Shown one piece after another: positions 1-64,000 of a DNA stretch of 64,000 nucleotides (position 1 is the first letter of the stretch; every line of letters starts with the position of its first letter). The stretch comes from Lentzea atacamensis. Lineage in GTDB: Bacteria; Actinomycetota; Actinomycetes; Mycobacteriales; Pseudonocardiaceae. The notes beneath the pieces are model-generated. The model saw only the letters and a list, made by a program, of their open reading frames with translations. It was not told where the DNA came from and did no database searches. Where the stretch lies: contig NZ_QLTT01000008.1 in NCBI RefSeq assembly GCF_003269295.1, forward strand, positions 267,227 through 331,226, given 5' to 3'. Both the position numbers and the translations under genes were made by a program.

Positions 1-278
1 CCGAACCCGCCGTAGCCGGGCTGCTGGCCGTAGGGACCGGGCTGGCCGTAGCCCTGCTGCGGGAAACCACCGCTCTGCGGCCCCTGCTGACCGAACGGGT
101 CCTGCTGGGGCTGGCCGTACGGACCCGGCTGCTGGCCGTAACCCGGTGGCGGCTGCTGGCCGTATCCGGGCGGCGGCTGCTGGCCGTAACCCGGCTGCTG
201 CGGCGGCTGCTGCCCGTACGGCCCGCCGGGCGGCGGCTGCTGCCCGTAGGGCCCGGGCTGCTGCGGCGGGTAGGTCAT
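1..278 (-). CDS. Pro/Gly/Tyr/Gln-rich protein, N-terminal part (runs off the left edge)
   Basis: The reading frame starts at an ATG (reverse complement of 276-278) behind a clear GGGGGAG ribosome site. It continues to base 1 without a stop. All 92 visible residues are low complexity, built from repeats such as PYGQQP and PPPGGPYGQQ. In Actinobacteria such tails usually precede a membrane domain (RDD, DUF4190 or DUF4333 types); the functional domain is outside the window, so no function is assigned. A second protein with the same kind of N-terminus lies at 41488-42165, where the tail leads into one transmembrane helix. Coding is supported by the strict repeat phase and the ribosome site. Confidence 0.8.
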   Translation of the reverse strand, partial: MTYPPQQPGPYGQQPPPGGPYGQQPPQQPGYGQQPPPGYGQQPPPGYGQQPGPYGQPQQDPFGQQGPQSGGFPQQGYGQPGPYGQQPGYGGF

Positions 279-937
279 CGAAACTCCCCCGATGCGGATG
301 AGGTGATCTTTCGCTGGACATTGTGGTGCTTCGCGGACTAACGCGCGGGCGAATGGGGTCTATCGACACGCACGAGTGGTTATGCACACGATGTGCTGTT
401 GCCATCCGGCAGCGCGAAGGCCGTGTCTGATAACGATTGCGGCAACTCCAGCGGGAATCGACCGCGATGCACTGCGCTGTCGGGGTGGTGCGCCGGTTGC
501 GCCGGCAAGACCACCCGGTTGGCCGCACGGCCTCCGGTCGCACTGGAGCCCCGCCTGAGCGGGTCCTCCGACGAGCACGGGTGGGGTGCGTTGCGGTGCG
601 TGACCACCGATCGGAGCAGCCGGTGGTCCACCTGGTGGGACGACGGCGGGTTGCCGCCCGTCGCCGGGCCGCGAGCCGCACGGGACGTGTTCACGGTCGT
701 CCGAGGGTGGTCGCGGAGCGTGGGGACCGGGTGCCCGCCGAGGTGCTCCCATGACCCTCTCCTCGGACTTCTCGCAGGTCGATCGGCGTGTCGATGGGCG
801 AAACGCCGGTCGGTGCTTCTGGGACGCACCGTAGCGGGTGGGCGGTTCCACCGAACACCGAGATGGAGCAGTTGACCTCTGTTGGAGGCCGGACCGTTGC
901 GTCACACGAGCGAAGATGATGTTGTGAGTGCACGATT
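279..937. other. Gene-free stretch upstream of arc
   Basis: About 660 bases lie between the divergent PYGQQ-rich gene and the arc promoter. Long open frames exist on both strands, but their translations are rich in Arg, Pro, Ser and His, resemble no known family, and lack ribosome sites. They look like chance open frames in GC-rich DNA. In many Actinobacteria the gene before arc is a tRNA m1A58 methyltransferase; nothing like it is visible here. Confidence 0.55.
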
Positions 938-960
938 TTGTCGGTGATCGCCGGTACCGT
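938..960 (+). promoter_or_regulatory. PafBC-type (RecA-NDp) promoter of arc
   Basis: TTGTCGGTG (938-946), then exactly 8 bases, then TACCGT (955-960). This fits the published mycobacterial RecA-NDp consensus TTGTCRGTG-N8-TAnnnT at every fixed position. That motif is recognised by the PafBC activator during DNA damage. The predicted transcript start near 967 leaves a short leader with the GGGAGGAG ribosome site (977-984) before the arc ATG at 993. The same element precedes pup at 13910. Confidence 0.8.
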
Positions 961-992
961 AATCGGTACGAACACGGGAGGAGGGTGCCGAC

Positions 993-2789
993 ATGCAGCA
1001 CGGTCATCCCGGCAGCCAGCCCGACGAGGGTGGCGAGCTGAACCAGGGCAACAATTCTGCTGAGCTGACAGCGCAGATCAGGTTCCTCGAGGACGAGATC
1101 GCGTCGTTGCGTCGCAAGCTGACCGAGTCCCCGCGCCACGTCCGGTTGCTCGAGCAGCGACTGGCCGAGGCGACGGAACGGGTCAGCCAACTGACCGAGC
1201 GAAACACGAAGCTCATAGACACCCTCCGCGAAGCACGTAGCCAGCTGCTCGCGCTGCGTGAGGAGGTCGACCGGCTGGCCCAGCCGCCCAGCGGGTACGG
1301 CGTCTTCATGGCGCGTTTCGACGACGGGACGGTGGACGTCTTCACCTCCGGCCGCAGGATGCGGGTCGCCGTGTCCCCCGCGGTCGAGCCGGAGAAGCTG
1401 TCCTTCGGCCAGTCGGTCCGCCTCAACGAGGCGCTGACCGTCGTCGAGGCAGGCGGGTTCGAGCGGTCGGGTGAGGTCTGCGCGCTGCGGGAGGTGCTCT
1501 CCGAAGAGGGAGAGGACCAGATCGCCCGCGCGCTGGTCGTCGGCCACGCGGACGAGGAGAGGGTGGTCTGGCTCGCCCAGCCGCTGCTCGACTCGCCGCT
1601 CAAGCCCGGCGACTCGTTGCTGGTCGACTCGAAGGCGGGCTTCGCCTACGAGCGGGTCCCCAAGGCCGAGGTCGAGGATCTCGTGCTCGAAGAGGTCCCG
1701 GACATCGACTACAGCGACATCGGCGGCCTGTCCCGGCAGATCGAGCAGATCCGCGACGCCGTGGAGCTGCCCTTCCTGCACGCGGACCTCTTCCGCGAGT
1801 ACGAGCTGCGCCCGCCCAAGGGCGTGCTGCTCTACGGCCCTCCCGGCTGCGGCAAGACGCTCATCGCCAAGGCGGTGGCGAACTCCCTGGCCAAGAAGGT
1901 GCGGGAGATCCGCGGCGAAACCGACAAGCAGGCCAAGTCCTACTTCCTCAACATCAAGGGCCCCGAGCTCCTCAACAAGTTCGTCGGTGAGACCGAGCGG
2001 CACATCCGCCTGATCTTCCAGCGGGCTCGTGAGAAGGCGTCAGAGGGCACCCCGGTGATCGTGTTCTTCGACGAGATGGACTCGATCTTCCGCACCCGCG
2101 GTTCCGGCGTGTCGTCCGACGTCGAGACGACGATCGTGCCCCAGCTGCTCTCGGAGATCGACGGCGTCGAGGGCCTGGAGAACGTCATCGTCATCGGCGC
2201 CTCCAACCGTGAAGACATGATCGACCCGGCGATCCTCCGCCCCGGCCGCCTCGACGTGAAGATCAAGATCGAGCGACCGGACGCCGAGGGCGCGAAGGAC
2301 ATCTTCAACAAGTACCTGACGCCGAACCTCCCGCTGCACGCCGACGACCTCGCCGAGTTCGGCGGGGACCCGAAGGCCTGCATCGAGGGCATGGTGCAGC
2401 ACACCGTCGAGCGCATGTACGAGGAGTCCGAGGACAACCGGTTCCTGGAGGTCACCTACGCCAACGGTGACAAGGAGGTCCTGTACTTCCGGGACTTCAA
2501 CTCCGGGGCGATGATCCAGAACATCGTCGACAGGGCCAAGAAGGCGGCGATCAAGTCGCTGCTCGAAACCAAGCAGCCCGGCCTCTCGGTCCGGCACCTG
2601 CAGGCGGCCATCATCGACGAGTTCGCCGAGAACGAGGACCTGCCGAACACGACGAACCCCGACGACTGGGCACGCATCTCGGGCAAGAAGGGCGAGCGGA
2701 TCGTCTACATCCGCACGCTCGTCACCGGGAAGAACCAGGAGGCGGGCCGCGCGATCGACACGGCCACGAACACCGGCACCTACCTGTAG
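993..2789 (+). CDS. mpa: Proteasome-associated AAA ATPase (ARC/Mpa)
   Basis: Hexameric unfoldase that captures pupylated proteins, unfolds them and feeds them into the 20S proteasome. The 598-residue length is normal for the family. An N-terminal coiled coil (about residues 25-95) binds Pup. Interdomain OB folds follow, then the AAA module with Walker A GPPGCGKT near residue 283, Walker [11 protein letters not shown] and an arginine-rich second region. The chain ends TGTYL, matching the C-terminal Tyr-Leu gate-opening tail of Mpa. The ATG follows GGGAGGAG. Unlike the common actinobacterial layout, dop does not follow directly but lies 9.6 kb downstream. A PafBC-type promoter lies 33 bases upstream of the start codon. 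Confidence 0.97.
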
Positions 2790-2802
2790 GACCGCTTCAC
2801 CG

Positions 2803-2833
2803 AACCGCCCCGGTCACCTCGGCCGGGGCGGTT
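2803..2833. terminator. Bidirectional terminator between arc and the response regulator
   Basis: An 11-bp perfect stem, AACCGCCCCGG (2803-2813) and its complement (2823-2833), has a 9-base loop and A/T ends on both sides. It sits between the convergent arc stop (2789) and the response-regulator stop (2842), so it can serve both transcripts. Confidence 0.85.
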
Positions 2834-2841
2834 TCGCGTTC

Positions 2842-3468
2842 TCAGACCAGGCCGGACTCGTAGGCCGCGATCACCAGCTGCGCCCGGTCACGCGCGTGCA
2901 GCTTCGACAGCAGGTTCCCGATGTGCGTTTTCACCGTGCCCGTGCTGACGTGCAGCCGCGCCATGATCTCCGCGTTGGACAGCCCGCGGGCGATCAGCAG
3001 CAGGACCTCCTTCTCCCGCTCGGTCAGCACTTCCAGCCCCTTGACCGCCGGCGCGGACGGCTGCCGGACGAACTCCCGGATCAGCCGCCGCGTGACGGTC
3101 GGCGACAGCAGCGACTCACCCGCCGCCACCACCCGGATCGCGGCGAGCAGCTCGGCCGGTGGCGTGTCCTTCAACAGGAAACCTGAGGCGCCGGCCCGCA
3201 ACGCGCCGAACACGTACTCGTCCAGGTCGAACGTCGTCAGCACCAGCACGCGCGGCCCGGACAGCAGCTTCGTGGCCTCGATGCCGTCCATCTCCGGCAT
3301 GCGGATGTCCATCAGCACGACGTCGGGCTGCAAAGAAGAAGCGAGCGACACCGCTTCGGCTCCGGTGCCGGCCTCGCCCACCACCGTCAGGTCCGGTTCG
3401 TTGCCGACCAGCAGGCGGAAGCTCGCGCGCAGCAGGGCCTGGTCGTCGACGATCAGCACACTGGTCAT
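2842..3468 (-). CDS. NarL/LuxR-family response regulator
   Basis: A 208-residue two-component regulator. The N-terminal receiver has the acidic pair D8-D9, phospho-acceptor D54 (VLMDIRMPE) and conserved K in FLLKDTPP. The C-terminal LuxR-type helix-turn-helix contains LTEREKEVLLLIARGLSNAE. Its ATG overlaps the stop of the upstream kinase gene by 4 bases (ATGA), so the two are translated together. The divergent ABC exporter at 4644-6097 is the likely target, as in LiaRS/DesKR-like actinobacterial sets that respond to membrane stress or peptide antibiotics. That target is inferred from position only. Confidence 0.93.
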   Translation of the reverse strand: MTSVLIVDDQALLRASFRLLVGNEPDLTVVGEAGTGAEAVSLASSLQPDVVLMDIRMPEMDGIEATKLLSGPRVLVLTTFDLDEYVFGALRAGASGFLLKDTPPAELLAAIRVVAAGESLLSPTVTRRLIREFVRQPSAPAVKGLEVLTEREKEVLLLIARGLSNAEIMARLHVSTGTVKTHIGNLLSKLHARDRAQLVIAAYESGLV

Positions 3469-4532
3469 CGGATCGGCAGCTCCGCCGCGACCCGGAAGCC
3501 GCCGTCCGCACCAGGGCCCGCGCTGAACGTGCCGTCGTACACCGCCACGCGTTCGCGCATGCCGATCAACCCGTGTCCCACACCCAGCTCCCGAACTCCC
3601 GGCCCGTCGTCGGCCACCTCGATGCGCACCGACGCCGGCTCCACCTCCACCAGCACGGTGCAGGAGGCGGGCGCCGCGTGCTTCACCACGTTGGTCAGCG
3701 CCTCCTGCACGATCCGGTACGCCGACAGTCCGACCCCTTCCGGCACAACGGAGTCGCCCCGCACGTCCAGCGCGACGCGCACGCCCGCCAGCGACGCCCG
3801 GTCGGCGAGATCGGCCAGCCCGTCGAGGCCGGGGGAGGGCGCCAGGTCGGCGTCGGAGCGCAGGACGCCGAGCAGGCCGCGCATCTCGGCCAGGGCGGCC
3901 CGGCTCGTCTCGGAGATCACGTTCAACGCCTCGTACGCGTGTTCGGGTGAGCGCACGTGTGCGGCGTTGGCGGCCTGCACGGCGATGAGAGAAAGGTTGT
4001 GCGCCACCACGTCGTGCAACTCGCGGGCGATGCGCATGCGTTCGTCGGTCAACGCCTGTTCGGCCCGCTGCGACGACTCGCGCCGCAGGAACGATGTTCG
4101 CAGCCGGGTCGTGTAACCCATCACCCACACCGCGCCCATCGCGGCGGTGACGGCGAGCATGTTCTCCGGCTCGCCTCCGCCGACGCCGCCGATCGCGACC
4201 ACGGCGACCACGAGCCCGGTGAGCGACCACGTCCTGGTGCGTTCGACGGCCACGGTGTAGAGAGCGAAGCACACCGCCCCCACCGGCGCGCCGAGCGCCT
4301 GGACGGGCAGCACCTGGCCGATCACCACGGCGACGGTGGCTGCTGTGGTGAGCGTCAGCGCGGACACGGGCCACAGCCTGCGGACGGTGACGGGCAGGGC
4401 GATCACGGCGGTGCACGGCACGACCAGCCACCACGGCTTGTCCTGGGTTTCGAGCATCCCGTACGCCACGAGCACCGCGATCACCGCCGCGGCGGCCGCG
4501 TCGACCAGGTAGAGGTGCAGTCTTGCGATCAC
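3465..4532 (-). CDS. Sensor histidine kinase (HPK7, NarL-type partner)
   Basis: A membrane kinase of 355 residues. About five or six hydrophobic segments in the first 150 residues form a small membrane sensor without an obvious extracellular domain. A HisKA_3 dimerisation helix follows with ARELHDVVAHNLSLI (phospho-acceptor His) and then a HATPase_c domain (QEALTNVVKHA, VADDGPGV, GHGLIGMRERV). The start is taken as the GTG at 4532, because upstream in-frame sequence has no start codon nearby and is not family-like; no strong ribosome site is visible. It is coupled to the response regulator by ATGA and divergent from the ABC exporter, with 111 bases between starts. Confidence 0.88.
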   Translation of the reverse strand: MIARLHLYLVDAAAAAVIAVLVAYGMLETQDKPWWLVVPCTAVIALPVTVRRLWPVSALTLTTAATVAVVIGQVLPVQALGAPVGAVCFALYTVAVERTRTWSLTGLVVAVVAIGGVGGGEPENMLAVTAAMGAVWVMGYTTRLRTSFLRRESSQRAEQALTDERMRIARELHDVVAHNLSLIAVQAANAAHVRSPEHAYEALNVISETSRAALAEMRGLLGVLRSDADLAPSPGLDGLADLADRASLAGVRVALDVRGDSVVPEGVGLSAYRIVQEALTNVVKHAAPASCTVLVEVEPASVRIEVADDGPGVRELGVGHGLIGMRERVAVYDGTFSAGPGADGGFRVAAELPIR

Positions 4533-4643
4533 GGGACCGACGGTAACGAGCGGAGGACCCGCACGCCTCGGACCACGGTCCGATTCCGGGGTTCGGCCCG
4601 AGGTCCGATCCGCTGACGGCGGCGACAGCCGACTCTCTTCCAC

Positions 4644-5345
4644 ATGATCGAGGTGCGGAACCTGACGAAGAGATACGGCGACACGACAGCCGTCGACGGC
4701 CTGTCGTTCACCGTCCAACCCGGACTGGTCACGGGTTTCCTGGGGCCCAACGGCGCCGGCAAGTCCACGACGATGCGGATGATCGTGGGACTGGACCGGC
4801 CCACCGAGGGTGAGGCGCTGGTCGGCGGCAGGCGGTACCAGGACCTCAGCCGGCCCCTGCGGCACGTCGGAGTGCTGCTCGACCCGGCCGCGGTGCACCA
4901 CGGCCGCAAGGCGCTCGACCACCTGCGCTGGCTCGCCGCGAGCAACGGGATCGGCGAGCAGCGTGCCGTCGAGCTGCTGGAGCAGGTCGGGCTGGGAGGC
5001 GTCCGGCACAAGCGGATCAGGACGTTGTCGCTCGGCATGAAGCAACGCCTGGGCGTCGCGGCGGCGCTCCTGGGCGACCCGCAGGTCCTGATGTTCGACG
5101 AACCCGTCAACGGCCTGGACCCCGAAGGCGTGCGCTGGATCCGCGACCTTATGCGCGGACTCGCCAGGGAGGGCAGGACCGTCTTCGTCTCCAGTCACCT
5201 GATGAGCGAGATGGCGCTGACCGCCGACCACGTCGTGATCGTCGCAAGAGGACAGCTGGTCAAGGAGACACCGATGGAAGCGTTGACGCGGAACGGGTCC
5301 CTGGAGGACGCGTACCTCGAGCTGACCAGCGGGAGGGGACTGTGA
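4644..5345 (+). CDS. ABC transporter ATP-binding protein (antibiotic/peptide exporter type)
   Basis: The 233-residue ATPase has Walker A GPNGAGKST, signature LSLGMKQR, Walker B VLMFDEPVNGLDP and the H-loop SSHLM. The sequence resembles the BcrA/DrrA-like drug-exporter ATPases. It is shorter than the usual 300-residue members, lacking most of the C-terminal extension after the switch His. Its stop overlaps the GTG of the permease (GTGA), so the two form one unit. It faces the two-component genes, which suggests that this system controls it. Confidence 0.9.
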   Translation: MIEVRNLTKRYGDTTAVDGLSFTVQPGLVTGFLGPNGAGKSTTMRMIVGLDRPTEGEALVGGRRYQDLSRPLRHVGVLLDPAAVHHGRKALDHLRWLAASNGIGEQRAVELLEQVGLGGVRHKRIRTLSLGMKQRLGVAAALLGDPQVLMFDEPVNGLDPEGVRWIRDLMRGLAREGRTVFVSSHLMSEMALTADHVVIVARGQLVKETPMEALTRNGSLEDAYLELTSGRGL

Positions 5346-6097
5346 AGAACGCGCTCGCCGCGGAGTGGCTGAAACTCCGGACCGTCCGGGCGCCCTTCGG
5401 CCTGGTCTCCGCCATCGGTCTGATGGTCGCGTGCGGCGCGCTGCTGTCGTGGCTGATGGTCCAGGACTACGACACGTCGCCGGCCGCTGAGCAGATGAAG
5501 TTCGCCTCGGCCGACGCCAGCGTGGTGATCAACCCGGTCGTGCAGTTCTGCGTCGCCGCGCTCGGTGCGCTCGTGGCCACCTCCGACCCGAGGCTGACCG
5601 CGCTGACCGCCGTGCCGGACCGGAAACGCCTGCTGGCCGCCAAGACCGTGCTCGTCACCACGGCGGCCGCGGTGATCGGTGCCGCCGCGCTGGCGCTGAG
5701 CATCGGCGCGGGCTGGCTGATCACGGGGGACCGGCCGCCGCCGATCGCACCCTGGGACGGGCCGGGTGACGTGCTGCCGTGGTTCGGCGCGGCGGTGCTG
5801 TCGATCGTGGTGACCGGCCTGATCGGCCTGGGGCTGGGGCTGGCGCTGCGGTCCACCGCGGTCGCGATCGTCGTGGTCGGCGTCCTGCTGTGGGGTCTGC
5901 CGGCGATCACCCCGATGCTGCCGGACCCGTGGAACACGGACGCCTCGGCGGTGATGGTGCCGTACCTGGTGTACGAGGTGGCCGGGATCGTGGAGAACGC
6001 GCCGCTGACCCCGCTGGCCGCCGTCACATGTTTGCTCATTTACGTAGTGGTGACGCTCGGTACCGGAACTGTGACTCTTCTGCGACGAGACGCTTGA
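5342..6097 (+). CDS. ABC-2-type permease
   Basis: A 251-residue integral membrane protein that starts KNALAAEWLKLRTVRAPFGL, the cytoplasmic amphipathic entry typical of ABC-2 exporter permeases. About six hydrophobic helices follow, and the last ends in a short basic tail (LLRRDA). It pairs with the overlapping ATPase to form an exporter. The substrate is not shown by the sequence. Bacteriocin or bacitracin-like efflux under the neighbouring two-component system is a family-level guess. Confidence 0.85.
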   Translation: MKNALAAEWLKLRTVRAPFGLVSAIGLMVACGALLSWLMVQDYDTSPAAEQMKFASADASVVINPVVQFCVAALGALVATSDPRLTALTAVPDRKRLLAAKTVLVTTAAAVIGAAALALSIGAGWLITGDRPPPIAPWDGPGDVLPWFGAAVLSIVVTGLIGLGLGLALRSTAVAIVVVGVLLWGLPAITPMLPDPWNTDASAVMVPYLVYEVAGIVENAPLTPLAAVTCLLIYVVVTLGTGTVTLLRRDA

Positions 6098-6139
6098 CGC
6101 ACCCAAACGCTGCCCTTATGGTCATCTATACCTTTAATC

Positions 6140-6155
6140 GGTAAGGAAACTTACC
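6140..6155. promoter_or_regulatory. Palindrome upstream of the first GH5 gene
   Basis: GGTAAG-GAAA-CTTACC is a perfect 6-bp palindrome around GAAA, 40 bases before the cellulase ATG and in an A/T-rich patch unlike its surroundings. Palindromes of the general form TTAGGAAACTTTCCTAA are often seen before secreted hydrolase genes of Actinobacteria, so an operator for polysaccharide response is a reasonable reading. It is absent from the second GH5 copy. Confidence 0.5.
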
Positions 6156-6194
6156 TAACTAATCCGCCGCCAGCAGTCCGAGAGGAGACGCTGA

Positions 6195-7244
6195 ATGGCT
6201 TGGCAGAAGTCTGTGGTGGCGCTCGCCGCGGCAGTCGTGCTCCCGCTGACCGGTGTGATGGCAGGCAGCTCGGTCGCTGCCGCACCCGAGGGTGACGTCT
6301 CCGCTGCCGCGCTGCCGCCGGGTTCTACCGCGGCGGTCAACGGCCAGCTGAAGGTCTGCGGTGTGAAGCTGTGCAACCAGGCGGGCCAGCAGGTCCAGCT
6401 GCGCGGCATGAGCACGCACGGCATCCAGTGGTACTCCCAGTGCGTCAAGACCGCGTCCCTGGACGCGCTCGCGAACGACTGGAAGGCCGATGTTCTCCGG
6501 ATCTCGATGTACATCCAGGAGGGTGGCTACGAGACCAACCCTCGCAAGTTCACCGACATGGTGCACGGCTACATCGAGGAGGCGACCAAGCGCGGCATGT
6601 ACGCGCTGGTCGACTGGCACCAGCTGAACCCCGGCGACCCGAACCACAACACCAGTCGCGCCAAGACCTTCTTCAAGGAGATCGCGGCGCGGCACAAGAA
6701 CAAGACGAACATCATCTACGACATCGCCAACGAGCCGAACGGCGTGTCGTGGTCCCGGGTGAAGTCCTACGCGGAGGCGGTCATCCCGACCATCCGCGCG
6801 GAGGACCCGGACAGCCTGGTGCTCGTGGGCACGCACGGCTGGTCGACGTTCGGCCTGTCCGACGGCAAGGACATCAACGAGGTGAGCCGCAACAAGGTCA
6901 ACGCCTCGAACCTGATGTACACGTTCCACTTCTACGCCAAGGACCACCGCGACAGCTACCTCAGGGCGCTGGACACGGTGTCGAACCAGGTACCGGTGTT
7001 CGTCACGGAGTTCGGCTCGCAGGAGGCGTCGGGTGACGGTCCAAACGACTTCACCATGGCGAACAAGTTCATCAACCTGATGAACTCGAAGAAGATCTCC
7101 TGGACCAACTGGAACTTCTCCGACGACCACCGCACGGGCGCGGTGTTCAAGAGCGGTACCTGCTCCGGCAACAGCTTCGCCGGCGAGGGTCCGCTGAAGG
7201 ACGCCGGCAAGTGGGTGCGCAACCACATCAGGGCAAATCGCTAG
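6195..7244 (+). CDS. Secreted GH5 endoglucanase (copy A)
   Basis: An extracellular beta-1,4-glucanase of 349 residues. A Sec signal peptide (short basic start, hydrophobic core VVALAAAVVLPLTGVM, cleavage near residue 30) leads into a single GH5 barrel. The acid/base Glu lies in YDIANEPNGVSW and the nucleophile Glu in VFVTEFGSQE. The opening GVKLCNQAGQQVQLRGMSTHG is typical of bacterial GH5 cellulases. No carbohydrate-binding module or linker is present, so the enzyme is catalytic domain only. The ATG is preceded by GAGAGGAG. A near-identical copy follows at 7404, arguing for recent tandem duplication. Confidence 0.95.
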   Translation: MAWQKSVVALAAAVVLPLTGVMAGSSVAAAPEGDVSAAALPPGSTAAVNGQLKVCGVKLCNQAGQQVQLRGMSTHGIQWYSQCVKTASLDALANDWKADVLRISMYIQEGGYETNPRKFTDMVHGYIEEATKRGMYALVDWHQLNPGDPNHNTSRAKTFFKEIAARHKNKTNIIYDIANEPNGVSWSRVKSYAEAVIPTIRAEDPDSLVLVGTHGWSTFGLSDGKDINEVSRNKVNASNLMYTFHFYAKDHRDSYLRALDTVSNQVPVFVTEFGSQEASGDGPNDFTMANKFINLMNSKKISWTNWNFSDDHRTGAVFKSGTCSGNSFAGEGPLKDAGKWVRNHIRANR

Positions 7245-7265
7245 ACCGACCCCGGCGGGTCACGT

Positions 7266-7293
7266 GAACGGCGGTCCTTCGGGGCCGCCGTTC
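7266..7293 (+). terminator. Terminator after GH5 copy A
   Basis: GAACGGCGG pairs with CCGCCGTTC (9 bp), extended by three more pairs around a TTCG tetraloop. It lies 21 bases after the first cellulase stop and separates the two GH5 transcripts. Confidence 0.8.
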
Positions 7294-7403
7294 GCCGTTG
7301 TGCCACTTGCCTTTTGGGACAGTTCGGCGGCGATCCGATTGACGCTCTTCGTGGACGTCCATACCTTTCACAACACCGCCGCCAGTCCGAGAGGGGAAGC
7401 TGT

Positions 7404-8438
7404 ATGGCTTGGCAGAGGTCTGTGGCGGCGCTCGGTGTGGCGGTCGCGCTCCCGTTGACCGGTGTGACGACAGCCGGTACCGCTGTTGCCGCGTTGCCGG
7501 CGGGTTCGCCCGCGGCGGTCAACGGTCAGCTGAAGGTCTGCGGAGTCCAGCTGTGCAACAAGAACGGCAAGGCCATCCAGTTGCGCGGCATGAGCACGCA
7601 CGGCATCCAGTGGTTCAACGGCTGCAACAAGTCCCAGTGGTGGGACGCGCTGACGAACGACTGGAAGGCCGACATCGTCCGCGTCGCGATGTACATCGCC
7701 GCGAAGGACGGCGGCTACGAGACGAACCCGCGCAAGTTCACGGACCTGATGCACAGCTACATCGAGGAGGCCACCAGGCGCGGCCTCTACGTGCTGGTCG
7801 ACTGGCATCAGCTCGACCCCGGCGACCCGAACGTCTACACGGCCAAGGCGAAGACGTTCTTCAAGGAGATCGCGGCACGGCACAAGGACAAGACGAACAT
7901 CATCTACGACATTGCCAACGAGCCGAACGGCGTGTCCTGGTCGAAGATCAAGTCCTACGCCGAGCAGCTGATCCCGGTCATCCGCGCGGAGGACCCGGAC
8001 AGCCTGATCATCTCGGGCACGAACGGCTGGTCGACGTTCGGGCACTCCGACAAGCAGGATCCGTCGGTGGTGCTGAACAACAAGGTCAACGCCACGAACT
8101 TCATGTACTCGTTCCACTTCTACGCGAAGGACCACCGCGACGACTACGTCTCGGTGCTCGACCGCGTGTCCAGCAAGGTCCCGGTGTTCGTCACGGAGTT
8201 CGGCACGCAGGAGGCCACCGGCGACGGCCCGAACGACTTCGCCATGACGCAGAAGTTCATCGACCTGATGAAGCGCAAGAAGATCTCCTGGGCGAACTGG
8301 AACTTCTCGGATGACAAGCGTTCCGGCGCGGTGTTCCAGCAGGGCACCTGCTCGGGCACGTCGTTCAGCGGCACCGGCAAGCTCAAGCCCGCCGGTGTCT
8401 GGGTGCGCGACATCGTGCGCTCCGCCGACCAGTGGTGA
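7404..8438 (+). CDS. Secreted GH5 endoglucanase (copy B)
   Basis: The 344-residue tandem paralogue of the preceding cellulase has the same layout: signal peptide MAWQRSVAALGVAVALPLTG, GH5 barrel, acid/base Glu in YDIANEPNGVSW, nucleophile Glu in VFVTEFGTQE, and no binding module. The pair aligns along the full length with scattered substitutions and a one- or two-residue insertion (AAKDGGYETN). The ATG at 7404 is chosen because it aligns with copy A, has GAGAGGGG before it and starts a good signal peptide. It has its own leader; the CCGCCAG/TCCGAGAGG leader segment is shared with copy A but the palindrome is not. Confidence 0.95.
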   Translation: MAWQRSVAALGVAVALPLTGVTTAGTAVAALPAGSPAAVNGQLKVCGVQLCNKNGKAIQLRGMSTHGIQWFNGCNKSQWWDALTNDWKADIVRVAMYIAAKDGGYETNPRKFTDLMHSYIEEATRRGLYVLVDWHQLDPGDPNVYTAKAKTFFKEIAARHKDKTNIIYDIANEPNGVSWSKIKSYAEQLIPVIRAEDPDSLIISGTNGWSTFGHSDKQDPSVVLNNKVNATNFMYSFHFYAKDHRDDYVSVLDRVSSKVPVFVTEFGTQEATGDGPNDFAMTQKFIDLMKRKKISWANWNFSDDKRSGAVFQQGTCSGTSFSGTGKLKPAGVWVRDIVRSADQW

Positions 8439-8453
8439 TCTACCGTTGACGGC

Positions 8454-9332
8454 ATGGCTCACCTCGCGCTCGGTCTCGCCTCGCTCGGTCGTCCCGCCTA
8501 CATCAACCTGGGGCGTGAAGGCGCGCTGCCGGCCGTGCGCGACGTCGAGTCCATGCGCGCGCAGTGCCACCTGGTCCTCGACACGGCCTATGAGCTGGGC
8601 ATCAGGTGGGTGGACGCGGCCCGGTCGTACGGGCTGTCGGAGGACTTCCTGTCGTCGTGGTTGCCGGGCCACGACGATGTGACTATCTCCAGCAAGTGGG
8701 GTTACGCCTACACGGCGGACTGGCGGCCCGACGCCGAGGTGCACGAGGTCAAGGAGCACTCGCTCGCCCGGTTCACCCAGCAGTGGCAGGAGACTTCGGC
8801 GCTCCTGCCACGCGTGGCGCTCTACCAGGTGCACTCGCTCACGGCCGACAGTCCGCTGTTCTCCGATCGCGCCCTGCAGGACGCGATGGTCGAGATCGGG
8901 GTGCCGCTGGGCTTCTCGACGTCGGGCCCGCGGCAGGCCGACGCCATCCGCAAGGCGCTGGAACTCGGCATCTTCCGGTCCGTCCAGTCCACTTGGAACG
9001 TCCTCGAGACGTCGGCGGGCGAGGCGTTGCGCGAGGCACACGACGCCGGGCTGCGCGTGATCATCAAGGAGGGCGTGGCCAACGGCAGGCTCGTCGTGCA
9101 GCCGCCGCAAGCGGTTGCGGCACAGGCGGAAGCGCTGGGCGTCGGGCCGGACGCGGTCGCGCTGGCGGCGATCGTGCGGCAGCCGTGGGTGGACGTCGTG
9201 CTGTCCGGTGCGGCGAGCCCGGAGCAGCTCAAGTCCAATGTGGACGCCATGCGGATCGACGTGGACCTGCCGGACCTGGCAGAACCGGCCGAGCAGTACT
9301 GGCAGACCCGCGCCGGGCTCAGCTGGAACTGA
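8454..9332 (+). CDS. Aldo/keto reductase family oxidoreductase
   Basis: A 292-residue TIM-barrel NAD(P)H-dependent reductase. The catalytic tetrad can be read as Asp in WVDAARSYG, Tyr in the same motif, Lys in ISSKWGYAY and His in LYQVHS. The C-terminal part (VLSGAASPEQLKSNV) matches the cofactor-binding end of the family. The substrate is unknown. It starts 15 bases after the GH5 copy B stop and may be read through from it. Its last 14 bases overlap the convergent Nudix gene. Confidence 0.88.
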   Translation: MAHLALGLASLGRPAYINLGREGALPAVRDVESMRAQCHLVLDTAYELGIRWVDAARSYGLSEDFLSSWLPGHDDVTISSKWGYAYTADWRPDAEVHEVKEHSLARFTQQWQETSALLPRVALYQVHSLTADSPLFSDRALQDAMVEIGVPLGFSTSGPRQADAIRKALELGIFRSVQSTWNVLETSAGEALREAHDAGLRVIIKEGVANGRLVVQPPQAVAAQAEALGVGPDAVALAAIVRQPWVDVVLSGAASPEQLKSNVDAMRIDVDLPDLAEPAEQYWQTRAGLSWN

Positions 9333-9816
9333 CCTGGCGCAGCCACTCCCTGGCGATCGCCCGGCCGTCCGGCACCAGCGGCCAGCCGGGGTCTTCGATC
9401 TTCACGCGCAGCTCGTCGAGGTCCATCCACCCGCCCCAGGCCACCTCCTCGGGCTGGTGGGTGAACGGGCCGTCGGTGCGTGCCTCGTAGACCCACACGT
9501 GGTAGCGCGTGCGGTCGTCGACGTACTTGGAGATGAACAGCTTCTTCAGCGGGACCTCTACTCCCAGCTCCTCGCGAAGCTCGCGCTCGGCGGCCTCGCC
9601 GGGGTTCTCGCCCGCGTCGATCACGCCGCCGGCGGTGCAGTCGTAGAGGCCGGGGAAGATGTCCTTGGTGTCGGTGCGGCGGTGCACGTAGACACGCGAG
9701 CCGTCGACCGACCGCACGATGATGGTCGCGCAGCCGTGCCACAGGTTCTCGGCACGCATGCGTTCCCGCGAGACCGTGCCGATGACGAACCGGTTCTCGT
9801 CGTACAGGTTGATCAT
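9319..9816 (-). CDS. Nudix hydrolase
   Basis: A 165-residue pyrophosphohydrolase. The full Nudix box is present (GGVIDAGENPGEAAERELRE followed by ELGV, fitting GX5EX7REUXEEXGU). The layout (ENLWHGCATIIVRS, HRRTDTKDIFPGLYD) resembles the YfcD/isopentenyl-diphosphate isomerase-like Nudix branch, which includes uncharacterised housecleaning enzymes. It starts with ATG and converges on the aldo/keto reductase with a 14-base overlap. The exact nucleotide substrate cannot be read from the sequence. Confidence 0.92.
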   Translation of the reverse strand: MINLYDENRFVIGTVSRERMRAENLWHGCATIIVRSVDGSRVYVHRRTDTKDIFPGLYDCTAGGVIDAGENPGEAAERELREELGVEVPLKKLFISKYVDDRTRYHVWVYEARTDGPFTHQPEEVAWGGWMDLDELRVKIEDPGWPLVPDGRAIAREWLRQVSSS

Positions 9817-9923
9817 CCCCGTGTCCTCCTGTGGTCGTACGCGAGCTTGCTACCCCAGTCCGACGCCCGCTGATCGTCTCTCTTCCTACCTTCGTGACCG
9901 TCAGACGTCACCGAGGAGGATTC

Positions 9924-12317
9924 GTGTCCACTTCCCTGCGGCTCGGCGTCGCCGAGTTCCGCGCCCGGCCGGGTCGCGCGCTGCTGCCCGGCGTCGCGCT
10001 CGTCGTCGGTGTGGCCTGCCTGCTGGCCGCCCTGGTGCTGAGCGACGCGCTCTCCAGGTCGGTCGACGAGGGCGCACCCCTCACACCGTCCGCCGTGGGG
10101 CACGTGGTGGACGTCCAGCCCTCCGAGTACGGCTCCGACACCGTCGAGGCGAACCGCCCGAAGCTCGACGACGCGCTGGTGACCAGGCTTTCCGCGGTCG
10201 GCAGGGCAGTGCCGGTACAGGAGGTGCGCGCGGATCTGCTGAACGCCGGCGGCCGGGCGGGGGAGCACCGGGCTGAGGTGCACGTCCAGCAGCCGGATCT
10301 GGTGCGCTGGCCGTTGGCCGAGGGCAAGGCGCCGGCCGCCGGCAACGAGGTCGCCGTCGACAAGATCACCGCGTACGAACGCGGCCTCAAGCCCGGGGAC
10401 AAGATCAACCTCGCCGCCGCGGACGGCAGGCCCTTAGAGGTCACGGTCAGCGGTGTCATGAAGAAGGGCGGGATCGACTCGCGGCCGATCCTGGTCGCGG
10501 GCCCCGACCTCGCCCGCAAGCTCGACCCGCGATCGGAGACGCAAGCGGTGTGGGTGATCGGCGGTGCCCGTGACGCCGTCGCGAGTGCGGCCGGTCCGGC
10601 GTATCTCGTGCGGGATCCGGCTCCTGACGCCGACAAGGTCGGCAACGACCTGACCTTCATCCTCCTGCCGTTCAGCGTGCTCGCGCTGGCCACGGCGGTG
10701 TTCGTGGCGGCGGCGACGTTCCGTGCGGTCTACGCGCAACGTCAGCGCCAGACAGCGCTGCTGCGGTGCATCGGTGCCCAGCGCGGGCCGTTGGTGCGCA
10801 GGAGCCTGTTCGAGGCGCTGCTGACCGGTGCGCTGGCCGGTGTCGGCGGTGCGCTGCTGGGCGGGCCGACGGCGTGGCTGCTGGCCAGGACGTTCGACGT
10901 CACCGGTGTCTCCGCGCTGTTCGGCGCGGTGCAGCTCAGCCCGGAGCTGCTGCCGTCGCTCGGCTACGTGATCCTCGGAGTTGTCGTTGCCGCGGTATTG
11001 AGCGTGATGGCGGCAGTCCGGCCTGCGATCAACGCTGCGCGCGTATCGCCTCTCGCCGCGTTGCGTGAGGCGGAGAACGAGGTGCCGCCGAAGTCCGTCC
11101 GGCGCCTGCGGCTGGTGTTCGGTCTGCTGTTCACCGCCGGCGCGGCACTGCTGGCACTGGTGGCGATCGCGGCCAAGGGCACGTCCGGGGCACCGCTCGC
11201 CGTCACGTTCTCCGCGATCGCCGCGGTGACCGGCCTGTTCTGGATCCTCGGCCCGGTCACCGTGCCGTTCATCGCGCGGTTGTTCGGCAAGATCGGCGGC
11301 ACGCAGTGGAAGCTCGCCGGTGCCGAGGTGCGCAGGATGCCGCAGCGGTCCGCGTCGGTGGCGTTGCCGTTGCTGCTGGCCAGCTCCATGGTGACGTTCT
11401 TCCTCGTCGTGCTGGGCGGGGCGCAGGACATGGCCGACACGTTCGCCAACGAGGAACGCCCGGACGCGACCGTGGTGGACGCGGGGGAACGGCCGCTGCC
11501 GGCCATCCCCGCCCAGCCCGAGGTGGCCGCCAGTGTGGTGCTGCACAAGGCCGAGAACGGGTCCGGCGTCGATCCCGAGCAGTTCAAGGCGTGGCTGAAG
11601 GCGCAGAACGTGTCCGGGGGCGAGCAGCTCACGGCCGGTACGGCGCTGGTCCCGCCGCACTGGCAGGACAGGCCGTTCATCGAGAGCGACGGCAAGCAGT
11701 ACAAGATCGTCGGGACTCTGCCCGGCAGCGTCACCGGCTACGCGACGATCATCGGCGGCCTGACCTCCGGACCGGCCGAGCAGGTGCTGGTCGCGTTGAA
11801 GCCGGGGGCCGATCAGGCGCAGTTCCGGGCGAACCTGCAGGCCGCACTGCCGAACAACCCGACGGTCGTCGTGCGGACCGACGCGGACGAGCGTGCGGAG
11901 GCGGACCGGTACATGCACCTCGGCACCGTGCTGATGATGGTGCTGCTCGGGCTGTCCGTGGCGGTCGCCGTGACCGGTATCGGCACCGCGCTGACGATCT
12001 CGGTCCAGGAACGCCGCAAGGAGCTCGCACTCAGGCGCGCCTTGGGTGTCACCAGGGGCGGACTGCAGGGCGGAGTCATCGCTGAAGCGATCATGTTGGC
12101 CCTGGTCGGGGTGATCGGCGGCGGCGTACTCGGGTTCGCCTACGCGGAAGTCGCGATCCTGTCCACCGGGATCGACATGTCGCTGCCCGGCCTGAAGGTC
12201 GTGTTGCCGCTGGTCATAGGCGCGGTGGCGGTCGTCGTGCTGGCTGTCCTGGCCGCTTTCGGGCCGTCTCGCGGCGCGTCCCGCATTCGCCCGGCGGCAG
12301 GACTGGCGTCCGGGTGA
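9924..12317 (+). CDS. FtsX-like ABC permease without an adjacent ATPase
   Basis: A 797-residue membrane protein of the MacB/FtsX type. One N-terminal helix (LLPGVALVVGVACLLAALVL) leads into an extracellular MacB-PCD-like region. The first three-helix FtsX core spans about residues 240-390, a second periplasmic region follows, and a second FtsX core lies at the C-terminus (ISVQERRKELALRRALGVTR is the cytoplasmic ATPase-contact loop). The start is the GTG at 9924 behind GAGGAGGA; frame upstream of it has no homology. Such permeases normally neighbour an ATPase gene; none lies beside this one. Confidence 0.9.
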   Translation: MSTSLRLGVAEFRARPGRALLPGVALVVGVACLLAALVLSDALSRSVDEGAPLTPSAVGHVVDVQPSEYGSDTVEANRPKLDDALVTRLSAVGRAVPVQEVRADLLNAGGRAGEHRAEVHVQQPDLVRWPLAEGKAPAAGNEVAVDKITAYERGLKPGDKINLAAADGRPLEVTVSGVMKKGGIDSRPILVAGPDLARKLDPRSETQAVWVIGGARDAVASAAGPAYLVRDPAPDADKVGNDLTFILLPFSVLALATAVFVAAATFRAVYAQRQRQTALLRCIGAQRGPLVRRSLFEALLTGALAGVGGALLGGPTAWLLARTFDVTGVSALFGAVQLSPELLPSLGYVILGVVVAAVLSVMAAVRPAINAARVSPLAALREAENEVPPKSVRRLRLVFGLLFTAGAALLALVAIAAKGTSGAPLAVTFSAIAAVTGLFWILGPVTVPFIARLFGKIGGTQWKLAGAEVRRMPQRSASVALPLLLASSMVTFFLVVLGGAQDMADTFANEERPDATVVDAGERPLPAIPAQPEVAASVVLHKAENGSGVDPEQFKAWLKAQNVSGGEQLTAGTALVPPHWQDRPFIESDGKQYKIVGTLPGSVTGYATIIGGLTSGPAEQVLVALKPGADQAQFRANLQAALPNNPTVVVRTDADERAEADRYMHLGTVLMMVLLGLSVAVAVTGIGTALTISVQERRKELALRRALGVTRGGLQGGVIAEAIMLALVGVIGGGVLGFAYAEVAILSTGIDMSLPGLKVVLPLVIGAVAVVVLAVLAAFGPSRGASRIRPAAGLASG

Positions 12318-12322
12318 ATAGG

Positions 12323-12355
12323 GTGAGGGGAGCTTCAACGCGAAGCTCCCCTCAC
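12323..12355 (+). terminator. Strong terminator between the FtsX permease and dop
   Basis: A perfect 14-bp stem, GTGAGGGGAGCTTC and its complement, has a 5-base loop (AACGC) and starts 6 bases after the permease stop. It insulates dop from the upstream accessory block. Confidence 0.9.
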
Positions 12356-12389
12356 GCTGTTGCCGGGGTCAGGTCATAAGGTGTTGCGT

Positions 12390-13883
12390 ATGCGGCGGAT
12401 CATGGGAACCGAGGTCGAGTACGGCATCGCGGTGCCGGGCGACGCGACCGCGAACCCGGTGCTCACTTCGACACAGGTGGTGCTCGCGTACGCGGCGGCG
12501 GCGGACATACCGCGCGCCCGGCGGGCCAGGTGGGACTACGAGGTGGAGTCACCGTTGCGCGACGCGCGCGGGTTCGACCTGGGCAGCCCCGGCGGCCACC
12601 CCGCCGACTCCGACGTCGAGGACCTCGGTGCGGCCAACGTCATCCTCACCAACGGCGCGCGGCTCTACGTGGACCACGCGCACCCCGAGTACTCGGCGCC
12701 CGAGGTCACCAACGCGCGTGACGCGGTGATCTGGGACAAGGCCGGGGAGCGGGTGATGGAGGAGGCCGCGATGAAGGCCGCCACCGTGCCCGGTCAACCG
12801 CGGTTGCAGCTGTACAAGAACAACGTCGACGGCAAGGGCGCGTCGTACGGCACGCACGAGAACTACCTGATGCAGCGGTCGACGCCGTTCACCGCCGTCA
12901 TCGCCGGCCTCACGCCGTTCTTCGTGTCGCGCCAGGTCATCACCGGTTCCGGCCGCGTGGGCATCGGCCCGTCCGGCGAGGAGGCGGGCTACCAGCTCTC
13001 GCAGCGCTCGGACTACATCGAGGTCGAGGTCGGCCTGGAGACGACGCTCAAGCGCGGCATCATCAACACGCGCGACGAGCCGCACGCGGACGCGGACAAG
13101 TACCGCCGCCTGCACGTCATCATCGGCGACGCGAACCTCGCCGAGTACTCGACGTACCTCAAGCTCGGCACCACGTCGATCGTGCTCGACATGATCGAGG
13201 CCGGGATGCGGTTCGACGACCTGCGCATGGTCGACCCGGTCCGCGCGGTGCACCAGATCAGCCACGACCCGACCCTCAAGACCAAGGTCGAGCTGACCGG
13301 CGGCCGCAAGTTCACCGGCCTCGACGTGCAGTTCGCCTACCACGAGCGGGCCGCCGCCTTCATCGAGAAGGAGGGCATCGGCGACCGCGACGTGCTGCGG
13401 GTCTGGGGCGAGGTGCTCGACGCGCTCGCCCGCGACCCCGCGGAGTGCGCCGACCGTCTCGACTGGGTGGCCAAGCTGCGGCTGCTCGAGGGCTACCGGC
13501 AGCGCGACGGCCTCGCGTGGGGCTCCGCGCGGCTCAACCTGGTCGACCTGCAGTACTCCGACGTCCGGCTGGACAAGGGCCTCTACAACCGCCTGGTCGC
13601 GCGCGGCTCGATGAAGCGCCTGGTCAGCGAGGAGGAGGTGCGCGCGGCCATCACCACTCCGCCGGAGGACACGCGTGCGTACTTCCGCGGCCGGTGCCTG
13701 GAGCGCTACCCCACCTCGGTGGCGGCCGCATCCTGGGACTCGGTGATCTTTGATCTGGGTCGAGAATCCCTCGTGCGAATCCCGACGCTCGAACCGCTCC
13801 GCGGGACGAAAGCGCACGTCGGAGCCCTTCTGGAGGCCTCTGACACCGCCGAGCAACTGGTGGACGCGCTCACTCGCGGGTGA
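12390..13883 (+). CDS. dop: Deamidase/depupylase Dop
   Basis: Converts the C-terminal Gln of Pup to Glu and also strips Pup from substrates. The 497-residue product matches mycobacterial Dop throughout: [13 protein letters not shown] at the N-terminus (nucleotide-binding Glu), [14 protein letters not shown] (catalytic Asp and metal ligands), [31 protein letters not shown], and [10 protein letters not shown] near the C-terminus. It has the Dop loop that PafA lacks. The ATG at 12390 is chosen by alignment to known Dop; a GTG at 12381 is also possible. The pup gene follows after 79 bases with its own promoter. Confidence 0.97.
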
Positions 13884-13909
13884 TCGTCTACCCGAGTGGC
13901 TCAGGATTT

Positions 13910-13932
13910 TTGTCGGTGCCGCTGGGTAGTGT
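13910..13932 (+). promoter_or_regulatory. PafBC-type (RecA-NDp) promoter of pup-prcBA
   Basis: TTGTCGGTG (13910-13918), 8 bases, then TAGTGT (13927-13932): every fixed position of the TTGTCRGTG-N8-TAnnnT consensus is met. Transcription would begin near 13939, leaving a 24-base leader that contains GCGGGAGG before the pup ATG. The promoter lies just after the dop stop, so pup, prcB and prcA can be induced without dop. Confidence 0.8.
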
Positions 13933-13962
13933 TCTTGTCAGGCGAGTTAGCGGGAGGCCGAG

Positions 13963-14157
13963 ATGTCCCAGGAACAGAAGCAGCGCCAGGGTGGTGGCGA
14001 CGGCGACGACGGTGCCGAGGGCGCTGCCGGAGCGGGTCAGGAACGCCGCGAGAAGCTCGGCGAGGACGTGGACGCGATCCTCGACGAGATCGACGACGTG
14101 CTCGAGGAGAACGCGGAGGACTTCGTCCGCGCATACGTGCAAAAGGGTGGTCAGTAG
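13963..14157 (+). CDS. pup: Prokaryotic ubiquitin-like protein Pup (Gln form)
   Basis: The 64-residue intrinsically disordered tag is joined to lysines of target proteins. The N-terminal half is charged and Gly/Asp/Glu-rich. The C-terminal helix region (DVDAILDEIDDVLEENAEDF, then VRAYVQKGGQ) is the conserved part that binds Mpa and PafA. It ends GGQ, so Dop must deamidate it before conjugation. The ATG follows GGGAGG. It has a PafBC-type promoter and is followed by prcB after 49 bases. Confidence 0.98.
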   Translation: MSQEQKQRQGGGDGDDGAEGAAGAGQERREKLGEDVDAILDEIDDVLEENAEDFVRAYVQKGGQ

Positions 14158-14206
14158 GCCTTCGGGGGCCTGTTGACCATTTCGGGGACGGGAGAACAAC
14201 CAACAC

Positions 14207-15055
14207 ATGGACCACAGCTCGACCGGGCGTTACCCGGCCGCGGCGCTGCCTCCGGCGTACCTGACGCCGGGCTCGTCGTCGTTCACGGACTTCTTGCGGG
14301 CGCAGGCACCCGAGATGCTGCCTGGCGCACGGAAGCTCCCGGAGGGGACCGTCCAGGCCCCGCACGGGACGACGATCGTCGCGGCCACCTACAAGGGTGG
14401 GGTCGTGATCGCCGGTGACCGGCGCGCGACGATGGGCAACGTCATCGCCCAGCGCGACATGAAGAAGGTCTTCGTGACCGACGACCACTCGGCTGTCGGC
14501 ATCGCGGGCACGGCGGGCATCGCGATCGAGATCGTGCGGCTGTACACGGTCGAACTGCGGCACTACGAGAAGATCGAGGGCGTCTCGCTGTCGCTCGACG
14601 GCAAGGCGAACCGCCTCTCGGCGATGATCAGGGGCAACCTCGACGCGGCCATGGCCGGCCTCGCCGTGGTGCCCCTGTTCGCCGGGTACGACACCTCGGC
14701 CACGGACTCGGACCGCGCGGGCCGCATCGTGTCCTACGACGTCACCGGCGGCCGCTACGAGGAGTCGCAGGGCTACCAGGCCGTCGGCTCCGGCTCGCTG
14801 TTCGCGAAGTCGGCGCTCAAGAAGCTCTACGACCCGGACGCGGACGTCGACGCCGCCATCCGCTCGGTCATCGAGTCGCTGTACGACGCGGCCGACGACG
14901 ACTCGGCGACGGGCGGCCCGGACCCGGTCCGCAAGCTCTACCCGGTCGTGGTCACGATCAACGGCCCCGACGGCGCCGTCGAGATCCCGGAGTCCCAGGT
15001 GGCCACGGTCGCCGACGCGGTCGTCGAAGGCCGCCGGTCCCGCCCTTCAGGCTGA
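14207..15055 (+). CDS. prcB: 20S proteasome beta subunit
   Basis: The catalytic subunit of the 20S core is made as a 282-residue precursor. A 54-residue propeptide ends at His-Gly, directly before Thr55 ([20 protein letters not shown]). This exposes the N-terminal nucleophile threonine; Asp and Lys of the active site lie in DRR and further downstream. [13 protein letters not shown] near the C-terminus is characteristic of actinobacterial PrcB. It stands between pup and prcA in a typical head-to-tail order. Confidence 0.98.
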
Positions 15056-15089
15056 GTCCCCATCAGGTTCGACGTCAGGAGCACCACCC

Positions 15090-15857
15090 ATGACGATGCC
15101 GCTGTACGCATCGGCAGAGCAGGTGATGCGCGACCGCTCCGAGTACGCCCGCAAGGGCATCGCCAGGGGTCGCAGCGTCATCGTGCTGAAGTACGCGGAC
15201 GGCATTCTGTTCGTCGCGGAGAACCCTTCCAGCACCCTGCACAAGGTCTCGGAGATCTACGACCGCATCGGCTTCGCCGCCGTCGGCCGCTACAGCGAGT
15301 TCGAGAACCTGCGCCAGGCGGGCATCCGGTTCGCCGACGTGCGCGGCTACCAGAACGACCCGCGTGACGTGACCTCCAGGTCTCTCGCGAACGTCTACGC
15401 GACCACCCTCGGCACCTACTTCACCGAGCAGATCAAGCCCTTCGAGGTGGAGATCTGCGTGGCCGAGGTCGGGGACACCGCCGACTCGGACACGTTGTAC
15501 CGGTTGACGTACGACGGGTCCATTGTGGATGAGCCGCAGTACATCGTGATGGGTGGCACCGTGGACGCCGCCAACACCGCGCTGAAGGAGTCGTTCGCCG
15601 ACGGGTTGTCGTTGGCGGAGGCTGTGCCGGTCGCGGTGAAGGCTCTGTCCGCCGGCTCGCCCTCCACCGGTAATGGCGGACCGGAGTTGCTGCCCGCCAA
15701 CAAGCTGGAGATCGCGGTTCTGGAGAGGGCTCGGCCTCGGAGGGCGTTCCGGCGGATTGCCGGGGCGGCTTTGGCTCAGCTCCTGCCTGCGCCCACCAAG
15801 GGCGGGAAGCCTGTGGAGGACGTTCAGCTGCCTGGCTCGGAGGACGAGTCGAAGTAG
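15090..15857 (+). CDS. prcA: 20S proteasome alpha subunit
   Basis: The 255-residue outer-ring subunit forms the gate. The N-terminal [20 protein letters not shown] matches the gating segment of PrcA, followed by the alpha-subunit signature [19 protein letters not shown] and [20 protein letters not shown]. The C-terminal tail is Lys/Pro-rich and disordered. The ATG at 15090 follows AGGAGC. A strong terminator follows after 19 bases, so the operon is pup-prcB-prcA; pafA is about 12 kb away. Confidence 0.98.
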
Positions 15858-15876
15858 GGTTTTGGTTGTTGCGATG

Positions 15877-15904
15877 GGCCCTCGGGGGTGTTCCCCCGGG
15901 GGCC
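15877..15904 (+). terminator. Terminator of the pup-prcBA operon
   Basis: GGCCCTCGGGGG pairs with CCCCCGGGGGCC (12 pairs including one T-G) around TGTT and is followed by TTTCGTTT, a classical rho-independent shape. Confidence 0.88.
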
Positions 15905-15957
15905 TTTCGTTTGGGGCGCTTGGGGGTCGTAGGCGGTTGGGGTGCGTAGGCGCTTGG

Positions 15958-16020
15958 GCGCCAGAGGGGTCAGGTCAAGTCGACGAAAAGCGTGTCGACT
16001 TGACCTGACCCCTCTGGCGC
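15958..16020. repeat. Perfect 27-bp inverted repeat with 9-base loop
   Basis: The left arm (15958-15984, starting GCGCCAGAGGGGTCAGGTCA and ending GTCGAC) is an exact reverse complement of the right arm (15994-16020). The spacer is GAAAAGCGT. Just upstream (15928-15958) are two imperfect copies of CGTAGGCGGTTGGG with a 17-base period. The element lies between the convergent prcA and alpha/beta-hydrolase genes, after a complete terminator, so it is more than prcA needs. It could be a backup terminator for the hydrolase, a palindromic mobile remnant or a protein-binding hairpin. Confidence 0.9.
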
Positions 16021-16089
16021 GGCCAACGATCTGGCGCGACTCGTGACGGGACCACCGGCGTTGTGTTGGTGGGGCCTCGCCTTCGGGCT

Positions 16090-16722
16090 TCAGGCTGCGT
16101 AGGTGGCCAGCAGGGCTGCCAGTTCTCTCGGCTTGCTCAGCTGAGCGCAGTGGCCCGCGGCCAGCTCCACCGGTTCCACGCCCAGGCGGTCGGCCACCAC
16201 TCGCCGCATGAACTCCGGCGTGAAGAAGCGGTCCTCTGTGCACAGGACGAAATGCGTTGGCACCGCTGGCATCGCGTCGAGTGGCCACGGCTTCGACATG
16301 GCGGTTTCCGACATGTCCCGTTCGCGCTTCTGGGACTCCTCCGCCAGGTGGGGCGGAACGTCGTGCCAGAACTGGTCTTCCAGGCCGCTGTCGGTGTAGC
16401 CGGTGTTGGTCCACCAGTCGCCGGGGGCCTCGCCCGGGCGCGGCAGCATCGCCGTCACCAGGACCAGGGCCGAGGCGTTGGTCTCCGCGGCCACCAGTGG
16501 AGCCACCAGGCCGCCGAACGAGTGGCCCACGACCACCACGTCCGAAGTGGACGGGAGGGCGTCGACCACGGTCGCCGCCCAGTCCGTCAGGTCCTTCGAC
16601 TCGTCCTCGGTGGGGAGGTCCGGGGCGATCACGGTGTGGCCCTCGGCTTGCAGCGCCTCTGCTACCAGGTGCCATGACCAGCCCACATCGCCTGCGCCGT
16701 GCACTATCGCGAAGGTTGTCAC
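16090..16722 (-). CDS. Alpha/beta hydrolase
   Basis: The 210-residue hydrolase resembles the salicylate-esterase/hydroxynitrile-lyase-like branch. VHGAGDVGWSWH forms the oxyanion region, nucleophile Ser lies in VVGHSFGGLV, an acidic residue near LCTEDRFF, and His in AAGHCAQLSKP. No signal peptide is present, so it acts in the cytoplasm. The GTG at 16722 lies 9 bases after the stop of the ABC permease gene upstream, so it is likely the last gene of the PadR-ABC operon. The substrate is unknown. Confidence 0.88.
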   Translation of the reverse strand: MTTFAIVHGAGDVGWSWHLVAEALQAEGHTVIAPDLPTEDESKDLTDWAATVVDALPSTSDVVVVGHSFGGLVAPLVAAETNASALVLVTAMLPRPGEAPGDWWTNTGYTDSGLEDQFWHDVPPHLAEESQKRERDMSETAMSKPWPLDAMPAVPTHFVLCTEDRFFTPEFMRRVVADRLGVEPVELAAGHCAQLSKPRELAALLATYAA

Positions 16723-16731
16723 GGGCGCAGC

Positions 16732-19368
16732 CTATTCGCGGCGCTCGATCGGCAGGCGGGAACGGGTGAAGAGGGCCGCGCCCAGCATTGCCACCGCTGG
16801 GACCACCAGCAGGGAGATGGCGATGTTGGGCCAGGGGATGGTCAGCGGGTTCAGGGCTGGTTGGGGCCAGATCTTGGTGTAGCCGACGTTCAGCGCGGCC
16901 AGGAGGGCGAGGGCTGAGCCCACGCCTGCCGCTGTGCCGAGGAGGCCGCCGGTGCCCGCGATCACGCCGGCTTGGCTCAGGGACAGGAGTTTGCGGAGGG
17001 TGGGGGTGGCGCCCACCGCCGCCAGCGTGGTGAGGTCCCGGCGGCCGTCGGCCGCGGCCAGACCGGTGGCAAGGGCGGCGGCTGCCAGGGTGATGATGCC
17101 GGCCACCAGGCCGAGGATGCCGAGGGCCTGCTGGACGTCGGACTCTGTCGGGCGGTCCACGTGCACCTCGTACTCGCCGCCCAGGGTTGCGGTCAGGGCG
17201 TCTTGTTCTGCCTCGGTGGGCATTCGGGTCGTGGTGGCGTACACGGTGGACGTCGAGACGTCGAAGCCCAGGGATCTGGCGGTTTCCTCGGTCATCATCG
17301 CGATGGGGGCGCGGTCGCGGTTCGGGGTGGCGTGGCCTGGGGCCGGGATGGTGGTGGCTCGGGTGCCGGTGGCGAGGAGGACCTTGTCGTCTGCCAGCAG
17401 GTTGGGGTCGTTCACGACGATTTTGCCTTCGCGGAGGGCGTTCTGGGCCGCGGCCACCTCGTCGGGGTGCAGGTGCAGGAGGGTCTTCGCGGCGTCTGGG
17501 GTGGCTACCGCCAGGAAGCCGTTCGGGCTGCTGAAGCTGCCGAAGTAGCGGTGGGTGCGGCCCACGCCGGTGCAGCGCTGGTCGGCCCGCGCCGACTGTT
17601 GTTCGGCCTCGGTGGGCTCGCGGTCCAGCACGTCCGGGGAGTAGGGGCATTCGCGGTCGACCGGTGGGCGGATGTGGGCGAAGCACGGGCCGCCGTCGCA
17701 CGCCAGGAGCTTGATCTCGTGGGTTTCGGCGACCGGCATGGTGTTGCGGATGGCGGTGGCCACTGACGGCGGGATGGTGGTGGTGCTGGGCTTGGTGACG
17801 TCGTCCGGGCGGTAGACGGTCACGTCGCCCATGTTGCCCGCCAGCTGGGCTGCTTGTTGCTGGGACTGGGAGGTCAGGATGATGCTGACCGCCACCGCGC
17901 CGATCACCGCGGCCATGACCGCCGAGATGGCTGGGGCGGCGGCTGTGCGGTTGCGGGAGGCGTCGCGCAGGGCGATGCGGAGGGCCACCGGGAGCCAGCG
18001 GCCGGCTTTGGCCAGCAGGCCCAGGAGGGCCGGGGTGCAGAGGACCAGGCCCACCTCGGTGAGGATCAGGGCGATGAGGATGCCGACCACCTGCATCCCG
18101 ATCGCGCTGACGACGCCCGTGGCCACGCCCGCGGCGATGAGGGTCAGGCCGAGGAACAGCCAGCGGCGCCGGGATCTGGTGATGCCCCTGCGGCCCGCGA
18201 GAGCGGTCACGACGTCCTGGCGGGAGGAGATCCAGGCCGGGACCAGGGCCGCCAGTACGCCGGTGACGATGGCGAGCAGGGCGAGGGCGGCGAGGGCGGA
18301 GGGGTAGAAGCGCTGGGCGCCGAAGCGTTCTGCCAGGAGCCATTCGATCAGCGGGCGGCTGGCCACGCCGGCCAGTACGCCCAGCAGCACGCCGCCCAGC
18401 GCCGCCAGCAGGCCCACGACCACGCCGTCGGCCACGACGATGCGGCGGACGTGGGACGGGGCGCCGCCCACCGCGGAGACGAGGGCCAGGTCGCGTTTGC
18501 GGCGGCGGGCGCCCACGGCCAGCGCCGAGCCGGCCAGGAGGGACATCTCGAGCACGGCCAAGCCCGCGACGAGGACGAGGACGTCCGCACTCAGCTCGTG
18601 GTCGTCGCGGAACTGCGGATAGAGGTCGGCGGTGGTGGGCGGGTGATGCAGGACGGTGCGGGACAGCACCGCGATGCCGAGTTTGTTGAGCTCCTTGACC
18701 TTTGCCCAGTCGATGGGCGTGGTGACCAGCCAGGAGCGGTCGGTTCCCGCGAAGGTGCCGGGCAGCGCCACCAGGGTGGTGTTGTCGAGGCGGTCGGGTT
18801 CTTCGATGACGCCCACGACGGTGAACACACGGCCGTCCTCGGTGGTGACGGTGCCGCCCAGCTGGGCGCCGGTGCGGGACATCGCCTTGCGGGACAACGT
18901 GATCTCGGTGCCGCTGGCCGCCGGGCGGCCTTCCAGCACCGTGATCAGGCCCTGGGTGAGCGGGTTTGCCAGGTCGAGCTGCCGGACGCCCGCCCGGCCG
19001 ATGCCCGCTGTCGTGCGGAAGTTGACGCCCCCGCGTTCGACCGGCACGAGCTCGGTGCCGGAGAGCAGGGCTCTCAGGCGCTCTTCCGACGGCTCCTGGC
19101 CGTCCGCGTTGCCGATCGGGATGGCCTGATCCCTGGTCGGCTGCTGGATGACCGGGCCGCGGTGAGGCCAGCTGACCAGGGCTTCGGCGGCGCCCATGCG
19201 GCGGGACGACTCCTCGGCCGGAGTCAGCGTGGTCGAGTCGTGGACGGTCGCCGCGAACGAGAGTGCGGCGACGGGCACCAGGATCAGGGCCACGACCAGT
19301 GCGGTGCGGCCGCGGGACCTGCGGGCCTCGCGGCGGGCGATGCGCAGTGCTGCGCGCCATCCGGTCAC
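16732..19368 (-). CDS. FtsX-like ABC permease (PadR operon)
   Basis: An 878-residue permease with two FtsX-type membrane cores separated by extracellular regions. The N-terminus is ALRIARREARRSRGRTALVV. Extracellular segments carry paired Cys (LACDGGPCFAHIRPP and DQRCTGVG), suggesting disulfides outside the cell. Its ATG overlaps the stop of the upstream ATPase gene by ATGA. With that ATPase it forms a MacB-like exporter or mechanotransmission complex. The PadR regulator heads the operon. Confidence 0.9.
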   Translation of the reverse strand: MTGWRAALRIARREARRSRGRTALVVALILVPVAALSFAATVHDSTTLTPAEESSRRMGAAEALVSWPHRGPVIQQPTRDQAIPIGNADGQEPSEERLRALLSGTELVPVERGGVNFRTTAGIGRAGVRQLDLANPLTQGLITVLEGRPAASGTEITLSRKAMSRTGAQLGGTVTTEDGRVFTVVGVIEEPDRLDNTTLVALPGTFAGTDRSWLVTTPIDWAKVKELNKLGIAVLSRTVLHHPPTTADLYPQFRDDHELSADVLVLVAGLAVLEMSLLAGSALAVGARRRKRDLALVSAVGGAPSHVRRIVVADGVVVGLLAALGGVLLGVLAGVASRPLIEWLLAERFGAQRFYPSALAALALLAIVTGVLAALVPAWISSRQDVVTALAGRRGITRSRRRWLFLGLTLIAAGVATGVVSAIGMQVVGILIALILTEVGLVLCTPALLGLLAKAGRWLPVALRIALRDASRNRTAAAPAISAVMAAVIGAVAVSIILTSQSQQQAAQLAGNMGDVTVYRPDDVTKPSTTTIPPSVATAIRNTMPVAETHEIKLLACDGGPCFAHIRPPVDRECPYSPDVLDREPTEAEQQSARADQRCTGVGRTHRYFGSFSSPNGFLAVATPDAAKTLLHLHPDEVAAAQNALREGKIVVNDPNLLADDKVLLATGTRATTIPAPGHATPNRDRAPIAMMTEETARSLGFDVSTSTVYATTTRMPTEAEQDALTATLGGEYEVHVDRPTESDVQQALGILGLVAGIITLAAAALATGLAAADGRRDLTTLAAVGATPTLRKLLSLSQAGVIAGTGGLLGTAAGVGSALALLAALNVGYTKIWPQPALNPLTIPWPNIAISLLVVPAVAMLGAALFTRSRLPIERRE

Positions 19369-20069
19369 GGGGTGCTCAGCAGTTCTTCTGGCTGGTCGCG
19401 CTGGGAGACGTCGACGACCACGCCGTCGCGCAGGAAGATCACGCGGTCGGCCCAGGCTGCGTGCCGGGCGTCGTGGGTGACGAGGACGGCGGCGGCTCCG
19501 GCGTCCACCTTGGAGCGCAGCAGGCGGAGCACCGCCTCGCCGGTGCGGGAGTCGAGGGCGCCGGTGGGCTCGTCGGCGAGCACGAGGCGGCGTTCGCCGA
19601 TCAGGGCGCGGGCGATGGCGACGCGTTGCTGCTGGCCGCCGGACATCTCGTCGGGGAAGCGGTCGGCGTAGCCGTCGAGGTCCACTTCGGACAGTGCCTT
19701 CTCGGCCTGCTGGCGGGACTTGCGGACGCCGTCGAGGTCGAGGGGGAGTGCGACGTTCTCGGCCGCGGTGAGGCTCGCGATGAGGTTGAGGTCCTGGAAG
19801 ACGTAGCCGATCCGCTTGCGTCGCCAGGCGGCGAGCTGCTTGCGGGAGAGGGACTGCAGGCTGGTGCCGTCGACGAGGACCTGGCCGCTGGTGGGACTGT
19901 CGAGGCCGCCCGCGAGGTTCAGCAGCGTCGACTTGCCGGAGCCGGACGGGCCCATGACCGCGACGAGCTCGCCGGGGCAGACGATGAGGGAGACGCCGTC
20001 GAGCGCTTTGACGGCGGTGCCGCCGGTGCCGTGGACGCGGTGGACGTCACGCAGTTCGAGGACGGTCAT
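19365..20069 (-). CDS. ABC transporter ATPase (MacB/LolD type)
   Basis: The 234-residue ATPase has Walker A MGPSGSGKST, Q-loop YVFQDLNL, signature MSGGQQQRVAIARAL, Walker B LVLADEPTGALDSRTGE and the H-loop LVTHDARHA. It is the closest kind to the LolD/MacB/FtsE group that partners FtsX-type permeases. The ATG at 20069 overlaps the PadR stop and its own stop overlaps the permease start, so all three are translationally coupled. Confidence 0.94.
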   Translation of the reverse strand: MTVLELRDVHRVHGTGGTAVKALDGVSLIVCPGELVAVMGPSGSGKSTLLNLAGGLDSPTSGQVLVDGTSLQSLSRKQLAAWRRKRIGYVFQDLNLIASLTAAENVALPLDLDGVRKSRQQAEKALSEVDLDGYADRFPDEMSGGQQQRVAIARALIGERRLVLADEPTGALDSRTGEAVLRLLRSKVDAGAAAVLVTHDARHAAWADRVIFLRDGVVVDVSQRDQPEELLSTP

Positions 20070-20611
20070 CTCGGCACCTCGACATCGGCGGGCTCGGGGA
20101 CGGCCTGGGTCTCGTAGCGCACGAGGCTCGCCTCGCAGTGGTCGAGCCAGCGGAGCTCGGCCTCGGCCTGGAAGATCATCGCGTCGAGCACGAGCAGCCA
20201 CGGCAGCTCGCCGGGCTGGGTCTTCAGGCGCGTGTACTCCTGCAGCGTGCGCATCGTGGCCGTCCGCTGGGTCATCACGACCTTGGCCACGTCGACGCCG
20301 GGGGTGGTGATCGCGAGGGCGAGTTTGATCGCCACCTCGTCGCGCGGGCGGTCGCCGCGTTTCACCGGCGAGGAGAACCACTTCCTGAGCTCGGCGCGGC
20401 CCTGCCCGGTGATCTCGTAGGGGCGCTGGCCATCGTTCTCCGGCAGCGCGACCACGAGATCGTCGCGCTCCAGGCGCGACAACGTCGTGTAGACCTGCCC
20501 GATGTTCAACGGCCACGTGCCGCCGGTGGCCGAGTCGAACGCCGCCCGCAGCTGGTAGCCGTACATGGGCCCGCGCTCCAGCAGCGCGAGCAGACCGTGT
20601 TTGACCGACAT
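20066..20611 (-). CDS. PadR-family transcriptional regulator
   Basis: A 181-residue repressor with the PadR winged-helix (MSVKHGLLALLERGPMYGYQ, IGQVYTTLSRLERDDLV) and a Vir-type C-terminal helical domain used for dimerisation. The start MSVKHG is the family consensus. The two repeated boxes at 20615-20638 sit directly upstream, consistent with autorepression of this regulator and the ABC exporter behind it. Such PadR-ABC pairs commonly respond to a drug or lipid ligand. The ligand here is not known. Confidence 0.9.
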   Translation of the reverse strand: MSVKHGLLALLERGPMYGYQLRAAFDSATGGTWPLNIGQVYTTLSRLERDDLVVALPENDGQRPYEITGQGRAELRKWFSSPVKRGDRPRDEVAIKLALAITTPGVDVAKVVMTQRTATMRTLQEYTRLKTQPGELPWLLVLDAMIFQAEAELRWLDHCEASLVRYETQAVPEPADVEVPR

Positions 20612-20614
20612 GCC

Positions 20615-20638
20615 TACCGAGTATGCATACCGAGTATG
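20615..20638 (-). promoter_or_regulatory. PadR operator, two direct repeats containing palindromes
   Basis: TACCGAGTATG occurs twice (20615-20625 and 20628-20638), 13 bases apart. The second lies inside the palindrome ATAC-CGA-GTAT, and GTATGCATAC bridges the copies. ATAC/GTAT half sites are typical of PadR operators. The boxes begin 4 bases before the padR ATG, so bound protein would block initiation, and a short or leaderless transcript is likely. Confidence 0.78.
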
Positions 20639-20770
20639 TTCCTGGCAAACGGTGATGACGAAACCCACGTGCGAGCGGGGCTGCGATCAGGAACCCTTGA
20701 AATTGCAACGACCGGCGGAAGCGTGTTTGGGGGAGACGTGGTCGGTGCAGTGCGGGGACGAACCGGGCGA

Positions 20771-21355
20771 GTGAACCTGTTGGGGGCGTCGAGCAGTCCT
20801 GCGGTGACGGGCGAGCGGCCGGTGGTCCGGGACTACGACTCGGCGGACGAGCCGTCGTGGCTGCGCTGTCGGGTGCTGGGGTTCCTCGCGACGAGCTACT
20901 ACGACGACGTGTGGCAGGCCAAACGCCGGGCCGATCTGGAGCTCGTCGCGGTGGACGACGACGTGGTGGTCGGACTGCTCGACGTGTCGGTGCCCGGCGC
21001 GGAGGCGACCATCGACAACGTGGTGGTGCACCCCGATCATCAGGGGCGGGGGATCGCGACGGCCCTGCTCGCGGAAGCGTTGCGACGGCTGGAGCGGTGC
21101 GGCGTCACGACTCTCGACGCCTGGATCCGCGAGGACAAGCCCGCGCTGGAGTGGTACGCGCGCAACGGGTTCGTGGAGTCCTCGCGCTATCTGCACGTGC
21201 ACGCGTCCGCCGACGAGGTCGGCACCGTGGTCATCGCGAGGCACGGGCTGACGGCGGCAGGAGCGTTCCTGCACGCCCGGATCGAGCGGGAAACCGAGAT
21301 GCGGCAACGGTTCGAGCGTGTCCACGTGTGCCGCAGGATGGTGCGCTCGCTCTAG
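20771..21355 (+). CDS. GNAT-family N-acetyltransferase
   Basis: A soluble acetyltransferase, about 194 residues from the chosen GTG. The acetyl-CoA loop is seen in VVVHPDHQGRGIATALLAEA, followed by the usual C-terminal EWYARNGFVESSRYLHV. The start is uncertain: GTG codons at 20750, 20771, 20804 and 20822 are in frame and none has a strong ribosome site. The conserved domain begins near 20822. The acceptor substrate cannot be told. Its stop overlaps the convergent DinB-type gene by 4 bases. Confidence 0.8.
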   Translation: MNLLGASSSPAVTGERPVVRDYDSADEPSWLRCRVLGFLATSYYDDVWQAKRRADLELVAVDDDVVVGLLDVSVPGAEATIDNVVVHPDHQGRGIATALLAEALRRLERCGVTTLDAWIREDKPALEWYARNGFVESSRYLHVHASADEVGTVVIARHGLTAAGAFLHARIERETEMRQRFERVHVCRRMVRSL

Positions 21356-21960
21356 GCGCTGATGCCCGTGAGCTTCGGGATCGCGGCGCTGCGGCCGGCC
21401 AGCAACATCACCAGCGCCTCGATCGGGCCGCTGACCTCGGTGCCCTCGCCCGTCGACCAGTCGGCGTCGGTGGCGACGAGCCGGTGCCCGGCCAGCCTGC
21501 GGCGCGCGTGGAACGGGAAACCGATCTGCCACAGGTGGTCCGCGGCGACGATGGCGGCCTCGGCCGGCATGTGGCGTTCGATGCCGAGCGGCAGGGCCAT
21601 GTCCTGCGTGTGCACCATGATGTCCATCAGGCAGTCCTTGAGCTTCTGTCCAGGCGCGAGCTTGTGCACCCCGACGCTGCCGCGCAGGTCCGCGACGATC
21701 TCGGCGGTCGGTCTGCGGGCCGAGCGGCGTGCGGTCTGGTCGATCATGCGGTTGAAGCTGCCTCTGGCTCTGGCGAAGTCGCGGATCGCGCCGCCGATGG
21801 TGGCGTGCGGCGCGAGCGTCAGGTGGGCGGCCACCTCGCGCACGGTCCAGCCCTCGCACAGCGACGGGTAGGTCCACTCCGCGTCCGACAGGCCGGCGAG
21901 CAGCTCCGCCGTCGCCGCGCGTTCGGAGTCGATCGTCTGCCAGATCTGGGTGGTGTCCAC
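21352..21960 (-). CDS. Mycothiol-type maleylpyruvate isomerase/DinB family protein
   Basis: A 202-residue protein of the actinobacterial TIGR03083 group. The conserved start has the pattern W..ID.ERAA.AELLAGLSDAEW and SLCEGWTVREVAAHLTL, whose His is a metal ligand. A second metal site is DIMVHTQDMALPLG. Family members are metal enzymes that use mycothiol, or thiol-S-transferases of unknown substrate. It is divergent from a MarR gene with a shared operator, so it is probably the regulated target and may act on an electrophilic or phenolic compound. Confidence 0.82.
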   Translation of the reverse strand: MDTTQIWQTIDSERAATAELLAGLSDAEWTYPSLCEGWTVREVAAHLTLAPHATIGGAIRDFARARGSFNRMIDQTARRSARRPTAEIVADLRGSVGVHKLAPGQKLKDCLMDIMVHTQDMALPLGIERHMPAEAAIVAADHLWQIGFPFHARRRLAGHRLVATDADWSTGEGTEVSGPIEALVMLLAGRSAAIPKLTGISA

Positions 21961-22000
21961 TGCGAACCTCCTCTTGATTTAGTTCGAGAGGCTGACTACT

Positions 22001-22021
22001 TTAATCAGAGTCTCTGACTAA
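22001..22021. promoter_or_regulatory. MarR operator between divergent genes
   Basis: TTAATCAGAG, one central T, then CTCTGACTAA: 9 of 10 positions are palindromic. A weaker partner site, TAGTTCGAG..GGCTGACTA, lies 20 bases to the left (about 21979-21997). Both are A/T-rich islands between the DinB-type gene start (21960) and the MarR start (22039), as expected for a MarR protein that represses both directions. Confidence 0.75.
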
Positions 22022-22038
22022 AACAAGGGGAGTCTCCG

Positions 22039-22458
22039 GTGAACATCGGGTTGCTGCTCTACATCCCGTACCGGGAGCTGGAGAACCGGATCATGGCGGC
22101 GGTGACCGCGGCCGGCTACGACGTGACCCTCGCCCAGGCCCGTGTGCTGCAACGGATCGGCCCGGACGGCACGAGGCTGACCGAGCTCGCCGAGGCGGCC
22201 CAGGTGACCAAGCAGACCGCCGGGTTCCTGGTGGACCAGCTGGAGAAGGCCGGGTACGTGGAACGGGTGCCCGACCCGACCGACGGCAGGGCGCGGCTGG
22301 TCCGGATCACCGAGAAGGCTCAGGGCGCGCTCCCCGTCGCCGGCGAGGAGATGGCCAGGATCGAGGCGGAATGGGAACAGCACATCGGCAAGCGCCGCAT
22401 GGGCCAGCTGCGCGAGGCGCTGGAGAAGCTGGTGGAGGTCACCGACCCGTACCGCTGA
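22039..22458 (+). CDS. MarR-family transcriptional regulator
   Basis: A 139-residue winged-helix repressor. RLTELAEAAQVTKQTAGFLV is the recognition helix region and PDPTDGRARLVRITEKA the wing. It starts at GTG behind AAGGGGAG. The palindrome at 22001-22021 lies just upstream, so it is probably autoregulated and controls the divergent mycothiol-type gene. It converges on glpD across a strong hairpin. Confidence 0.92.
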   Translation: MNIGLLLYIPYRELENRIMAAVTAAGYDVTLAQARVLQRIGPDGTRLTELAEAAQVTKQTAGFLVDQLEKAGYVERVPDPTDGRARLVRITEKAQGALPVAGEEMARIEAEWEQHIGKRRMGQLREALEKLVEVTDPYR

Positions 22459-22475
22459 GCAGGGTGGTGCCGGTG

Positions 22476-22520
22476 GCGTTCCACGAGGCACCCGGACTGG
22501 CCGGTCACCTCGTGGAACGC
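22476..22520. terminator. Bidirectional terminator between marR and glpD
   Basis: A 13-bp perfect stem, GCGTTCCACGAGG and its complement, has a 19-base loop that itself contains CCGG-ACTGG-CCGG. It lies between the convergent marR stop (22458) and glpD stop (22532). Confidence 0.82.
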
Positions 22521-22531
22521 GCCATGGCCCG

Positions 22532-24064
22532 TCAGGAAGCGAGCAGCTCCGACACGCGCGACCGGACCTCGGGGGAGTCGAGTCCGCGCACCATCACGGT
22601 GGTGCGGCGGCGCAGCACGTCGTCCACCTCGGACGCCCACTCGGTGCGGCGGGCGTGCTCGACCTGGGCCCAGATGTCCGGGCCGTCCGGGTGGACGCGC
22701 TCCAGCAGCGCCGGGTTCTCCAGGCCCAGGGCGACGACCTCGTGCGACGTCGTGCCGTAGTGGGTGGCGAGGTGACGCACGACGTCGTCGGGCAGCGCGT
22801 CCCAGGCGTGGCCGAGCACGGAACCGACGGTGTCGGGCTGGGCGGAGCCGGGCAGCGCCACGCCGTCGAGCGGGCCGTCGAAGGTGCGGCCGAGCTCGGC
22901 GTTCACCCTGGACAGGACGGTGGCGCCGATCTTGCGGAACGTCGTCCACTTGCCGCCGGCCACGCTGATCATGCCGCCGGAGCCCGCGGTGATCACGGTC
23001 TCGCGCTTGGCGTGCGAGGTGTCACCGGGGCCGCCGGGCAGCACCCGCAGGCCCGCGAACGTGTACGCGATGCGCGTACGGTCGAGGCCGGACACCGCGA
23101 CACCCGCCTCGGACAGGATCTGGTCGACGTCGGCGTCCGTGCAGGCGACCTTGGCCGGGTCGTCCTCGTACGCCTCGTCGGTGGTACCGAGGAGGAGGTG
23201 GCCCTCCCACGGGATCGCGAACGACACGCGCACGTCGTCGACCGGGATCGTCAGCGCGGCCTTCCACTCCGACGAGGTTCGCAGCACCAGGTGCGACCCC
23301 TTCGACAACCGGATGGACGGGGCCGCCGACGCGTCTTCCATGCGCCGCAACACGTCCAGCCACGGGCCGGTGGCGTTCACGACGACGCGCGCGTCGACGC
23401 CGAACTCGCCCTGGGCGTCGCGCAGGTCGACGCCGGTCACCTTCCCGCCGGTCTTGCGCAGGCCCACGACCGAGATGTGGTTGAGCAGCACGGCACCGGC
23501 CTCGGCGGCGGCGCGGGCGGCGGTGATCGCCACACGGCTGTCGTTCATCTGGTGGTCGTAGTACATCGCGGCACCGCGCAAACCGTCGGCGCGCAGGTCA
23601 GGCACCCACTCAACAGCCCTGCGCGCCGACAGCACCTTCCCCATGCCGTCGCCGAAGCCCGACAGCGCGGAGTACAGCGTCACGCCCGCACCCAGCACGA
23701 AACGGCTGTGCGGGCCTCCCTTGTAGACGGGGACGAGGAACGGCAGCGGGCGCACCAGGTGCGGCGCCAGGCGGTCGCCCAGGGCCCGGCGTTCCTTGTG
23801 GTTCTCGTGCACCATCGGCACGGCCGACGGGCCCATCGCGAGGTAGCGCAGGCCGCCGTGGACGAGCTTCGACGAGGCGGACGAGGTGGCGCCCGCGAAG
23901 TCACCGCTCTCCACCAGCGCGACACGCAGACCCGAGCGGGCGGCCGCCCACGTCGTCGCGATGCCCAGGATGCCGCCGCCGATCACGACGACGTCGAACT
24001 TGCCGTGCTGGAGCTCTTCGCGGGCGCGTGCCCGCTGGGTCAGGCCAAGAGAAAGGTCAGTCAT
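22532..24064 (-). CDS. glpD: Aerobic glycerol-3-phosphate dehydrogenase
   Basis: The 510-residue FAD enzyme oxidises glycerol-3-phosphate to dihydroxyacetone phosphate and passes electrons to quinone at the membrane. FAD-binding GGGILG lies in [20 protein letters not shown], followed by the family motif [18 protein letters not shown] conserved mid-part is [15 protein letters not shown]. The C-terminal DAO_C-like domain ends in [10 protein letters not shown]. It starts 8 bases inside the end of glpK, so the two are coupled. The pair lacks a glpF channel gene in this window. Confidence 0.97.
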
Positions 24065-25526
24065 CGTCCTCGTCCATCCACCCGACGGTCCGCTCGACCG
24101 CCTTCTTCCACTTCCGGTAGCCCTTGTCGCGGGCGGCCGGTTCCATCGACGGCTCCCATTCGGCCGCCTTGTGCCAGTTCGCCTTCAACGCGGCCGTGTC
24201 CGGCCAGTAGCCGACCGCCAGACCGGCCGCGTACGCCGCGCCGAGACACGTCGTCTCCGCGACGATCGGGCGCACCACCGGCACGTCCAGCACGTCCGCC
24301 AGGAACTGCATGAGCAGGTTGTTGGCGGTCATGCCGCCGTCGACCCGCAGCGTCGTGAGGTCCACGCCGGAGTCGGCGTTCATCGCGTCCACGACCTCGC
24401 GCGTCTGCCACGCGGATGCCTCCAGCACGGCCCGTGCGAGGTGTCCGCGCGAGATGTAGCCCGTCAGGCCCGCGATCACGCCGCGCGCGTCACTTCGCCA
24501 GTGGGGTGCGAAAAGCCCGGAGAACGCGGGCACGAAGTACGCGCCGCCGTTGTCGTCGACCGTGCGGGCGAGCGTCTCGATCTCCGCCGCCGACGAGATC
24601 AGCCCGACCTTGTCGCGGAACCACTGCACCAGCGCGCCCGTCACCGCGATCGCGCCCTCCAGCGCGTAGGCGGCGGGCTCGTCGCCGATCTTGTAGCCGA
24701 CGGTGGTGAGGAGCCCGTTGCGCGACCGAACGGGCTGGTCGCCGGTGTTGATCAGCAGGAACGCGCCCGTGCCGTACGTGCACTTGCCTTCGCCGGGTGC
24801 GAAACAGGTCTGGCCGAACAGGGCGGCCTGCTGGTCGCCGAGCGCGGACGCGACGGGCACGCCCTCGTAGCTGCCGTAGACCTCGGAGGAGGACCGGATC
24901 TGGGGGAGCATCGCGAGCGGGACGTCCATCGCGGACACCAGCTCGGGATCCCAGTCCAGGGTCTCGAGGTTCATCAGCATGGTGCGCGACGCGTTCGTCA
25001 CATCGGTGACGTGGCGTCCGGTCAGGTTCCAGATGAGCCAGGTGTCCATGGTGCCGAACAGGACCTCGCCGCGGCCGGCCCGTTCGCGCAGGCCCTCGAC
25101 GTTGTCCAGCAGCCACCGCACCTTCGGGCCGGAGAAGTAGGTCGCGAGCGGCAGCCCGGAGCGTTCGCGGAAGCGGTCCTGGTCGCCGAGCTGCTTGATC
25201 ACCGCGTCCGTGCGCGTGTCCTGCCAGACGATCGCGTTGTGCACGGGCTCGCCGGTCTCGCGGTCCCAGACCACCGTCGTCTCGCGCTGGTTCGTGATGC
25301 CGAACGCGGCGATGTCGGCGTGCGTCAGGGATGCCTGGGCGAGGGCGTCGCGAACGACGGCCTGGACGTTCGTCCAGATCTCGGTCGCGTCGTGCTCCAC
25401 CCAGCCCGGCCTGGGGAAGATCTGCCGGTGCTCGCGCTGGGCGACCGACACGATCCCGCCTGACTGGTCGAACACGATGCACCGGGACGACGTCGTGCCC
25501 TGGTCGATCGCCGCGATGTAGCTCAC
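24057..25526 (-). CDS. glpK: Glycerol kinase
   Basis: The 489-residue kinase makes glycerol-3-phosphate. It has the FGGY layout: [19 protein letters not shown] at the N-terminus, substrate residues in WQDTRTD and [13 protein letters not shown], and ATP-site [17 protein letters not shown] near the C-terminus. The GTG at 25526 is chosen because AGAGAGGTG lies 8 bases before it and the protein then begins at the family consensus VSYIAAID. A 15-bp palindrome matching the one before the IclR gene lies 22 bases upstream, so GylR-type control is likely. Confidence 0.96.
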
Positions 25527-25548
25527 CGGTAAGCACCTCTCTGTGCCA

Positions 25549-25563
25549 TTCGACATTGTCGAA
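25549..25563 (-). promoter_or_regulatory. IclR/GylR operator before glpK
   Basis: TTCGACA-T-TGTCGAA is a perfect 15-bp palindrome between the regulator stop (25577) and the glpK start. An identical-arm copy lies before the regulator itself (26356-26370). Two matching copies in exactly these places make a real operator likely. Confidence 0.88.
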
Positions 25564-25576
25564 CGGTTTCACCCTA

Positions 25577-26341
25577 CTACCAGGAGAGGCCGCCGAGCTC
25601 CCTCGAAACGCTGCGAGCTGCCTCACGTACGTAGGACACGAGTTCGAGGCGCGGCGGCTGATCGGGTGACTCGCACAGCCGCTCGACCGGTCCGGAGATG
25701 CCGACCGCGCCGACGACCACGCCGCGCCTGTCCCGGATGGGGGCGGCGATCGACGCCTCGCCCTCGACGAGTTCGTGCAGGTCGTAGGCCCAGTCGCGCT
25801 CGCGGACGTCGTCCAGCGCCGTGCTCAGGTCCAAGCCGGTGAGGGTGTGGCGGGTGTAGCGCTGCAGCTCGCCGTCCGGCCACTCGCCGAACGCGACCAG
25901 CACCTTGCCGAGCGCGGTGGCGTGCCACGGCAGCAGTGCGCCGGTGTCGACCGTCTGCCGGCTGTTGTCCGGCCGGAACACGTGGTGCACCACGAGCACG
26001 TGCTTGCCGTGCATCACGCCGATGCGCACCGCCTCGCGCGCACGCATCGCCAGCGTGTCCGACCAGTTCAGCGCCTTGGCGCGCAGCTCGTTGCCGTCGA
26101 GGTAGCTCGTGCCGATCTGGAACAGGGCGGCGCCCAGGCGGTACTTGCCACCCTCGACGTCCTGCTCGACGAACCCGACCTCCTGCAGCGTCCGCAGGAT
26201 GCCGTGCACCGTCGGCTTGGCCAGGTCCAGCGCGCGGGAGATCTCGCCGACGCTCAGCTGGTGCGCGCCGCCGTGCGCGAGCAGCTTGAGAACCTCCGCC
26301 GCGCGCTGAATGGACTGAATGGGTCCGGGCACGGCACGCAC
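25577..26341 (-). CDS. gylR: IclR-family regulator of glycerol use (GylR type)
   Basis: A 254-residue regulator with the N-terminal IclR winged helix (IQSIQRAAEVLKLLAHGG, LSVGEISRALDLAKPTVHGI) and a C-terminal effector-binding domain (LPWHATALGKVLVAF, GVVVGAVGISGPVERL). Position and both operators fit Streptomyces GylR, which represses the glycerol operon until glycerol-3-phosphate is present. The start is a GTG at 26341, with a second GTG three codons later. The order gylR-glpK-glpD, all on one strand, matches Streptomyces except that no glycerol channel gene is present. Confidence 0.9.
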   Translation of the reverse strand: MRAVPGPIQSIQRAAEVLKLLAHGGAHQLSVGEISRALDLAKPTVHGILRTLQEVGFVEQDVEGGKYRLGAALFQIGTSYLDGNELRAKALNWSDTLAMRAREAVRIGVMHGKHVLVVHHVFRPDNSRQTVDTGALLPWHATALGKVLVAFGEWPDGELQRYTRHTLTGLDLSTALDDVRERDWAYDLHELVEGEASIAAPIRDRRGVVVGAVGISGPVERLCESPDQPPRLELVSYVREAARSVSRELGGLSW

Positions 26342-26355
26342 TCTAGCTGCGCACG

Positions 26356-26370
26356 TTCGACAATGTCGAA
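26356..26370 (-). promoter_or_regulatory. IclR/GylR operator before the regulator gene
   Basis: TTCGACA-A-TGTCGAA is a perfect 15-bp palindrome with the same arms as the site before glpK. It ends 14 bases upstream of the regulator's GTG, right for autorepression, and lies between that gene and the stop of the preceding PAP2-kinase gene (26374). Confidence 0.88.
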
Positions 26371-26373
26371 CAG

Positions 26374-27774
26374 CTACGGCCGATAGATCCCCAGAGCTGC
26401 CGACCGTGAACGGAACTTGAAGTGGTTGCCCCTCTCGCGCACCTCACCGTCGGTCGCGATCGAGATCGGCGGGCCGTGGACCTCGACGTTCAACGAGGCG
26501 ACCTCGAAGTGCTCGTACATGCGCGAGTGCTCCAGGGCCCCGAACAGAGCGCCCAGGAAGAACCTCGTCCGCGAGTACCTCCGGTCCGCACGGACGTACC
26601 GCACGTCGAGCAGCCCGTCGTCCAGCCGGGGGCGCATGGTGGGCGCGAAACCCTTCGGCCGGTACGGACCGTTGCCCACGAACAGCAGCCACACGAGGTG
26701 CTTGTCGCCGTCGATGGTGATGTCCAGCGGCTTGGCGCGCTGCAGCACGCGGAAGAGCGCCAGCACCGCGGCCGGCCACTTGCCCCAGCGCTTCTCCAGC
26801 TTCTCCCGGATCCGCACCATGTCCGGATAGCCACCGAGCGACGCCGTGTTCACGAACCACTGCCCGTTGACCTGCGCCAGATCGACCCGCACGCCCACAC
26901 CGTCCGCCACCGCCTGAGCCGTGTCGTGCAGCCCCTGAATGCCCACGTCACGCGCGAAGTGGTTCAACGTGCCGGACGGGATGAGCACGAGCGGGAGGTC
27001 GCGCTCGGCTGCGATGGCGGCCACGGCGGCCACGGTGCCATCACCACCGGCCACACCCAGCGCCTTCGCGTCCGGCAGCGAGCCGAGCTCCTCGATCGGC
27101 ACGATCTGCGCCTTCGGCCACTCCTCCGCGATGCGCGGTGACGGGTCCGGCCCGATCCCGGAGTGCGGGTTCACCACGACGACCAGCCCGTCGCCGTCCT
27201 GCAGCGACGTCAGGTCGGCGTGCTCGTAGGCCGACGCGGGCTCGTTCACCCCGAGCGGCCACCACCGGCGAGTGAGCAGCGCGGCCCCCGCACCCACCGC
27301 CGCACCGGCCGCGACATCGGTCGGCCAATGCACGCCCGTGTGGACGCGTGAATAGGCCACGGCGGCCGCGAGCGGCGCGATCACCGCACCCGCTTTGGGC
27401 GATTCCATGGCCACCGCCGTGGCGAAAGCGGCGGCTGACGCGGAGTGACCGGACGGAAACGACGACGACGTCGGCCGGCGTGACAACCGGCGTTCCACCG
27501 CGAGCAGATCAGCGGCGGGTCTGCGTCGCGGAAAAAGGGACTTGCCGATCAGGTTCGCGCTGGCAGACGCCCCGGCAATGGCCGCGAGCCCCCTCAGCGC
27601 ACCCCGCCGGAACGGGCCTTTCCCAGTTGCCAGAACGGCCGCGACGACGAACCACAACAGGCTGTGGTTCGCGGCGCGGGAAAGCCGCTTGAAACCCCGG
27701 TCGAGCCTGCTCGGAGGCAGTCTCGCTGAGGAGCTCATGAGCTTCTTGTCGAGAGCGCTGACCCGTTTCCACAC
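26374..27774 (-). CDS. PAP2 phosphatase-diacylglycerol kinase fusion protein
   Basis: Two lipid enzymes in one chain, about 466 residues. The N-terminal half is a PAP2 membrane phosphatase: KSLFPRRRP, then SFPSGHSASAAAF and SRVHTGVHWPTDV give the three conserved phosphatase motifs. The C-terminal half is a DAGK/LCB5-type kinase: VVVVNPHSGIG, the ATP motif GVAGGDGTVAAVAAI, IPSGTLNHFARDVGI, and the end-domain ATDGEVRERG. Such fusions are known in Actinobacteria; one active site would remove and the other add a phosphate on lipid substrates. The GTG at 27774 is chosen; an in-frame TTG at 27795 is weaker. Confidence 0.88.
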   Translation of the reverse strand: MWKRVSALDKKLMSSSARLPPSRLDRGFKRLSRAANHSLLWFVVAAVLATGKGPFRRGALRGLAAIAGASASANLIGKSLFPRRRPAADLLAVERRLSRRPTSSSFPSGHSASAAAFATAVAMESPKAGAVIAPLAAAVAYSRVHTGVHWPTDVAAGAAVGAGAALLTRRWWPLGVNEPASAYEHADLTSLQDGDGLVVVVNPHSGIGPDPSPRIAEEWPKAQIVPIEELGSLPDAKALGVAGGDGTVAAVAAIAAERDLPLVLIPSGTLNHFARDVGIQGLHDTAQAVADGVGVRVDLAQVNGQWFVNTASLGGYPDMVRIREKLEKRWGKWPAAVLALFRVLQRAKPLDITIDGDKHLVWLLFVGNGPYRPKGFAPTMRPRLDDGLLDVRYVRADRRYSRTRFFLGALFGALEHSRMYEHFEVASLNVEVHGPPISIATDGEVRERGNHFKFRSRSAALGIYRP

Positions 27775-27854
27775 CCCACCGACACTAAACCGCAACCGGC
27801 GCGCCGCCCGAACGGATCACCCTGGTGCGGCCGGAAGTCGCCTACTGTTGAGGT

Positions 27855-29213
27855 ATGCAGCGGCGGATCTTCGGCATTGAGACAGAGTTCGGGGTGACCT
27901 GCACCTTCCACGGGCAGCGGCGTCTCTCCCCGGACGAGGTCGCGCGGTACTTGTTCCGCCGGGTCGTGTCGTGGGGGCGTTCCTCGAACGTCTTCCTGCG
28001 CAACGGTTCTCGGCTCTACCTGGACGTCGGCTCACACCCGGAGTACGCCACGGCCGAGTGCGACGACCTGGCCCAGCTCGTCACCCACGACAAGGCCGGC
28101 GAGCGGATCCTCGAAGACCTGCTCGTCGACGCCGAGCGCAGGCTGGCCGACGAGGGCATCGGCGGCGACATCTTCCTGTTCAAGAACAACACGGACTCCG
28201 CGGGCAACTCCTACGGCTGCCACGAGAACTACCTGGTCGCCAGGGCCGGCGAGTTCTCCCGCATCGCGGACGTGCTGCTGCCGTTCCTGGTCACCCGCCA
28301 GCTGATCTGCGGCGCGGGCAAGGTCCTGCAGACCCCGCGCGGCGCCGTGTACTGCCTCTCGCAGCGCGCCGAGCACATCTGGGAGGGCGTGTCGTCCGCG
28401 ACCACCCGTTCCCGCCCGATCATCAACACCCGCGACGAGCCGCACGCCGACGCCGAGCGCTACCGGCGCCTGCACGTCATCGTCGGCGACTCGAACATGT
28501 CCGAGGTGACGACGCTGCTCAAGGTGGGCAGCGCGAACCTGGTGCTCGAGATGATCGAGCAGGGCGTCCAGTTCCGCGACTTCTCGCTGGACAACCCGAT
28601 CCGCGCCATCCGCGAGATCTCCCACGACCTGACCGGCCGCCGCACGGTCCGCCTCGCGGGCGGCAAGGAAGCCTCCGCGCTCGACATCCAGCGCGAGTAC
28701 TACGAGAAGGCCGTCGAGCACACGGCCAAGCGCTCGCCGGACCCGATGGCGCAGCGCGTGATCGAGCTGTGGGGCCGCACCCTCGACGCCGTCGAGGCTC
28801 AGGACCTCACGAAGATCGACCGCGAGATCGACTGGGCCATCAAGAACCGCCTGATGGAGCGGTACATGGCCAAGCACAACATGGACCTGTCCAACCCGCG
28901 CATCGCCCAGCTCGACCTCGCCTACCACGACATCCGCCGCGGCCGTGGTGTGTTCGACCTGCTGCAGCGCAAGGGCCAGGTCGAGCGCGTGACCGACGAC
29001 GGCGAGATCGAGGCCGCCAAGGACACCCCGCCGCAGACCACCCGCGCGAAGCTGCGTGGCGACTTCATCGCCGCAGCGCAGGCCGCCGGGCGTGACTTCA
29101 CCGTGGACTGGGTGCATCTGAAGCTGAACGACCAGGCGCAGCGCACGGTGCTGTGCAAGGACCCGTTCCGGGCGGTGGACGAGCGCGTGGAAAGGCTCAT
29201 CTCGTCGCTCTGA
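27855..29213 (+). CDS. pafA: Pup-protein ligase PafA
   Basis: The 452-residue ligase uses ATP to join the C-terminal Glu of Pup to substrate lysines. It has the glutamine-synthetase-like fold shared with Dop: [30 protein letters not shown] (catalytic Asp), [20 protein letters not shown] and [20 protein letters not shown]. It lacks the Dop loop. The C-terminal domain ([20 protein letters not shown]) docks on Mpa and Pup. It is about 12 kb from prcA and lacks the PafBC motif in its 80-base leader; TACTGT (about 27842) could serve as a -10. Confidence 0.98.
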
Positions 29214-29224
29214 TCAGGCGTGAT

Positions 29225-29260
29225 CGACAGCGGCGGGTCCATTCGGGCCCGCCGCTGTCG
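29225..29260 (+). terminator. Terminator after pafA
   Basis: A 13-bp perfect stem, CGACAGCGGCGGG and its complement, has three more pairs possible around ATTC. It starts 12 bases after the pafA stop. Confidence 0.85.
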
Positions 29261-29359
29261 TCTGTCGCTGACCGCGATGCCGAGCGGCACGCCGCCCGTC
29301 AGCAGCGTCACGCCGAACGGAGGGTAGGAAGCGATCACCGTCTGGACCAGAGTGGCCGC

Positions 29360-30361
29360 ATGAGGATCATCGCGGCGGCGCTCGCCGCTTTCCTGGTTCT
29401 CCCTGGGGTCGCTTCCGCTGAAGCGCCGTACTGGGAGCTGAAACCGACCGGATCCGACGCCCGCCTGCGTGGGTTGTCCGCAGTGTCAGGTCAGGTCGCG
29501 TGGGTCAGCGGCTCAAAAGGCACTGTCCTGCGCACGGTGAACGGTGGCCGGTCGTGGGAGTCCGTCGGGCCGCCCGGCACGGAGGCGCTCGAGTTCCGCG
29601 ACATCGAGGCGTTCGACGCGCGCAACGCCGTGGCGCTGTCGATCGGTGAAGGTGAGTCGTCCCGGATCTACCGCACGTCCGATGGCGGAAAGACCTGGCA
29701 GGAGTCGTTCCGCAACACCGACCCGAAGGCGTTCTACGACTGCGTGGCGTTCTTCGACCGGTTCCGCGGGCTGGCGCTGAGCGACCCGGTCGACGGCAAG
29801 TTCCGCGTCCTCAGGACGTGGGACGGCGGGCGTTCGTGGCACGTCAACGACACCAAGGGCATGCCTGACGCGTTGCCGGGGGAGTTCGCGTTCGCGGCGT
29901 CCGGGCAGTGCGTGACGACGGCGGGCAACCACGCGTGGATCGCGACCGGCGGCGGCGCGAAGGCACGGGTGCTGGAGTCGCGGGACGGCGGGCGGTCGTG
30001 GGAGGCGGCGGAGGTGCCGTTGCCCAGTGGTGCGGCGGCCGGGGTGTTCGCGGTGGCGTTCAAGACGCCGTGGCGGGGTGTGGCGATCGGCGGCGACTAC
30101 CTGAAGCCGACTGATCCGACGCCCGCGTTCGCGACCAAGGACCGGCGGGGCTGGAAGGCGGGAGCCACGGCACCGATCGGGTACCGGTCCGGCATCGCCT
30201 ACCGCGGCAACGGGCTGGTGGCGGTCGGGCCGTCGGGCACCGACGTGAGCAAGGACGGCAGGACCTGGAAGGTGGCCGGCACCGGCAGCTTCGACACCGT
30301 CGACTGTGTCGGACTCACGTGCTGGGCGGCGGGCGAGAAGGGGCGCGTCGGCAGGAACTGA
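29360..30361 (+). CDS. Secreted beta-propeller protein with Asp-box (BNR) repeats
   Basis: A 333-residue exported protein. The signal peptide is MRIIAAALAAFLVLPGVASA. At least four Asp-box repeats follow (TVNGGRSWE, TSDGGKTWQ, TWDGGRSWH, SRDGGRSWE), with a last divergent one (SKDGRTW), implying a five- to seven-bladed propeller like the YCF48/photosynthesis-assembly or sialidase-like propellers. No sialidase catalytic Arg triad was recognised, so it may be a binding or assembly protein. Paired Cys near the C-terminus (DCVGLTCWAAG) suggest a disulfide. It sits between pafA and the dehalogenase-like gene. Confidence 0.82.
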   Translation: MRIIAAALAAFLVLPGVASAEAPYWELKPTGSDARLRGLSAVSGQVAWVSGSKGTVLRTVNGGRSWESVGPPGTEALEFRDIEAFDARNAVALSIGEGESSRIYRTSDGGKTWQESFRNTDPKAFYDCVAFFDRFRGLALSDPVDGKFRVLRTWDGGRSWHVNDTKGMPDALPGEFAFAASGQCVTTAGNHAWIATGGGAKARVLESRDGGRSWEAAEVPLPSGAAAGVFAVAFKTPWRGVAIGGDYLKPTDPTPAFATKDRRGWKAGATAPIGYRSGIAYRGNGLVAVGPSGTDVSKDGRTWKVAGTGSFDTVDCVGLTCWAAGEKGRVGRN

Positions 30362-30400
30362 CTGGTTTCCGGGCGCGGGGGACCGGGGTAGTTCTAGCGC

Positions 30401-31246
30401 GTGTTCGAGGGATTCTCGTTGCGCCGCATCGACGTCGGCGAGGCCGTGCTGCGGGTGAGGACCGGTGGGGCAGGGCCACCGGTCCTCCTCCTGCACGGCC
30501 ACCCTCGGACTCATACGACGTGGCACCGCGTCGCGCCGTTGCTCGCCACGGACCACACGGTGGTGTGCCCGGATCTGCGCGGCTACGGCGAGTCCAGCAA
30601 GCCAGGCGACTACTCGAAACGGGCCATGGCGCGTGACTTCGTGAACCTGATGAGCTCGCTGGGCCACGAGCGGTTCGCCGTCGTCGGGCACGACCGGGGT
30701 GCGGCCGCGGCGATCCGGCTCGCGCTCGACCACCCCGGCCGGGTCACGAAGCTCGCCGTGCTCGACGGGTTGCCCATCGGGGCGCACCTGCGGCGGTGCG
30801 ACGCCCGGTTCGCGCAGGCCTGGTACCACTGGTTCTTCCTGGCGCAGCAGGAGCTCGCCGCCGCGATGATCAACCAGGATCCCGACCTCTTCTACGGCGG
30901 GCGGTACCACGACACGCCGCTCGCGATGGGCGTGGAGAACTGGGTGGACTTCCAGCGCGCCATCCACGACCCCGAGACGGTGCTCGCGATGTGCGGTGAC
31001 TATCGCGCCGGGCTGGAGGTCGATCGCCAGCACGACGACGAGGACCACGCGCGCGGCCGCAAGATCGCGTGTCCTGTGCTGGCGTTGTGGTCGGCGAAGG
31101 ACGACCTCGGAGACCTCTACGAGAATCTTGAGGACGTGTGGGCCGAGTGGGCCGATGACGTGCAGGTACGTGCCATCGACTGTGGACATCACATGGCCGA
31201 GGAAGCGCCCGTGGAGCTGGTACGGGAGTTGCGCGCGCTGCTCTGA
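30401..31246 (+). CDS. Alpha/beta hydrolase, fluoroacetate-dehalogenase-like
   Basis: A 281-residue cytoplasmic hydrolase with an Asp nucleophile (VVGHDRGAAAAIRLALDHP). The oxyanion region is HGHPRTHTTWHRV, with CPDLRGYGESSKP, a cap motif WYHWFFLAQ, and His in DCGHHMAEEAP. These fit the haloacetate dehalogenase/epoxide hydrolase branch. In known fluoroacetate dehalogenases the carboxylate is held by DRGxR; here that second Arg is Ala (DRGAA), so another substrate is likely. It starts at GTG with only a weak ribosome site. Confidence 0.85.
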   Translation: MFEGFSLRRIDVGEAVLRVRTGGAGPPVLLLHGHPRTHTTWHRVAPLLATDHTVVCPDLRGYGESSKPGDYSKRAMARDFVNLMSSLGHERFAVVGHDRGAAAAIRLALDHPGRVTKLAVLDGLPIGAHLRRCDARFAQAWYHWFFLAQQELAAAMINQDPDLFYGGRYHDTPLAMGVENWVDFQRAIHDPETVLAMCGDYRAGLEVDRQHDDEDHARGRKIACPVLALWSAKDDLGDLYENLEDVWAEWADDVQVRAIDCGHHMAEEAPVELVRELRALL

Positions 31247-31258
31247 ACGGACCGTTCA
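31244..31258. promoter_or_regulatory. 15-bp palindrome at the hydrolase stop, before pafB
   Basis: TGAACGG-A-CCGTTCA is a perfect palindrome that includes the hydrolase TGA stop. A second one, GGTTT-C-AAACC (31275-31285), follows. Both lie in the pafBC promoter region, 20-60 bases before the pafB start. They may be operators, or the first a weak terminator. No RecA-NDp motif is found here. Confidence 0.45.
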
Positions 31259-31306
31259 CAACAGGTGATGTCAGGGTTTCAAACCACACGGGGTTAGGGT
31301 TTGTCC

Positions 31307-32272
31307 GTGGCCATCGCACGCGCCGAACGCCTTGTCAACCTGGTGCTGTGCCTGCTGTCGACCCGCCAGTACCTGACAGCGGAGCGCATCCGCGCCATCG
31401 TCCCGGGCTATCACGAGGCTCCGACGGACGAGGCGTTCTTCCGCATGTTCGAACGCGACAAGTCCGAACTGCGCGACCTCGGCGTGCCGCTGGAGACAGG
31501 CAGGCAGTCCAACGTCGAGGGCGCGGAGGACGGGTACCGCATCGCGCGGCGCGACTACGAGCTCGGCGACATCGACCTCGAACCCGACGAGGCGGCCGCC
31601 GTGGCGCTGGCCGCCCGGCTCTGGGACTCACCGCAGCTCACGGGCGCGGTGCACGGCGCGTTGATCAAGCTGAGGGCCGCCGGCGTGGACGTCGACCAGG
31701 ACGCGCCGGCCGCCGTCGAGCCCAAGGTCAGGGCGAACGAGCCCGCGTTCCCGCCGCTGCTGCAGGCGGTCCAGGCGGGGCAGGTCGTGACGTTCGGGTA
31801 CCGCAAGCCGCCGCCGGGCGGGCAGAAGGAACGAACGGTCGAGCCGTGGGGCGTGGTCGCGTGGCGCGGCAAGTGGTACCTCGTCGGCTGGGACCGCGAT
31901 CGTGACGACACGCGCTGCTTCCGGCTGTCCCGTGTCGTCGGTCAGGTGCGCACGGTCGGCAAGCCCGGCGTCGTGAAGGTGCCGGAGGGAACCGACCTGA
32001 TGAGCCTCATCGCGCGCACGGAGGCCGATCCGCACCACACGGCGCCCGCCAAGATCTGGGTCGCCAAGGGCCGGGCTCTGGGGGTGCGCAGGCACGCCAA
32101 GATCATCGAGGAACGCGACGGCGGCGACATCGTCGAGATCGACCTGAAGTTCCCCGACTCGGCGGCGAAGTGGCTCGCCGGGTTCGGGCCCGACGTCGTG
32201 GTGCTGGAGCCCGAGGTGCTGGCGAAGTCGGTTCGCGACCGCCTGCAGGGTGCACTGGAAGGAGCGCGGTGA
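31307..32272 (+). CDS. pafB: DNA-damage response regulator PafB (WYL family)
   Basis: A 321-residue subunit of the PafBC activator of the LexA-independent DNA-damage response. The N-terminal winged helix is ERLVNLVLCLLSTRQYLTAE. MFERDKSELRDLGVPLETG follows, then the WYL domain with VEPWGVVAWRGKWYLVGWDRDRDDTRCFRLSRV, a near-exact family signature. The GTG at 31307 is preferred over the TTG at 31301 by alignment. pafC starts within its stop (GTGA). The target promoter motif occurs before arc and pup and, imperfectly, before the helicase at 38641. Confidence 0.96.
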   Translation: MAIARAERLVNLVLCLLSTRQYLTAERIRAIVPGYHEAPTDEAFFRMFERDKSELRDLGVPLETGRQSNVEGAEDGYRIARRDYELGDIDLEPDEAAAVALAARLWDSPQLTGAVHGALIKLRAAGVDVDQDAPAAVEPKVRANEPAFPPLLQAVQAGQVVTFGYRKPPPGGQKERTVEPWGVVAWRGKWYLVGWDRDRDDTRCFRLSRVVGQVRTVGKPGVVKVPEGTDLMSLIARTEADPHHTAPAKIWVAKGRALGVRRHAKIIEERDGGDIVEIDLKFPDSAAKWLAGFGPDVVVLEPEVLAKSVRDRLQGALEGAR

Positions 32273-33249
32273 CCGCGTCGAACGAACGGCTGCCGCGTCT
32301 GCTCGCACTCGTGCCGTACCTGCTCAACCGGCCCGCCATCACGATCAAGGAGGCCGCCGCCGACTTCGGCATCACGCCCAAGCAGCTGCGCAAGGACCTC
32401 GAGCTGCTGTGGATGTGCGGCCTGCCCGGCTACGGCCCCGGCGACCTCATCGACCTGTCCTTCGAGGGCGAGACGATCACGGTCTCGTTCGACGCGGGCA
32501 TGAACCGGCCGCTGCGGCTCACCGCGGCCGAGGCGTCGTCGCTGCTCGTGGCGCTGCGGGCGCTGTCGGACACGCCGGGTGTGGTCGACACGGACGCGGT
32601 GCAGCGGGCACTGGCCAAGATCGAGTCGGCGGTCGGCAAGGCGCAGCCTGCGGGCATGGTCGTCGGGCTGGGTGCCTTCGAGCGCGAGGAGACCACGGAG
32701 ATCCGAGCGGCCGTGCAGGACGCCGTGAAGCGCGAACGGGCCGTGCGCATCCGCTACTACTCGCAGTCGCACGACGCGATGAGCGATCGAATCGTCGATC
32801 CGATGCGCCTGCTGCTGGTCGAAGGGCGCGGTTACCTCGAAGCATGGTGCCGTTCCGCGCTCGGCGTGCGGTTGTTCCGGCTCGACCGGATCGACGACGT
32901 GGAGGTGCTAGACGAGCCCTCGTCGCCTCCGCCGCACGCACGGCTGACGGATACGTCGGAGGGGTTGTTCCAGCCGCGGGACGATCAGAAGATCGCGGTC
33001 CTTCTGCTCGAACCGGACGCGCACTGGGTGGCCGAGTACTACCCCGTTGACCACGCCGCGGAGCTCTCCGACGGCCGCACGCGTGTTCTCATGCGCTACG
33101 ACGACTCGTCCTGGATGGTCCGCCTGCTCCTCGGACTCGGCGGTGACGTGCACGTGGAGCAGCCGGCCGAGCTGGCGGAGGAGGTTGTTCGCCGCGCGGA
33201 GGAAGCATTGCGCCGGGCAGATCACCTGTTGTCCACCCAGGACGTATAA
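32269..33249 (+). CDS. pafC: DNA-damage response regulator PafC (WYL family)
   Basis: The 326-residue partner of PafB. The winged helix has LPRLLALVPYLLNRPAITIK and EAAADFGITPKQLRKDLELL. The WYL domain reads RIRYYSQSHDAMSDRIVDPM and GYLEAWCRSALGVRLFRLDRID. It starts at GTG with AAGGA before it and overlaps the pafB stop by 4 bases, so the two are made in equal amounts. PafBC detects damage (single-stranded DNA in the mycobacterial system) and recruits RNA polymerase to TTGTCRGTG-N8-TAnnnT promoters. Confidence 0.96.
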   Translation: MTASNERLPRLLALVPYLLNRPAITIKEAAADFGITPKQLRKDLELLWMCGLPGYGPGDLIDLSFEGETITVSFDAGMNRPLRLTAAEASSLLVALRALSDTPGVVDTDAVQRALAKIESAVGKAQPAGMVVGLGAFEREETTEIRAAVQDAVKRERAVRIRYYSQSHDAMSDRIVDPMRLLLVEGRGYLEAWCRSALGVRLFRLDRIDDVEVLDEPSSPPPHARLTDTSEGLFQPRDDQKIAVLLLEPDAHWVAEYYPVDHAAELSDGRTRVLMRYDDSSWMVRLLLGLGGDVHVEQPAELAEEVVRRAEEALRRADHLLSTQDV

Positions 33250-33252
33250 CGT

Positions 33253-33462
33253 GTGCTCGTGCCGTACACACCGACCCTGGCGCTGGTCGCGCTCGGACTG
33301 ATCGTGCTGGCCGCGATCGCACTTCGAGTCATCCGATCCTTGCGTCGACTCGCCAGCGCCCGCACTCTGGTGAGGGACAGGGTCGGCGACAACGTGGGCC
33401 TGCTGAAGGCGCGGACGGCCGCGCTGAAGGTGGCGTTCGCGCAACGACGGCCTTCGGGATAG
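33253..33462 (+). CDS. Small single-pass membrane protein between pafC and tatA
   Basis: A 69-residue product with an N-terminal transmembrane helix ([20 protein letters not shown]), followed by a basic, amphipathic cytoplasmic tail rich in Arg and Leu. It starts at GTG 4 bases after the pafC stop (a second GTG two codons later is possible). Its position between pafC and tatA suggests linkage to either the regulator or the Tat translocase. No function is known to me. Confidence 0.7.
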
Positions 33463-33523
33463 GCCTGCACCAGGGCAAACCCCGTGTACGATCTACGTCG
33501 CGGGGCAGACAGGAGGACCAGCA

Positions 33524-33829
33524 ATGCCTAACCTCGGACCCACCGAGCTGATCATCATCGCTGTGGTGATCATCTTGCTGTTCGGTGCGAAGAAGCTTCC
33601 TGACATGGCCAGGTCGCTCGGCCGGTCGGCGAAGATCTTCAAGGCCGAGACCAAGGGCCTGCGCGACCCCGACGCCACGGACGACGCGCCCGTCGCGCAG
33701 CAGCCCGTGCAGCAGCTCCCGCCGGCCCAGCCGCAGGTCCAGCAGCCCGTTCAGCAGCCTGTTCAGCAGCAGCCGCAGGTCGCGCCGCCCATCGAGCAGA
33801 CCGCGCAGAACAAGGCCACCAACAACTGA
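33524..33829 (+). CDS. tatA: Sec-independent translocase subunit TatA
   Basis: The 101-residue subunit forms the protein-conducting part of the Tat pathway for folded proteins. The short periplasmic start [33 protein letters not shown] shows the conserved E, FGxKKLP hinge and amphipathic helix. The C-terminal 50 residues are Gln/Pro repeats (PVQQPVQQP), an unstructured tail common in Actinobacteria. It has AGGAGG 8 bases before the ATG and sits directly upstream of tatC. Confidence 0.97.
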
Positions 33830-33866
33830 CCTTCCGGTCGCAGACTTGTAAGGGACGGTTGGCGAG

Positions 33867-34856
33867 GTGGCAGGTCCGTTCCGGTGGTTCGCCGAGCGCC
33901 GGGAACGCGGCAAGCGCCGTAGGGGCAACCCCGACGGCACGATGTCGCTCAAAGAGCACCTGTACGAGCTGAGGTACCGCCTCGGCCTCGCGATGCTGGT
34001 GATCGCCATCGGTGCGATCTTCGGGTTCATCTGGTTCCAGGTGCGGCTCGGACCGATCCCGTCGCTGGGCGACATCCTGACGGGGCCGTACTGCCAGGCC
34101 GACCTGGCGCCGTACCGCGCCGACATCACCAAGGACGGCCGCTGCGCGCTGCTGCAGACCGAGCCGTTCGAGATCTTCCTGGTGCAGCTCCAGGTCGGCA
34201 CGGCGGCGGGTGCGGTGCTGCTCAGCCCGCTGTGGCTGTACCAGATCTGGGCGTTCATCACGCCCGGCCTGTACGCGAAGGAACGCAACTTCGCGCGGGT
34301 GTTCGTGGGCATCGGCGCGTTGCTGTTCATCGCCGGCGCGGTGCTCGCCTACCTCGTGGTGCCCGAGGGCCTGAAGGTCCTGCTCGGCTTCGGCAGTGGC
34401 AACTGGACCACGGCGCTCACGGGTAGCAAGTACATCAACTTCGTGATCACCATGCTGTTCATCTTCGGCGTGAGCTTCCTGCTCCCGCTGGTCGTGGTGA
34501 TGCTCAACCGCGCGGGCGTGGTGTCGTACGAGCGGCTGTCGAAGTGGCGGCGCGGCCTGATGATGGGCCTGTTCGTGTTCGCCGCGATCGCGACGCCCGG
34601 CACCGACCCGATCTCGATGGTCGTGCTGGCGATCGCGCTGGTGCTGCTGTTCGAGATGGCGATCCAGCTCGCGCGCATCCACGACAAGCGCAAGGCCAAG
34701 CTGCGCGCGGCCGAGGGCTGGGACGCGCTCAACGACAACGAGGCGGCGCCGTTCGACTACACGCCGTCCGACGACGACGGCAACACGCCTGGTGAGAAGG
34801 TCGAGCCCGCCGCTTCCGAACCCGCGAAGCGCGTGAACTACGACGACGCCACGTGA
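33867..34856 (+). CDS. tatC: Sec-independent translocase subunit TatC
   Basis: The 329-residue twin-arginine signal receptor. The cytoplasmic start has the conserved MSLKEHLYELRYRLG (HL.ELR signature). Six transmembrane helices follow, with the TEPFEIFLVQL and PGLYAKERNFARVF loops and ATPGTDPISMVVLAIALVLLFE near the end. A 70-residue charged C-terminal tail is typical of Actinobacteria. It starts at GTG. The last codon overlaps the next gene (GTGA). Confidence 0.97.
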   Translation: MAGPFRWFAERRERGKRRRGNPDGTMSLKEHLYELRYRLGLAMLVIAIGAIFGFIWFQVRLGPIPSLGDILTGPYCQADLAPYRADITKDGRCALLQTEPFEIFLVQLQVGTAAGAVLLSPLWLYQIWAFITPGLYAKERNFARVFVGIGALLFIAGAVLAYLVVPEGLKVLLGFGSGNWTTALTGSKYINFVITMLFIFGVSFLLPLVVVMLNRAGVVSYERLSKWRRGLMMGLFVFAAIATPGTDPISMVVLAIALVLLFEMAIQLARIHDKRKAKLRAAEGWDALNDNEAAPFDYTPSDDDGNTPGEKVEPAASEPAKRVNYDDAT

Positions 34857-35713
34857 CGCGGGCAGCCCTGCTGGTCTGCCCGGCGTCGGGCAAGGGTCGG
34901 GCGGCCCGCATGGCAGGGTCGACCGCCGCCGCGTTGCGCCCCCACGTCTCATCGCTGACGCAGCTGGTCGCGCACGACGCGGAGGGCACGCTGGCGATGG
35001 CGTGCGAGGCCGTCGCGTCCGGGGTGGACCTGCTGGTCGTGCTCGGTGGTGACGGTGCCGCTCACCTGGGCATTCAAGCGTGCGCGGGCACGTCGACGGC
35101 GCTGGGGATCGTGCCGGCGGGCACCGGCAACGACCTGGCCACCGCGATCGGGTCGGCCTCCGTCGACGACGTGGTGTTCGGGACCCGCAAGAAGCTGGAT
35201 CTCGGCCGGTTGTCGACCGGGCAGTGGTTCGCGACGGTGCTGTGCGCGGGGTTCGACTCGGCGGTGAACGAGCGGGCGAACGCGATGCGCTGGCCCGCCG
35301 GTCCGCGCCGCTACGACCTGGCGATCCTGGCCGAGCTCGCGTCGCTGCGGTCGGCGCCGTTGCTCGTGACGACGGAGAGCGACACGTTCTCGCTGGACGC
35401 GACGCTGGTGGCGGTGGGGAACACGCCGAACTACGGCGGCGGGATCCCGGTCTGCCCCGCCGCGGACGCGTCGGACGGGCTGTTCGACGTGACGGTGGTG
35501 GAGCACGCCAGCCGGTCGATGCTCATGCGGATGCTGCCGACGTTGCGCACGGGCAGGCACACCGAGCATCCGTCCGTGCGCACGTTCCGCGCGCGTGAGG
35601 TGTCGTTGTCCGGTGGCAACGGCTGGATCGCTTACGCCGACGGCGAACGCCAGGAGGCGCTGCCCGTCTCCGTTCGCACGGTTCCAGGCGCTCTCACAGT
35701 TGTGGGCCGCTAA
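34853..35713 (+). CDS. Diacylglycerol/lipid kinase (YegS/DgkB type)
   Basis: A 286-residue soluble kinase of the DAGK catalytic family. ALLVCPASGKGRAARMA opens the fold. VVLGGDGAAHLG carries the GGDG nucleotide loop (usual GGDGT is GGDGA here), and IVPAGTGNDLATAIG the conserved metal/substrate motif. NTPNYGGGIPVCPAADASDG and AYADGERQE complete the C-terminal domain. Its GTG overlaps the tatC stop, so it is the last gene of the tat operon. It likely phosphorylates diacylglycerol or a similar membrane lipid. Confidence 0.9.
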   Translation: MTRAALLVCPASGKGRAARMAGSTAAALRPHVSSLTQLVAHDAEGTLAMACEAVASGVDLLVVLGGDGAAHLGIQACAGTSTALGIVPAGTGNDLATAIGSASVDDVVFGTRKKLDLGRLSTGQWFATVLCAGFDSAVNERANAMRWPAGPRRYDLAILAELASLRSAPLLVTTESDTFSLDATLVAVGNTPNYGGGIPVCPAADASDGLFDVTVVEHASRSMLMRMLPTLRTGRHTEHPSVRTFRAREVSLSGGNGWIAYADGERQEALPVSVRTVPGALTVVGR

Positions 35714-35756
35714 ATTGTAGGGCTGTTCGTACCGCTTTCTGTTTCGGTGGGGATTC

Positions 35757-37598
35757 ATGGAGACGCTGGAATTTCAGTCCGAGGCGCGTCAGCTGCTGCA
35801 GCTGATGATCCACTCGATCTACTCGAACAAGGACACGTTCCTGCGCGAGCTCGTGTCGAACGCCTCGGACGCGCTGGACAAGCTGCGGCTGGAGTCCTTC
35901 CGCGACAAGGACATGAAGGTCGACGTCGACGACCTCCACATCGTGATCGAGTCCGACCCGGCCGAGCGCACGCTGACCGTGCGCGACAACGGCATCGGCA
36001 TGACGCGCGAGGACGTCGTGCGGCTCATCGGCACGATCGCGAAGTCGGGCACCGCGGAGTTCCTGCGCCAGCTCAAGGAACAGCAGTCGTCGTCGTCCGA
36101 CCTGATCGGCCAGTTCGGCATCGGCTTCTACTCGTCGTTCATGGTGGCGGACAAGGTCACCCTCGTGACGAAGTACCCGCACGCCGAGAAGGGCGTGCGC
36201 TGGGAGTCGACCGGCGAGAGCACGTACACGATCGACGACGTCGACGACGCGCCGCAGGGCACCTCGGTCACGCTGCACCTCAAGCCGGCCGACGACGAGG
36301 ACCGCCTGCCGGACTACACCGAGCCCGCGAAGATCCGCGAGATCGTCAAGCGCTACTCGGACTTCATCACCTGGCCCGTGCGCCTGGGCGGCGAGGAGAT
36401 CAACTCCCGCAAGGCCCTGTGGGCACGCCCGGCCTCCGAGGTGACGGAGGAGGAGTACGCGGAGTTCTACCGCCACATCAGCCACGACTGGAACGCGCCG
36501 CTCGAGACCATCCGCATGCAGGCGGAGGGCACCTTCGAGTACCAGGCTCTGCTGTTCCTGCCGTCGCAGGCGCCGCTCGACCTGTTCATGCGCGACAGCA
36601 AGCGCGGCGTCCAGCTCTACGTGAAGCGCGTCTTCATCATGGACGACTGCGCCGAGCTGATGCCGGAGTACCTCCGCTTCGTGAAGGGCGTCGTCGACGC
36701 CGCCGACCTCTCGCTGAACGTGTCGCGCGAGATCCTGCAGCAGGACCGCCAGATCCAGCTGATGCGCCGCAGGCTGGTGAAGAAGGTCCTCTCGTCGATT
36801 AAGTCGCTGCAGTCCTCGCGCCCTGACGACTACGCCAAGCTGTGGCGCGAGGTCGGCGCGGCTCTGAAGGAGGGCCTGCTCTCCGACTTCGACAACCGCG
36901 ACGCGATCCTGGAGATCTGCTCGTTCGCCTCGACGCACTCCGCGGACGAGCCGACCACCTTGGCTTCCTACGTCTCGCGGATGAAGGAAGGCCAGGAGCA
37001 CATCTACTACATGACCGGCGACTCTCGGGTCGCGGTCGAGAAGTCGCCGCACCTGGAAGCGTTGCGCGCCAAGGGGTACGAGGTCCTGATCCTCACCGAC
37101 CCGATCGACGAGATGTGGGTCGACGCCGTTCCCTCGTTCGACGGCAAGCCGTTCCAGTCGGTCGCCAAGGGACAGGTGGACCTGGAGACCGACGAGGAGA
37201 AGTCGGCGAACGAGGCCAAGGCGGCGGAGTTCGCGGACCTGCTCTCCTGGATGGGCTCCGCGCTGTCGGAGGACGTCAAGGAGGTTCGCCTCTCCTCGCG
37301 TCTGACGACCTCTCCGGCGTGCGTCGTCGGCGACTCGCACGACATCACTCCCACGCTGGAGAAGATGTACAAGGCGATGGGGCAGGAGCTGCCGAAGATC
37401 AAGCGGATCTTGGAGCTCAACCCGTCGCACCCGCTGGTGGAGGGGCTGCACAAGGCGTTTGCCGGTGGGGAGCGGGAGTCGCTCTCGGACACGGCTGAGC
37501 TGATCTACGGGCTGGCGTTGCTCGCCGAGGGTGGGGAGCTGGCTGACCCGTCTCGGTTCGTGAAGCTTGTCGCGGATCGGGTGCAGCGGACGTTCTGA
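35757..37598 (+). CDS. htpG: Hsp90-family chaperone HtpG
   Basis: The 613-residue ATP-dependent chaperone. The N-terminal GHKL ATPase domain has [34 protein letters not shown] (catalytic Glu/Asn), DNGIGM and GQFGIGFYS. The middle domain contains [20 protein letters not shown] and NVSREILQQ, and the C-terminal dimerisation domain ends in [14 protein letters not shown]. It begins with ATG behind GTGGGG, 43 bases after the lipid kinase. Confidence 0.98.
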
Positions 37599-37607
37599 CC
37601 GTCGGGG

Positions 37608-37635
37608 GCCCGGTTCGCCTCTTGGTGGGCCGGGC
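37608..37635 (+). terminator. Terminator after htpG
   Basis: GCCCGG pairs with CCGGGC, with a partly paired 16-base loop, and is followed by TTTCGG. It lies 9 bases after the htpG stop. Confidence 0.65.
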
Positions 37636-37862
37636 TTTCGGCGTTCCAGGGTGGTTGTGCGGGCCTTGACGGGCCGGGCTATTCCATCGCCGGCGTCCGC
37701 GGGCACGATGGCACCGCCGGCTCACGCCATTACCGCTTGCCCGATGGTGCATTGCCCTTTACGCCTTGCTTCGCCGCGAAACACGGTTTGCTCGGGCTGT
37801 TCACCCGATTGTGTATGCCCTGATCTGTTGGCTTGTCGTGATCTTTCGGTAGGTCAGAACGC

Positions 37863-38300
37863 GTGAGCGACACCTGACTCCTCTCCACCGACGAGTTGCT
37901 GCGCGGCATCGTCGACGAGGTGACGGAATCCGGGTTCGCGAACATTCCGTGATGCAGAATCGCGGGCTTGGATCGGCGTGGTGCCGCGGCTGAGCTGGGT
38001 TACAAGGATTTGCTGCACGTGTTGCGGCACGCGGTGCGCGCTGTCGATCGAGCATGTCGCGGTGGTCGCCGAGGTCATGAAGCCCTGCCCGTCGAAGCCG
38101 AGGCGCCTGTTGTCGGCTTCGCTCGTGAGTATGAGCCCCGTGCGGTGCGGGCGTTCGGCAAAGAGCTGGCCTACCGGTTGTTCCAGAACATGACCGCGAT
38201 GGTGAAGCCGAGCGGTAAAGGGCAATGCCACGCCGTCCAACCGGTAATTCCCGGAACCCGAGCGCCCTGCGTGCCCACGTACGCTGGCGATTGGGCTTGA
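37863..38300 (+). pseudogene. Decayed TetR-like regulator gene
   Basis: One reading frame from GTG 37863 to 38300 carries TGA stops at 37875 and 37950. Read through, it gives STDELLRGIVDEVTESGFAN, about seven residues, then LDRRGAAAELGYKDLLHVLR. This is the spacing and pattern of a TetR-family N-terminal helix-turn-helix. The rest (EYEPRAVRAFGKELAYRLF) is helical but not recognisable. A or T in the third codon position is commoner than in neighbours, as in a decaying gene. The flanks (37636-37862 and 38301-38570) show no gene, only a short open stretch with MLERDPTASASPP. An intact small ORF on the minus strand (37854-38240) is judged chance. Confidence 0.4.
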
Positions 38301-38570
38301 CTTTGGGTGCGAGGTGCCGATCGTGTTCGATCGGCCGGGCGCTTTACATGCCCGGCTTTTTCAGGCCGATGAGCGCCTCGCAAGGGCCCCGAGGTCAAGC
38401 CTCGATCGCTATCGTCGCGAAGCGGCGATGAAGTGACCTGGCTCGTCAAGGCCTGCGCAACCATGCTGGAACGCGACCCAACCGCATCGGCGAGCCCTCC
38501 GCTGGAACCGGAACGCACCAACGCAAACCGACCCGCCGCCAAGGCGAACCTGCAACGCCAACCCTCTCAA

Positions 38571-38594
38571 TAACTTCAGTGTTTACTGAAGTTA
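38571..38594. promoter_or_regulatory. A/T-rich palindrome, candidate TetR-type operator
   Basis: TAACTTCAGT, GTTT, ACTGAAGTTA: two perfect 10-bp arms in a very A/T-rich island. Size and shape suit a TetR operator, and a TetR-like pseudogene lies just upstream. It stands 18 bases before the promoter element of the helicase gene, so it could also act on that gene through another repressor. Confidence 0.6.
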
Positions 38595-38611
38595 ATCTAT
38601 CTCGGCGGCGA

Positions 38612-38634
38612 TTGTCGGTGCGATGTGAAAGCCT
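38612..38634 (+). promoter_or_regulatory. PafBC-type promoter, imperfect, of the helicase gene
   Basis: An exact TTGTCGGTG (38612-38620) is followed, after 8 bases, by AAGCCT (38629-38634). This differs from TAnnnT only in the first base. A start site 6-7 bases later falls on the helicase GTG at 38641, which would give a leaderless message. That also explains why no correctly spaced ribosome site is present. Confidence 0.6.
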
Positions 38635-38640
38635 GAAGAG

Positions 38641-41379
38641 GTGTCACGTGCTTCGCGGTCCCCGGCCGAGGCCTACGCCGACTCCCGGCGCAGCGCTCAG
38701 CGGCCCAAGCTGACCGACTTCGGCTCCGTCATCTCGTTCGAGCTGGACCCGTTCCAGCGCCAGGCCTGTGAGGCTCTGGAGGACGGTCACGGAGTGCTCG
38801 TCTGCGCCCCCACCGGTGCCGGCAAGACGGTGGTGGGGGAGTTCGCCGTGCACCTCGCGCTGAGCGAGGGCCGCAAGTGCTTTTACACCACGCCGATCAA
38901 GGCGCTGTCCAACCAGAAGTTCGCCGATCTCACCGCGCGCTACGGGGCGGAGAGCATCGGCCTGCTGACCGGTGACACGAGCGTCAACGGCGGGGCTCCG
39001 GTCGTGGTGATGACCACCGAGGTGCTGCGGAACATGCTGTACTCGGGTTCGTCCACTCTGGACGGACTCGCGTACGTCGTCATGGACGAGGTGCACTACC
39101 TCGCGGACAGGTTCCGCGGTCCCGTGTGGGAAGAGGTGATCCTGCACCTGCCGGAGCACGTGCAGGTCGTCGGTCTGTCCGCGACGGTCAGCAACGCCGA
39201 GGAGTTCGGCGAGTGGCTGGTCGAGGTGCGCGGTGACACGACGGTCGTCGTCGACGAGCACCGGCCCGTGCCGCTGTGGCAGCACATGATGGTGGGCAAC
39301 CAGATGCTCGACCTGTTCGAGGGCGACGAGACGCACGCGCGGATCAACGCCCAGGTGCTGCGCAAGACCGAGGAGCTGACTCGGTACCACGTGCCGTTCA
39401 GCCGCGGGCGCAACCGCAACGGGGGAGGCAGGCCGCCGCGCAACACCGGGTACAAGCCGCCGTCGCGCATCGACATGATCCAGCGGCTCGACGCGGCCGG
39501 GCTGCTGCCGGCGATCGTGTTCGTGTTCAGCCGGGCCGGGTGTGACGCGGCTGTGGCTCAGACGGCGCGCGCCGGGCTGCGGCTCAACACGCCGGACGAG
39601 ACCGAGCAGGTTCGCCTGATCATCGACGAGAAGACGCGGGACCTGCCAGAGGCCGACCTCATGGTGCTCGGGTACTGGGAGTGGCGTGAGGCGCTGGAGC
39701 GCGGCATCGCGTCGCACCACGCCGGATTGCTGCCCGCGTTCAAGGAGACGGTCGAGGAGCTGTTCGTCCGCGGGCTGGTCAAGGTCGTGTTCGCGACCGA
39801 GACGCTCGCGCTCGGCATCAACATGCCCGCGCGGACCGTGGTGCTCGAGAAGCTCGTCAAGTACAACGGCGAGGCGCACGTCGACCTCACGCCGGGCGAG
39901 TACACGCAGCTCACCGGGCGTGCGGGGCGTCGTGGCATCGACATCGAGGGGCACGCGGTCGTCGTCTGGCAGCCCGGGATCGACCCCAAGGCGGTCGGCG
40001 GGCTCGCGTCCACGCGCACGTACCCGCTGCGGTCGAGCTTCCGGCCTGGCTACAACATGGCCGTGAACCTCGTGCACCAGCTGGGCGCGTCGGCGGCGCG
40101 CGAGATCCTGGAGCAGTCGTTCGCGCAGTTCCAGGCGGACAGGTCTGTCGTCGGGCTGGCGCGCCGGATCGACCGCAACAAGGACGCGCTCGCGGGCTAC
40201 GCCGAGTCGATGACGTGCCACCTCGGCGACTTCGCGGAGTACGCGTCGCTGCGCCGCCGGGTCGCGGACCGCGAGAAGCAGCTCGCCAAGCAGAACACCA
40301 ACGCGCGCCGCATCGAAACGGCCAAGTCGCTGGAGCGGCTGCGCAAGGGCGACGTGATCGCGGTGCCGTCCGGGCGCAGGTCCGGGCTCGCCGTCGTCAT
40401 CGACCCCGGCCTCGAGCCGCTGGGTGAGGCGCGGCCGCTGGTCGTCACCGAGGACCGCTGGTCGGGCCGGCTCACGTCGGCGGACTTCCCGTCGCCGGTC
40501 GAGGTGCTGGGCCACATCCGGCTGCCGCGGCAGGTGGACGTGCGTTCGCCCAAGTCGCGGCGCGACCTCGCGTCGTCGATCCGCAACACCGGCATCGCGG
40601 TGCCGGCGCGTGGCCGCAAGAAGACCACGGCGGACGACGACCCCGAGCTCGCGACGCTGCGCCGGGCCCTGCGCTCGCACCCGTGCCACGGCTGTGACCA
40701 GCGCGAAGACCACGCGCGCTGGGGTGAGCGCTACCACCGGCTGCTGGCCGAGACCGAGCAGCTGGAGCGCAAGGTCGCGGCGACCACGCACTCGCTGGCA
40801 CGCCAGTTCGACCGCATCCGCGCGTTGCTGCGCGAGCGGGGCTACCTCAGCGAGAACGACGAGGTGACCCAGGACGGCATGCGTCTGACCAGGCTCTACA
40901 GCGAGTCGGACCTGCTCGCCGCCGAGTGCCTGCGCAACGGCGTGTGGAAGGGCCTCAAGCCGGAGGAACTCGCGGCCGTCGTGTCGTCGCTGGTCTACGA
41001 GGCGCGCCGGGACGGTCCGGTCGAGGCGCGGCTGCCGCAGGGGCCGGTGTCGGACGCCATGCTCACGACGGTGCGGCTGTGGGCGGAGATCGAGGACGAC
41101 GAGCGCCGCCACAAGCTGGAGCGCATCACCCGGCAGCCCGATCCCGGGTTCGCGTGGCCGGTGTTCCGGTGGGCGCGCGGCGAGTCGCTGGAGAAGGTGC
41201 TGAGCGCCGCCGAAGCGGGCGGCAACGAGCTCGGCGCGGGCGACTTCGTCCGTTGGTGCCGTCAGGTGATCGACCTTTTGGACCAGATCCGTGATGTGGT
41301 CGGCCGAGCGGATCCGGTCGGCGCCGCCGCGGCGAAGGCTGTCGACGCGCTGCGGCGCGGTGTTGTGGCGATGATGTGA
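38641..41379 (+). CDS. helY: Ski2/Mtr4-like DEAD/DEAH-box helicase (HelY type)
   Basis: The 912-residue superfamily 2 helicase of the actinobacterial HelY group. Motif I is CAPTGAGKT, Ia TTPIKALSNQKF, II VMDEVHYLAD, III GLSAT, IV region IVFVFSRAGCDAAV, V HHAGLLPAFK and TLALGINMPARTVV, VI QLTGRAGRRGIDIEGHAVV. A beta-barrel stalk insert with KKTTADDDPELATLRRA and the C-terminal DSHCT domain (LEKVLSAAEAGGNELGAGDFVRW) complete the Ski2 layout. Relatives unwind RNA or DNA duplexes; the substrate in bacteria is unsettled. The start is GTG, probably leaderless under a PafBC-like promoter. Confidence 0.92.
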   Translation: MSRASRSPAEAYADSRRSAQRPKLTDFGSVISFELDPFQRQACEALEDGHGVLVCAPTGAGKTVVGEFAVHLALSEGRKCFYTTPIKALSNQKFADLTARYGAESIGLLTGDTSVNGGAPVVVMTTEVLRNMLYSGSSTLDGLAYVVMDEVHYLADRFRGPVWEEVILHLPEHVQVVGLSATVSNAEEFGEWLVEVRGDTTVVVDEHRPVPLWQHMMVGNQMLDLFEGDETHARINAQVLRKTEELTRYHVPFSRGRNRNGGGRPPRNTGYKPPSRIDMIQRLDAAGLLPAIVFVFSRAGCDAAVAQTARAGLRLNTPDETEQVRLIIDEKTRDLPEADLMVLGYWEWREALERGIASHHAGLLPAFKETVEELFVRGLVKVVFATETLALGINMPARTVVLEKLVKYNGEAHVDLTPGEYTQLTGRAGRRGIDIEGHAVVVWQPGIDPKAVGGLASTRTYPLRSSFRPGYNMAVNLVHQLGASAAREILEQSFAQFQADRSVVGLARRIDRNKDALAGYAESMTCHLGDFAEYASLRRRVADREKQLAKQNTNARRIETAKSLERLRKGDVIAVPSGRRSGLAVVIDPGLEPLGEARPLVVTEDRWSGRLTSADFPSPVEVLGHIRLPRQVDVRSPKSRRDLASSIRNTGIAVPARGRKKTTADDDPELATLRRALRSHPCHGCDQREDHARWGERYHRLLAETEQLERKVAATTHSLARQFDRIRALLRERGYLSENDEVTQDGMRLTRLYSESDLLAAECLRNGVWKGLKPEELAAVVSSLVYEARRDGPVEARLPQGPVSDAMLTTVRLWAEIEDDERRHKLERITRQPDPGFAWPVFRWARGESLEKVLSAAEAGGNELGAGDFVRWCRQVIDLLDQIRDVVGRADPVGAAAAKAVDALRRGVVAMM

Positions 41380-41487
41380 CCCGGAGATTGACGCAGGCCT
41401 GACAAAGGTTTTGCGAGTCGGAGTGAAGACTGACGTCAACGGTGTGGTTGGATCGCGCCGCAACGTCGTACACACGGAGGTCGACAG

Positions 41488-42165
41488 ATGAGCAGCCCGT
41501 ACGGACCGTCCGGAGGGAACGATCCGCAGCAGCCCTGGGGCCAGCAGCAGCCGCAGCAGCCCTATGGTGGCGGTTTCCCTCCCGGCACACCGTCCGGCGG
41601 CTTCCCGGCTCAGAACCCTTACGGCCCGCCGCAGCCCCAGCCGGGCCAGCAGCAGCCGTACCCCGGTTTCGATCCGTCGCAGCAGCAGACGCAGCAGTAC
41701 GGCGTGCCCCCGCAGCCCCAGTCGAACCCGTACGGCACGCCCGTGCAGCCGGACCCCTACGGCCAGCAGACCCAGCAGTACCCGGGCCAGCCCAACCCGT
41801 ACGGGCAGCAGCCGGGCTTCGGCCCGCCGGTTCCGCCGAAGAAGAAGTCCAGCGCGGCCATCTGGGTCGCCGCCGTCATCGTCGTGCTGCTCGTGGGTGG
41901 CGTGCTGTTCTGGGGCTTCGTCTCGCCGGCCGGCTTCAAGAAGAAGATCTTCGACAACACCGCCGTGCAGACCGGCATCGTCCAGATCCTGAAGGACGAG
42001 TACAAGATCTCCGACGTCGGCAGCGCCACCTGCACCGGTGAGAACGAGGTCAAGCCCAACACCTCGTTCGAGTGCAAGGTCCAGGTCGGCGGCAAGGACA
42101 AGAAGGTCAAGATCGTCGTCAAGACCGAGGACGGCGAGTACGAGGTGGGCCAGCCCACCGGCTGA
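41488..42165 (+). CDS. Single-pass membrane protein with PYGQQ tail and DUF4333-like domain
   Basis: A 225-residue protein. The first 125 residues are cytoplasmic Gln/Pro/Gly/Tyr repeats. KKKSS is followed by a transmembrane helix (AAIWVAAVIVVLLVGGVLFWG). The outer domain of about 75 residues has two Cys (ATCTGENEVKPNTSFECKVQV) that probably form a disulfide, as in DUF4333 lipoproteins and membrane proteins of Actinobacteria. Function is unknown. The tail resembles that of the partial gene at 1-278. The ATG follows CGGAGG, and a terminator follows the stop. Confidence 0.85.
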   Translation: MSSPYGPSGGNDPQQPWGQQQPQQPYGGGFPPGTPSGGFPAQNPYGPPQPQPGQQQPYPGFDPSQQQTQQYGVPPQPQSNPYGTPVQPDPYGQQTQQYPGQPNPYGQQPGFGPPVPPKKKSSAAIWVAAVIVVLLVGGVLFWGFVSPAGFKKKIFDNTAVQTGIVQILKDEYKISDVGSATCTGENEVKPNTSFECKVQVGGKDKKVKIVVKTEDGEYEVGQPTG

Positions 42166-42195
42166 TCTCCGCAGCGGCACCACTGAACTCCGTTG

Positions 42196-42230
42196 ACCTC
42201 CCCCAAGGACTTCCTGACCTTGGGGGAGGT
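42196..42230 (+). terminator. Terminator after the DUF4333-like gene
   Basis: A perfect 13-bp stem, ACCTCCCCCAAGG and its complement, with a 9-base loop. It lies 30 bases after the stop and before the next gene's promoter region. Confidence 0.85.
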
Positions 42231-42294
42231 GCCGTTTCCGGGCGAGCGGAAACTGAGGTGCGCGCGCGGCCGGGCGTGAGCCACCATCGCGGAC

Positions 42295-43464
42295 GTGACC
42301 GACATCCGCGTGCTCAGCGACGAAGCGCAGTTCCGGGCCCACGCGACGGTGTTCCGGCGGGCGATGCACTGGGGGCCTCCCTCGGACGACGACTGGAAGG
42401 TCGTCCAGCCCTCCTACGAGCCTGATCGCGTGCTCGCGGCCTTCGACCGGGAGGAGATGATCGGCACGACCCAGTCGTACGCCTCCTCTCTAGTGGTGCC
42501 CGGTGGCGCCGTCGTGCCGCACGCCGCAGTCTCACGCGTGGGCGTGCGTGCCGACTACACGCGCCGTGGCGTGCTGACCGCCCTGATGCGCGAGCAACTC
42601 TCGTCGTTGCCGGACCCGGTGGCCACGCTGCGCGCCTCCGAGGGCCGCATCTACGGCCGTTTCGGCTACGGCCTGGCCGGGCGGTGGCGGACCGTCGAGG
42701 TCGACGCCAAGCGTGCGGTGATCCCGGGCGAGATGACAGGCCGCGTGCGGATGCTCGACCAGGACACCGCCGACAAGCTCCTGCCGGAACTGCACGAGGC
42801 CCTCGGGCTGTCGCGGCCGGGTCAGATCAGCCGATGGCCTGGCTGGTGGGCGCGGGCACGCGATCGCAAGAGCGTAGCGGAGAACTCGGTCACCGTCGTC
42901 CACAGTGGACCGGATGGTGACGACGGTTTCCTGACGTACAAGGTGACCGAGGAGAAGGACTTCAAGCACCGGATGTCCATTGCGGACTTCGAGTGGGCGA
43001 ACGACGACGCCTGGCGCGACCTGTGGATCTACGTGACGCGACTGGACCTGGTCGACCAGATCGAGGACGACGTGTCGCTCGACGACCCGGTGACGTGGCT
43101 GTTCGAGGACCCGCGCGTCGTGCGCACCAAGGACGTGTTCGACGAGATCTGGTTGCGCCTGGTCGACGTGCCCCGCATGCTCCAGGCCCGCACCTACGGA
43201 GCCGCCGAGCCGGTCGTGATCGGGGTGCGGGACAGGCTGCTGCCGGCCAACGACGGCTGCTATCGGGTGTCGCCGGACGGTGCCGAGCGCGTCGAGGAGC
43301 AGGCCGACCTCACGATCCCGGTCGACCTGCTCGGCGCCGTGTATCTCGGCGACACCACGTTCTCGCAGCTCGCGGCCGCCAAACGGATCTCGGGTACCCG
43401 TCTCAGGGACGCCGACGCGTTGTTCGCGGTGGACAGGAAGCCGTACTGCGGGACGTTCTTCTAG
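42295..43464 (+). CDS. Eis-like GNAT acetyltransferase
   Basis: The 389-residue protein has the three-part Eis fold: N-terminal GNAT domain (VSRVGVRADYTRRGVLTALM acetyl-CoA site), middle GNAT-like domain, and a sterol-carrier-like C-terminal domain. TLRASEGRIYGRFGYGLAGR holds the conserved catalytic Tyr, and the chain ends in GTFF, whose terminal carboxylate is the general base in Eis. Eis enzymes acetylate aminoglycosides and other amines at several sites. The native substrate here is not known. It starts at GTG and converges on the exonuclease gene with a 4-base overlap. Confidence 0.92.
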   Translation: MTDIRVLSDEAQFRAHATVFRRAMHWGPPSDDDWKVVQPSYEPDRVLAAFDREEMIGTTQSYASSLVVPGGAVVPHAAVSRVGVRADYTRRGVLTALMREQLSSLPDPVATLRASEGRIYGRFGYGLAGRWRTVEVDAKRAVIPGEMTGRVRMLDQDTADKLLPELHEALGLSRPGQISRWPGWWARARDRKSVAENSVTVVHSGPDGDDGFLTYKVTEEKDFKHRMSIADFEWANDDAWRDLWIYVTRLDLVDQIEDDVSLDDPVTWLFEDPRVVRTKDVFDEIWLRLVDVPRMLQARTYGAAEPVVIGVRDRLLPANDGCYRVSPDGAERVEEQADLTIPVDLLGAVYLGDTTFSQLAAAKRISGTRLRDADALFAVDRKPYCGTFF

Positions 43465-44405
43465 GCGCGGCGCTCCATCGCGTTGACCAGGCGCGGCACC
43501 GAGCTGCCCAGCCCCCAGCGCTGCGTGAGCTCACGCAGCCGCTCCGGGTCCGCGGGCACGCGCGGCACCGCGTCGTCGCGGTCCAGGACCACGGGGGCGT
43601 CCAGCGCGGTGCGCACGACGGTGGGTGCGGCGGCCAGGTAGTCCTCGGCCGCGATCAGGGCGTTGCGGGCCTTGGTGGTGAGCTTGCGGTCCATCGGGTC
43701 GGTGACGGCCTTGAGCAACGCCTCCAGCGAGCCGAACTCGGTGATGAGCTTGGCCGCGGTCTTCTCGCCGATACCCGCCACGCCCGGCAGGCCGTCGGAG
43801 GGGTCGCCGCGCAGCACGGCCATGTCGGCGTAGGCGGAGCCGGCGTTCTCGACCGGCACCGAGTACTTCGCCGCCAGTTCCTCGGGGCCCAGGACCTCGG
43901 CCTTGTTCCAGCCGCGGCCCACGTAGACGACGCGCACTGGGGTGGGCTCGAAGCGGACGACCTGGAACATGTCGCGGTCGCCCGTGACCACCTCGACGGG
44001 CGACACGGTTTCGCGGTGGGCGAGTGCGCCGATGACGTCGTCGGCCTCGTAGCCCGCCGCCTCGCCGGTGCAGATGCCCGCGGCGTCGAGGACGTCGAGG
44101 ATGATCGGGATCTGCGGGGTCAGGGTGTCCGGGACCTCTTCGGAACCGTCGTCCGCGTTCTCGGCGACACGGTGCGCCTTGTAGGACGGCAGGGCCTTCA
44201 CGCGGAACTCGGGGCGCCAGTCGGCGTCCAGGCACGCGACCAGGCGGCCGGCGCCGCGGTCGGTGATGACGCGGGCGATCGTGTCGACGAACCCGCGCAC
44301 GGCGTTCACCGGCGTGCCGTCGGGCGCGGTCATCGAGTCCGGCAGCGCGTAGTACGACCGGAAGTAGAGGCTCGCGGAGTCGAGCAGCACCAGGGGAGAG
44401 CTCAC
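43461..44405 (-). CDS. 5'-3' exonuclease (PolA N-domain/FEN family)
   Basis: A stand-alone 314-residue flap/5' nuclease. Metal-binding acidic residues are seen in LVLLDSASLYFRSYYALPD, CLDADWRPEFR, AAGYEADDVIGALAH and VVTGDRDMFQVV. The helix-hairpin-helix DPSDGLPGVAGIGEKTAAKLI binds DNA. It removes RNA primers and flaps, in support of or in place of the polA 5' nuclease. The GTG at 44405 gives the family N-terminus SSPLVLLD. It is divergent from the M24 peptidase with 28 bases between starts. Confidence 0.93.
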   Translation of the reverse strand: MSSPLVLLDSASLYFRSYYALPDSMTAPDGTPVNAVRGFVDTIARVITDRGAGRLVACLDADWRPEFRVKALPSYKAHRVAENADDGSEEVPDTLTPQIPIILDVLDAAGICTGEAAGYEADDVIGALAHRETVSPVEVVTGDRDMFQVVRFEPTPVRVVYVGRGWNKAEVLGPEELAAKYSVPVENAGSAYADMAVLRGDPSDGLPGVAGIGEKTAAKLITEFGSLEALLKAVTDPMDRKLTTKARNALIAAEDYLAAAPTVVRTALDAPVVLDRDDAVPRVPADPERLRELTQRWGLGSSVPRLVNAMERRA

Positions 44406-44433
44406 GAGTGGACAAGCTACTAGGCTTTCGACC

Positions 44434-45555
44434 ATGGCAACGATCACCGGGCCCATCGACGTGTCCGCGCTGCGTGCGCGGCTTGACCGCGCCTCCGCAG
44501 CCGCCGAGCAGGCGGGCGTCGACGCCCTGCTCATCTCTCCCGGCTCGGACCTGCGGTACCTGATCGGTGCCGGTGGCGACTCCTTCGAGCGCCTCACCTG
44601 CCTCGCGCTGCCCGTGGGCGGCACGCCGACGCTGGTCGTGCCGAAGCTGGAGCAGCCCGGTTACGCGGGCATCCCGACCGACGAGCTGGGCGTCCAGGTC
44701 GTCACGTGGGTCGACGGCGAGGACCCGTACGCGCTGGTCAAGGCCGCGATCAAGGGCACGAGGACCGCCGTGGCGGACATGATGCCCGCGCTGCACACCA
44801 TCAAGCTCGGCCAGGCGATCGGCGGCGCGCAGACCCTCGCCGGGCCCATCATCCGCGAGCTGCGGATGCGCAAGGACGCGAGTGAGATCGCCGCCCTGCG
44901 CAAGGCCGGTCAAGCGATCGACCGCGTGCACGCGCGCATGGGTGAGTTCCTGCGTGTCGGTCGCACGGAGAAGGACGTCGCCAAGGACATCGCCGCCGCG
45001 ATCGTCGAGGAAGGCCACACCTTCGCCGACTTCGTCATCGTCGGCTCCGGGCCCAACGGCGCCTCGCCGCACCACCGCGACTCCGAGCGCGTGATCGAGG
45101 CGGGCGACGTCGTCGTCATCGACATCGGTGGCCCGGTCGCCGAGGGCTACAACTCCGACTCGACCCGCAACTACGTGATGGGCGAGCCGAAGCACGACGA
45201 CGTCCGGGACACCTACGCCGTCCTGCAGGCCGCGCAGCAGGCCGCCGTCGAGGCGGTGAAGCCGGGCGTGACCTGCGAGGAGATCGACGCCGTCGCCCGC
45301 GGGATCATCGCCGACGCGGGCTTCGGCGAGTACTTCGTGCACCGCACCGGGCACGGCATCGGCCTCGACGTGCACGAGGAGCCCTACATCGTCAGCGGCA
45401 ACTCGCTGCCGCTGGAGGCGGGCATGTCGTTCAGCGTCGAGCCCGGCATCTACCTGCCCGGCCGCTGGGGTGCTCGCATCGAGGACATCGTCGTCGCCAC
45501 CGAGAACGGCGTCGAGTCCTTCAACAACCGACCTCACGAGCTGGTGGTGCTTTGA
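44434..45555 (+). CDS. M24-family aminopeptidase (Xaa-Pro peptidase)
   Basis: A 373-residue metallopeptidase of the prolidase/aminopeptidase P group. An N-terminal creatinase-like domain (LISPGSDLRYLIGAGGDSFERLTC) leads into the pita-bread fold. Two-metal ligands can be read: Asp in VVIDIGGPV, Asp in NSDSTRNYV, His in RTGHGIGLDVHEEP, Glu in SVEPGIYLPG and Glu in ARIEDIVV. It cleaves Xaa-Pro bonds in cytoplasmic peptides. Its last bases overlap the TTG start of the Lrp gene, so the two are coupled. Confidence 0.94.
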   Translation: MATITGPIDVSALRARLDRASAAAEQAGVDALLISPGSDLRYLIGAGGDSFERLTCLALPVGGTPTLVVPKLEQPGYAGIPTDELGVQVVTWVDGEDPYALVKAAIKGTRTAVADMMPALHTIKLGQAIGGAQTLAGPIIRELRMRKDASEIAALRKAGQAIDRVHARMGEFLRVGRTEKDVAKDIAAAIVEEGHTFADFVIVGSGPNGASPHHRDSERVIEAGDVVVIDIGGPVAEGYNSDSTRNYVMGEPKHDDVRDTYAVLQAAQQAAVEAVKPGVTCEEIDAVARGIIADAGFGEYFVHRTGHGIGLDVHEEPYIVSGNSLPLEAGMSFSVEPGIYLPGRWGARIEDIVVATENGVESFNNRPHELVVL

Positions 45556-45998
45556 CCCTCGAGCAGATCGACAGAGCGATCCTGAAGGAACTCGCCTCGG
45601 ACGGCCGGTGCAGCTTCACCGACCTGGCCGAGCGGGTCGGCCTGTCGGTGTCGGCCGTCCACCAGCGCGTGAAGCGGCTGGAGCAGCGCGGCATCGTGAA
45701 GGGCTACGCCGCCCGCCTGGACGGCACCGAGATCGGCCTGCCGATGTCGGCGTTCATCTCGCTCTTCCCGATCAACCCCTCCGAGCCGGACGACTACCCG
45801 AAGCGCCTCGAGCACCTTCCGGAGATCGAGGCCTGCTACTCGGTGGCGGGTGACGCCTCGTACGTGCTGCGCGTGCGGGTCGCGTCGCCGGTGGCTCTGG
45901 AGGAGCTGCTGCAGAAGATCCGGGAGTCGGCGAACGTGTCGACCCGCACGACCGTGGTCCTGTCGACGCCGTACGAGGACCGGCCGCCGGCGGTCTGA
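45552..45998 (+). CDS. Lrp/AsnC-family regulator
   Basis: A 148-residue regulator. N-terminal helix-turn-helix: EQIDRAILKELASDGRCSFT, DLAERVGLSVSAVHQRVKRL. The C-terminal RAM domain (AFISLFPINPSE, EACYSVAGDASYVLRVRV) binds amino acids. It starts at TTG within the peptidase stop (TTGA). Lying behind a dipeptide-processing enzyme, it may sense an amino acid released by it; this is inferred from coupling only. Confidence 0.92.
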   Translation: MTLEQIDRAILKELASDGRCSFTDLAERVGLSVSAVHQRVKRLEQRGIVKGYAARLDGTEIGLPMSAFISLFPINPSEPDDYPKRLEHLPEIEACYSVAGDASYVLRVRVASPVALEELLQKIRESANVSTRTTVVLSTPYEDRPPAV

Positions 45999-46002
45999 GC
46001 TA

Positions 46003-46566
46003 TCAGGTCCGGCGGTCGACCGCGATCCAGTTGGTCTCCCAGGACGCACCGCCGTCCTGGGAGAACGCCTGCTCGAACGTCGCCCGGTCCCTGCCCTGCC
46101 GGTGGATCAGGAACCGCACCTTGATCGGGCGCCCGCCGAGCTCGTCGTCGCCGTAGAACTCGCCTACGCCGTCGCGGAACCCGCCGTACACCGACGGGGT
46201 GAGCAGTCCGTTGCGGATGTTGACGAAGGTCAGGCTCCAGCGCTGCGCCTGCGGCTCGTAGAGGCGCATGCTGAGGCCCTCGATCCGCCCCGTGGGCCCG
46301 GCGATCTTCAGCTCGACGACGTTCGCCCGCCGGTCGAGCAGCGGGCGCACGACCGACGTGCCCGCGAAGTGGAGCCATTCGTCCTCGGTCTCCGACAACG
46401 GATCGGCGAGCACCCGCACGTCCGAGTGCCAGCTCCCGATCTCCCAGTCGAAGTCCCGCTGACCGTCCGCGACGTCGGCCGACGCCGATCCGGTGAGCGC
46501 GAGAAGTGCGAGACACGCGACCAGAATTCGCGTGTGTGGCACGGTGAGCAGCCTGCGCATGTTCAT
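46003..46566 (-). CDS. Secreted DUF1579-like protein
   Basis: A 187-residue exported protein. The signal peptide is RRLLTVPHTRILVACLALLALTGSASA. The mature part is beta-rich: DFDWEIGSWHSDVRVL, FAGTSVVRPLLDRRANVVEL, SMRLYEPQAQRWSLTFVN, and ends in AFSQDGGASWETNWIAVDRR. The pattern resembles lipocalin-like DUF1579 proteins of unknown function. The ATG at 46566 is used; an ATG two codons later is as good. It is divergent from an HxlR regulator with 27 bases between, so it is likely that regulator's target. Confidence 0.72.
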   Translation of the reverse strand: MNMRRLLTVPHTRILVACLALLALTGSASADVADGQRDFDWEIGSWHSDVRVLADPLSETEDEWLHFAGTSVVRPLLDRRANVVELKIAGPTGRIEGLSMRLYEPQAQRWSLTFVNIRNGLLTPSVYGGFRDGVGEFYGDDELGGRPIKVRFLIHRQGRDRATFEQAFSQDGGASWETNWIAVDRRT

Positions 46567-46569
46567 GAC

Positions 46570-46580
46570 TCGACTGTCGA
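46570..46580. promoter_or_regulatory. Short palindrome between the secreted-protein and HxlR genes
   Basis: TCGAC-T-GTCGA is a perfect 11-bp palindrome in a 27-base divergent gap. It begins 4 bases from one start codon and ends 14 from the other. It is the natural place for HxlR binding to control both genes. Short palindromes of this content do occur by chance in GC-rich DNA. Confidence 0.45.
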
Positions 46581-46593
46581 CGGAGCGATCACC

Positions 46594-47061
46594 ATGAACA
46601 AGAAGGCACCTCCAGGTAACCTAACGCGCCCCAACCCGCTTCCCGGCTGCCCGATGGCGGCGGCGTTCGCGGCGATCGGCGGGAAGTGGAAGCTGACGCT
46701 GGTGTACTGGCTCGCCCACGGCGAGTCCCACTTCGCCGGTCTGCGCCGCCGGGGTGCGCCGATCACGCCCAAGGTGCTGGCCGAGCAGCTGCGCGAGCTG
46801 GAGGCCGACGGGCTCGTCGAACGCGTGGTGACCGGACCGGTCCCGGCACCCGTCATCTACCGGCTCACGCCCTACGGGACCACCGTCCTGCCCGTCGTGG
46901 AGAGCGTCCGGGTGTGGGGCGAGACGCACCTGCAGCGCACCCACGGTGAGACCGCCGTCAACGAGGCGATGGGCTGCGCCCACCCGATCAGCTCTGAACT
47001 TGCCCGTCAGCCAGCACCAGTACGCGATCAGCCACCGCATGCACAGCGTCGTGGTGCGTAG
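46594..47061 (+). CDS. HxlR-family regulator
   Basis: A 155-residue winged-helix regulator. Core: CPMAAAFAAIGGKWKLTLVY, SHFAGLRRRGAPITPKVLAE, RELEADGLVERVV, VIYRLTPYGTTV. The Cys before Pro-Met is where redox- or aldehyde-sensing HxlR proteins keep their sensor thiol. The C-terminus runs 74 bases into the convergent ABC ATPase gene; this tail (after ETHLQRTHGE) is longer than in most relatives. It starts with ATG, divergent from the secreted DUF1579-like gene. Confidence 0.9.
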   Translation: MNKKAPPGNLTRPNPLPGCPMAAAFAAIGGKWKLTLVYWLAHGESHFAGLRRRGAPITPKVLAEQLRELEADGLVERVVTGPVPAPVIYRLTPYGTTVLPVVESVRVWGETHLQRTHGETAVNEAMGCAHPISSELARQPAPVRDQPPHAQRRGA

Positions 47062-47587
47062 CGATCAGCACCGCCGCACCTTCGTCCGCGACCCGCCGCA
47101 GCAACCCCACCGCGGCCACCGCGCTCTCGGCGTCCAGGTGGGCCGTGGGCTCGTCGGCGAGCAACGCGGCAGGCCCGGCCACCACCGCACGCGCCAGAGC
47201 CGCCCGTTGCTGCTGCCCGAACGACACCTGGCCCGGATACCGCGCCCCCAACGCCCCGATGCCCAGCTCCGCCAGCAGTCCGGGCACCCCGTCGACCGCG
47301 CGCCCGGCCAGCCGCAACGGCAGCGCGACGTTCTCCTCCAGCGTCAGCTCGGAAGCGAGCCCCAGCGACTGCGGCAGCACCGCGCAGGCCGACCACGGGG
47401 CCGGCCCCGGCAGCACCGAGCCGCGGTCGGGGAAGTCGAAGCCGCACAACAACGACAGCAACGCGGTCTTCCCCGAGCCGGACGGCCCGCTCAACGTCAC
47501 CAGCTCGCCCGCGGACACCTCCAGGTCCACGCCCCGCAGCACGGAGACGTCGCCGAAGGCCCGGTGCACCCCGGCCGCCCGGATCAC
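46988..47587 (-). CDS. ABC transporter ATPase A of a dual-ATPase exporter
   Basis: A short, 199-residue ATPase. Walker A is LSGPSGSGKTALL, signature VSFGQQQRAALARAV, Walker B AALLADEPTAHLD, H-loop IATHHDAVHA. It belongs to the LolD/MacB group. The Q-loop region (CAVLPQSLGL) keeps the Gln. The GTG overlaps the stop of ATPase B (GTGA). Having two short ATPases after one FtsX permease suggests an asymmetric (heterodimeric) nucleotide-binding pair. Confidence 0.88.
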   Translation of the reverse strand: MIRAAGVHRAFGDVSVLRGVDLEVSAGELVTLSGPSGSGKTALLSLLCGFDFPDRGSVLPGPAPWSACAVLPQSLGLASELTLEENVALPLRLAGRAVDGVPGLLAELGIGALGARYPGQVSFGQQQRAALARAVVAGPAALLADEPTAHLDAESAVAAVGLLRRVADEGAAVLIATHHDAVHAVADRVLVLADGQVQS

Positions 47588-48183
47588 GACGCCGCCAGGG
47601 GAACGCACAGGTCCGCCAGCTCGACCAGCCGCGGATCGTGTGAGGCCACGACCGCGGGCACGGGCAGGGACGCCAGCGTCTCCAGGACCAGATCGGCTGA
47701 CCGGACGTCGAGCTGCGAGGTCGGTTCGTCCGCCACCAGGACGGAAGCCCCGCGCGCCAACGCACATGCGAACGCCAGACGTTGTTGCTGCCCGCCGGAC
47801 AACGCGGCGATCCGCCAGGCGCCCGATCCGCCCAGCCCCAGCCGGTCCAGCAACGACAGGTCGGTGGCCCCGGCCGCGCGCAGGTTCTCGCCGACGGTGA
47901 GGTGTGAGATCAGGTTGTCGGCCGGGTTCTGGAAGACGACCGCGATCTCCTTGCGCCGCAACGATCTCAGCTCGGACCACGACAGGGCCGACGTCGGCCG
48001 GTCGCGCACGAAGACCTCGCCGGCGGACGGCCGTTCGACCAGGGACAGCACCCGCAGCAGCGTCGACTTGCCCGAGCCGGACGGGCCGGACAGCACGGTG
48101 AGGCCGGGCGCGATCGCCAGCGACATGTCCGAGACGGCGCGCACCGGACCGTAGGACACCCCGACGCCACAAGCGCGGATCAC
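47584..48183 (-). CDS. ABC transporter ATPase B of a dual-ATPase exporter
   Basis: A 199-residue ATPase paralogous to its downstream neighbour. Walker A is LSGPSGSGKSTLL, Q-loop AVVFQNPADNL, signature LSGGQQQRLAFACAL, Walker B SVLVADEPTSQLD, and the switch His in VVASHDPRL. Both consensus catalytic sites look intact. The GTG lies in the permease stop (GTGA). The order permease-B-A with overlaps shows a single operon. Confidence 0.9.
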   Translation of the reverse strand: MIRACGVGVSYGPVRAVSDMSLAIAPGLTVLSGPSGSGKSTLLRVLSLVERPSAGEVFVRDRPTSALSWSELRSLRRKEIAVVFQNPADNLISHLTVGENLRAAGATDLSLLDRLGLGGSGAWRIAALSGGQQQRLAFACALARGASVLVADEPTSQLDVRSADLVLETLASLPVPAVVASHDPRLVELADLCVPLAAS

Positions 48184-50624
48184 CTGAGCAGCTCTCCCAT
48201 CCGCGCGGTGCGGACACCGCGCAACGCAAGCCACGCCGCCACCACGACGACCAACAGACCGCACAGCACCATCGAACCGAGCAACGGCACCAGGTCGGGC
48301 AGCACCGGCGCGGGGGTGAGCCACGGCGCGGGATCCAGCCGCGGCACCGCGAACTCCATGCTCACGAACGACGCCACCGCGCCGATCGCCACCGCCAGCG
48401 ACGCCAGCGCGCCGACTTCGAGCAGATGGCTGGACCACAACACCGACGGCCGCATGCCCATCCGGGTCGACAGCGCGCCGGACACGGCGTTCTGGCGGCG
48501 GCGCACCTCGATGGCCAGCAACAGCGCGACCGCGGCCACCACGGCCAGCACGAAACCTATCGCGGCCACGAAACCGAACGTCCACTCCACGGTCAGGAAC
48601 GGCAACCCGTCGAGCACGCGAGCCCGGTCCGCGACGTTCGTGTAGTGGACACCCGCCGCCTGCAATGAAGAAGTGAGCGCCGCCAACGGCAACGACGACC
48701 ACAGGTGCCACGAGCCCACCTGCTCGACGGCGGGCACCGACTCCCGCGCGAGCACGTAGCCCCGCGTGCCGAGCTTCGGGAACACCGGCAGCGACGCCAC
48801 CGGCTTCACCAGCGGCAGTCCGGGAATCTGGATCTCCTGGTTCGCCGCACGCCCGATCCGCAGAGCGGGAGCGGTGTCGCCGGTCCGGCGCAGCCCGGAA
48901 AGCAGCGAGCGCACCGAAGCGGCGTCGTCCACGAGGGCCGCGTCCGTGAACGTGGCGGGGTCCACGACCAACGCGCCCGTGCTCACGCCCACGAGAGTTG
49001 TGTTGCCCCGCAACGACGATGGCAGCGCTACCCGTCCGAGCGCGATGTCCTGCGACACCTGCACCGTGCTGTTGGCGCCGACGAACACGCCGGACTTCGA
49101 GTCCAATGCCGACTTCTGCGCGCCCGCGACCGCACTGCCCACCGCGATGGTCCCGACCGCCAGCACACCCACCAGCACCACACCGGTCACGGGCCCCACC
49201 GCGGCCGCCAGCCGGCGCACCGCCAGCTGGGCGGCCGGAACCCGCCACCACTGCACGCGATGCGACCAGGCGAGCGACCACCGCAGCAGCCTCGTCGCGA
49301 GCAATGCCGCCGCCAGCACGACCAGCAGCGGGAACGTCAACGCCGCCACGTCGATCCGCGGCAGCTCGCCGCCTTTCAGCGTCGTGCCCAACCCGTTGCG
49401 GGACAGGCGAACCCACGCCAGCACCGCCAGCGCGGCGACGACCAGCTCCCAGGGCACGACCGAGAGCCGCCACGAGCGCGCCCGCCGCTGGAACGTCCGG
49501 TGCGCCCGCCAGCACGCCACGAGAACCGTCACCGCCAGCGACGCGGCGACCACAACCAGGACGTGGCCCAGCGCCACCCAGAGCGTCCCAGGGGCCAGCA
49601 CAACGCCAGGTGCGTACAGCGGCAACAGCAACCGGGCCGTCATCAGGCCGAGCAACCCGCCGGCCACCAACGGCAACCCGAGCTCCAGCACGCCGCGGAA
49701 CCCGAGCGCGAGCGGACCGGCCCCGCGCACCCACAGCAGCCGCAGCTCGGAATGCCTGCGCTGAGCCCATTGCACGGTCACCGTGCCGACGCCCGCCAGC
49801 CCCACGAGCACGCTGATGATCACCAATGGCAGCAGCGCGGACGAGACGTTGCGCTCGGAGGTCCGCGCCGCCGTGATGGCGGAAGTCAGGACGTCCGTCC
49901 GCGTCAACGGCAGCCCGAGCGAGGTGACGAGCGCGTTCCCCCTGTCCCGCAGCGCCTCCGCCTCGGCGAGCGTCGACAGCGGCTCGACGGGGAACCGCAG
50001 CGACACCGAGGCACCGGACGAGAACTCCTGCGGCAGCGAGGAAAGGTCCGAGACCTGCGGCACCCAGATCACCGACGTGCTGGCACCGTCGCCGCCCAGC
50101 GGGTTCGGCACCACGGTCTTCGCCTCCGAACACCACCACCCGGACACCGGATGCGCCAGGTCGGCGTAGATCGCGCTGACCACCAGCGGCGAGCCGGTCA
50201 GCCGGTCGCCGATCTTCACGCGCGCCGCCGTGGCGATCGTCTGCGGCACCCAGAGTCCGGTGCCGCCACCTTCGACGACAGTCAGGTGCGACAACGCTTC
50301 CGGCCGGTACCCGAACCGTCCGTAGGTCGCGAGGCCGTTGAAGTCAGGACGCCCGATTCGCGTGTAGACAGCACTCAACGGGCTCTGCGAGGACATCGTG
50401 ACAGCGCTGGCGAGCGGCAGCTGGTCCCCGTCCAGCGAGGGGTGCACGGAATGCGGGCAGATCCGATCCTGCTGGTACGCCAGAGCCGCGCTGCCCGCGG
50501 AGGACGAGTGCAGCACGGCCGCGGCCACCACGAAGCCCAGCAGCAACGTCGTCGCGATGCTCACCACCAACGTGAGCGGACTCGACAGCGCCGCTCTGGG
50601 CGCGGCTCTCCACGGCACCTGCAC
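48180..50624 (-). CDS. FtsX-like ABC permease of the dual-ATPase exporter
   Basis: An 814-residue permease. N-terminal helix SPLTLVVSIATTLLLGFVVAAAV, an extracellular domain with two Cys (DRICPHSVH, GWWCSEAKT), a first FtsX core near residues 260-370 (WAQRRHSELRLLWVRGAGPL is the cytoplasmic contact loop), further helices, a second extracellular part, and a final FtsX core ending ARMGELLR. It starts at GTG with a weak ribosome site. Together with the two ATPases it is likely to move a lipid or peptide, or to drive an extracellular partner. No such partner gene is adjacent. Confidence 0.88.
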   Translation of the reverse strand: MQVPWRAAPRAALSSPLTLVVSIATTLLLGFVVAAAVLHSSSAGSAALAYQQDRICPHSVHPSLDGDQLPLASAVTMSSQSPLSAVYTRIGRPDFNGLATYGRFGYRPEALSHLTVVEGGGTGLWVPQTIATAARVKIGDRLTGSPLVVSAIYADLAHPVSGWWCSEAKTVVPNPLGGDGASTSVIWVPQVSDLSSLPQEFSSGASVSLRFPVEPLSTLAEAEALRDRGNALVTSLGLPLTRTDVLTSAITAARTSERNVSSALLPLVIISVLVGLAGVGTVTVQWAQRRHSELRLLWVRGAGPLALGFRGVLELGLPLVAGGLLGLMTARLLLPLYAPGVVLAPGTLWVALGHVLVVVAASLAVTVLVACWRAHRTFQRRARSWRLSVVPWELVVAALAVLAWVRLSRNGLGTTLKGGELPRIDVAALTFPLLVVLAAALLATRLLRWSLAWSHRVQWWRVPAAQLAVRRLAAAVGPVTGVVLVGVLAVGTIAVGSAVAGAQKSALDSKSGVFVGANSTVQVSQDIALGRVALPSSLRGNTTLVGVSTGALVVDPATFTDAALVDDAASVRSLLSGLRRTGDTAPALRIGRAANQEIQIPGLPLVKPVASLPVFPKLGTRGYVLARESVPAVEQVGSWHLWSSLPLAALTSSLQAAGVHYTNVADRARVLDGLPFLTVEWTFGFVAAIGFVLAVVAAVALLLAIEVRRRQNAVSGALSTRMGMRPSVLWSSHLLEVGALASLAVAIGAVASFVSMEFAVPRLDPAPWLTPAPVLPDLVPLLGSMVLCGLLVVVVAAWLALRGVRTARMGELLR

Positions 50625-50663
50625 CAGCGCACGCTAGCTGGCGTTTCGCGGTTTGGGGAGCCT

Positions 50664-51305
50664 TCAGGAGGTAACGGAACGCATGACGCCGAACCTGGCT
50701 CCGAACGGATCAGCGAGCACGGCGATCCGGCCGACTCCGCCCACCTCGTAGGGCTCGACGGCCACCTCGGCCGCACCGGCGGCGCCGTCCGGGTCGGCGA
50801 CTTCGAAATACGGCAACCAGTAGGCAGACGAGTCCTCGACGACCGCGCCGAACAACCGTCCCGCACCCGTGCCGGCGGGCCGGCAGAACAGGCCGGGCGC
50901 GCCGGGAATCGTCTGGATCTCCCACGCGAAGACCGAGCGGTAGAAGTCCGCCGCGGCCTCGGGGGCGGGGGTGTGCAGCTCGAGCCACGTCAGTGCTCCC
51001 GGGGTCGAGACCGCGCCGAGCCCGGCGCCGTCCCTTGCCCGCCACACCCCGAACTCCGCGCCCTGCGGATCGGTCAGCCGGCGGAGCGGGCCGGCCGAAC
51101 CGGTGTCCGCCACGGCGAAGTGGACGGTCCACGCGCCCGCCCCCAGCGGCACGTGCGCGGCGACCGTGCTGCCGTAGCGGCGGAAGAGGCCGCCGTCGTA
51201 CTCCCAGCCGAGCACGCGGCCGTAGAACTCGGCGGCGGCAACGACTTCGGGGCTGCCCAGCTCGATCCACGCCGGAGCGCCCGGCACGAAGTCGGTGGTG
51301 AGCAT
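50664..51305 (-). CDS. VOC-superfamily (glyoxalase-like) two-domain protein
   Basis: A 213-residue protein with two vicinal-oxygen-chelate modules. The first is PGAPAWIELGSPEVVAAAEF and YGRVLGWEYD; the second is TPGALTWLELHTPAPEAAAD and FYRSVFAWEI, each ending in a DPxGAxFGV-like strand. Relatives are antibiotic-binding or hydroxylase-like proteins of unknown substrate. Its ATG directly abuts the stop of the XRE-like gene, so it is probably co-transcribed with it and possibly with the hydroxyproline operon. Confidence 0.87.
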   Translation of the reverse strand: MLTTDFVPGAPAWIELGSPEVVAAAEFYGRVLGWEYDGGLFRRYGSTVAAHVPLGAGAWTVHFAVADTGSAGPLRRLTDPQGAEFGVWRARDGAGLGAVSTPGALTWLELHTPAPEAAADFYRSVFAWEIQTIPGAPGLFCRPAGTGAGRLFGAVVEDSSAYWLPYFEVADPDGAAGAAEVAVEPYEVGGVGRIAVLADPFGARFGVMRSVTS

Positions 51306-52172
51306 CTAGGCCCACTTCCAGCGGATGCCGATCCAGTTCACGGACACGTTCGTCTCGAAGTGGTGCACGGAGTTCGTGTGGTCCAGCGCCAGGTCGATCG
51401 TCCGGTGCGGCTCCGCCTCCTGCCAGTCCTGCAGGTACACGTGCGGGTCGGCGGGCAGCGCTGCCGGGTCGAAGTGCACCTCGATCAGGCTCTGCGCGAG
51501 GAAGCACCGCACGCCCTGCGCGTGCTCGAAGCTGTCGAGCCGCGTCGGGTCGTGGATGACGAACTCGAACACCCACGTCTCACCCGCCGCCAGCGGCCGG
51601 TCGAACAGCAGCTCGTCCACCGTCACGTGCTCGGCCTCGTTGCGCGCGGACCGTCCGGCCCGGCAGTTCCGGATCGGCTCGTGCCGGACTTCGGACATGT
51701 GCACGGCGTCGTCACAGAAGTAGTGCGCGTAGAAGCGGTCCACGCCGTCCTGGCGCGCGCGGGCGACCATGCTCACGTGGATGCGTGACGCGTGCCGTTC
51801 GGCGTCGACGAAGACCCTGTCGTGGCGGGAGACGATCTCCAGGTCGTTGGTGTTGAAGCCGGGCATCATGCCGGGGACGACGTCCGGCCAGCCGCTCGGG
51901 TCCGAGCGTTCCAGGAGGGTGAGCAGCGAGCGGGACGGCACCTCCAGCAGGTCCTCCAGCACCGACACGGCCCTGAGCGACTTCGGCGAGACCGGGCGGA
52001 CCCGGCCCTGCTGCCAGTCGCTCAGGGTCGACAGCGCCACCGCCACGTCCTGCTGCGCGAGGCGTAGCCGGAGCCGTTCCAGGGTGAGCCCGCGGCGGCG
52101 GATGGCCGCGCGCAGGGCCGAGTGGAACGGTCCGATGCGCAGGAGCGCTTCAAGACTTGGTGTCGTCGTCAC
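51306..52172 (-). CDS. Helix-turn-helix protein with unrecognised C-terminal domain
   Basis: A 288-residue protein. Residues 15-65 look like a Cro/XRE-type DNA-binding unit (LRAAIRRRGLTLERLRLRLA, STLSDWQQGRVRPVSPKSLR). The remaining 200 residues are beta-rich with many aromatic and His residues (HVSMVARARQDGVDRFYAHY, ETWVFEFVIHDPTRLDSF, TNSVHHFETNVSVNWIGIRW) and fit no family I recognise. It starts at GTG 17 bases after the 4-hydroxyproline epimerase stop and abuts the VOC gene. It may be a second, ligand-sensing regulator of this locus. Confidence 0.72.
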   Translation of the reverse strand: MTTTPSLEALLRIGPFHSALRAAIRRRGLTLERLRLRLAQQDVAVALSTLSDWQQGRVRPVSPKSLRAVSVLEDLLEVPSRSLLTLLERSDPSGWPDVVPGMMPGFNTNDLEIVSRHDRVFVDAERHASRIHVSMVARARQDGVDRFYAHYFCDDAVHMSEVRHEPIRNCRAGRSARNEAEHVTVDELLFDRPLAAGETWVFEFVIHDPTRLDSFEHAQGVRCFLAQSLIEVHFDPAALPADPHVYLQDWQEAEPHRTIDLALDHTNSVHHFETNVSVNWIGIRWKWA

Positions 52173-52189
52173 GGCACCGAGGGTAACGA

Positions 52190-53182
52190 CTAGAGCGAGA
52201 ACCCCTCCGGGAACGGATCGGTGGCATCGAGGAGGTACTGCCCCATGCCGGTGATCCACGCGCGACCGGCCACAGTGGGCACCACCGCCGTTCGGTCTCC
52301 CAGTGGCACTTCCTCCAGCAACCGGCCGATGAACCTGGTCCCGATGAACGACTCGTTGACGAAGTCTGCACCGATTCCGAGCTCACCGCGCGCGTGCAGC
52401 TGGGCCATCCGGGCGCAGGTGCCCGTGCCGCACGGGGAACGGTCGAACCAGCCGGGGTGGATCGCCATCGCGTTGCGGGAGTGGGCACCGTCCTGGCCCG
52501 GCGCGGTGAACTGGACGTGCTTGCAGCCGCTGATCGCGGCGTCCACCGGGTGCACCGGGCGCTTGACCGCGTTGATCTGCTCCATGATGGACAGTCCGGC
52601 GGCCAGGACGCGGTCCTTCTCCGCCCGGTCGAACGGGATGCCGAGCTGCTCCAGCGGGAGGATCGCGTAGAAGTTGCCGCCGTACGCCATGTCGTAGCGC
52701 ACCTCGCCGAGTCCCGGCACGTCGATCACCGCGTCCAGCTCGTGCGCGTACGCCGGGACGTTGCGGATCGTCACGAGCTTCGTGCGGGTGTCGTAGTCGG
52801 CGAGCACCAGCCCGGCCGGGGTGTCGAGGCGGACGGTGGTGACGGGCTCTGTCACCTCGACCATGCCGGTCTCCACCAGCACCGTGGCCACGCCGATCGT
52901 GCCGTGGCCGCACATCGGCAGACAGCCGGACACCTCGATGTAGAGCACGCCCCAGTCCGCGTCCGGGCGGGTCGGCGGCTGCAGGATCGCGCCGCTCATC
53001 GCCGCGTGGCCGCGCGGCTCGTTGACCAGCAACCGCCGGATGTGGTCGTGGTTCTTGATGAAGTTGAGCCGCTTGTCGGCCATGGTCTCGCCGGAGATCA
53101 CGCCGACGCCGCCGGTGATCACCCGCGTCGGCATGCCCTCGGTGTGCGAGTCGACCGCGCTGAAGTACTTGGCGAACCTCAT
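52190..53182 (-). CDS. 4-hydroxyproline 2-epimerase (proline racemase family)
   Basis: A 330-residue epimerase that converts trans-4-hydroxy-L-proline to cis-4-hydroxy-D-proline. Both active-site Cys are present: the first in CLPMCGHGTIG and the second in DRSPCGTGTCARMA. The Cys-Cys pair separates it from Cys-Thr trans-3-hydroxyproline dehydratases. VDSHTEGMPTRVITGGVG and GADFVNESFIGTRFIGRL are further family marks. The other operon members fit this role rather than proline racemase. Its ATG overlaps the stop of the deaminase gene (ATGA). Confidence 0.94.
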   Translation of the reverse strand: MRFAKYFSAVDSHTEGMPTRVITGGVGVISGETMADKRLNFIKNHDHIRRLLVNEPRGHAAMSGAILQPPTRPDADWGVLYIEVSGCLPMCGHGTIGVATVLVETGMVEVTEPVTTVRLDTPAGLVLADYDTRTKLVTIRNVPAYAHELDAVIDVPGLGEVRYDMAYGGNFYAILPLEQLGIPFDRAEKDRVLAAGLSIMEQINAVKRPVHPVDAAISGCKHVQFTAPGQDGAHSRNAMAIHPGWFDRSPCGTGTCARMAQLHARGELGIGADFVNESFIGTRFIGRLLEEVPLGDRTAVVPTVAGRAWITGMGQYLLDATDPFPEGFSL

Positions 53183-54072
53183 GACGTTGCCAGCTTCATG
53201 TCAGCCTCGATCTGGGCGCGCTGTTCGGCGGACAGAGGCCCGCGCGGGGGACGGCACGGACCGCCGTAGCGGCCGACGAGGTCCATCGAGTACTTGATCG
53301 CCTGGACGAACTCGGTGCGCGAGTCCCAGCGGAACACGGGCACGAGGCGTTCGTACATCGTGCGGGCCTCGGTCAGCTTGCCCGCCAGTGCCAGCTCGAA
53401 CAGCTCGGTGGACTCGGCCGGGAACACGTTGGGGTAGCCCGCGAACCAGCCCGTGGCGCCCATGAGGAGGCTTTCCAGCACCACGTCGTCGGCGCCGGCC
53501 ACGACGGTGAGGTGCGGGGCGGCGGCCTTGATCTCCAGCACGCGGCGGACGTCGCCGGAGAACTCCTTCACCGCCACGACGTGCTCGATCTGGCCCAGCT
53601 CCGCGATCAGGTCCGGCGTGAGGTCGACCTTCGTGTCGATCGGGTTGTTGTAGACCATGATCGGCAGGCCCGCCTTGGCGACCTCGCGGAAGTGGTGCAC
53701 GACCTCGCCGCGGTTCGCCCGGTACATCGTGGGCGGCAGGCAGAGCACGCCGTCCGCACCGTCCTCGGCCGCCAGTTCGGCCCAGTGGCGGGCCTGATGC
53801 GCACCGACGCCGTGCACGCCGATGACCGCGATACCGCGCCCCTTGACGGCGGCGATGGCGGTCTGGGCGACCTCACGGCGTTCGGCGTCGGTCAGCGACG
53901 AGTACTCGCCGAGCGACCCGTTGGGGCCCACGCCGCGGCAGCCGCTCTCGACGACCCACCGGCAGTGCTCGGCGAACTTCTCCAGGTCCGGGCGCAGTCC
54001 GGCCGGGGCCTTGGGGTCCTCGGCGTAGGGGAGCGCGGTGGCGACGATGACGCCGTCCAGGCGTTCGGTCAT
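53179..54072 (-). CDS. DapA-family pyrroline-4-hydroxy-2-carboxylate deaminase
   Basis: A 297-residue TIM-barrel aldolase/lyase of the dihydrodipicolinate synthase family. The Schiff-base Lys lies in HVVAVKEFSGDVR and the catalytic Tyr in LPIMVYNNPIDT; GPNGSLGEYSSLT is the substrate-loop motif. In hydroxyproline operons this member deaminates pyrroline-4-hydroxy-2-carboxylate to alpha-ketoglutarate semialdehyde. The assignment rests on the operon, since the family also includes DHDPS and KDG aldolases. It overlaps both neighbours by 4 bases. Confidence 0.88.
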   Translation of the reverse strand: MTERLDGVIVATALPYAEDPKAPAGLRPDLEKFAEHCRWVVESGCRGVGPNGSLGEYSSLTDAERREVAQTAIAAVKGRGIAVIGVHGVGAHQARHWAELAAEDGADGVLCLPPTMYRANRGEVVHHFREVAKAGLPIMVYNNPIDTKVDLTPDLIAELGQIEHVVAVKEFSGDVRRVLEIKAAAPHLTVVAGADDVVLESLLMGATGWFAGYPNVFPAESTELFELALAGKLTEARTMYERLVPVFRWDSRTEFVQAIKYSMDLVGRYGGPCRPPRGPLSAEQRAQIEADMKLATS

Positions 54073-55259
54073 GAGTTCTCCTCCGGGAGTGCGGCGAGTT
54101 CACCAAGGGGGATCGGGACCGCGATCACGCGGCGCTGGCCGTCGAACGGAATGCCGGTCAGCTCGGACGCGTTGCGGGCGCAGATCCGGCCCTGGCAACG
54201 GCCCATCGCGACGCGGCTGGTGAGCTTGAGCTCGCGCATGCCGGTGGCATCGCCGAGGTCCTCGAGGCTGACCTTCTCGCAACGGCACACGGTGGTGTCG
54301 GGGTGCAGCCACGTCTTCCAGCCCGGCTGGATCGCGTGTGCTCGCGCGAGGGCCTGGGCGAACAACCGGCCCTTGCGCACGGCCTCGACCGCTTTCGGCG
54401 GCGGTTCCTGGTGGGCCGCGGCGGCTCCGGCGACGACGCCCTCGGCCTCGGCCAGATCCGCGCCGCCGATGCCGGTGACCTCGCCGGCCGCGTAGATGTT
54501 CGCGAGCGAGGTCTGCTGGCGTTCGTCGACGTCGAGGAAGTCGTTGGTGCGCTTGGCGTCCGGCACCAGGTCGGTGCGCGGGAGGAAGCCGTAGCCGATG
54601 CACACCAGGTCGGCCTGCTCGGTGCGGTGGCTGACCGGGCGCCAGTGGCGGTCGAGCTTCGCGACCGTGACACGGTTGCCGTTCTTGGCGACCACCGCGG
54701 TGCGGGTTTCCAGGCGTGACAGCACTTTCCGGTAGCTACCGAGCTCGGCGATCTTGTGCCGGTTCGCCAGCACGGCCCTCGCCTCCCGCACCCAGGCGAG
54801 CGGTGAGCTCGCCTCGTAGACACCGACGAGGGTGGCGCCGAGTTCCTGCAGCGCGGTGGCGACGGGCAGCAGGAACGGGCCGGTGCCCGAGACGATCACG
54901 CGTTCGGCGAGGGTGACGCCCTGCTTCGCCAAGGCTTGCGCGGCACCTGCGGTGATCACGCCGGGGCCGTCCCAGCCGGGGAAGGGCAGGGGCCGGTCGT
55001 AGGCGCCGGTGGCGATGATCAACGCGTCGAAGTGGAGCTGTCGAGGTCCTCGCAGATGGAGGGTCTGGTTCTCGACGAGCCACGCCTCGGTGTTCTTGAG
55101 ATGCGTGACACCGCTGTGGCTGAACCTGGCTCGCCCCCGCAGGAACTGGCCGCCCGCCTCGGGTTCCGCGTCGACCAGGACGACCTCGGCACCCGCGTCG
55201 GCGGCGGTTCTGGCGGCGGCCATCCCGGCGGGGCCCGCACCGACGACCACGATCCTCAT
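54069..55259 (-). CDS. D-hydroxyproline dehydrogenase, FAD/NAD-binding subunit (HcnB-like)
   Basis: A 396-residue flavoprotein. The FAD Rossmann motif is RIVVVGAGPAGMAAARTAAD. VIVSGTGPFLLPVATALQELG is a second nucleotide-binding fold, and ANIYAAGEVTGIGGADLAEAEG is the FAD-closing motif. The C-terminal bfd-like [2Fe-2S] part has four Cys: VCRCEKV and GRCQGRICARNA. It forms the middle piece of a three-part dehydrogenase with the small ferredoxin-like and DadA-like subunits. The ATG at 55259 is preferred because it overlaps the ferredoxin stop (ATGA), like all other joints here; an ATG four codons earlier exists. Confidence 0.9.
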   Translation of the reverse strand: MRIVVVGAGPAGMAAARTAADAGAEVVLVDAEPEAGGQFLRGRARFSHSGVTHLKNTEAWLVENQTLHLRGPRQLHFDALIIATGAYDRPLPFPGWDGPGVITAGAAQALAKQGVTLAERVIVSGTGPFLLPVATALQELGATLVGVYEASSPLAWVREARAVLANRHKIAELGSYRKVLSRLETRTAVVAKNGNRVTVAKLDRHWRPVSHRTEQADLVCIGYGFLPRTDLVPDAKRTNDFLDVDERQQTSLANIYAAGEVTGIGGADLAEAEGVVAGAAAAHQEPPPKAVEAVRKGRLFAQALARAHAIQPGWKTWLHPDTTVCRCEKVSLEDLGDATGMRELKLTSRVAMGRCQGRICARNASELTGIPFDGQRRVIAVPIPLGELAALPEENS

Positions 55260-55450
55260 GGCTGCGTCCATGTCCGGGTCCTGATCACGTCGCCGTCGCG
55301 CAGCTGGTGGCGGCACGCACGGACCTCGGGAACACCGTTGATCTCCGCGACGCAGCCGAAGCACACGCCGATGCCGCAGAAGAACCGTCCCGGCAACAGT
55401 TCCGCGACGTGGCCGACCTCGCGTTGGAGGCCGTTGAACGTGACCTTCAC
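55256..55450 (-). CDS. Small [2Fe-2S] subunit of D-hydroxyproline dehydrogenase (HcnA-like)
   Basis: A 64-residue iron-sulfur protein. CGIGVCFGCVAEINGVPEVR, closed by AC, gives the four Cys ligands (C-x4-C-x2-C then C after 11). The N-terminus VTFNGLQREVGHVAELLPGRF and C-terminal HQLRDGDVI are typical of HcnA-type sarcosine-oxidase-like subunits. The GTG overlaps the stop of the DadA-like gene (GTGA), and its own stop overlaps the next ATG. Confidence 0.9.
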   Translation of the reverse strand: MKVTFNGLQREVGHVAELLPGRFFCGIGVCFGCVAEINGVPEVRACRHQLRDGDVIRTRTWTQP

Positions 55451-56526
55451 ACCATCACCTCCGGACGGCTGACGCGGAACGGGTGGGGATCGACGTGCGG
55501 GGTGGCGCCGGTGAGCAGCTCGGCGAGCAGGCGCCCGGTGGCGGGAGCCAGACCGACGCCCGCGCCCTCGTGGCCCGTGGCGTGCCAGAGGCCCGGCGTG
55601 CGGGGGTCCTCGCCGATGATCGGCAGGTGGTCCGGCGCGTACGGGCGGAAGCCTCCGTACGCGCGCATGACCGGAACGCCGGCCAGCATCGGGAAGAGCG
55701 CGATCGCTCTGTGTGCCAACGCTTTCAGCACCCTGCTCTCGATCGTGTCGTCGAACCCCTTGCGCTGGCGGCTCGACCCGATCAGCCCGGTACCGGCCTG
55801 CGTCGACTCGACGACGCCGGACGTCTGCAGGTCGGCGTCGCCGCTCGCGACCGCGCCGACGTAGTCCGCGTCGTAGACCTTGTGCCGGATCGCGCCGGGG
55901 AGCGGGGTGGTGACCAGGACGACGCCGCGCCGGGGCAGCACGTTGACGCCGAAGTGCCGCGCCCACGGGCCGGTGGCGTTGACGACGGCGCCGCAGCTGA
56001 TCACGCCGTCGGTCGTGGTCACGCTCCGGCCGTCCGTTGTGGACACCTCGGCGTTGATGATCCTGATGCCGCGCAGCAGGGCTTTCGTGGCCTTGACCGG
56101 ATTCAGCTGGGCATCTTGCAGGTAGTGGACCGCCGCCGTGATCGCGGGGTTGAGGTGCGGTTCGTGGGTCAGCGCCTCCGCCGCGGTGAGTTCGCAGGCG
56201 TCGATGCCCGCCGCCCGTTGCTTCGCGGCGAACGCCTTGAGGGGCTCGGAGGCGTCCGCGGTCGTGGCGACGACCAGCCCGCCCTTCTCCTCCCACTCGG
56301 CGTCTTCCGCGAGCTCCGGCCACAGCTCCCGGCTCGCCTTGGCCAGTTCGAGCTCTGGGCCCGGCTCCTTGTCGCTGACCAGGACGTTGCCCTCACCGGC
56401 AGAGCTGGTGCCCGCCGCCGGTCCGGCACGGTCGATGACGACGACGTCGAGCCCGCGTGTCTTCAGCGCCTGCGCGCACGCGGCCCCGATGATGCCCGCT
56501 CCCACGACCACGACGTCCGGGTTCAT
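55447..56526 (-). CDS. D-hydroxyproline dehydrogenase catalytic subunit (HcnC/DadA-like)
   Basis: A 359-residue FAD oxidoreductase of the DAO family. FAD motif: DVVVVGAGIIGAACAQALKT. AGTSSAGEGNVLVSDKEPGP and the C-terminal GLWHATGHEGAGVGLAPATG are typical of D-amino-acid dehydrogenase-like chains. It should oxidise cis-4-hydroxy-D-proline and pass electrons to the HcnA/HcnB-like subunits. The ATG at 56526 has GGAGG 5 bases before it and is preferred over the GTG at 56532. First gene of the catabolic operon, 27 bases after the regulator stop. Confidence 0.9.
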   Translation of the reverse strand: MNPDVVVVGAGIIGAACAQALKTRGLDVVVIDRAGPAAGTSSAGEGNVLVSDKEPGPELELAKASRELWPELAEDAEWEEKGGLVVATTADASEPLKAFAAKQRAAGIDACELTAAEALTHEPHLNPAITAAVHYLQDAQLNPVKATKALLRGIRIINAEVSTTDGRSVTTTDGVISCGAVVNATGPWARHFGVNVLPRRGVVLVTTPLPGAIRHKVYDADYVGAVASGDADLQTSGVVESTQAGTGLIGSSRQRKGFDDTIESRVLKALAHRAIALFPMLAGVPVMRAYGGFRPYAPDHLPIIGEDPRTPGLWHATGHEGAGVGLAPATGRLLAELLTGATPHVDPHPFRVSRPEVMV

Positions 56527-56536
56527 CGCCACCTCC

Positions 56537-56552
56537 GTTCATTAGAATGAAC
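56537..56552 (-). promoter_or_regulatory. Operator before the hydroxyproline operon
   Basis: GTTCATT-AG-AATGAAC has perfect 7-bp arms and fills the 27-base gap between the XRE-cupin regulator stop and the first catabolic gene. An A/T-rich palindrome here suggests the site where the regulator acts, with a promoter overlapping the end of its own gene. Confidence 0.7.
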
Positions 56553-56553
56553 G

Positions 56554-57099
56554 TTAGTGCTTCGGATACTCCAGCACCAGTACCGAGCTGACTTCTCCGC
56601 CGATCGTCTCGTACAGGTGCGGGGCCGAGCCGGGGAAGCACACGTAGTCGCCGGGCCCGAGCTCGTACGGCGCCTCGGTGGGCCCCACCCGCAGCTGACC
56701 GCTCGTGACCAGCACGTGTTCCTTGCCCGGGTGACCTTCGCTGGTCTGGGTGGCACCGGGCCGCACGCGCTGGTCGTAGATCTCGATGACTGTGTCGGCG
56801 ATGTCCATCCGCCGCATGAGCCGCAGGTCGACGGCGTTGCTGCTGAGCACCTCGACGTCCCTGGCTCGCACCAGCACGACGTCCGGCGGGGGCCGTTCGG
56901 TCACCAGCTCCGACACGGGCACGTCCAAAGCGTTCGACAAACTGAACACTGTTTCGATCGTGGGGTTGCCGGAGCCGCTCTCCAGCTGGGACAGCGTGCC
57001 CTTGGCGATGGACGACCGCCGCGCGAGCTCCGACAGTGACAACCCGCGCTGTTCCCGGAACGCCCTGATGTTGGCGCCAAGCACCTGACCCGCACTCAT
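56554..57099 (-). CDS. XRE-cupin transcriptional regulator
   Basis: A 181-residue regulator. The N-terminal XRE helix-turn-helix is NIRAFREQRGLSLSELARRS, SIAKGTLSQLESGSGNPTIE. The C-terminal cupin has SEGHPGKEHVLVTSGQLRVG and GDYVCFPGSAPHLYETIGGE, usually used for small-ligand sensing. It directly precedes the hydroxyproline operon on the same strand and likely controls it. The ATG at 57099 is preferred; another at 57117 would put it 12 bases from the divergent TerB-like start. Confidence 0.9.
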   Translation of the reverse strand: MSAGQVLGANIRAFREQRGLSLSELARRSSIAKGTLSQLESGSGNPTIETVFSLSNALDVPVSELVTERPPPDVVLVRARDVEVLSSNAVDLRLMRRMDIADTVIEIYDQRVRPGATQTSEGHPGKEHVLVTSGQLRVGPTEAPYELGPGDYVCFPGSAPHLYETIGGEVSSVLVLEYPKH

Positions 57100-57129
57100 A
57101 GCCAGTGATCGTTGCATAGGCTTGCGCCC

Positions 57130-57516
57130 ATGACTGCGTACACGGAGGCGGAGGGGCAGACCCTCCGCACGGCCGTTTTCGGTGCCATGGTGCTGGTGTC
57201 CACGGCGGACCCCGGCTCGGTCGACGAGGAGAGCCACGCCGGCATCAGGGCCACGACCCTGCTCCCGGACGACCTGCGCGCCGTCATCGCCGCCGCCCCG
57301 CCCTCGCTGCCCCGCGGGTCGGCGTCCGATGTGGAGGCCGGCGTCCTCGCCGCCCTGAAGGACGCCGTCCGGATCATCCACGCCCACGAACCGCGTGACG
57401 TCGAGATCTTCCGCGCCGCCGTGACGGAGATGTGCCGCTCGGTGGCGGGCGCGGACGGCGAGGTGGCCTCGACCGAGAGGGAGATGGTGACCAAGGTCGT
57501 CGACGCCCTGGCCTGA
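57130..57516 (+). CDS. TerB-like small protein
   Basis: A 128-residue helical protein. The C-terminal AVTEMCRSVAGADGEVASTE, then REMVTKVVDAL resembles the acidic metal-binding helix pair of TerB (tellurite-resistance) proteins. The front (TAVFGAMVLVSTADPGSVDE) is conserved-looking but of no known function. The assignment is weak. It is divergent from the XRE-cupin regulator and converges on the SLATT-like gene with a 32-base gap. Confidence 0.6.
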   Translation: MTAYTEAEGQTLRTAVFGAMVLVSTADPGSVDEESHAGIRATTLLPDDLRAVIAAAPPSLPRGSASDVEAGVLAALKDAVRIIHAHEPRDVEIFRAAVTEMCRSVAGADGEVASTEREMVTKVVDALA

Positions 57517-57548
57517 GCGCCAACGACGGGGGAGAACGCGACCTGGTC

Positions 57549-58418
57549 TCAGGCGGCGCTCGGCTGAGACGCCATCCAGGTGGTGTTCTCCTTCCGGAAG
57601 GACTCCTCCGCGTCCAGCACCGAGTTCGCCCACTGGTCCTCCGGCACGTCGGCGAGCTGGTCGGACACGTACGCCAGCCCGTTCGCCGCCGTCGAGTACG
57701 TCAGCCGCAGCTTCTCGTACTGCCGCAGCCCGAGCCACGCCGCGCCGCTCGCGACGATGGCGGCCATCACCCCTGAGATGTCGACGTCCCAGACGCCGAA
57801 GCCCCTGCCCGCGGCCAGCACGATGGCGATCAGCTCGCCGGTCAGCAGCAGGGCGCGGAACCGGTTCGCGCGCTGCTGGTGCTGGTTCGCGCTGTCGGAG
57901 TACCACTGCTGCTGGTTGCTGATCCGCTCGTCGAGGTAGGTCTGCCGGCGTTCGTCCAGCGACCTGGTCCGCAGCTCGGCCATCCTGGTCGTCGCCTGGC
58001 GGCTCACGCTGTGGAACGTCATGCCCGCGCCGTCGCGCGCCACGATCTCGTTGACCCGCCGCTGGAACAGCTTCCTGGCCTCGGCCAGCGGCATGCTCGC
58101 CGGGAACGGGTGGCCGCCCACCGTGAACCGCCACGCGAGCGACTTGATGTTCTCGGCGATCGTGCGGCCCGCGGTCCAGTCGCGTTCCGGGCGGCGGGTC
58201 CACAGCATGATCTCCGCGTACAGCGCCGCCATGAAGCCGAGCAGCGCGACCAGCGCCCAGACGTCGAACCGCCCGAGCTTCCAGCTCAGTGCGCCGCCGA
58301 GCGCCGCCACCACGGCGCTGACCAGCCGCAACTTGCTCAGCCGGAAGGTCATCCGCTGGCCGCGTCGCGCGATGTCGTCCGCGTCGTGGAAGACGGTCGG
58401 GAAGTCCTCCTCGATCAT
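57549..58418 (-). CDS. SLATT-like (DUF4231) membrane protein
   Basis: A 289-residue protein with two transmembrane hairpins: near residues 33-70 (LVSAVVAALGGALSW, WALVALLGFMAALYAEIML) and near residues 190-235 (ALLLTGELIAIVLAAG, SGVMAAIVASGAAWLGL). They are joined by a long charged helical region with RQTYLDERISNQQQWYSDSA. The C-terminus, LRQYEKLRLTYSTAANGLAY, fits the SLATT/DUF4231 pattern. SLATT proteins are predicted membrane effectors of bacterial conflict systems, usually next to a nucleotide sensor such as a CD-NTase or SLOG protein. No such partner is seen here. Confidence 0.65.
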   Translation of the reverse strand: MIEEDFPTVFHDADDIARRGQRMTFRLSKLRLVSAVVAALGGALSWKLGRFDVWALVALLGFMAALYAEIMLWTRRPERDWTAGRTIAENIKSLAWRFTVGGHPFPASMPLAEARKLFQRRVNEIVARDGAGMTFHSVSRQATTRMAELRTRSLDERRQTYLDERISNQQQWYSDSANQHQQRANRFRALLLTGELIAIVLAAGRGFGVWDVDISGVMAAIVASGAAWLGLRQYEKLRLTYSTAANGLAYVSDQLADVPEDQWANSVLDAEESFRKENTTWMASQPSAA

Positions 58419-58567
58419 GTGCCTGTCGTATCACGCTTCGGTCCCTGACGGAGGGGCTTGCCCGGACGATGCAAAGGGTGTTCACCCGGACAGCGGCTGG
58501 GCGCGATGACCTCGAGCGGTTCGCGAAGCCACCCTCAAGGCCGATCCGGCCGGACAGGTGTGGTAGT

Positions 58568-58640
58568 GATCCGATGAGTCCTGGCAACGCAGGCGTGATG
58601 GAGGCTTGACCCACGTACATCCGGTTGTAATCATCGGATC
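58568..58640. promoter_or_regulatory. Separated 10-bp inverted repeat before the GH29 gene
   Basis: GATCCGATGA (58568-58577) and its exact complement TCATCGGATC (58631-58640) flank 53 bases that should hold the promoter. The near half ends 28 bases before the ATG. Two distant half sites could support a looped repressor or be one full regulatory element each. Confidence 0.5.
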
Positions 58641-58668
58641 TCTCGCCGCCGCCCCGACGAGAAAAGCG

Positions 58669-61554
58669 ATGGTCATGGCACTACGACGTTTGTGTGTGGC
58701 CGTGGTGGCCGCGCTGCTCGCTGGCCTGGTCACGGTCGCCCTGCCGGTTGCCGCGCAGGCCGAGGTACAACATCCGAGACAGGAGTGGCTGCGCAAGTCC
58801 ACCGCCGGTCTCTTCCTGCACTGGGGCATGTTCACCGCCCCGAAGCACCTGAACTGCGCCGAGTGGGAGCGCGACGTCACCGGCGGAGGGTGGACCCCCG
58901 ACTACTGGATCGACGAGGCGCGCAAGCTCGGCGCCTCCTACGTCGTGCTGGCGACGTTCCACTCACGGCTCGGCTACGCGCGGCCGTGGCCGTCGAAGAT
59001 CCCCGGCAGCTGCGCCACGCAACGCGACCTGCTCGGCGAGCTGGTCAACGCGGGCAAGGCCAAGGACGTCAAGGTCATCCTCTACATGACAGACGACCCG
59101 CAGTGGCACAGCGAGCAGGGCGTGCAGATGCTCGACTCAGCGGCCTACTCGGCGCACAAGGGCGAGACCGTCGACCTGACGACGCGCGAGGGCTTCGGCA
59201 AGTACAGCTACGACCTCTTCTTCGAGGTCATGAAGAACTACGACGACCTCGCGGGCTTCTGGATCGACAACGACAACGAGTATTGGGAGCGCAACAAGCT
59301 CTACGAGCAGATCCGGCAGCTGCGGCCCACCTGGTTGTTGAGCAACAACAACGAGGACACGCCCATCATGGACACGGTCTCGAACGAGCAGAAGACCGGC
59401 ATGTTCCCGTCCTACGACTACCCGGCGGCGACGTTCACGCCGATGCCGCGCCTGTCCGAGGCCTGCTACAAGCTGCCCAACACCGGCGACTGGTGGTACG
59501 ACGGCGGCAACCACGCCGTCGACACGCGCCTGAACACCGGCCGCTACATCACCAACGCGGGCTCCTCGATCAAGTCGCTCATGGCCGAGACGCCGATGGT
59601 GAACGGCCGCATGCCCGCGCAGCAGGAGGCGTACAACAACTTCATGTCCACCTGGGTGCCGCCGATCCGCGAGTCGATCCAGGGTGTCGAGGGCGCCGGG
59701 TACATGTACGGCGGCATGCAGCCGGGGTTCTGGAACGACGGCGCGCACGGCGTGATCACCATCAACCCGGCCACGGGCAAGCAGTACGTGCACGTGGTGA
59801 CGCGGCCGCGTGCCGACTTCGTCCGCCTGCGGGACAACGGGTACCGGGTCACCGGTGTGAAGGACCTGCGGACGGGTGAGCGGATGCGGTTCTCGCAGTC
59901 CGCCGGGCACCTGACGATCGAGGGCATCACGAAGTGGGACGAGTACGACACCGTGTTCGCGGTGGAAACCAGTGGCCGGCAAGGGTTCCACACCGGCGTC
60001 AAGGCGTTCGCGACGTCCTCCAAGGACGGTTTCCCGGCATCGAACCTGACCGATGGCAGCTTCGAGAAGTACTGGGACGCAGGCGCGGCTCAGCCCGTTT
60101 CGATCTCGCTGGACCTGGGACGGCGCAAGGAGGCCTCGTTCCTCGCGATCAACCAGCGCGAATCGTCCCCCACGCACGCCCGCGTGTCGTTCGGCCGGCC
60201 GGAGGACTCGTCGCGAATCAAGGACTACCAGCTGACGGCTTCTGACGACGGCCGCAACTGGTGGCACGTCCGCAGTGGCGCACTGCCCTCCGCGCGCGGC
60301 ACGCAGTTCATCGACATCGGCTCGACGAACGCTCGCTGGCTGCGCCTGACGGTGCTGGGCACGTGGGGCGGGCCGCAGGCACCGGTCTACTTCAAGGAAC
60401 TCAAGATCGACGAGATCCGCGTCGGCCACAGCTACCCGCGGTCTCTCTCCGGCGGTGCGCTGGAGGCCGAGAACGCGTCGCGGTCCGGTGCGGTGCGCGT
60501 TGAGCCCTGCGAGGCCTGTTCGGGCGCGCGTCAGGTGACCGGGCTCGGCGGCGGAGAGCGCAACGCCGTGACCTATCGCGATGTTTCCGTTGCGACGGCC
60601 GGTACCTACAACCTGCAGCTGTCGTTGACGTCTGCCGCCGCTTCGTCCGTCTCGGTGTCGGTGAACGGTGCGGCGCCGGTGGCCGTCGCGGTGCCCGCGG
60701 ATCGGTCCGACGTGCCGGACCCGACATCGATCGCCGTGCCGTTGAACGCGGGCCGCAACACGGTCCGGGTGTTCGGCACGGGCAAGGCGCTCGGCCTGGA
60801 CCGGATCTCGGTGGGCGGACTGCCGCCTTCGAACTACACGCCGAAGACGACGCTGACCGTGCAACCCCATGGCGTGCAATGGGTCGCGCCAGGCCAGCAG
60901 TCCGTGAAGATCACGGCACGGCTGCGCCTGGACGCCGACGACCAGATCGACAACGTGTCGCTGGCGCCCGTGGTTCCCGCCGGGTGGACGCTGACCGGTG
61001 CGCCCGCTGTGCGGTCGTCGATGCGGCTGGCCGGTGTGCTGGAAGGCGTCTGGACCGCCGTGTCTCCCGCCGGGCAGGACGTGGGCTCGGTCAGCATCCC
61101 GGTGACCGCGTCGTTCCAGCTGCTGGGCTCCGACCGCAGGGTGTCGGGTGCGGTGCCGGTGCGGACTCGTCCCGCGGACCGCGTGTTCGTGCGCGAGGCG
61201 GAGGACTCGGCGAACTCGTTCGGCAGCACCGGGTTGACCGGGTGCGGGGCGTGCTCGGGCGGGGAGAAGGTGCGCAACATCGGCGGCGGCCCGGACGCGT
61301 CGGTGACCTTCCCGAACATCAACGTGCCCGCGGGCACCTACAGGTTGTTCATCCAGTTCACGGTGAACGGGCCGCGGTCGTACTTCGTCTCCGTGAACGG
61401 CGGCGCGCCGGTCGAGGTCAAGCTGAACGGGGTCGGCAACAACACCCCGTACGTGGCCGGGATTCCGGTGACGCTGAACGCCGGGCCGAACACGATCAAG
61501 TTCGGCAACGACGGTGCCGGGGCGCCTGACCTCGACCAGATCGCGCTCGGCTGA
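58669..61554 (+). CDS. Large secreted GH29-like (alpha-L-fucosidase family) glycosidase
   Basis: A 961-residue exported protein. The signal peptide ends near AAQA (residue 33). A GH29-like barrel follows (LFLHWGMFTAPKHLNCAEWE, ILYMTDDPQWHSEQG, LAGFWIDNDNEYW with the likely nucleophile Asp, MFPSYDYPAATFTPMP). Then come a discoidin-type F5/8C domain (FPASNLTDGSFEKYWDAG, VYFKELKIDEIR), a CBM6/35-like module (LEAENASRSGAVRVEPCEAC), a NEW3-like Ig domain and a second CBM6/35-like module (FVREAEDSANSFGSTG). The usual HHDGF motif is missing, so the substrate may differ from fucose. The ATG at 58669 is chosen as the start of the signal peptide; another lies two codons later. Confidence 0.85.
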   Translation: MVMALRRLCVAVVAALLAGLVTVALPVAAQAEVQHPRQEWLRKSTAGLFLHWGMFTAPKHLNCAEWERDVTGGGWTPDYWIDEARKLGASYVVLATFHSRLGYARPWPSKIPGSCATQRDLLGELVNAGKAKDVKVILYMTDDPQWHSEQGVQMLDSAAYSAHKGETVDLTTREGFGKYSYDLFFEVMKNYDDLAGFWIDNDNEYWERNKLYEQIRQLRPTWLLSNNNEDTPIMDTVSNEQKTGMFPSYDYPAATFTPMPRLSEACYKLPNTGDWWYDGGNHAVDTRLNTGRYITNAGSSIKSLMAETPMVNGRMPAQQEAYNNFMSTWVPPIRESIQGVEGAGYMYGGMQPGFWNDGAHGVITINPATGKQYVHVVTRPRADFVRLRDNGYRVTGVKDLRTGERMRFSQSAGHLTIEGITKWDEYDTVFAVETSGRQGFHTGVKAFATSSKDGFPASNLTDGSFEKYWDAGAAQPVSISLDLGRRKEASFLAINQRESSPTHARVSFGRPEDSSRIKDYQLTASDDGRNWWHVRSGALPSARGTQFIDIGSTNARWLRLTVLGTWGGPQAPVYFKELKIDEIRVGHSYPRSLSGGALEAENASRSGAVRVEPCEACSGARQVTGLGGGERNAVTYRDVSVATAGTYNLQLSLTSAAASSVSVSVNGAAPVAVAVPADRSDVPDPTSIAVPLNAGRNTVRVFGTGKALGLDRISVGGLPPSNYTPKTTLTVQPHGVQWVAPGQQSVKITARLRLDADDQIDNVSLAPVVPAGWTLTGAPAVRSSMRLAGVLEGVWTAVSPAGQDVGSVSIPVTASFQLLGSDRRVSGAVPVRTRPADRVFVREAEDSANSFGSTGLTGCGACSGGEKVRNIGGGPDASVTFPNINVPAGTYRLFIQFTVNGPRSYFVSVNGGAPVEVKLNGVGNNTPYVAGIPVTLNAGPNTIKFGNDGAGAPDLDQIALG

Positions 61555-61563
61555 TCCTCCTGC

Positions 61564-61597
61564 GCACGGCACCCCGCCACTCGGTAGGGTGCCGTGC
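61564..61597 (+). terminator. Hairpin between the GH29 gene and the ankyrin array
   Basis: GCACGGCACCC pairs perfectly with GGGTGCCGTGC (11 bp, 12-base loop). It begins 9 bases after the GH29 stop and ends 2 bases before the next ATG, taking in the only possible ribosome site (GTAGGG). It can end the GH29 transcript and also mask the start of the array in read-through RNA. No T run follows. Confidence 0.65.
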
Positions 61598-61599
61598 TC

Positions 61600-62550
61600 A
61601 TGGGGGCGGAACACGAGGGATGGCAAGGTTTCCAGCACACCGGGTGGGACAGTCTGGAAGCGGTGCGCGAACGGCTCGACGCCGGGGCCGACCCGAACGT
61701 CGGCTGGTACTGGATGCCACCGCTGCACGACGCGGCCGAGAACGGCACGCCCGAGGTGGTGGCCGAGCTGGCCGCCCGCGTCGACGACGTCGACGTGCTC
61801 GTGGACGGCCGCTCGGCGCTGTGGCGGGCGGTGCACGCCGGCAAGCCCGGCAACGCCCAGGCGCTGCTGGACGCTGGCGCGGATCCGGTGCGCCCCATGA
61901 TGTCCGGCTGGTCGCCTGCCCGGCTGAGCCTGGTGACCGGGAACGTCATCCCGTCCGGCGAGGTGCTCACCGAGCAGGAGCGGGCGTTGATCGCCGATCG
62001 CGACCGGATGATCGCCGCGATCGGCGACTTCCCGGAGTACGACGGTTTCAGCATCGCCTGCGTCGGCGGGATCGACGCGGCGGAGGCGACCCGCAGGCTG
62101 AATGCGTACGTCGTGCCGGACGACGAGCTGCCGGACCTCGGCGACTGGTACGAGGAGCCGTTCGAGGACGACACCGAGCTGGCCATGGGCGTGACGGACG
62201 TGCCGGGCGGCTGCGTCGTGGTCCAGCCCTGGTACTTCAACGCGTCCAGCACGGACGTGATGCGCCGGCTGTCCGCGGGCACGGTCGCGTACGGCATGTA
62301 CGCGAACCCCAAGAGCGGCGACCAGGGCAGCAGCCACCGCGACGGCGAGATCGTCGGATGGGACCTGCATCCGGGAGGTGCTCCCGCGGAGGACGACGGC
62401 ACGCTCGGGGTGCTGCTGGCACACCTGTACGACGGTGAGGCCGTTGCCCACTGCTGCGCCTATGCGGGGCTGCGGCCGGTGGACAACAAGGCGTTCACGG
62501 AACCGGATCGGTGGCTGCTGCTGCCCGACATCGAGTTCTGGCGCTCGTGA
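61600..62550 (+). CDS. Ankyrin-repeat protein with DUF6461-like C-terminus (copy 1)
   Basis: A 316-residue cytoplasmic protein. Residues 5-100 carry three ankyrin-type repeats (DSLEAVRERLDAGADPNVGW, MPPLHDAAENGTPEVVAELA, SALWRAVHAGKPGNAQALLD, then AGADP). A fixed linker, PMMSGWSPARLSLVTGNVIP, joins them to a 180-residue C-terminal domain (FSIACVGGIDAAEATRRLNA, RLSAGTVAYGMYANPKSGDQ, DRWLLLPDIEFWRS). That domain resembles the actinobacterial DUF6461 pattern at a distance. Function is unknown; ankyrin repeats imply protein binding. The next copy starts inside its stop. Confidence 0.85.
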   Translation: MGAEHEGWQGFQHTGWDSLEAVRERLDAGADPNVGWYWMPPLHDAAENGTPEVVAELAARVDDVDVLVDGRSALWRAVHAGKPGNAQALLDAGADPVRPMMSGWSPARLSLVTGNVIPSGEVLTEQERALIADRDRMIAAIGDFPEYDGFSIACVGGIDAAEATRRLNAYVVPDDELPDLGDWYEEPFEDDTELAMGVTDVPGGCVVVQPWYFNASSTDVMRRLSAGTVAYGMYANPKSGDQGSSHRDGEIVGWDLHPGGAPAEDDGTLGVLLAHLYDGEAVAHCCAYAGLRPVDNKAFTEPDRWLLLPDIEFWRS

Positions 62551-63503
62551 TGGAGAGCGAGGGCTGGCGCGGCTTTCCGAGCACCGGCTGGCAGAGCGTG
62601 GACGCCGTGCGGCGCCGGCTCGACGCGGGCGCGGACCCGAACACCGGTCCGTTCTGGATGACGCCGCTGCGCTCGGCGGTCGAGTTCGGCACGGCTGAGG
62701 TGGTGGCGGAGGTGGCCGCGCGCGTCGACGACGTCGATCAGCTCGACGACGGCCGGAGCGCGCTGTGGCAGGCCGTGTACGAGGGCAAGGCCGACATCGC
62801 GCGGGCGTTGCTGGCCGCGGGGGCGGATCCGTCGCGGCCGATGATGTCCGGCTGGTCGCCCGCCCGGCTGAGCCTGGTGACCGGGAACGTCATCCCGTCC
62901 GGCGAGGTGCTGACCGACGAGGAGGAGCGGGCGGTCCGCGAGTGCGGCAGGCTCACCCTCGCCCTGAAGGGGTTCCGGCACTACGACGGCTACAGCATCG
63001 CGTGCGTCGCCGGTATCGACGCCGAGGAGGCGACGCGCAGGCTGAACGCGACAGTGGTGCCCACGGCCGAGGTCCCACCCGAGGTTCCGGCAGGGGACTG
63101 GTGGCCCGCTCCGTTCGGCGAGGACACCGAGCGCGCCCTCAGCGTCACGGACGTTCCCGGCGGGTGTGTTCTGGTGCAGCCCTGGTACTTCAACGCTCAG
63201 ACGCCGGTGGTGATGAAACTGCTGTCGGCGGGGACGGTCGCGTACGGCATGTACGCGAACCCCAAGAGCGGCAACCAGGGCAACATCCATCGCGACGGCC
63301 AGACCGTCGGGCGGGACCTGCATCCCGGAGGCGGCCCGGGCGAGCGGGACAGCACCTTCGAGGTGCTCCTGGCGCATCTCTACGCACACAAAGCCGTCGC
63401 CTACTGCTGTGCCTACGTGGGCCTGAGGCCGAAGAACGACAAGGCGTTCACCGATCCGGATCGGTGGCTGCTTCTGCCCGACATCGACTTCTGGCGCTCA
63501 TGA
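62550..63503 (+). CDS. Ankyrin-repeat protein with DUF6461-like C-terminus (copy 2)
   Basis: The 317-residue tandem paralogue of copy 1 has the same plan: SEGWRGFPSTGWQSVDAVRR, ankyrin repeats, the identical linker PMMSGWSPARLSLVTGNVIP, and the C-terminal domain ending in RWLLLPDIDFWRS. Most changes from copy 1 are in the outer faces of the ankyrin repeats and in a short Pro-rich insert (EVPPEVPAGDW). The ATG shares its A with the stop of copy 1 (TGATG), and copy 3 starts in its own stop (ATGA), so the copies are made from one message. Confidence 0.88.
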   Translation: MESEGWRGFPSTGWQSVDAVRRRLDAGADPNTGPFWMTPLRSAVEFGTAEVVAEVAARVDDVDQLDDGRSALWQAVYEGKADIARALLAAGADPSRPMMSGWSPARLSLVTGNVIPSGEVLTDEEERAVRECGRLTLALKGFRHYDGYSIACVAGIDAEEATRRLNATVVPTAEVPPEVPAGDWWPAPFGEDTERALSVTDVPGGCVLVQPWYFNAQTPVVMKLLSAGTVAYGMYANPKSGNQGNIHRDGQTVGRDLHPGGGPGERDSTFEVLLAHLYAHKAVAYCCAYVGLRPKNDKAFTDPDRWLLLPDIDFWRS

Positions 63504-64000
63504 CGGACGGCTGGCGCGGTTTTCCGAGCACCGGCTGGCAGAGCGCGAACGCCGTGCGGCGCAGGCTCGACGCGGGCGCCGACCCGGACGGCGGCGTCCA
63601 CGGGACGACGCCGCTGCACCTGGCGGTGGAGCACGGCACGGCGGAGGCGGTCGAGGAACTGGCTGCCCGCGCCCGGCACGTCGACGCGATCAACCGCGGC
63701 CGGACGCCGTTGTGGCAGGCCGTGCAGGAGGGCAAGCCCGGCCTCGCTCGGGTGTTGCTGGCGGCGGGCGCCGATCCGTCGCGGCCGATGATGTCCGGCT
63801 GGTCGCCCGCCCGGTTGAGCCTGGCGACGGACCACGTCATCCCGTCCGGCGAGGTGCTGAACGAGCAGGAACAGGCGGCGGTCGATGTGCGCGACGGCCT
63901 CCTCGCGGCGGAGGAAGGGTTTCCGCACTACGACAACTACACCGTCGTGTGTGTGGCGGACATCGACGCGGCCGAGGCGATCCGCAGGCTGAACGCCGCT
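63500..64000 (+). CDS. Ankyrin-repeat protein (copy 3), cut by the right edge
   Basis: The first 167 residues of a third paralogue. It opens MTDGWRGFPSTGWQSANAVR and has the same repeats and linker (PMMSGWSPARLSLATDHVIP). It continues into the C-terminal domain (YTVVCVADIDAAEAIRRLNA) as the window ends. A typical ankyrin TPLHLAVEHGTAE motif is clearer here than in the other copies. The ATG overlaps the stop of copy 2. The array may continue beyond the window. Confidence 0.85.
   Translation, partial: MTDGWRGFPSTGWQSANAVRRRLDAGADPDGGVHGTTPLHLAVEHGTAEAVEELAARARHVDAINRGRTPLWQAVQEGKPGLARVLLAAGADPSRPMMSGWSPARLSLATDHVIPSGEVLNEQEQAAVDVRDGLLAAEEGFPHYDNYTVVCVADIDAAEAIRRLNAA

What the first reader, a model, noticed from the sequence alone, without database searches (positions are those of the whole stretch)
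61600..64000. Tandem, translationally coupled ankyrin/DUF6461-like paralogue array
Three copies follow head to tail with TGATG and ATGA overlaps. The linker PMMSGWSPARLSL is strictly kept, while the ankyrin repeats differ between copies. Variable binding surfaces on a constant C-terminal domain resemble polymorphic immunity or adaptor families. No toxin gene is visible inside the window and the array runs past its edge.
Basis: partly seen in the sequence, partly recalled or inferred. Interest (0 to 1): 0.7.

Follow-up and report, generated by a model that had tools for sequence, protein, structure and literature searches.

The report
Recombining tandem ankyrin–DUF6461 gene trio
Three back-to-back copies of a gene for an uncharacterised soil-bacterium protein (ankyrin repeats joined to a little-known domain) sit at a spot where related species carry none, one or two copies, which looks like a local history of duplication, mixing and loss rather than a visible toxin-defence system.

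Summary
Three intact + strand genes overlap as TGATG and ATGA: c1 61600-62550, c2 62550-63503, c3 63500-64456. c3 ends 456 bases past the window; the array stops there, before an MpaB/Lcp oxygenase gene. All have ankyrin repeats. The C-terminal domain is DUF6461-related: these copies miss Pfam's cut-off, but ankyrin-less relatives from the same slot pass it.

The 'variable ankyrin, constant C-terminus' reading fails: 38 of 81 ankyrin and 93 of 193 C-terminal columns vary among the copies (p = 0.89); only the 26-residue linker is spared, and single-copy relatives keep it too.

In 24 Lentzea genomes the slot before MpaB holds three copies (this genome), two (1), one (15) or none (7). The copies are not each other's closest relatives (AU p = 0.008), and single-copy genes of three species look like c2-body/c3-tail mosaics. 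I read a recombining birth-and-death locus, probably of cytosolic binding proteins. Nineteen neighbour genes tested around 39 non-Lentzea relatives each occur in at most 3, so no conserved partner was found. Polyimmunity remains a weak rival.

The parts
61564..61597 (+). GC-rich hairpin behind the alpha-L-fucosidase-like gene: arms 61564-61574 and 61587-61597 (11 pairs) around a smaller inner stem; its 3' arm overlaps the TAGGGT element
   Evidence: fold of 61550-61600: -30.4 kcal/mol, z = -4.85, 0 of 200 shuffles as good; no T run, not called as a terminator
61585..61590 (+). TAGGGT, a TANNNT (-10-like) element 9 nt before the c1 ATG; candidate promoter for a leaderless start (inferred)
   Evidence: TANNNT 6-9 nt before the chosen start in 16 of 17 Lentzea slot genes and in G382, absent in 7 other outgroup rows; the sigma-70 scan found no promoter here
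61600..62550 (+). c1: gene for a 316-aa ankyrin + DUF6461-like protein
   Evidence: open frame; Ank_2 29.3 bits against cut-off 27.3; DUF6461 12.1 bits, below cut-off 23.2
62550..63503 (+). c2: 317-aa paralogue, starts inside the c1 stop (TGATG)
   Evidence: Ank_2 31.8 bits; closest copy to the single-copy genes of L. terrae, L. flava and L. nigeriaca
63500..64000 (+). c3: 318-aa paralogue, starts inside the c2 stop (ATGA); continues past the window to position 64456
   Evidence: Ank_2 42.8 bits
61648..61890 (+). c1 ankyrin region (c1 residues 17-97); the same in c2 at 62592-62834 and in c3 at 63539-63781
61891..61968 (+). c1 linker with PMMSGWSPARLSL (c1 residues 98-123); the same in c2 at 62835-62912 and in c3 at 63782-63859
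   Evidence: 3 of 26 columns vary among the copies; motif kept in single-copy relatives
61969..62547 (+). c1 C-terminal DUF6461-like domain (c1 residues 124-316); c2 62913-63500; c3 from 63860 past the window edge
58606..61554 (+). left flank of the slot: secreted-type alpha-L-fucosidase-like gene with carbohydrate-binding modules (not part of the array)
   Evidence: PF01120 E 3.4e-14, CBM_35 E 1e-12

Best explanation
A small coupled operon of three paralogues of a two-part protein: an N-terminal ankyrin module, a fixed PMMSGWSPARLSL linker and a C-terminal domain related to DUF6461. It occupies a recombining birth-and-death slot before an MpaB/Lcp-type oxygenase gene in Lentzea. Shown: the gene anatomy; 0-3 copies at one slot; equal divergence of both domains; paralogues of separate lineages; mosaic signals near residues 289-296; no neighbour conserved across the relatives examined. 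Inferred: c1 is transcribed from the TAGGGT element as a leaderless message, and c2 and c3 are translated by stop-start coupling, so the three are made together. Inferred: each is a cytosolic binding protein whose ankyrins dock on a partner protein while the DUF6461-like domain, which occurs alone in G244 and in the second gene of G238, is the working part. The extra copies most likely are retained and re-mixed duplicates (dosage or mild specialisation), not a repertoire of variable ankyrin surfaces.
For: Three intact coupled frames. dN/dS 0.43-0.75 between copies in the ankyrin and C-terminal regions. Slot counts in 24 Lentzea genomes: 3 here, 2 in G238, 1 in 15, 0 in 7, five of these 7 with fucosidase-like gene and MpaB directly adjacent. 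One-clade tests: c1+c2+c3 rejected (p = 0.008), G238 pair rejected (p = 8e-53). Mosaic runs: terrae, flava and nigeriaca genes are c2-like then c3-like after residue 289-296 (p 0.0018, 0.0018, 0.0006); c2 is c1-like after the same place (p 0.0002, 0.0054). Ankyrin-less members at the same slot pass the DUF6461 cut-off. No neighbour in more than 3 of 39 outgroup loci. TANNNT before 16 of 17 Lentzea starts and no Shine-Dalgarno match in the 17.
Against: No experiment. The partner-binding role rests on what ankyrins usually do. Both structure models were too weak to use. The sigma-70 scan found no promoter. Recombination bends trees, so old array plus loss and younger duplication plus conversion are not cleanly separated; the clades were named after seeing the tree, and c1+c3 alone was not rejected (p = 0.145). 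The 11 triplet tests were not corrected for number, and several were not significant. The linker is far more conserved than the rest, so divergence is not uniform everywhere.
Confidence: 0.6

Rival explanations
1. Orphan homogeneous polyimmunity locus: each copy neutralises a different toxin delivered by competitors, the toxin gene being absent or elsewhere.
For: Layout and behaviour resemble published polyimmunity loci and recombining esaG/tipC strings: same-strand tandem paralogues, changing numbers, recombination (PMC3482391 passages; PMC9484751 abstract). Ankyrin immunity proteins (Imm-ank) are listed in PMC3482391. One of 10 opened DUF6461 plasmid loci has AbiEii next door and Imm61 three genes away; in G007 the gene lies beside phage-type tail sheath and tube genes. 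Residues 124-149 vary most between copies (21 of 26).
Against: No toxin beside the array (genes read by eye) and none consistent beside relatives: sheath and tube in 1 of 39 loci. The ankyrins are not more variable than the rest. The 124-149 stretch was picked after seeing the table and does not stand out in single-copy genes (6 of 26). No paper naming DUF6461 was found.
Confidence: 0.15
2. Plain recent tandem duplication with relaxed constraint, of no special function.
For: Equal divergence of both domains; no partner; extra copies adjacent in only 2 of the 47 family genomes with a near-full-length match.
Against: All three frames are open and dN/dS is 0.43-0.75. c1-c2 dS (0.43-0.55) is no smaller than c2-terrae dS (0.30-0.39) in the two domains, so the duplication does not look recent. 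c1-c3 as one clade is rejected.
Confidence: 0.15
3. The slot is re-seeded by horizontal transfer: different lineages of the gene arrive and replace each other next to MpaB.
For: Patchy presence (55 of 390 family genomes at E<=1e-6; 16 of 296 class genomes); relatives on actinobacterial plasmids (6 records); G382, of another genus and with other neighbours, lies inside a Lentzea lineage (96/92); the G172 protein is 80% identical to that of G571, of another family.
Against: No integrase or transposase was identified beside the Lentzea slot in the flanks read, though most flanks were only compared with the hydrolase, MpaB and abhydrolase genes. The 20 Lentzea rows plus G382 form one supported group (98/100).
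Confidence: 0.1

Closest known systems
Pfam PF20062, DUF6461 (family of unknown function)
   Same: C-terminal domain: 22 of 30 relatives match at E<=1; the ankyrin-less slot genes of G244 and G238 pass the cut-off (26.9, 27.8 bits); profile comparison E about 1e-6.
   Different: c1 scores 12.1 bits, below 23.2, and c2 and c3 do not match at E<=1; ankyrins and a fixed linker are added; own signatures VPGGC and NPKSGNQG.
Ankyrin + DUF6461 proteins of unnamed family-f5 genomes (G805, G822, G777)
   Same: Ankyrins followed by a DUF6461 domain, both over the Pfam cut-off in all three.
   Different: A long further N-terminal part with no Pfam match over cut-off, about 600 aa in all, and no adjacent second copy. 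A fourth, G848, is just under the cut-off and has no called ankyrin.
Tandem esaG and tipC T7SS immunity genes (PMC9484751, abstract read)
   Same: Strings of non-identical paralogues whose number and make-up change by recombination between them.
   Different: Those are immunity genes of known toxins in Firmicutes with conserved recombination blocks; here no toxin is known, three copies at most, and the inferred switch lies near the 3' end.
Homogeneous polyimmunity loci and Imm-ank (PMC3482391, passages read)
   Same: Same-strand tandem paralogues, number differing between relatives; ankyrins can be immunity proteins.
   Different: No toxin association shown; DUF6461 is not a family I saw named in the passages read.

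Membership tests
DUF6461 (PF20062) | Match over the curated Pfam cut-off (23.2 bits) by the window proteins themselves | tested here: not met
   c1 12.1 bits; c2 and c3 no match at E<=1
DUF6461 (PF20062) | Homology of the domain through intermediates | tested here: met
   Slot members of G244 and G238 over the cut-off, aligned over the same domain with c1-c3 at 52-54% identity to c2; hhalign E 3.1e-6 and 8.5e-7, probability 88 and 92%
Ankyrin repeat proteins | Ankyrin repeats over the Pfam cut-off | tested here: met
   Ank_2 29.3, 31.8 and 42.8 bits against 27.3
Polyimmunity locus | Tandem same-strand paralogues whose number varies between relatives | tested here: met
Polyimmunity locus | Members are immunity proteins associated with toxins | tested here: not met
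   No toxin beside the array and no recurring neighbour in 39 loci; isolated leads. Functional neutralisation was not testable
Known anti-phage systems (PADLOC) | Full-length match to a system protein | tested here: not met
   PDC-M72A (best 3.4e-7) matches only model positions 277-373 of 392 over the ankyrins; 'Ankyrin' model E 0.017-0.027
Leaderless actinobacterial gene | TANNNT just upstream of the start and no Shine-Dalgarno | tested here: met
   16 of 17 Lentzea slot genes with TANNNT, 0 of 17 with the SD patterns used
Leaderless actinobacterial gene | Transcription starts at the first codon | not testable with these tools
   Needs 5'-end RNA mapping

The most novel reading that the evidence does not exclude
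An undescribed, self-remixing array of ankyrin-DUF6461 binding proteins: the Lentzea slot keeps several old paralogue lineages, re-sorts and fuses them by recombination between tandem genes, and diversifies a short helix behind the fixed linker (residues 124-149) rather than the ankyrins, acting as an orphan protein-neutralising (immunity-like) repertoire that opens DUF6461 to study.
Probability: 0.15. Interest if true: 0.6.

Novelty: new member of a known kind. Interest (0 to 1): 0.3.

Why it matters
The full-text search found no paper naming DUF6461. This locus gives a natural series for asking what the domain does: 0, 1, 2 or 3 copies, members with and without ankyrins, and empty sites with the same flanks. 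It is also a chromosomal example, without a toxin link, of the tandem-paralogue remixing described for immunity genes. If the immunity-like reading were true it would give a function to an unnamed family; as the evidence stands it is a modest evolutionary story.

Tried and rejected
A search with a guessed back-translation of the linker found nothing (the real codons differ). Viral contigs: 13 stretches matched a pattern, none a relative. PHROGs: two unnamed families, each in 10 of 18 members, best E 4.3e-7, not pursued and possibly ankyrin matches, since some of those rows still hold ankyrins. NCBIfam: weak hits, the best MzaA at 18.9 bits against a cut-off of 800. The PDB profile search: the 60 best shown of 407 were ankyrin or designed-ankyrin chains by name or aligned to the N-terminal part. 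PF20062 was not found in the own genome at E<=0.001, where its control genomes also gave nothing, and in 4 of 246 phylum genomes. Papers: DUF6461 0; four other searches gave listings, of which two papers were used; one on leaderless genes was seen as a listing only, and the link from TANNNT to leaderless starts is otherwise recalled.

Rejected: assembly artefact (copies 61-70% identical, one contig); pseudogene array (open frames, dN/dS 0.43-0.75); membership of a PADLOC system. The first family search gave 199 of 390 genomes, but many matches cover only the ankyrins, so the count was redone with the C-terminal domain. Those searches scored only 5, 8 or 11 candidates a genome, so distant extra copies could be missed; the Lentzea slots were read directly by tblastn.

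Weak spots in the neighbour work. My simple gene caller took a wrong frame or gene at the centre of L100, L103, L104 and L105 and did not call the gene in L063, L069 and L080. Pfam names were obtained for 26 neighbour proteins only, chosen by me. One search then compared 19 neighbour genes plus the window's MpaB with 39 loci: 0 for MpaB, at most 3 for the others, and the repeats seen were mostly between genomes of one genus.
Full report
What is there. The window lies at G000:C8:267227-331226 of a 9.3 Mb genome. Its genus group includes G248, G236 and G242, whose contig lengths equal those of L. terrae, L. flava and L. nigeriaca records, so I call it Lentzea. At the right edge three + strand genes follow head to tail: c1 61600-62550, c2 62550-63503, c3 63500-64456. 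c2 starts inside c1's stop (TGATG) and c3 inside c2's (ATGA). c3 is finished 456 bases beyond the window; after 7 bases comes an MpaB/Lcp-type oxygenase gene (PF09995, E 9e-57) and then an alpha/beta hydrolase gene on the other strand. To the left lies an alpha-L-fucosidase-like gene with carbohydrate-binding modules. The genome holds no further copy at E<=0.001.

Domains. All three proteins pass the Ank_2 cut-off. For the C-terminal domain only c1 touches DUF6461, below the cut-off (12.1 against 23.2 bits). Of 30 relatives scanned, 22 match DUF6461 at E<=1, best 2.1e-6. Two relatives from the same Lentzea slot that have no ankyrins, the G244 gene and the second gene of G238, pass the cut-off with 26.9 and 27.8 bits; the G239 gene, with at most about one repeat by eye and no Pfam ankyrin match at E<=0.001, scores 22.1. 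Profile-profile comparison with five DUF6461 proteins gives probabilities of 88 and 92% and E 3.1e-6 and 8.5e-7, for single comparisons. Of four long relatives in unnamed family-f5 genomes, three carry ankyrins and DUF6461 over both cut-offs; the fourth is just under the DUF6461 cut-off and has no called ankyrin. So the DUF6461 guess is right as homology, although the window copies themselves stay below Pfam's line.

Is the ankyrin part the variable part? No. Identities c1-c2, c1-c3, c2-c3 are 0.69, 0.58, 0.65 in the ankyrins and 0.67, 0.59, 0.62 in the C-terminal domain. Among the copies 38 of 81 ankyrin and 93 of 193 C-terminal columns vary (p = 0.89), against 3 of 26 in the linker (p = 0.0003). 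In the single-copy genes of three species the ankyrins are, if anything, steadier than the C-terminal domain (9 of 81 against 42 of 187, p = 0.04). Residues 124-149 just after the linker vary most between copies (21 of 26; p = 0.0005 against the rest of the domain), but I chose that stretch after seeing the table and it does not stand out in the single-copy genes (6 of 26). The linker recurs in single-copy relatives with small changes.

The slot in relatives. All 24 Lentzea genomes have one strong MpaB match. Reading about 5-6 kb before it: three copies here, two in G238, one in 15 genomes, none in 7. Of the 7, five (G229, G233, G241, G245, G249) have the fucosidase-like gene directly followed by MpaB, about 65-100 bases apart. 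G240 has MpaB but no fucosidase-like match in the stretch. G247's MpaB is the most distant (70% identity), has neither beside it, and the genome keeps only a fragment of the ankyrin gene elsewhere. Of the 17 occupied slots, 11 have the fucosidase-like gene on the left, G234 a 58-residue piece of it, and 5 (G235, G251, G232, G237, G246) no match to it in the stretch read. The G246 gene seems frameshifted near its start, judged by eye. In 390 family genomes 55 match the C-terminal profile at E<=1e-6; by my count 47 have a near-full-length match (from position 9 or earlier to 186 or later), and adjacent copies occur in 2 of these 47, G000 and G238. In 296 class genomes 16 match and only G000 has adjacent copies.

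History. In the tree c2 groups with the genes of terrae, flava and nigeriaca (86/88), c3 lies just outside (82/74) and c1 beyond G243 and G246 (90/79); these are unstarred supports. Holding c1-c3 together is rejected (AU p = 0.008), holding the two G238 genes together is rejected strongly (p = 8e-53), and holding c1 and c3 alone together is not rejected (p = 0.145); the groups were chosen after the tree was seen. A triplet run test on nucleotides (5000 shuffles, 11 triplets, uncorrected) finds the terrae, flava and nigeriaca genes c2-like up to residues 289-296 and c3-like after (p 0.0018, 0.0018, 0.0006), and c2 like terrae or flava up to the same place and like c1 after (p 0.0002, 0.0054). 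Other triplets: c3 between terrae and c2, p 0.014-0.021; c2 between c1 and c3, about 0.06; c2 between terrae and c3, c3-like run p 0.14; c3 between c2 and c1 and both c1 triplets not significant. The simplest reading is an older array whose members are lost, fused and partly converted, but duplication followed by conversion is not excluded, because recombination bends trees. dN/dS between copies is 0.43-0.75 in the two domains, so all three seem to be kept. Transfer between genera also occurs: G382, of another genus and with a subtilase gene and an FAD-oxidoreductase gene as neighbours, nests in a Lentzea lineage (96/92), and relatives lie on plasmid-collection records of Embleya, Streptomyces, Kitasatospora and Streptosporangium.

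Expression. A TANNNT hexamer stands 6-9 bases before the start of the first gene in 16 of 17 Lentzea slots, and none of the 17 has the Shine-Dalgarno patterns used; G382 also has the hexamer and 7 other outgroup rows lack it. The element overlaps the 3' arm of an 11-pair hairpin (z = -4.85; the terrae site -5.05; an empty site -1.48). The scan called neither a sigma-70 promoter nor a terminator there. From recalled knowledge of actinobacterial leaderless genes I infer a leaderless start for c1 with c2 and c3 dependent on it; this was not tested.

Partners. Neighbours were called around 15 outgroup and plasmid loci and 12 more. Pfam names for 26 of them are mixed: permease, rhomboid, beta-lactamase-like, integrase, Sir2, aminotransferase, transketolase, subtilase, amidase, helicase, methyltransferase, transposase and others. 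Two deserve notice. In G007 the gene lies divergently beside phage-type tail sheath and tail tube genes, parts of a prophage or a contractile injection system. In G100 a gene with an HTH and a NACHT domain lies 6 bases upstream on the same strand. Comparing 19 neighbour genes with 39 loci, sheath and tube occur in 1, the HTH-NACHT gene in 2 (G100 and G096, one genus) and none in more than 3; the window's MpaB gene occurs in 0 of the 39. Ten DUF6461 plasmid loci opened of 15 found have unrelated neighbours; one has AbiEii next door and Imm61 three genes away, one a Fic gene three genes downstream, and one ankyrin relative a Fic gene three genes upstream and a methyltransferase next door. No CD-NTase was named among the proteins scanned, but most neighbours were not scanned. 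Polyimmunity (PMC3482391, passages; PMC9484751, abstract) is therefore an analogy in layout and recombination, not a demonstrated membership.

Verdict. A real, intact, coupled gene trio in a recombining slot, with an uncharacterised ankyrin-DUF6461 architecture. The repertoire reading is not supported by where the differences lie or by neighbours. Interest is modest, raised a little by the clean copy-number series and the open function of DUF6461.

Noticed in passing
window 61564-61600: The -10-like TAGGGT element before c1 overlaps the 3' arm of a strong hairpin that follows the upstream gene, so one short stretch may both end one transcript and start the next.
   Followed up: partly
L056 (G246), start of the slot gene: The conserved N-terminus is in another frame from the rest of the protein: a likely frameshift, a sign of decay in one relative (by eye).
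   Followed up: no
L061:5866-8674 (G007): The single ankyrin-DUF6461-like gene lies divergently beside phage-type tail sheath and tail tube genes; not repeated in 38 other loci.
   Followed up: partly
L062:5208-8402 (G100) and L124 (G096): An HTH + NACHT gene lies 6 bases upstream of the ankyrin gene on the same strand in G100; a relative 89% identical lies close before the gene in G096.
   Followed up: partly
L090, L091, L093 (and L092), unnamed family-f5 genomes: A larger protein of about 560-675 residues adds a long N-terminal part without a Pfam name, beginning MGFFD, before ankyrins and DUF6461.
   Followed up: no
L001:6713-8069 (beyond the window): Two neighbouring + strand frames with repeated D.D.DG-type motifs look like one broken gene (by eye).
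   Followed up: no
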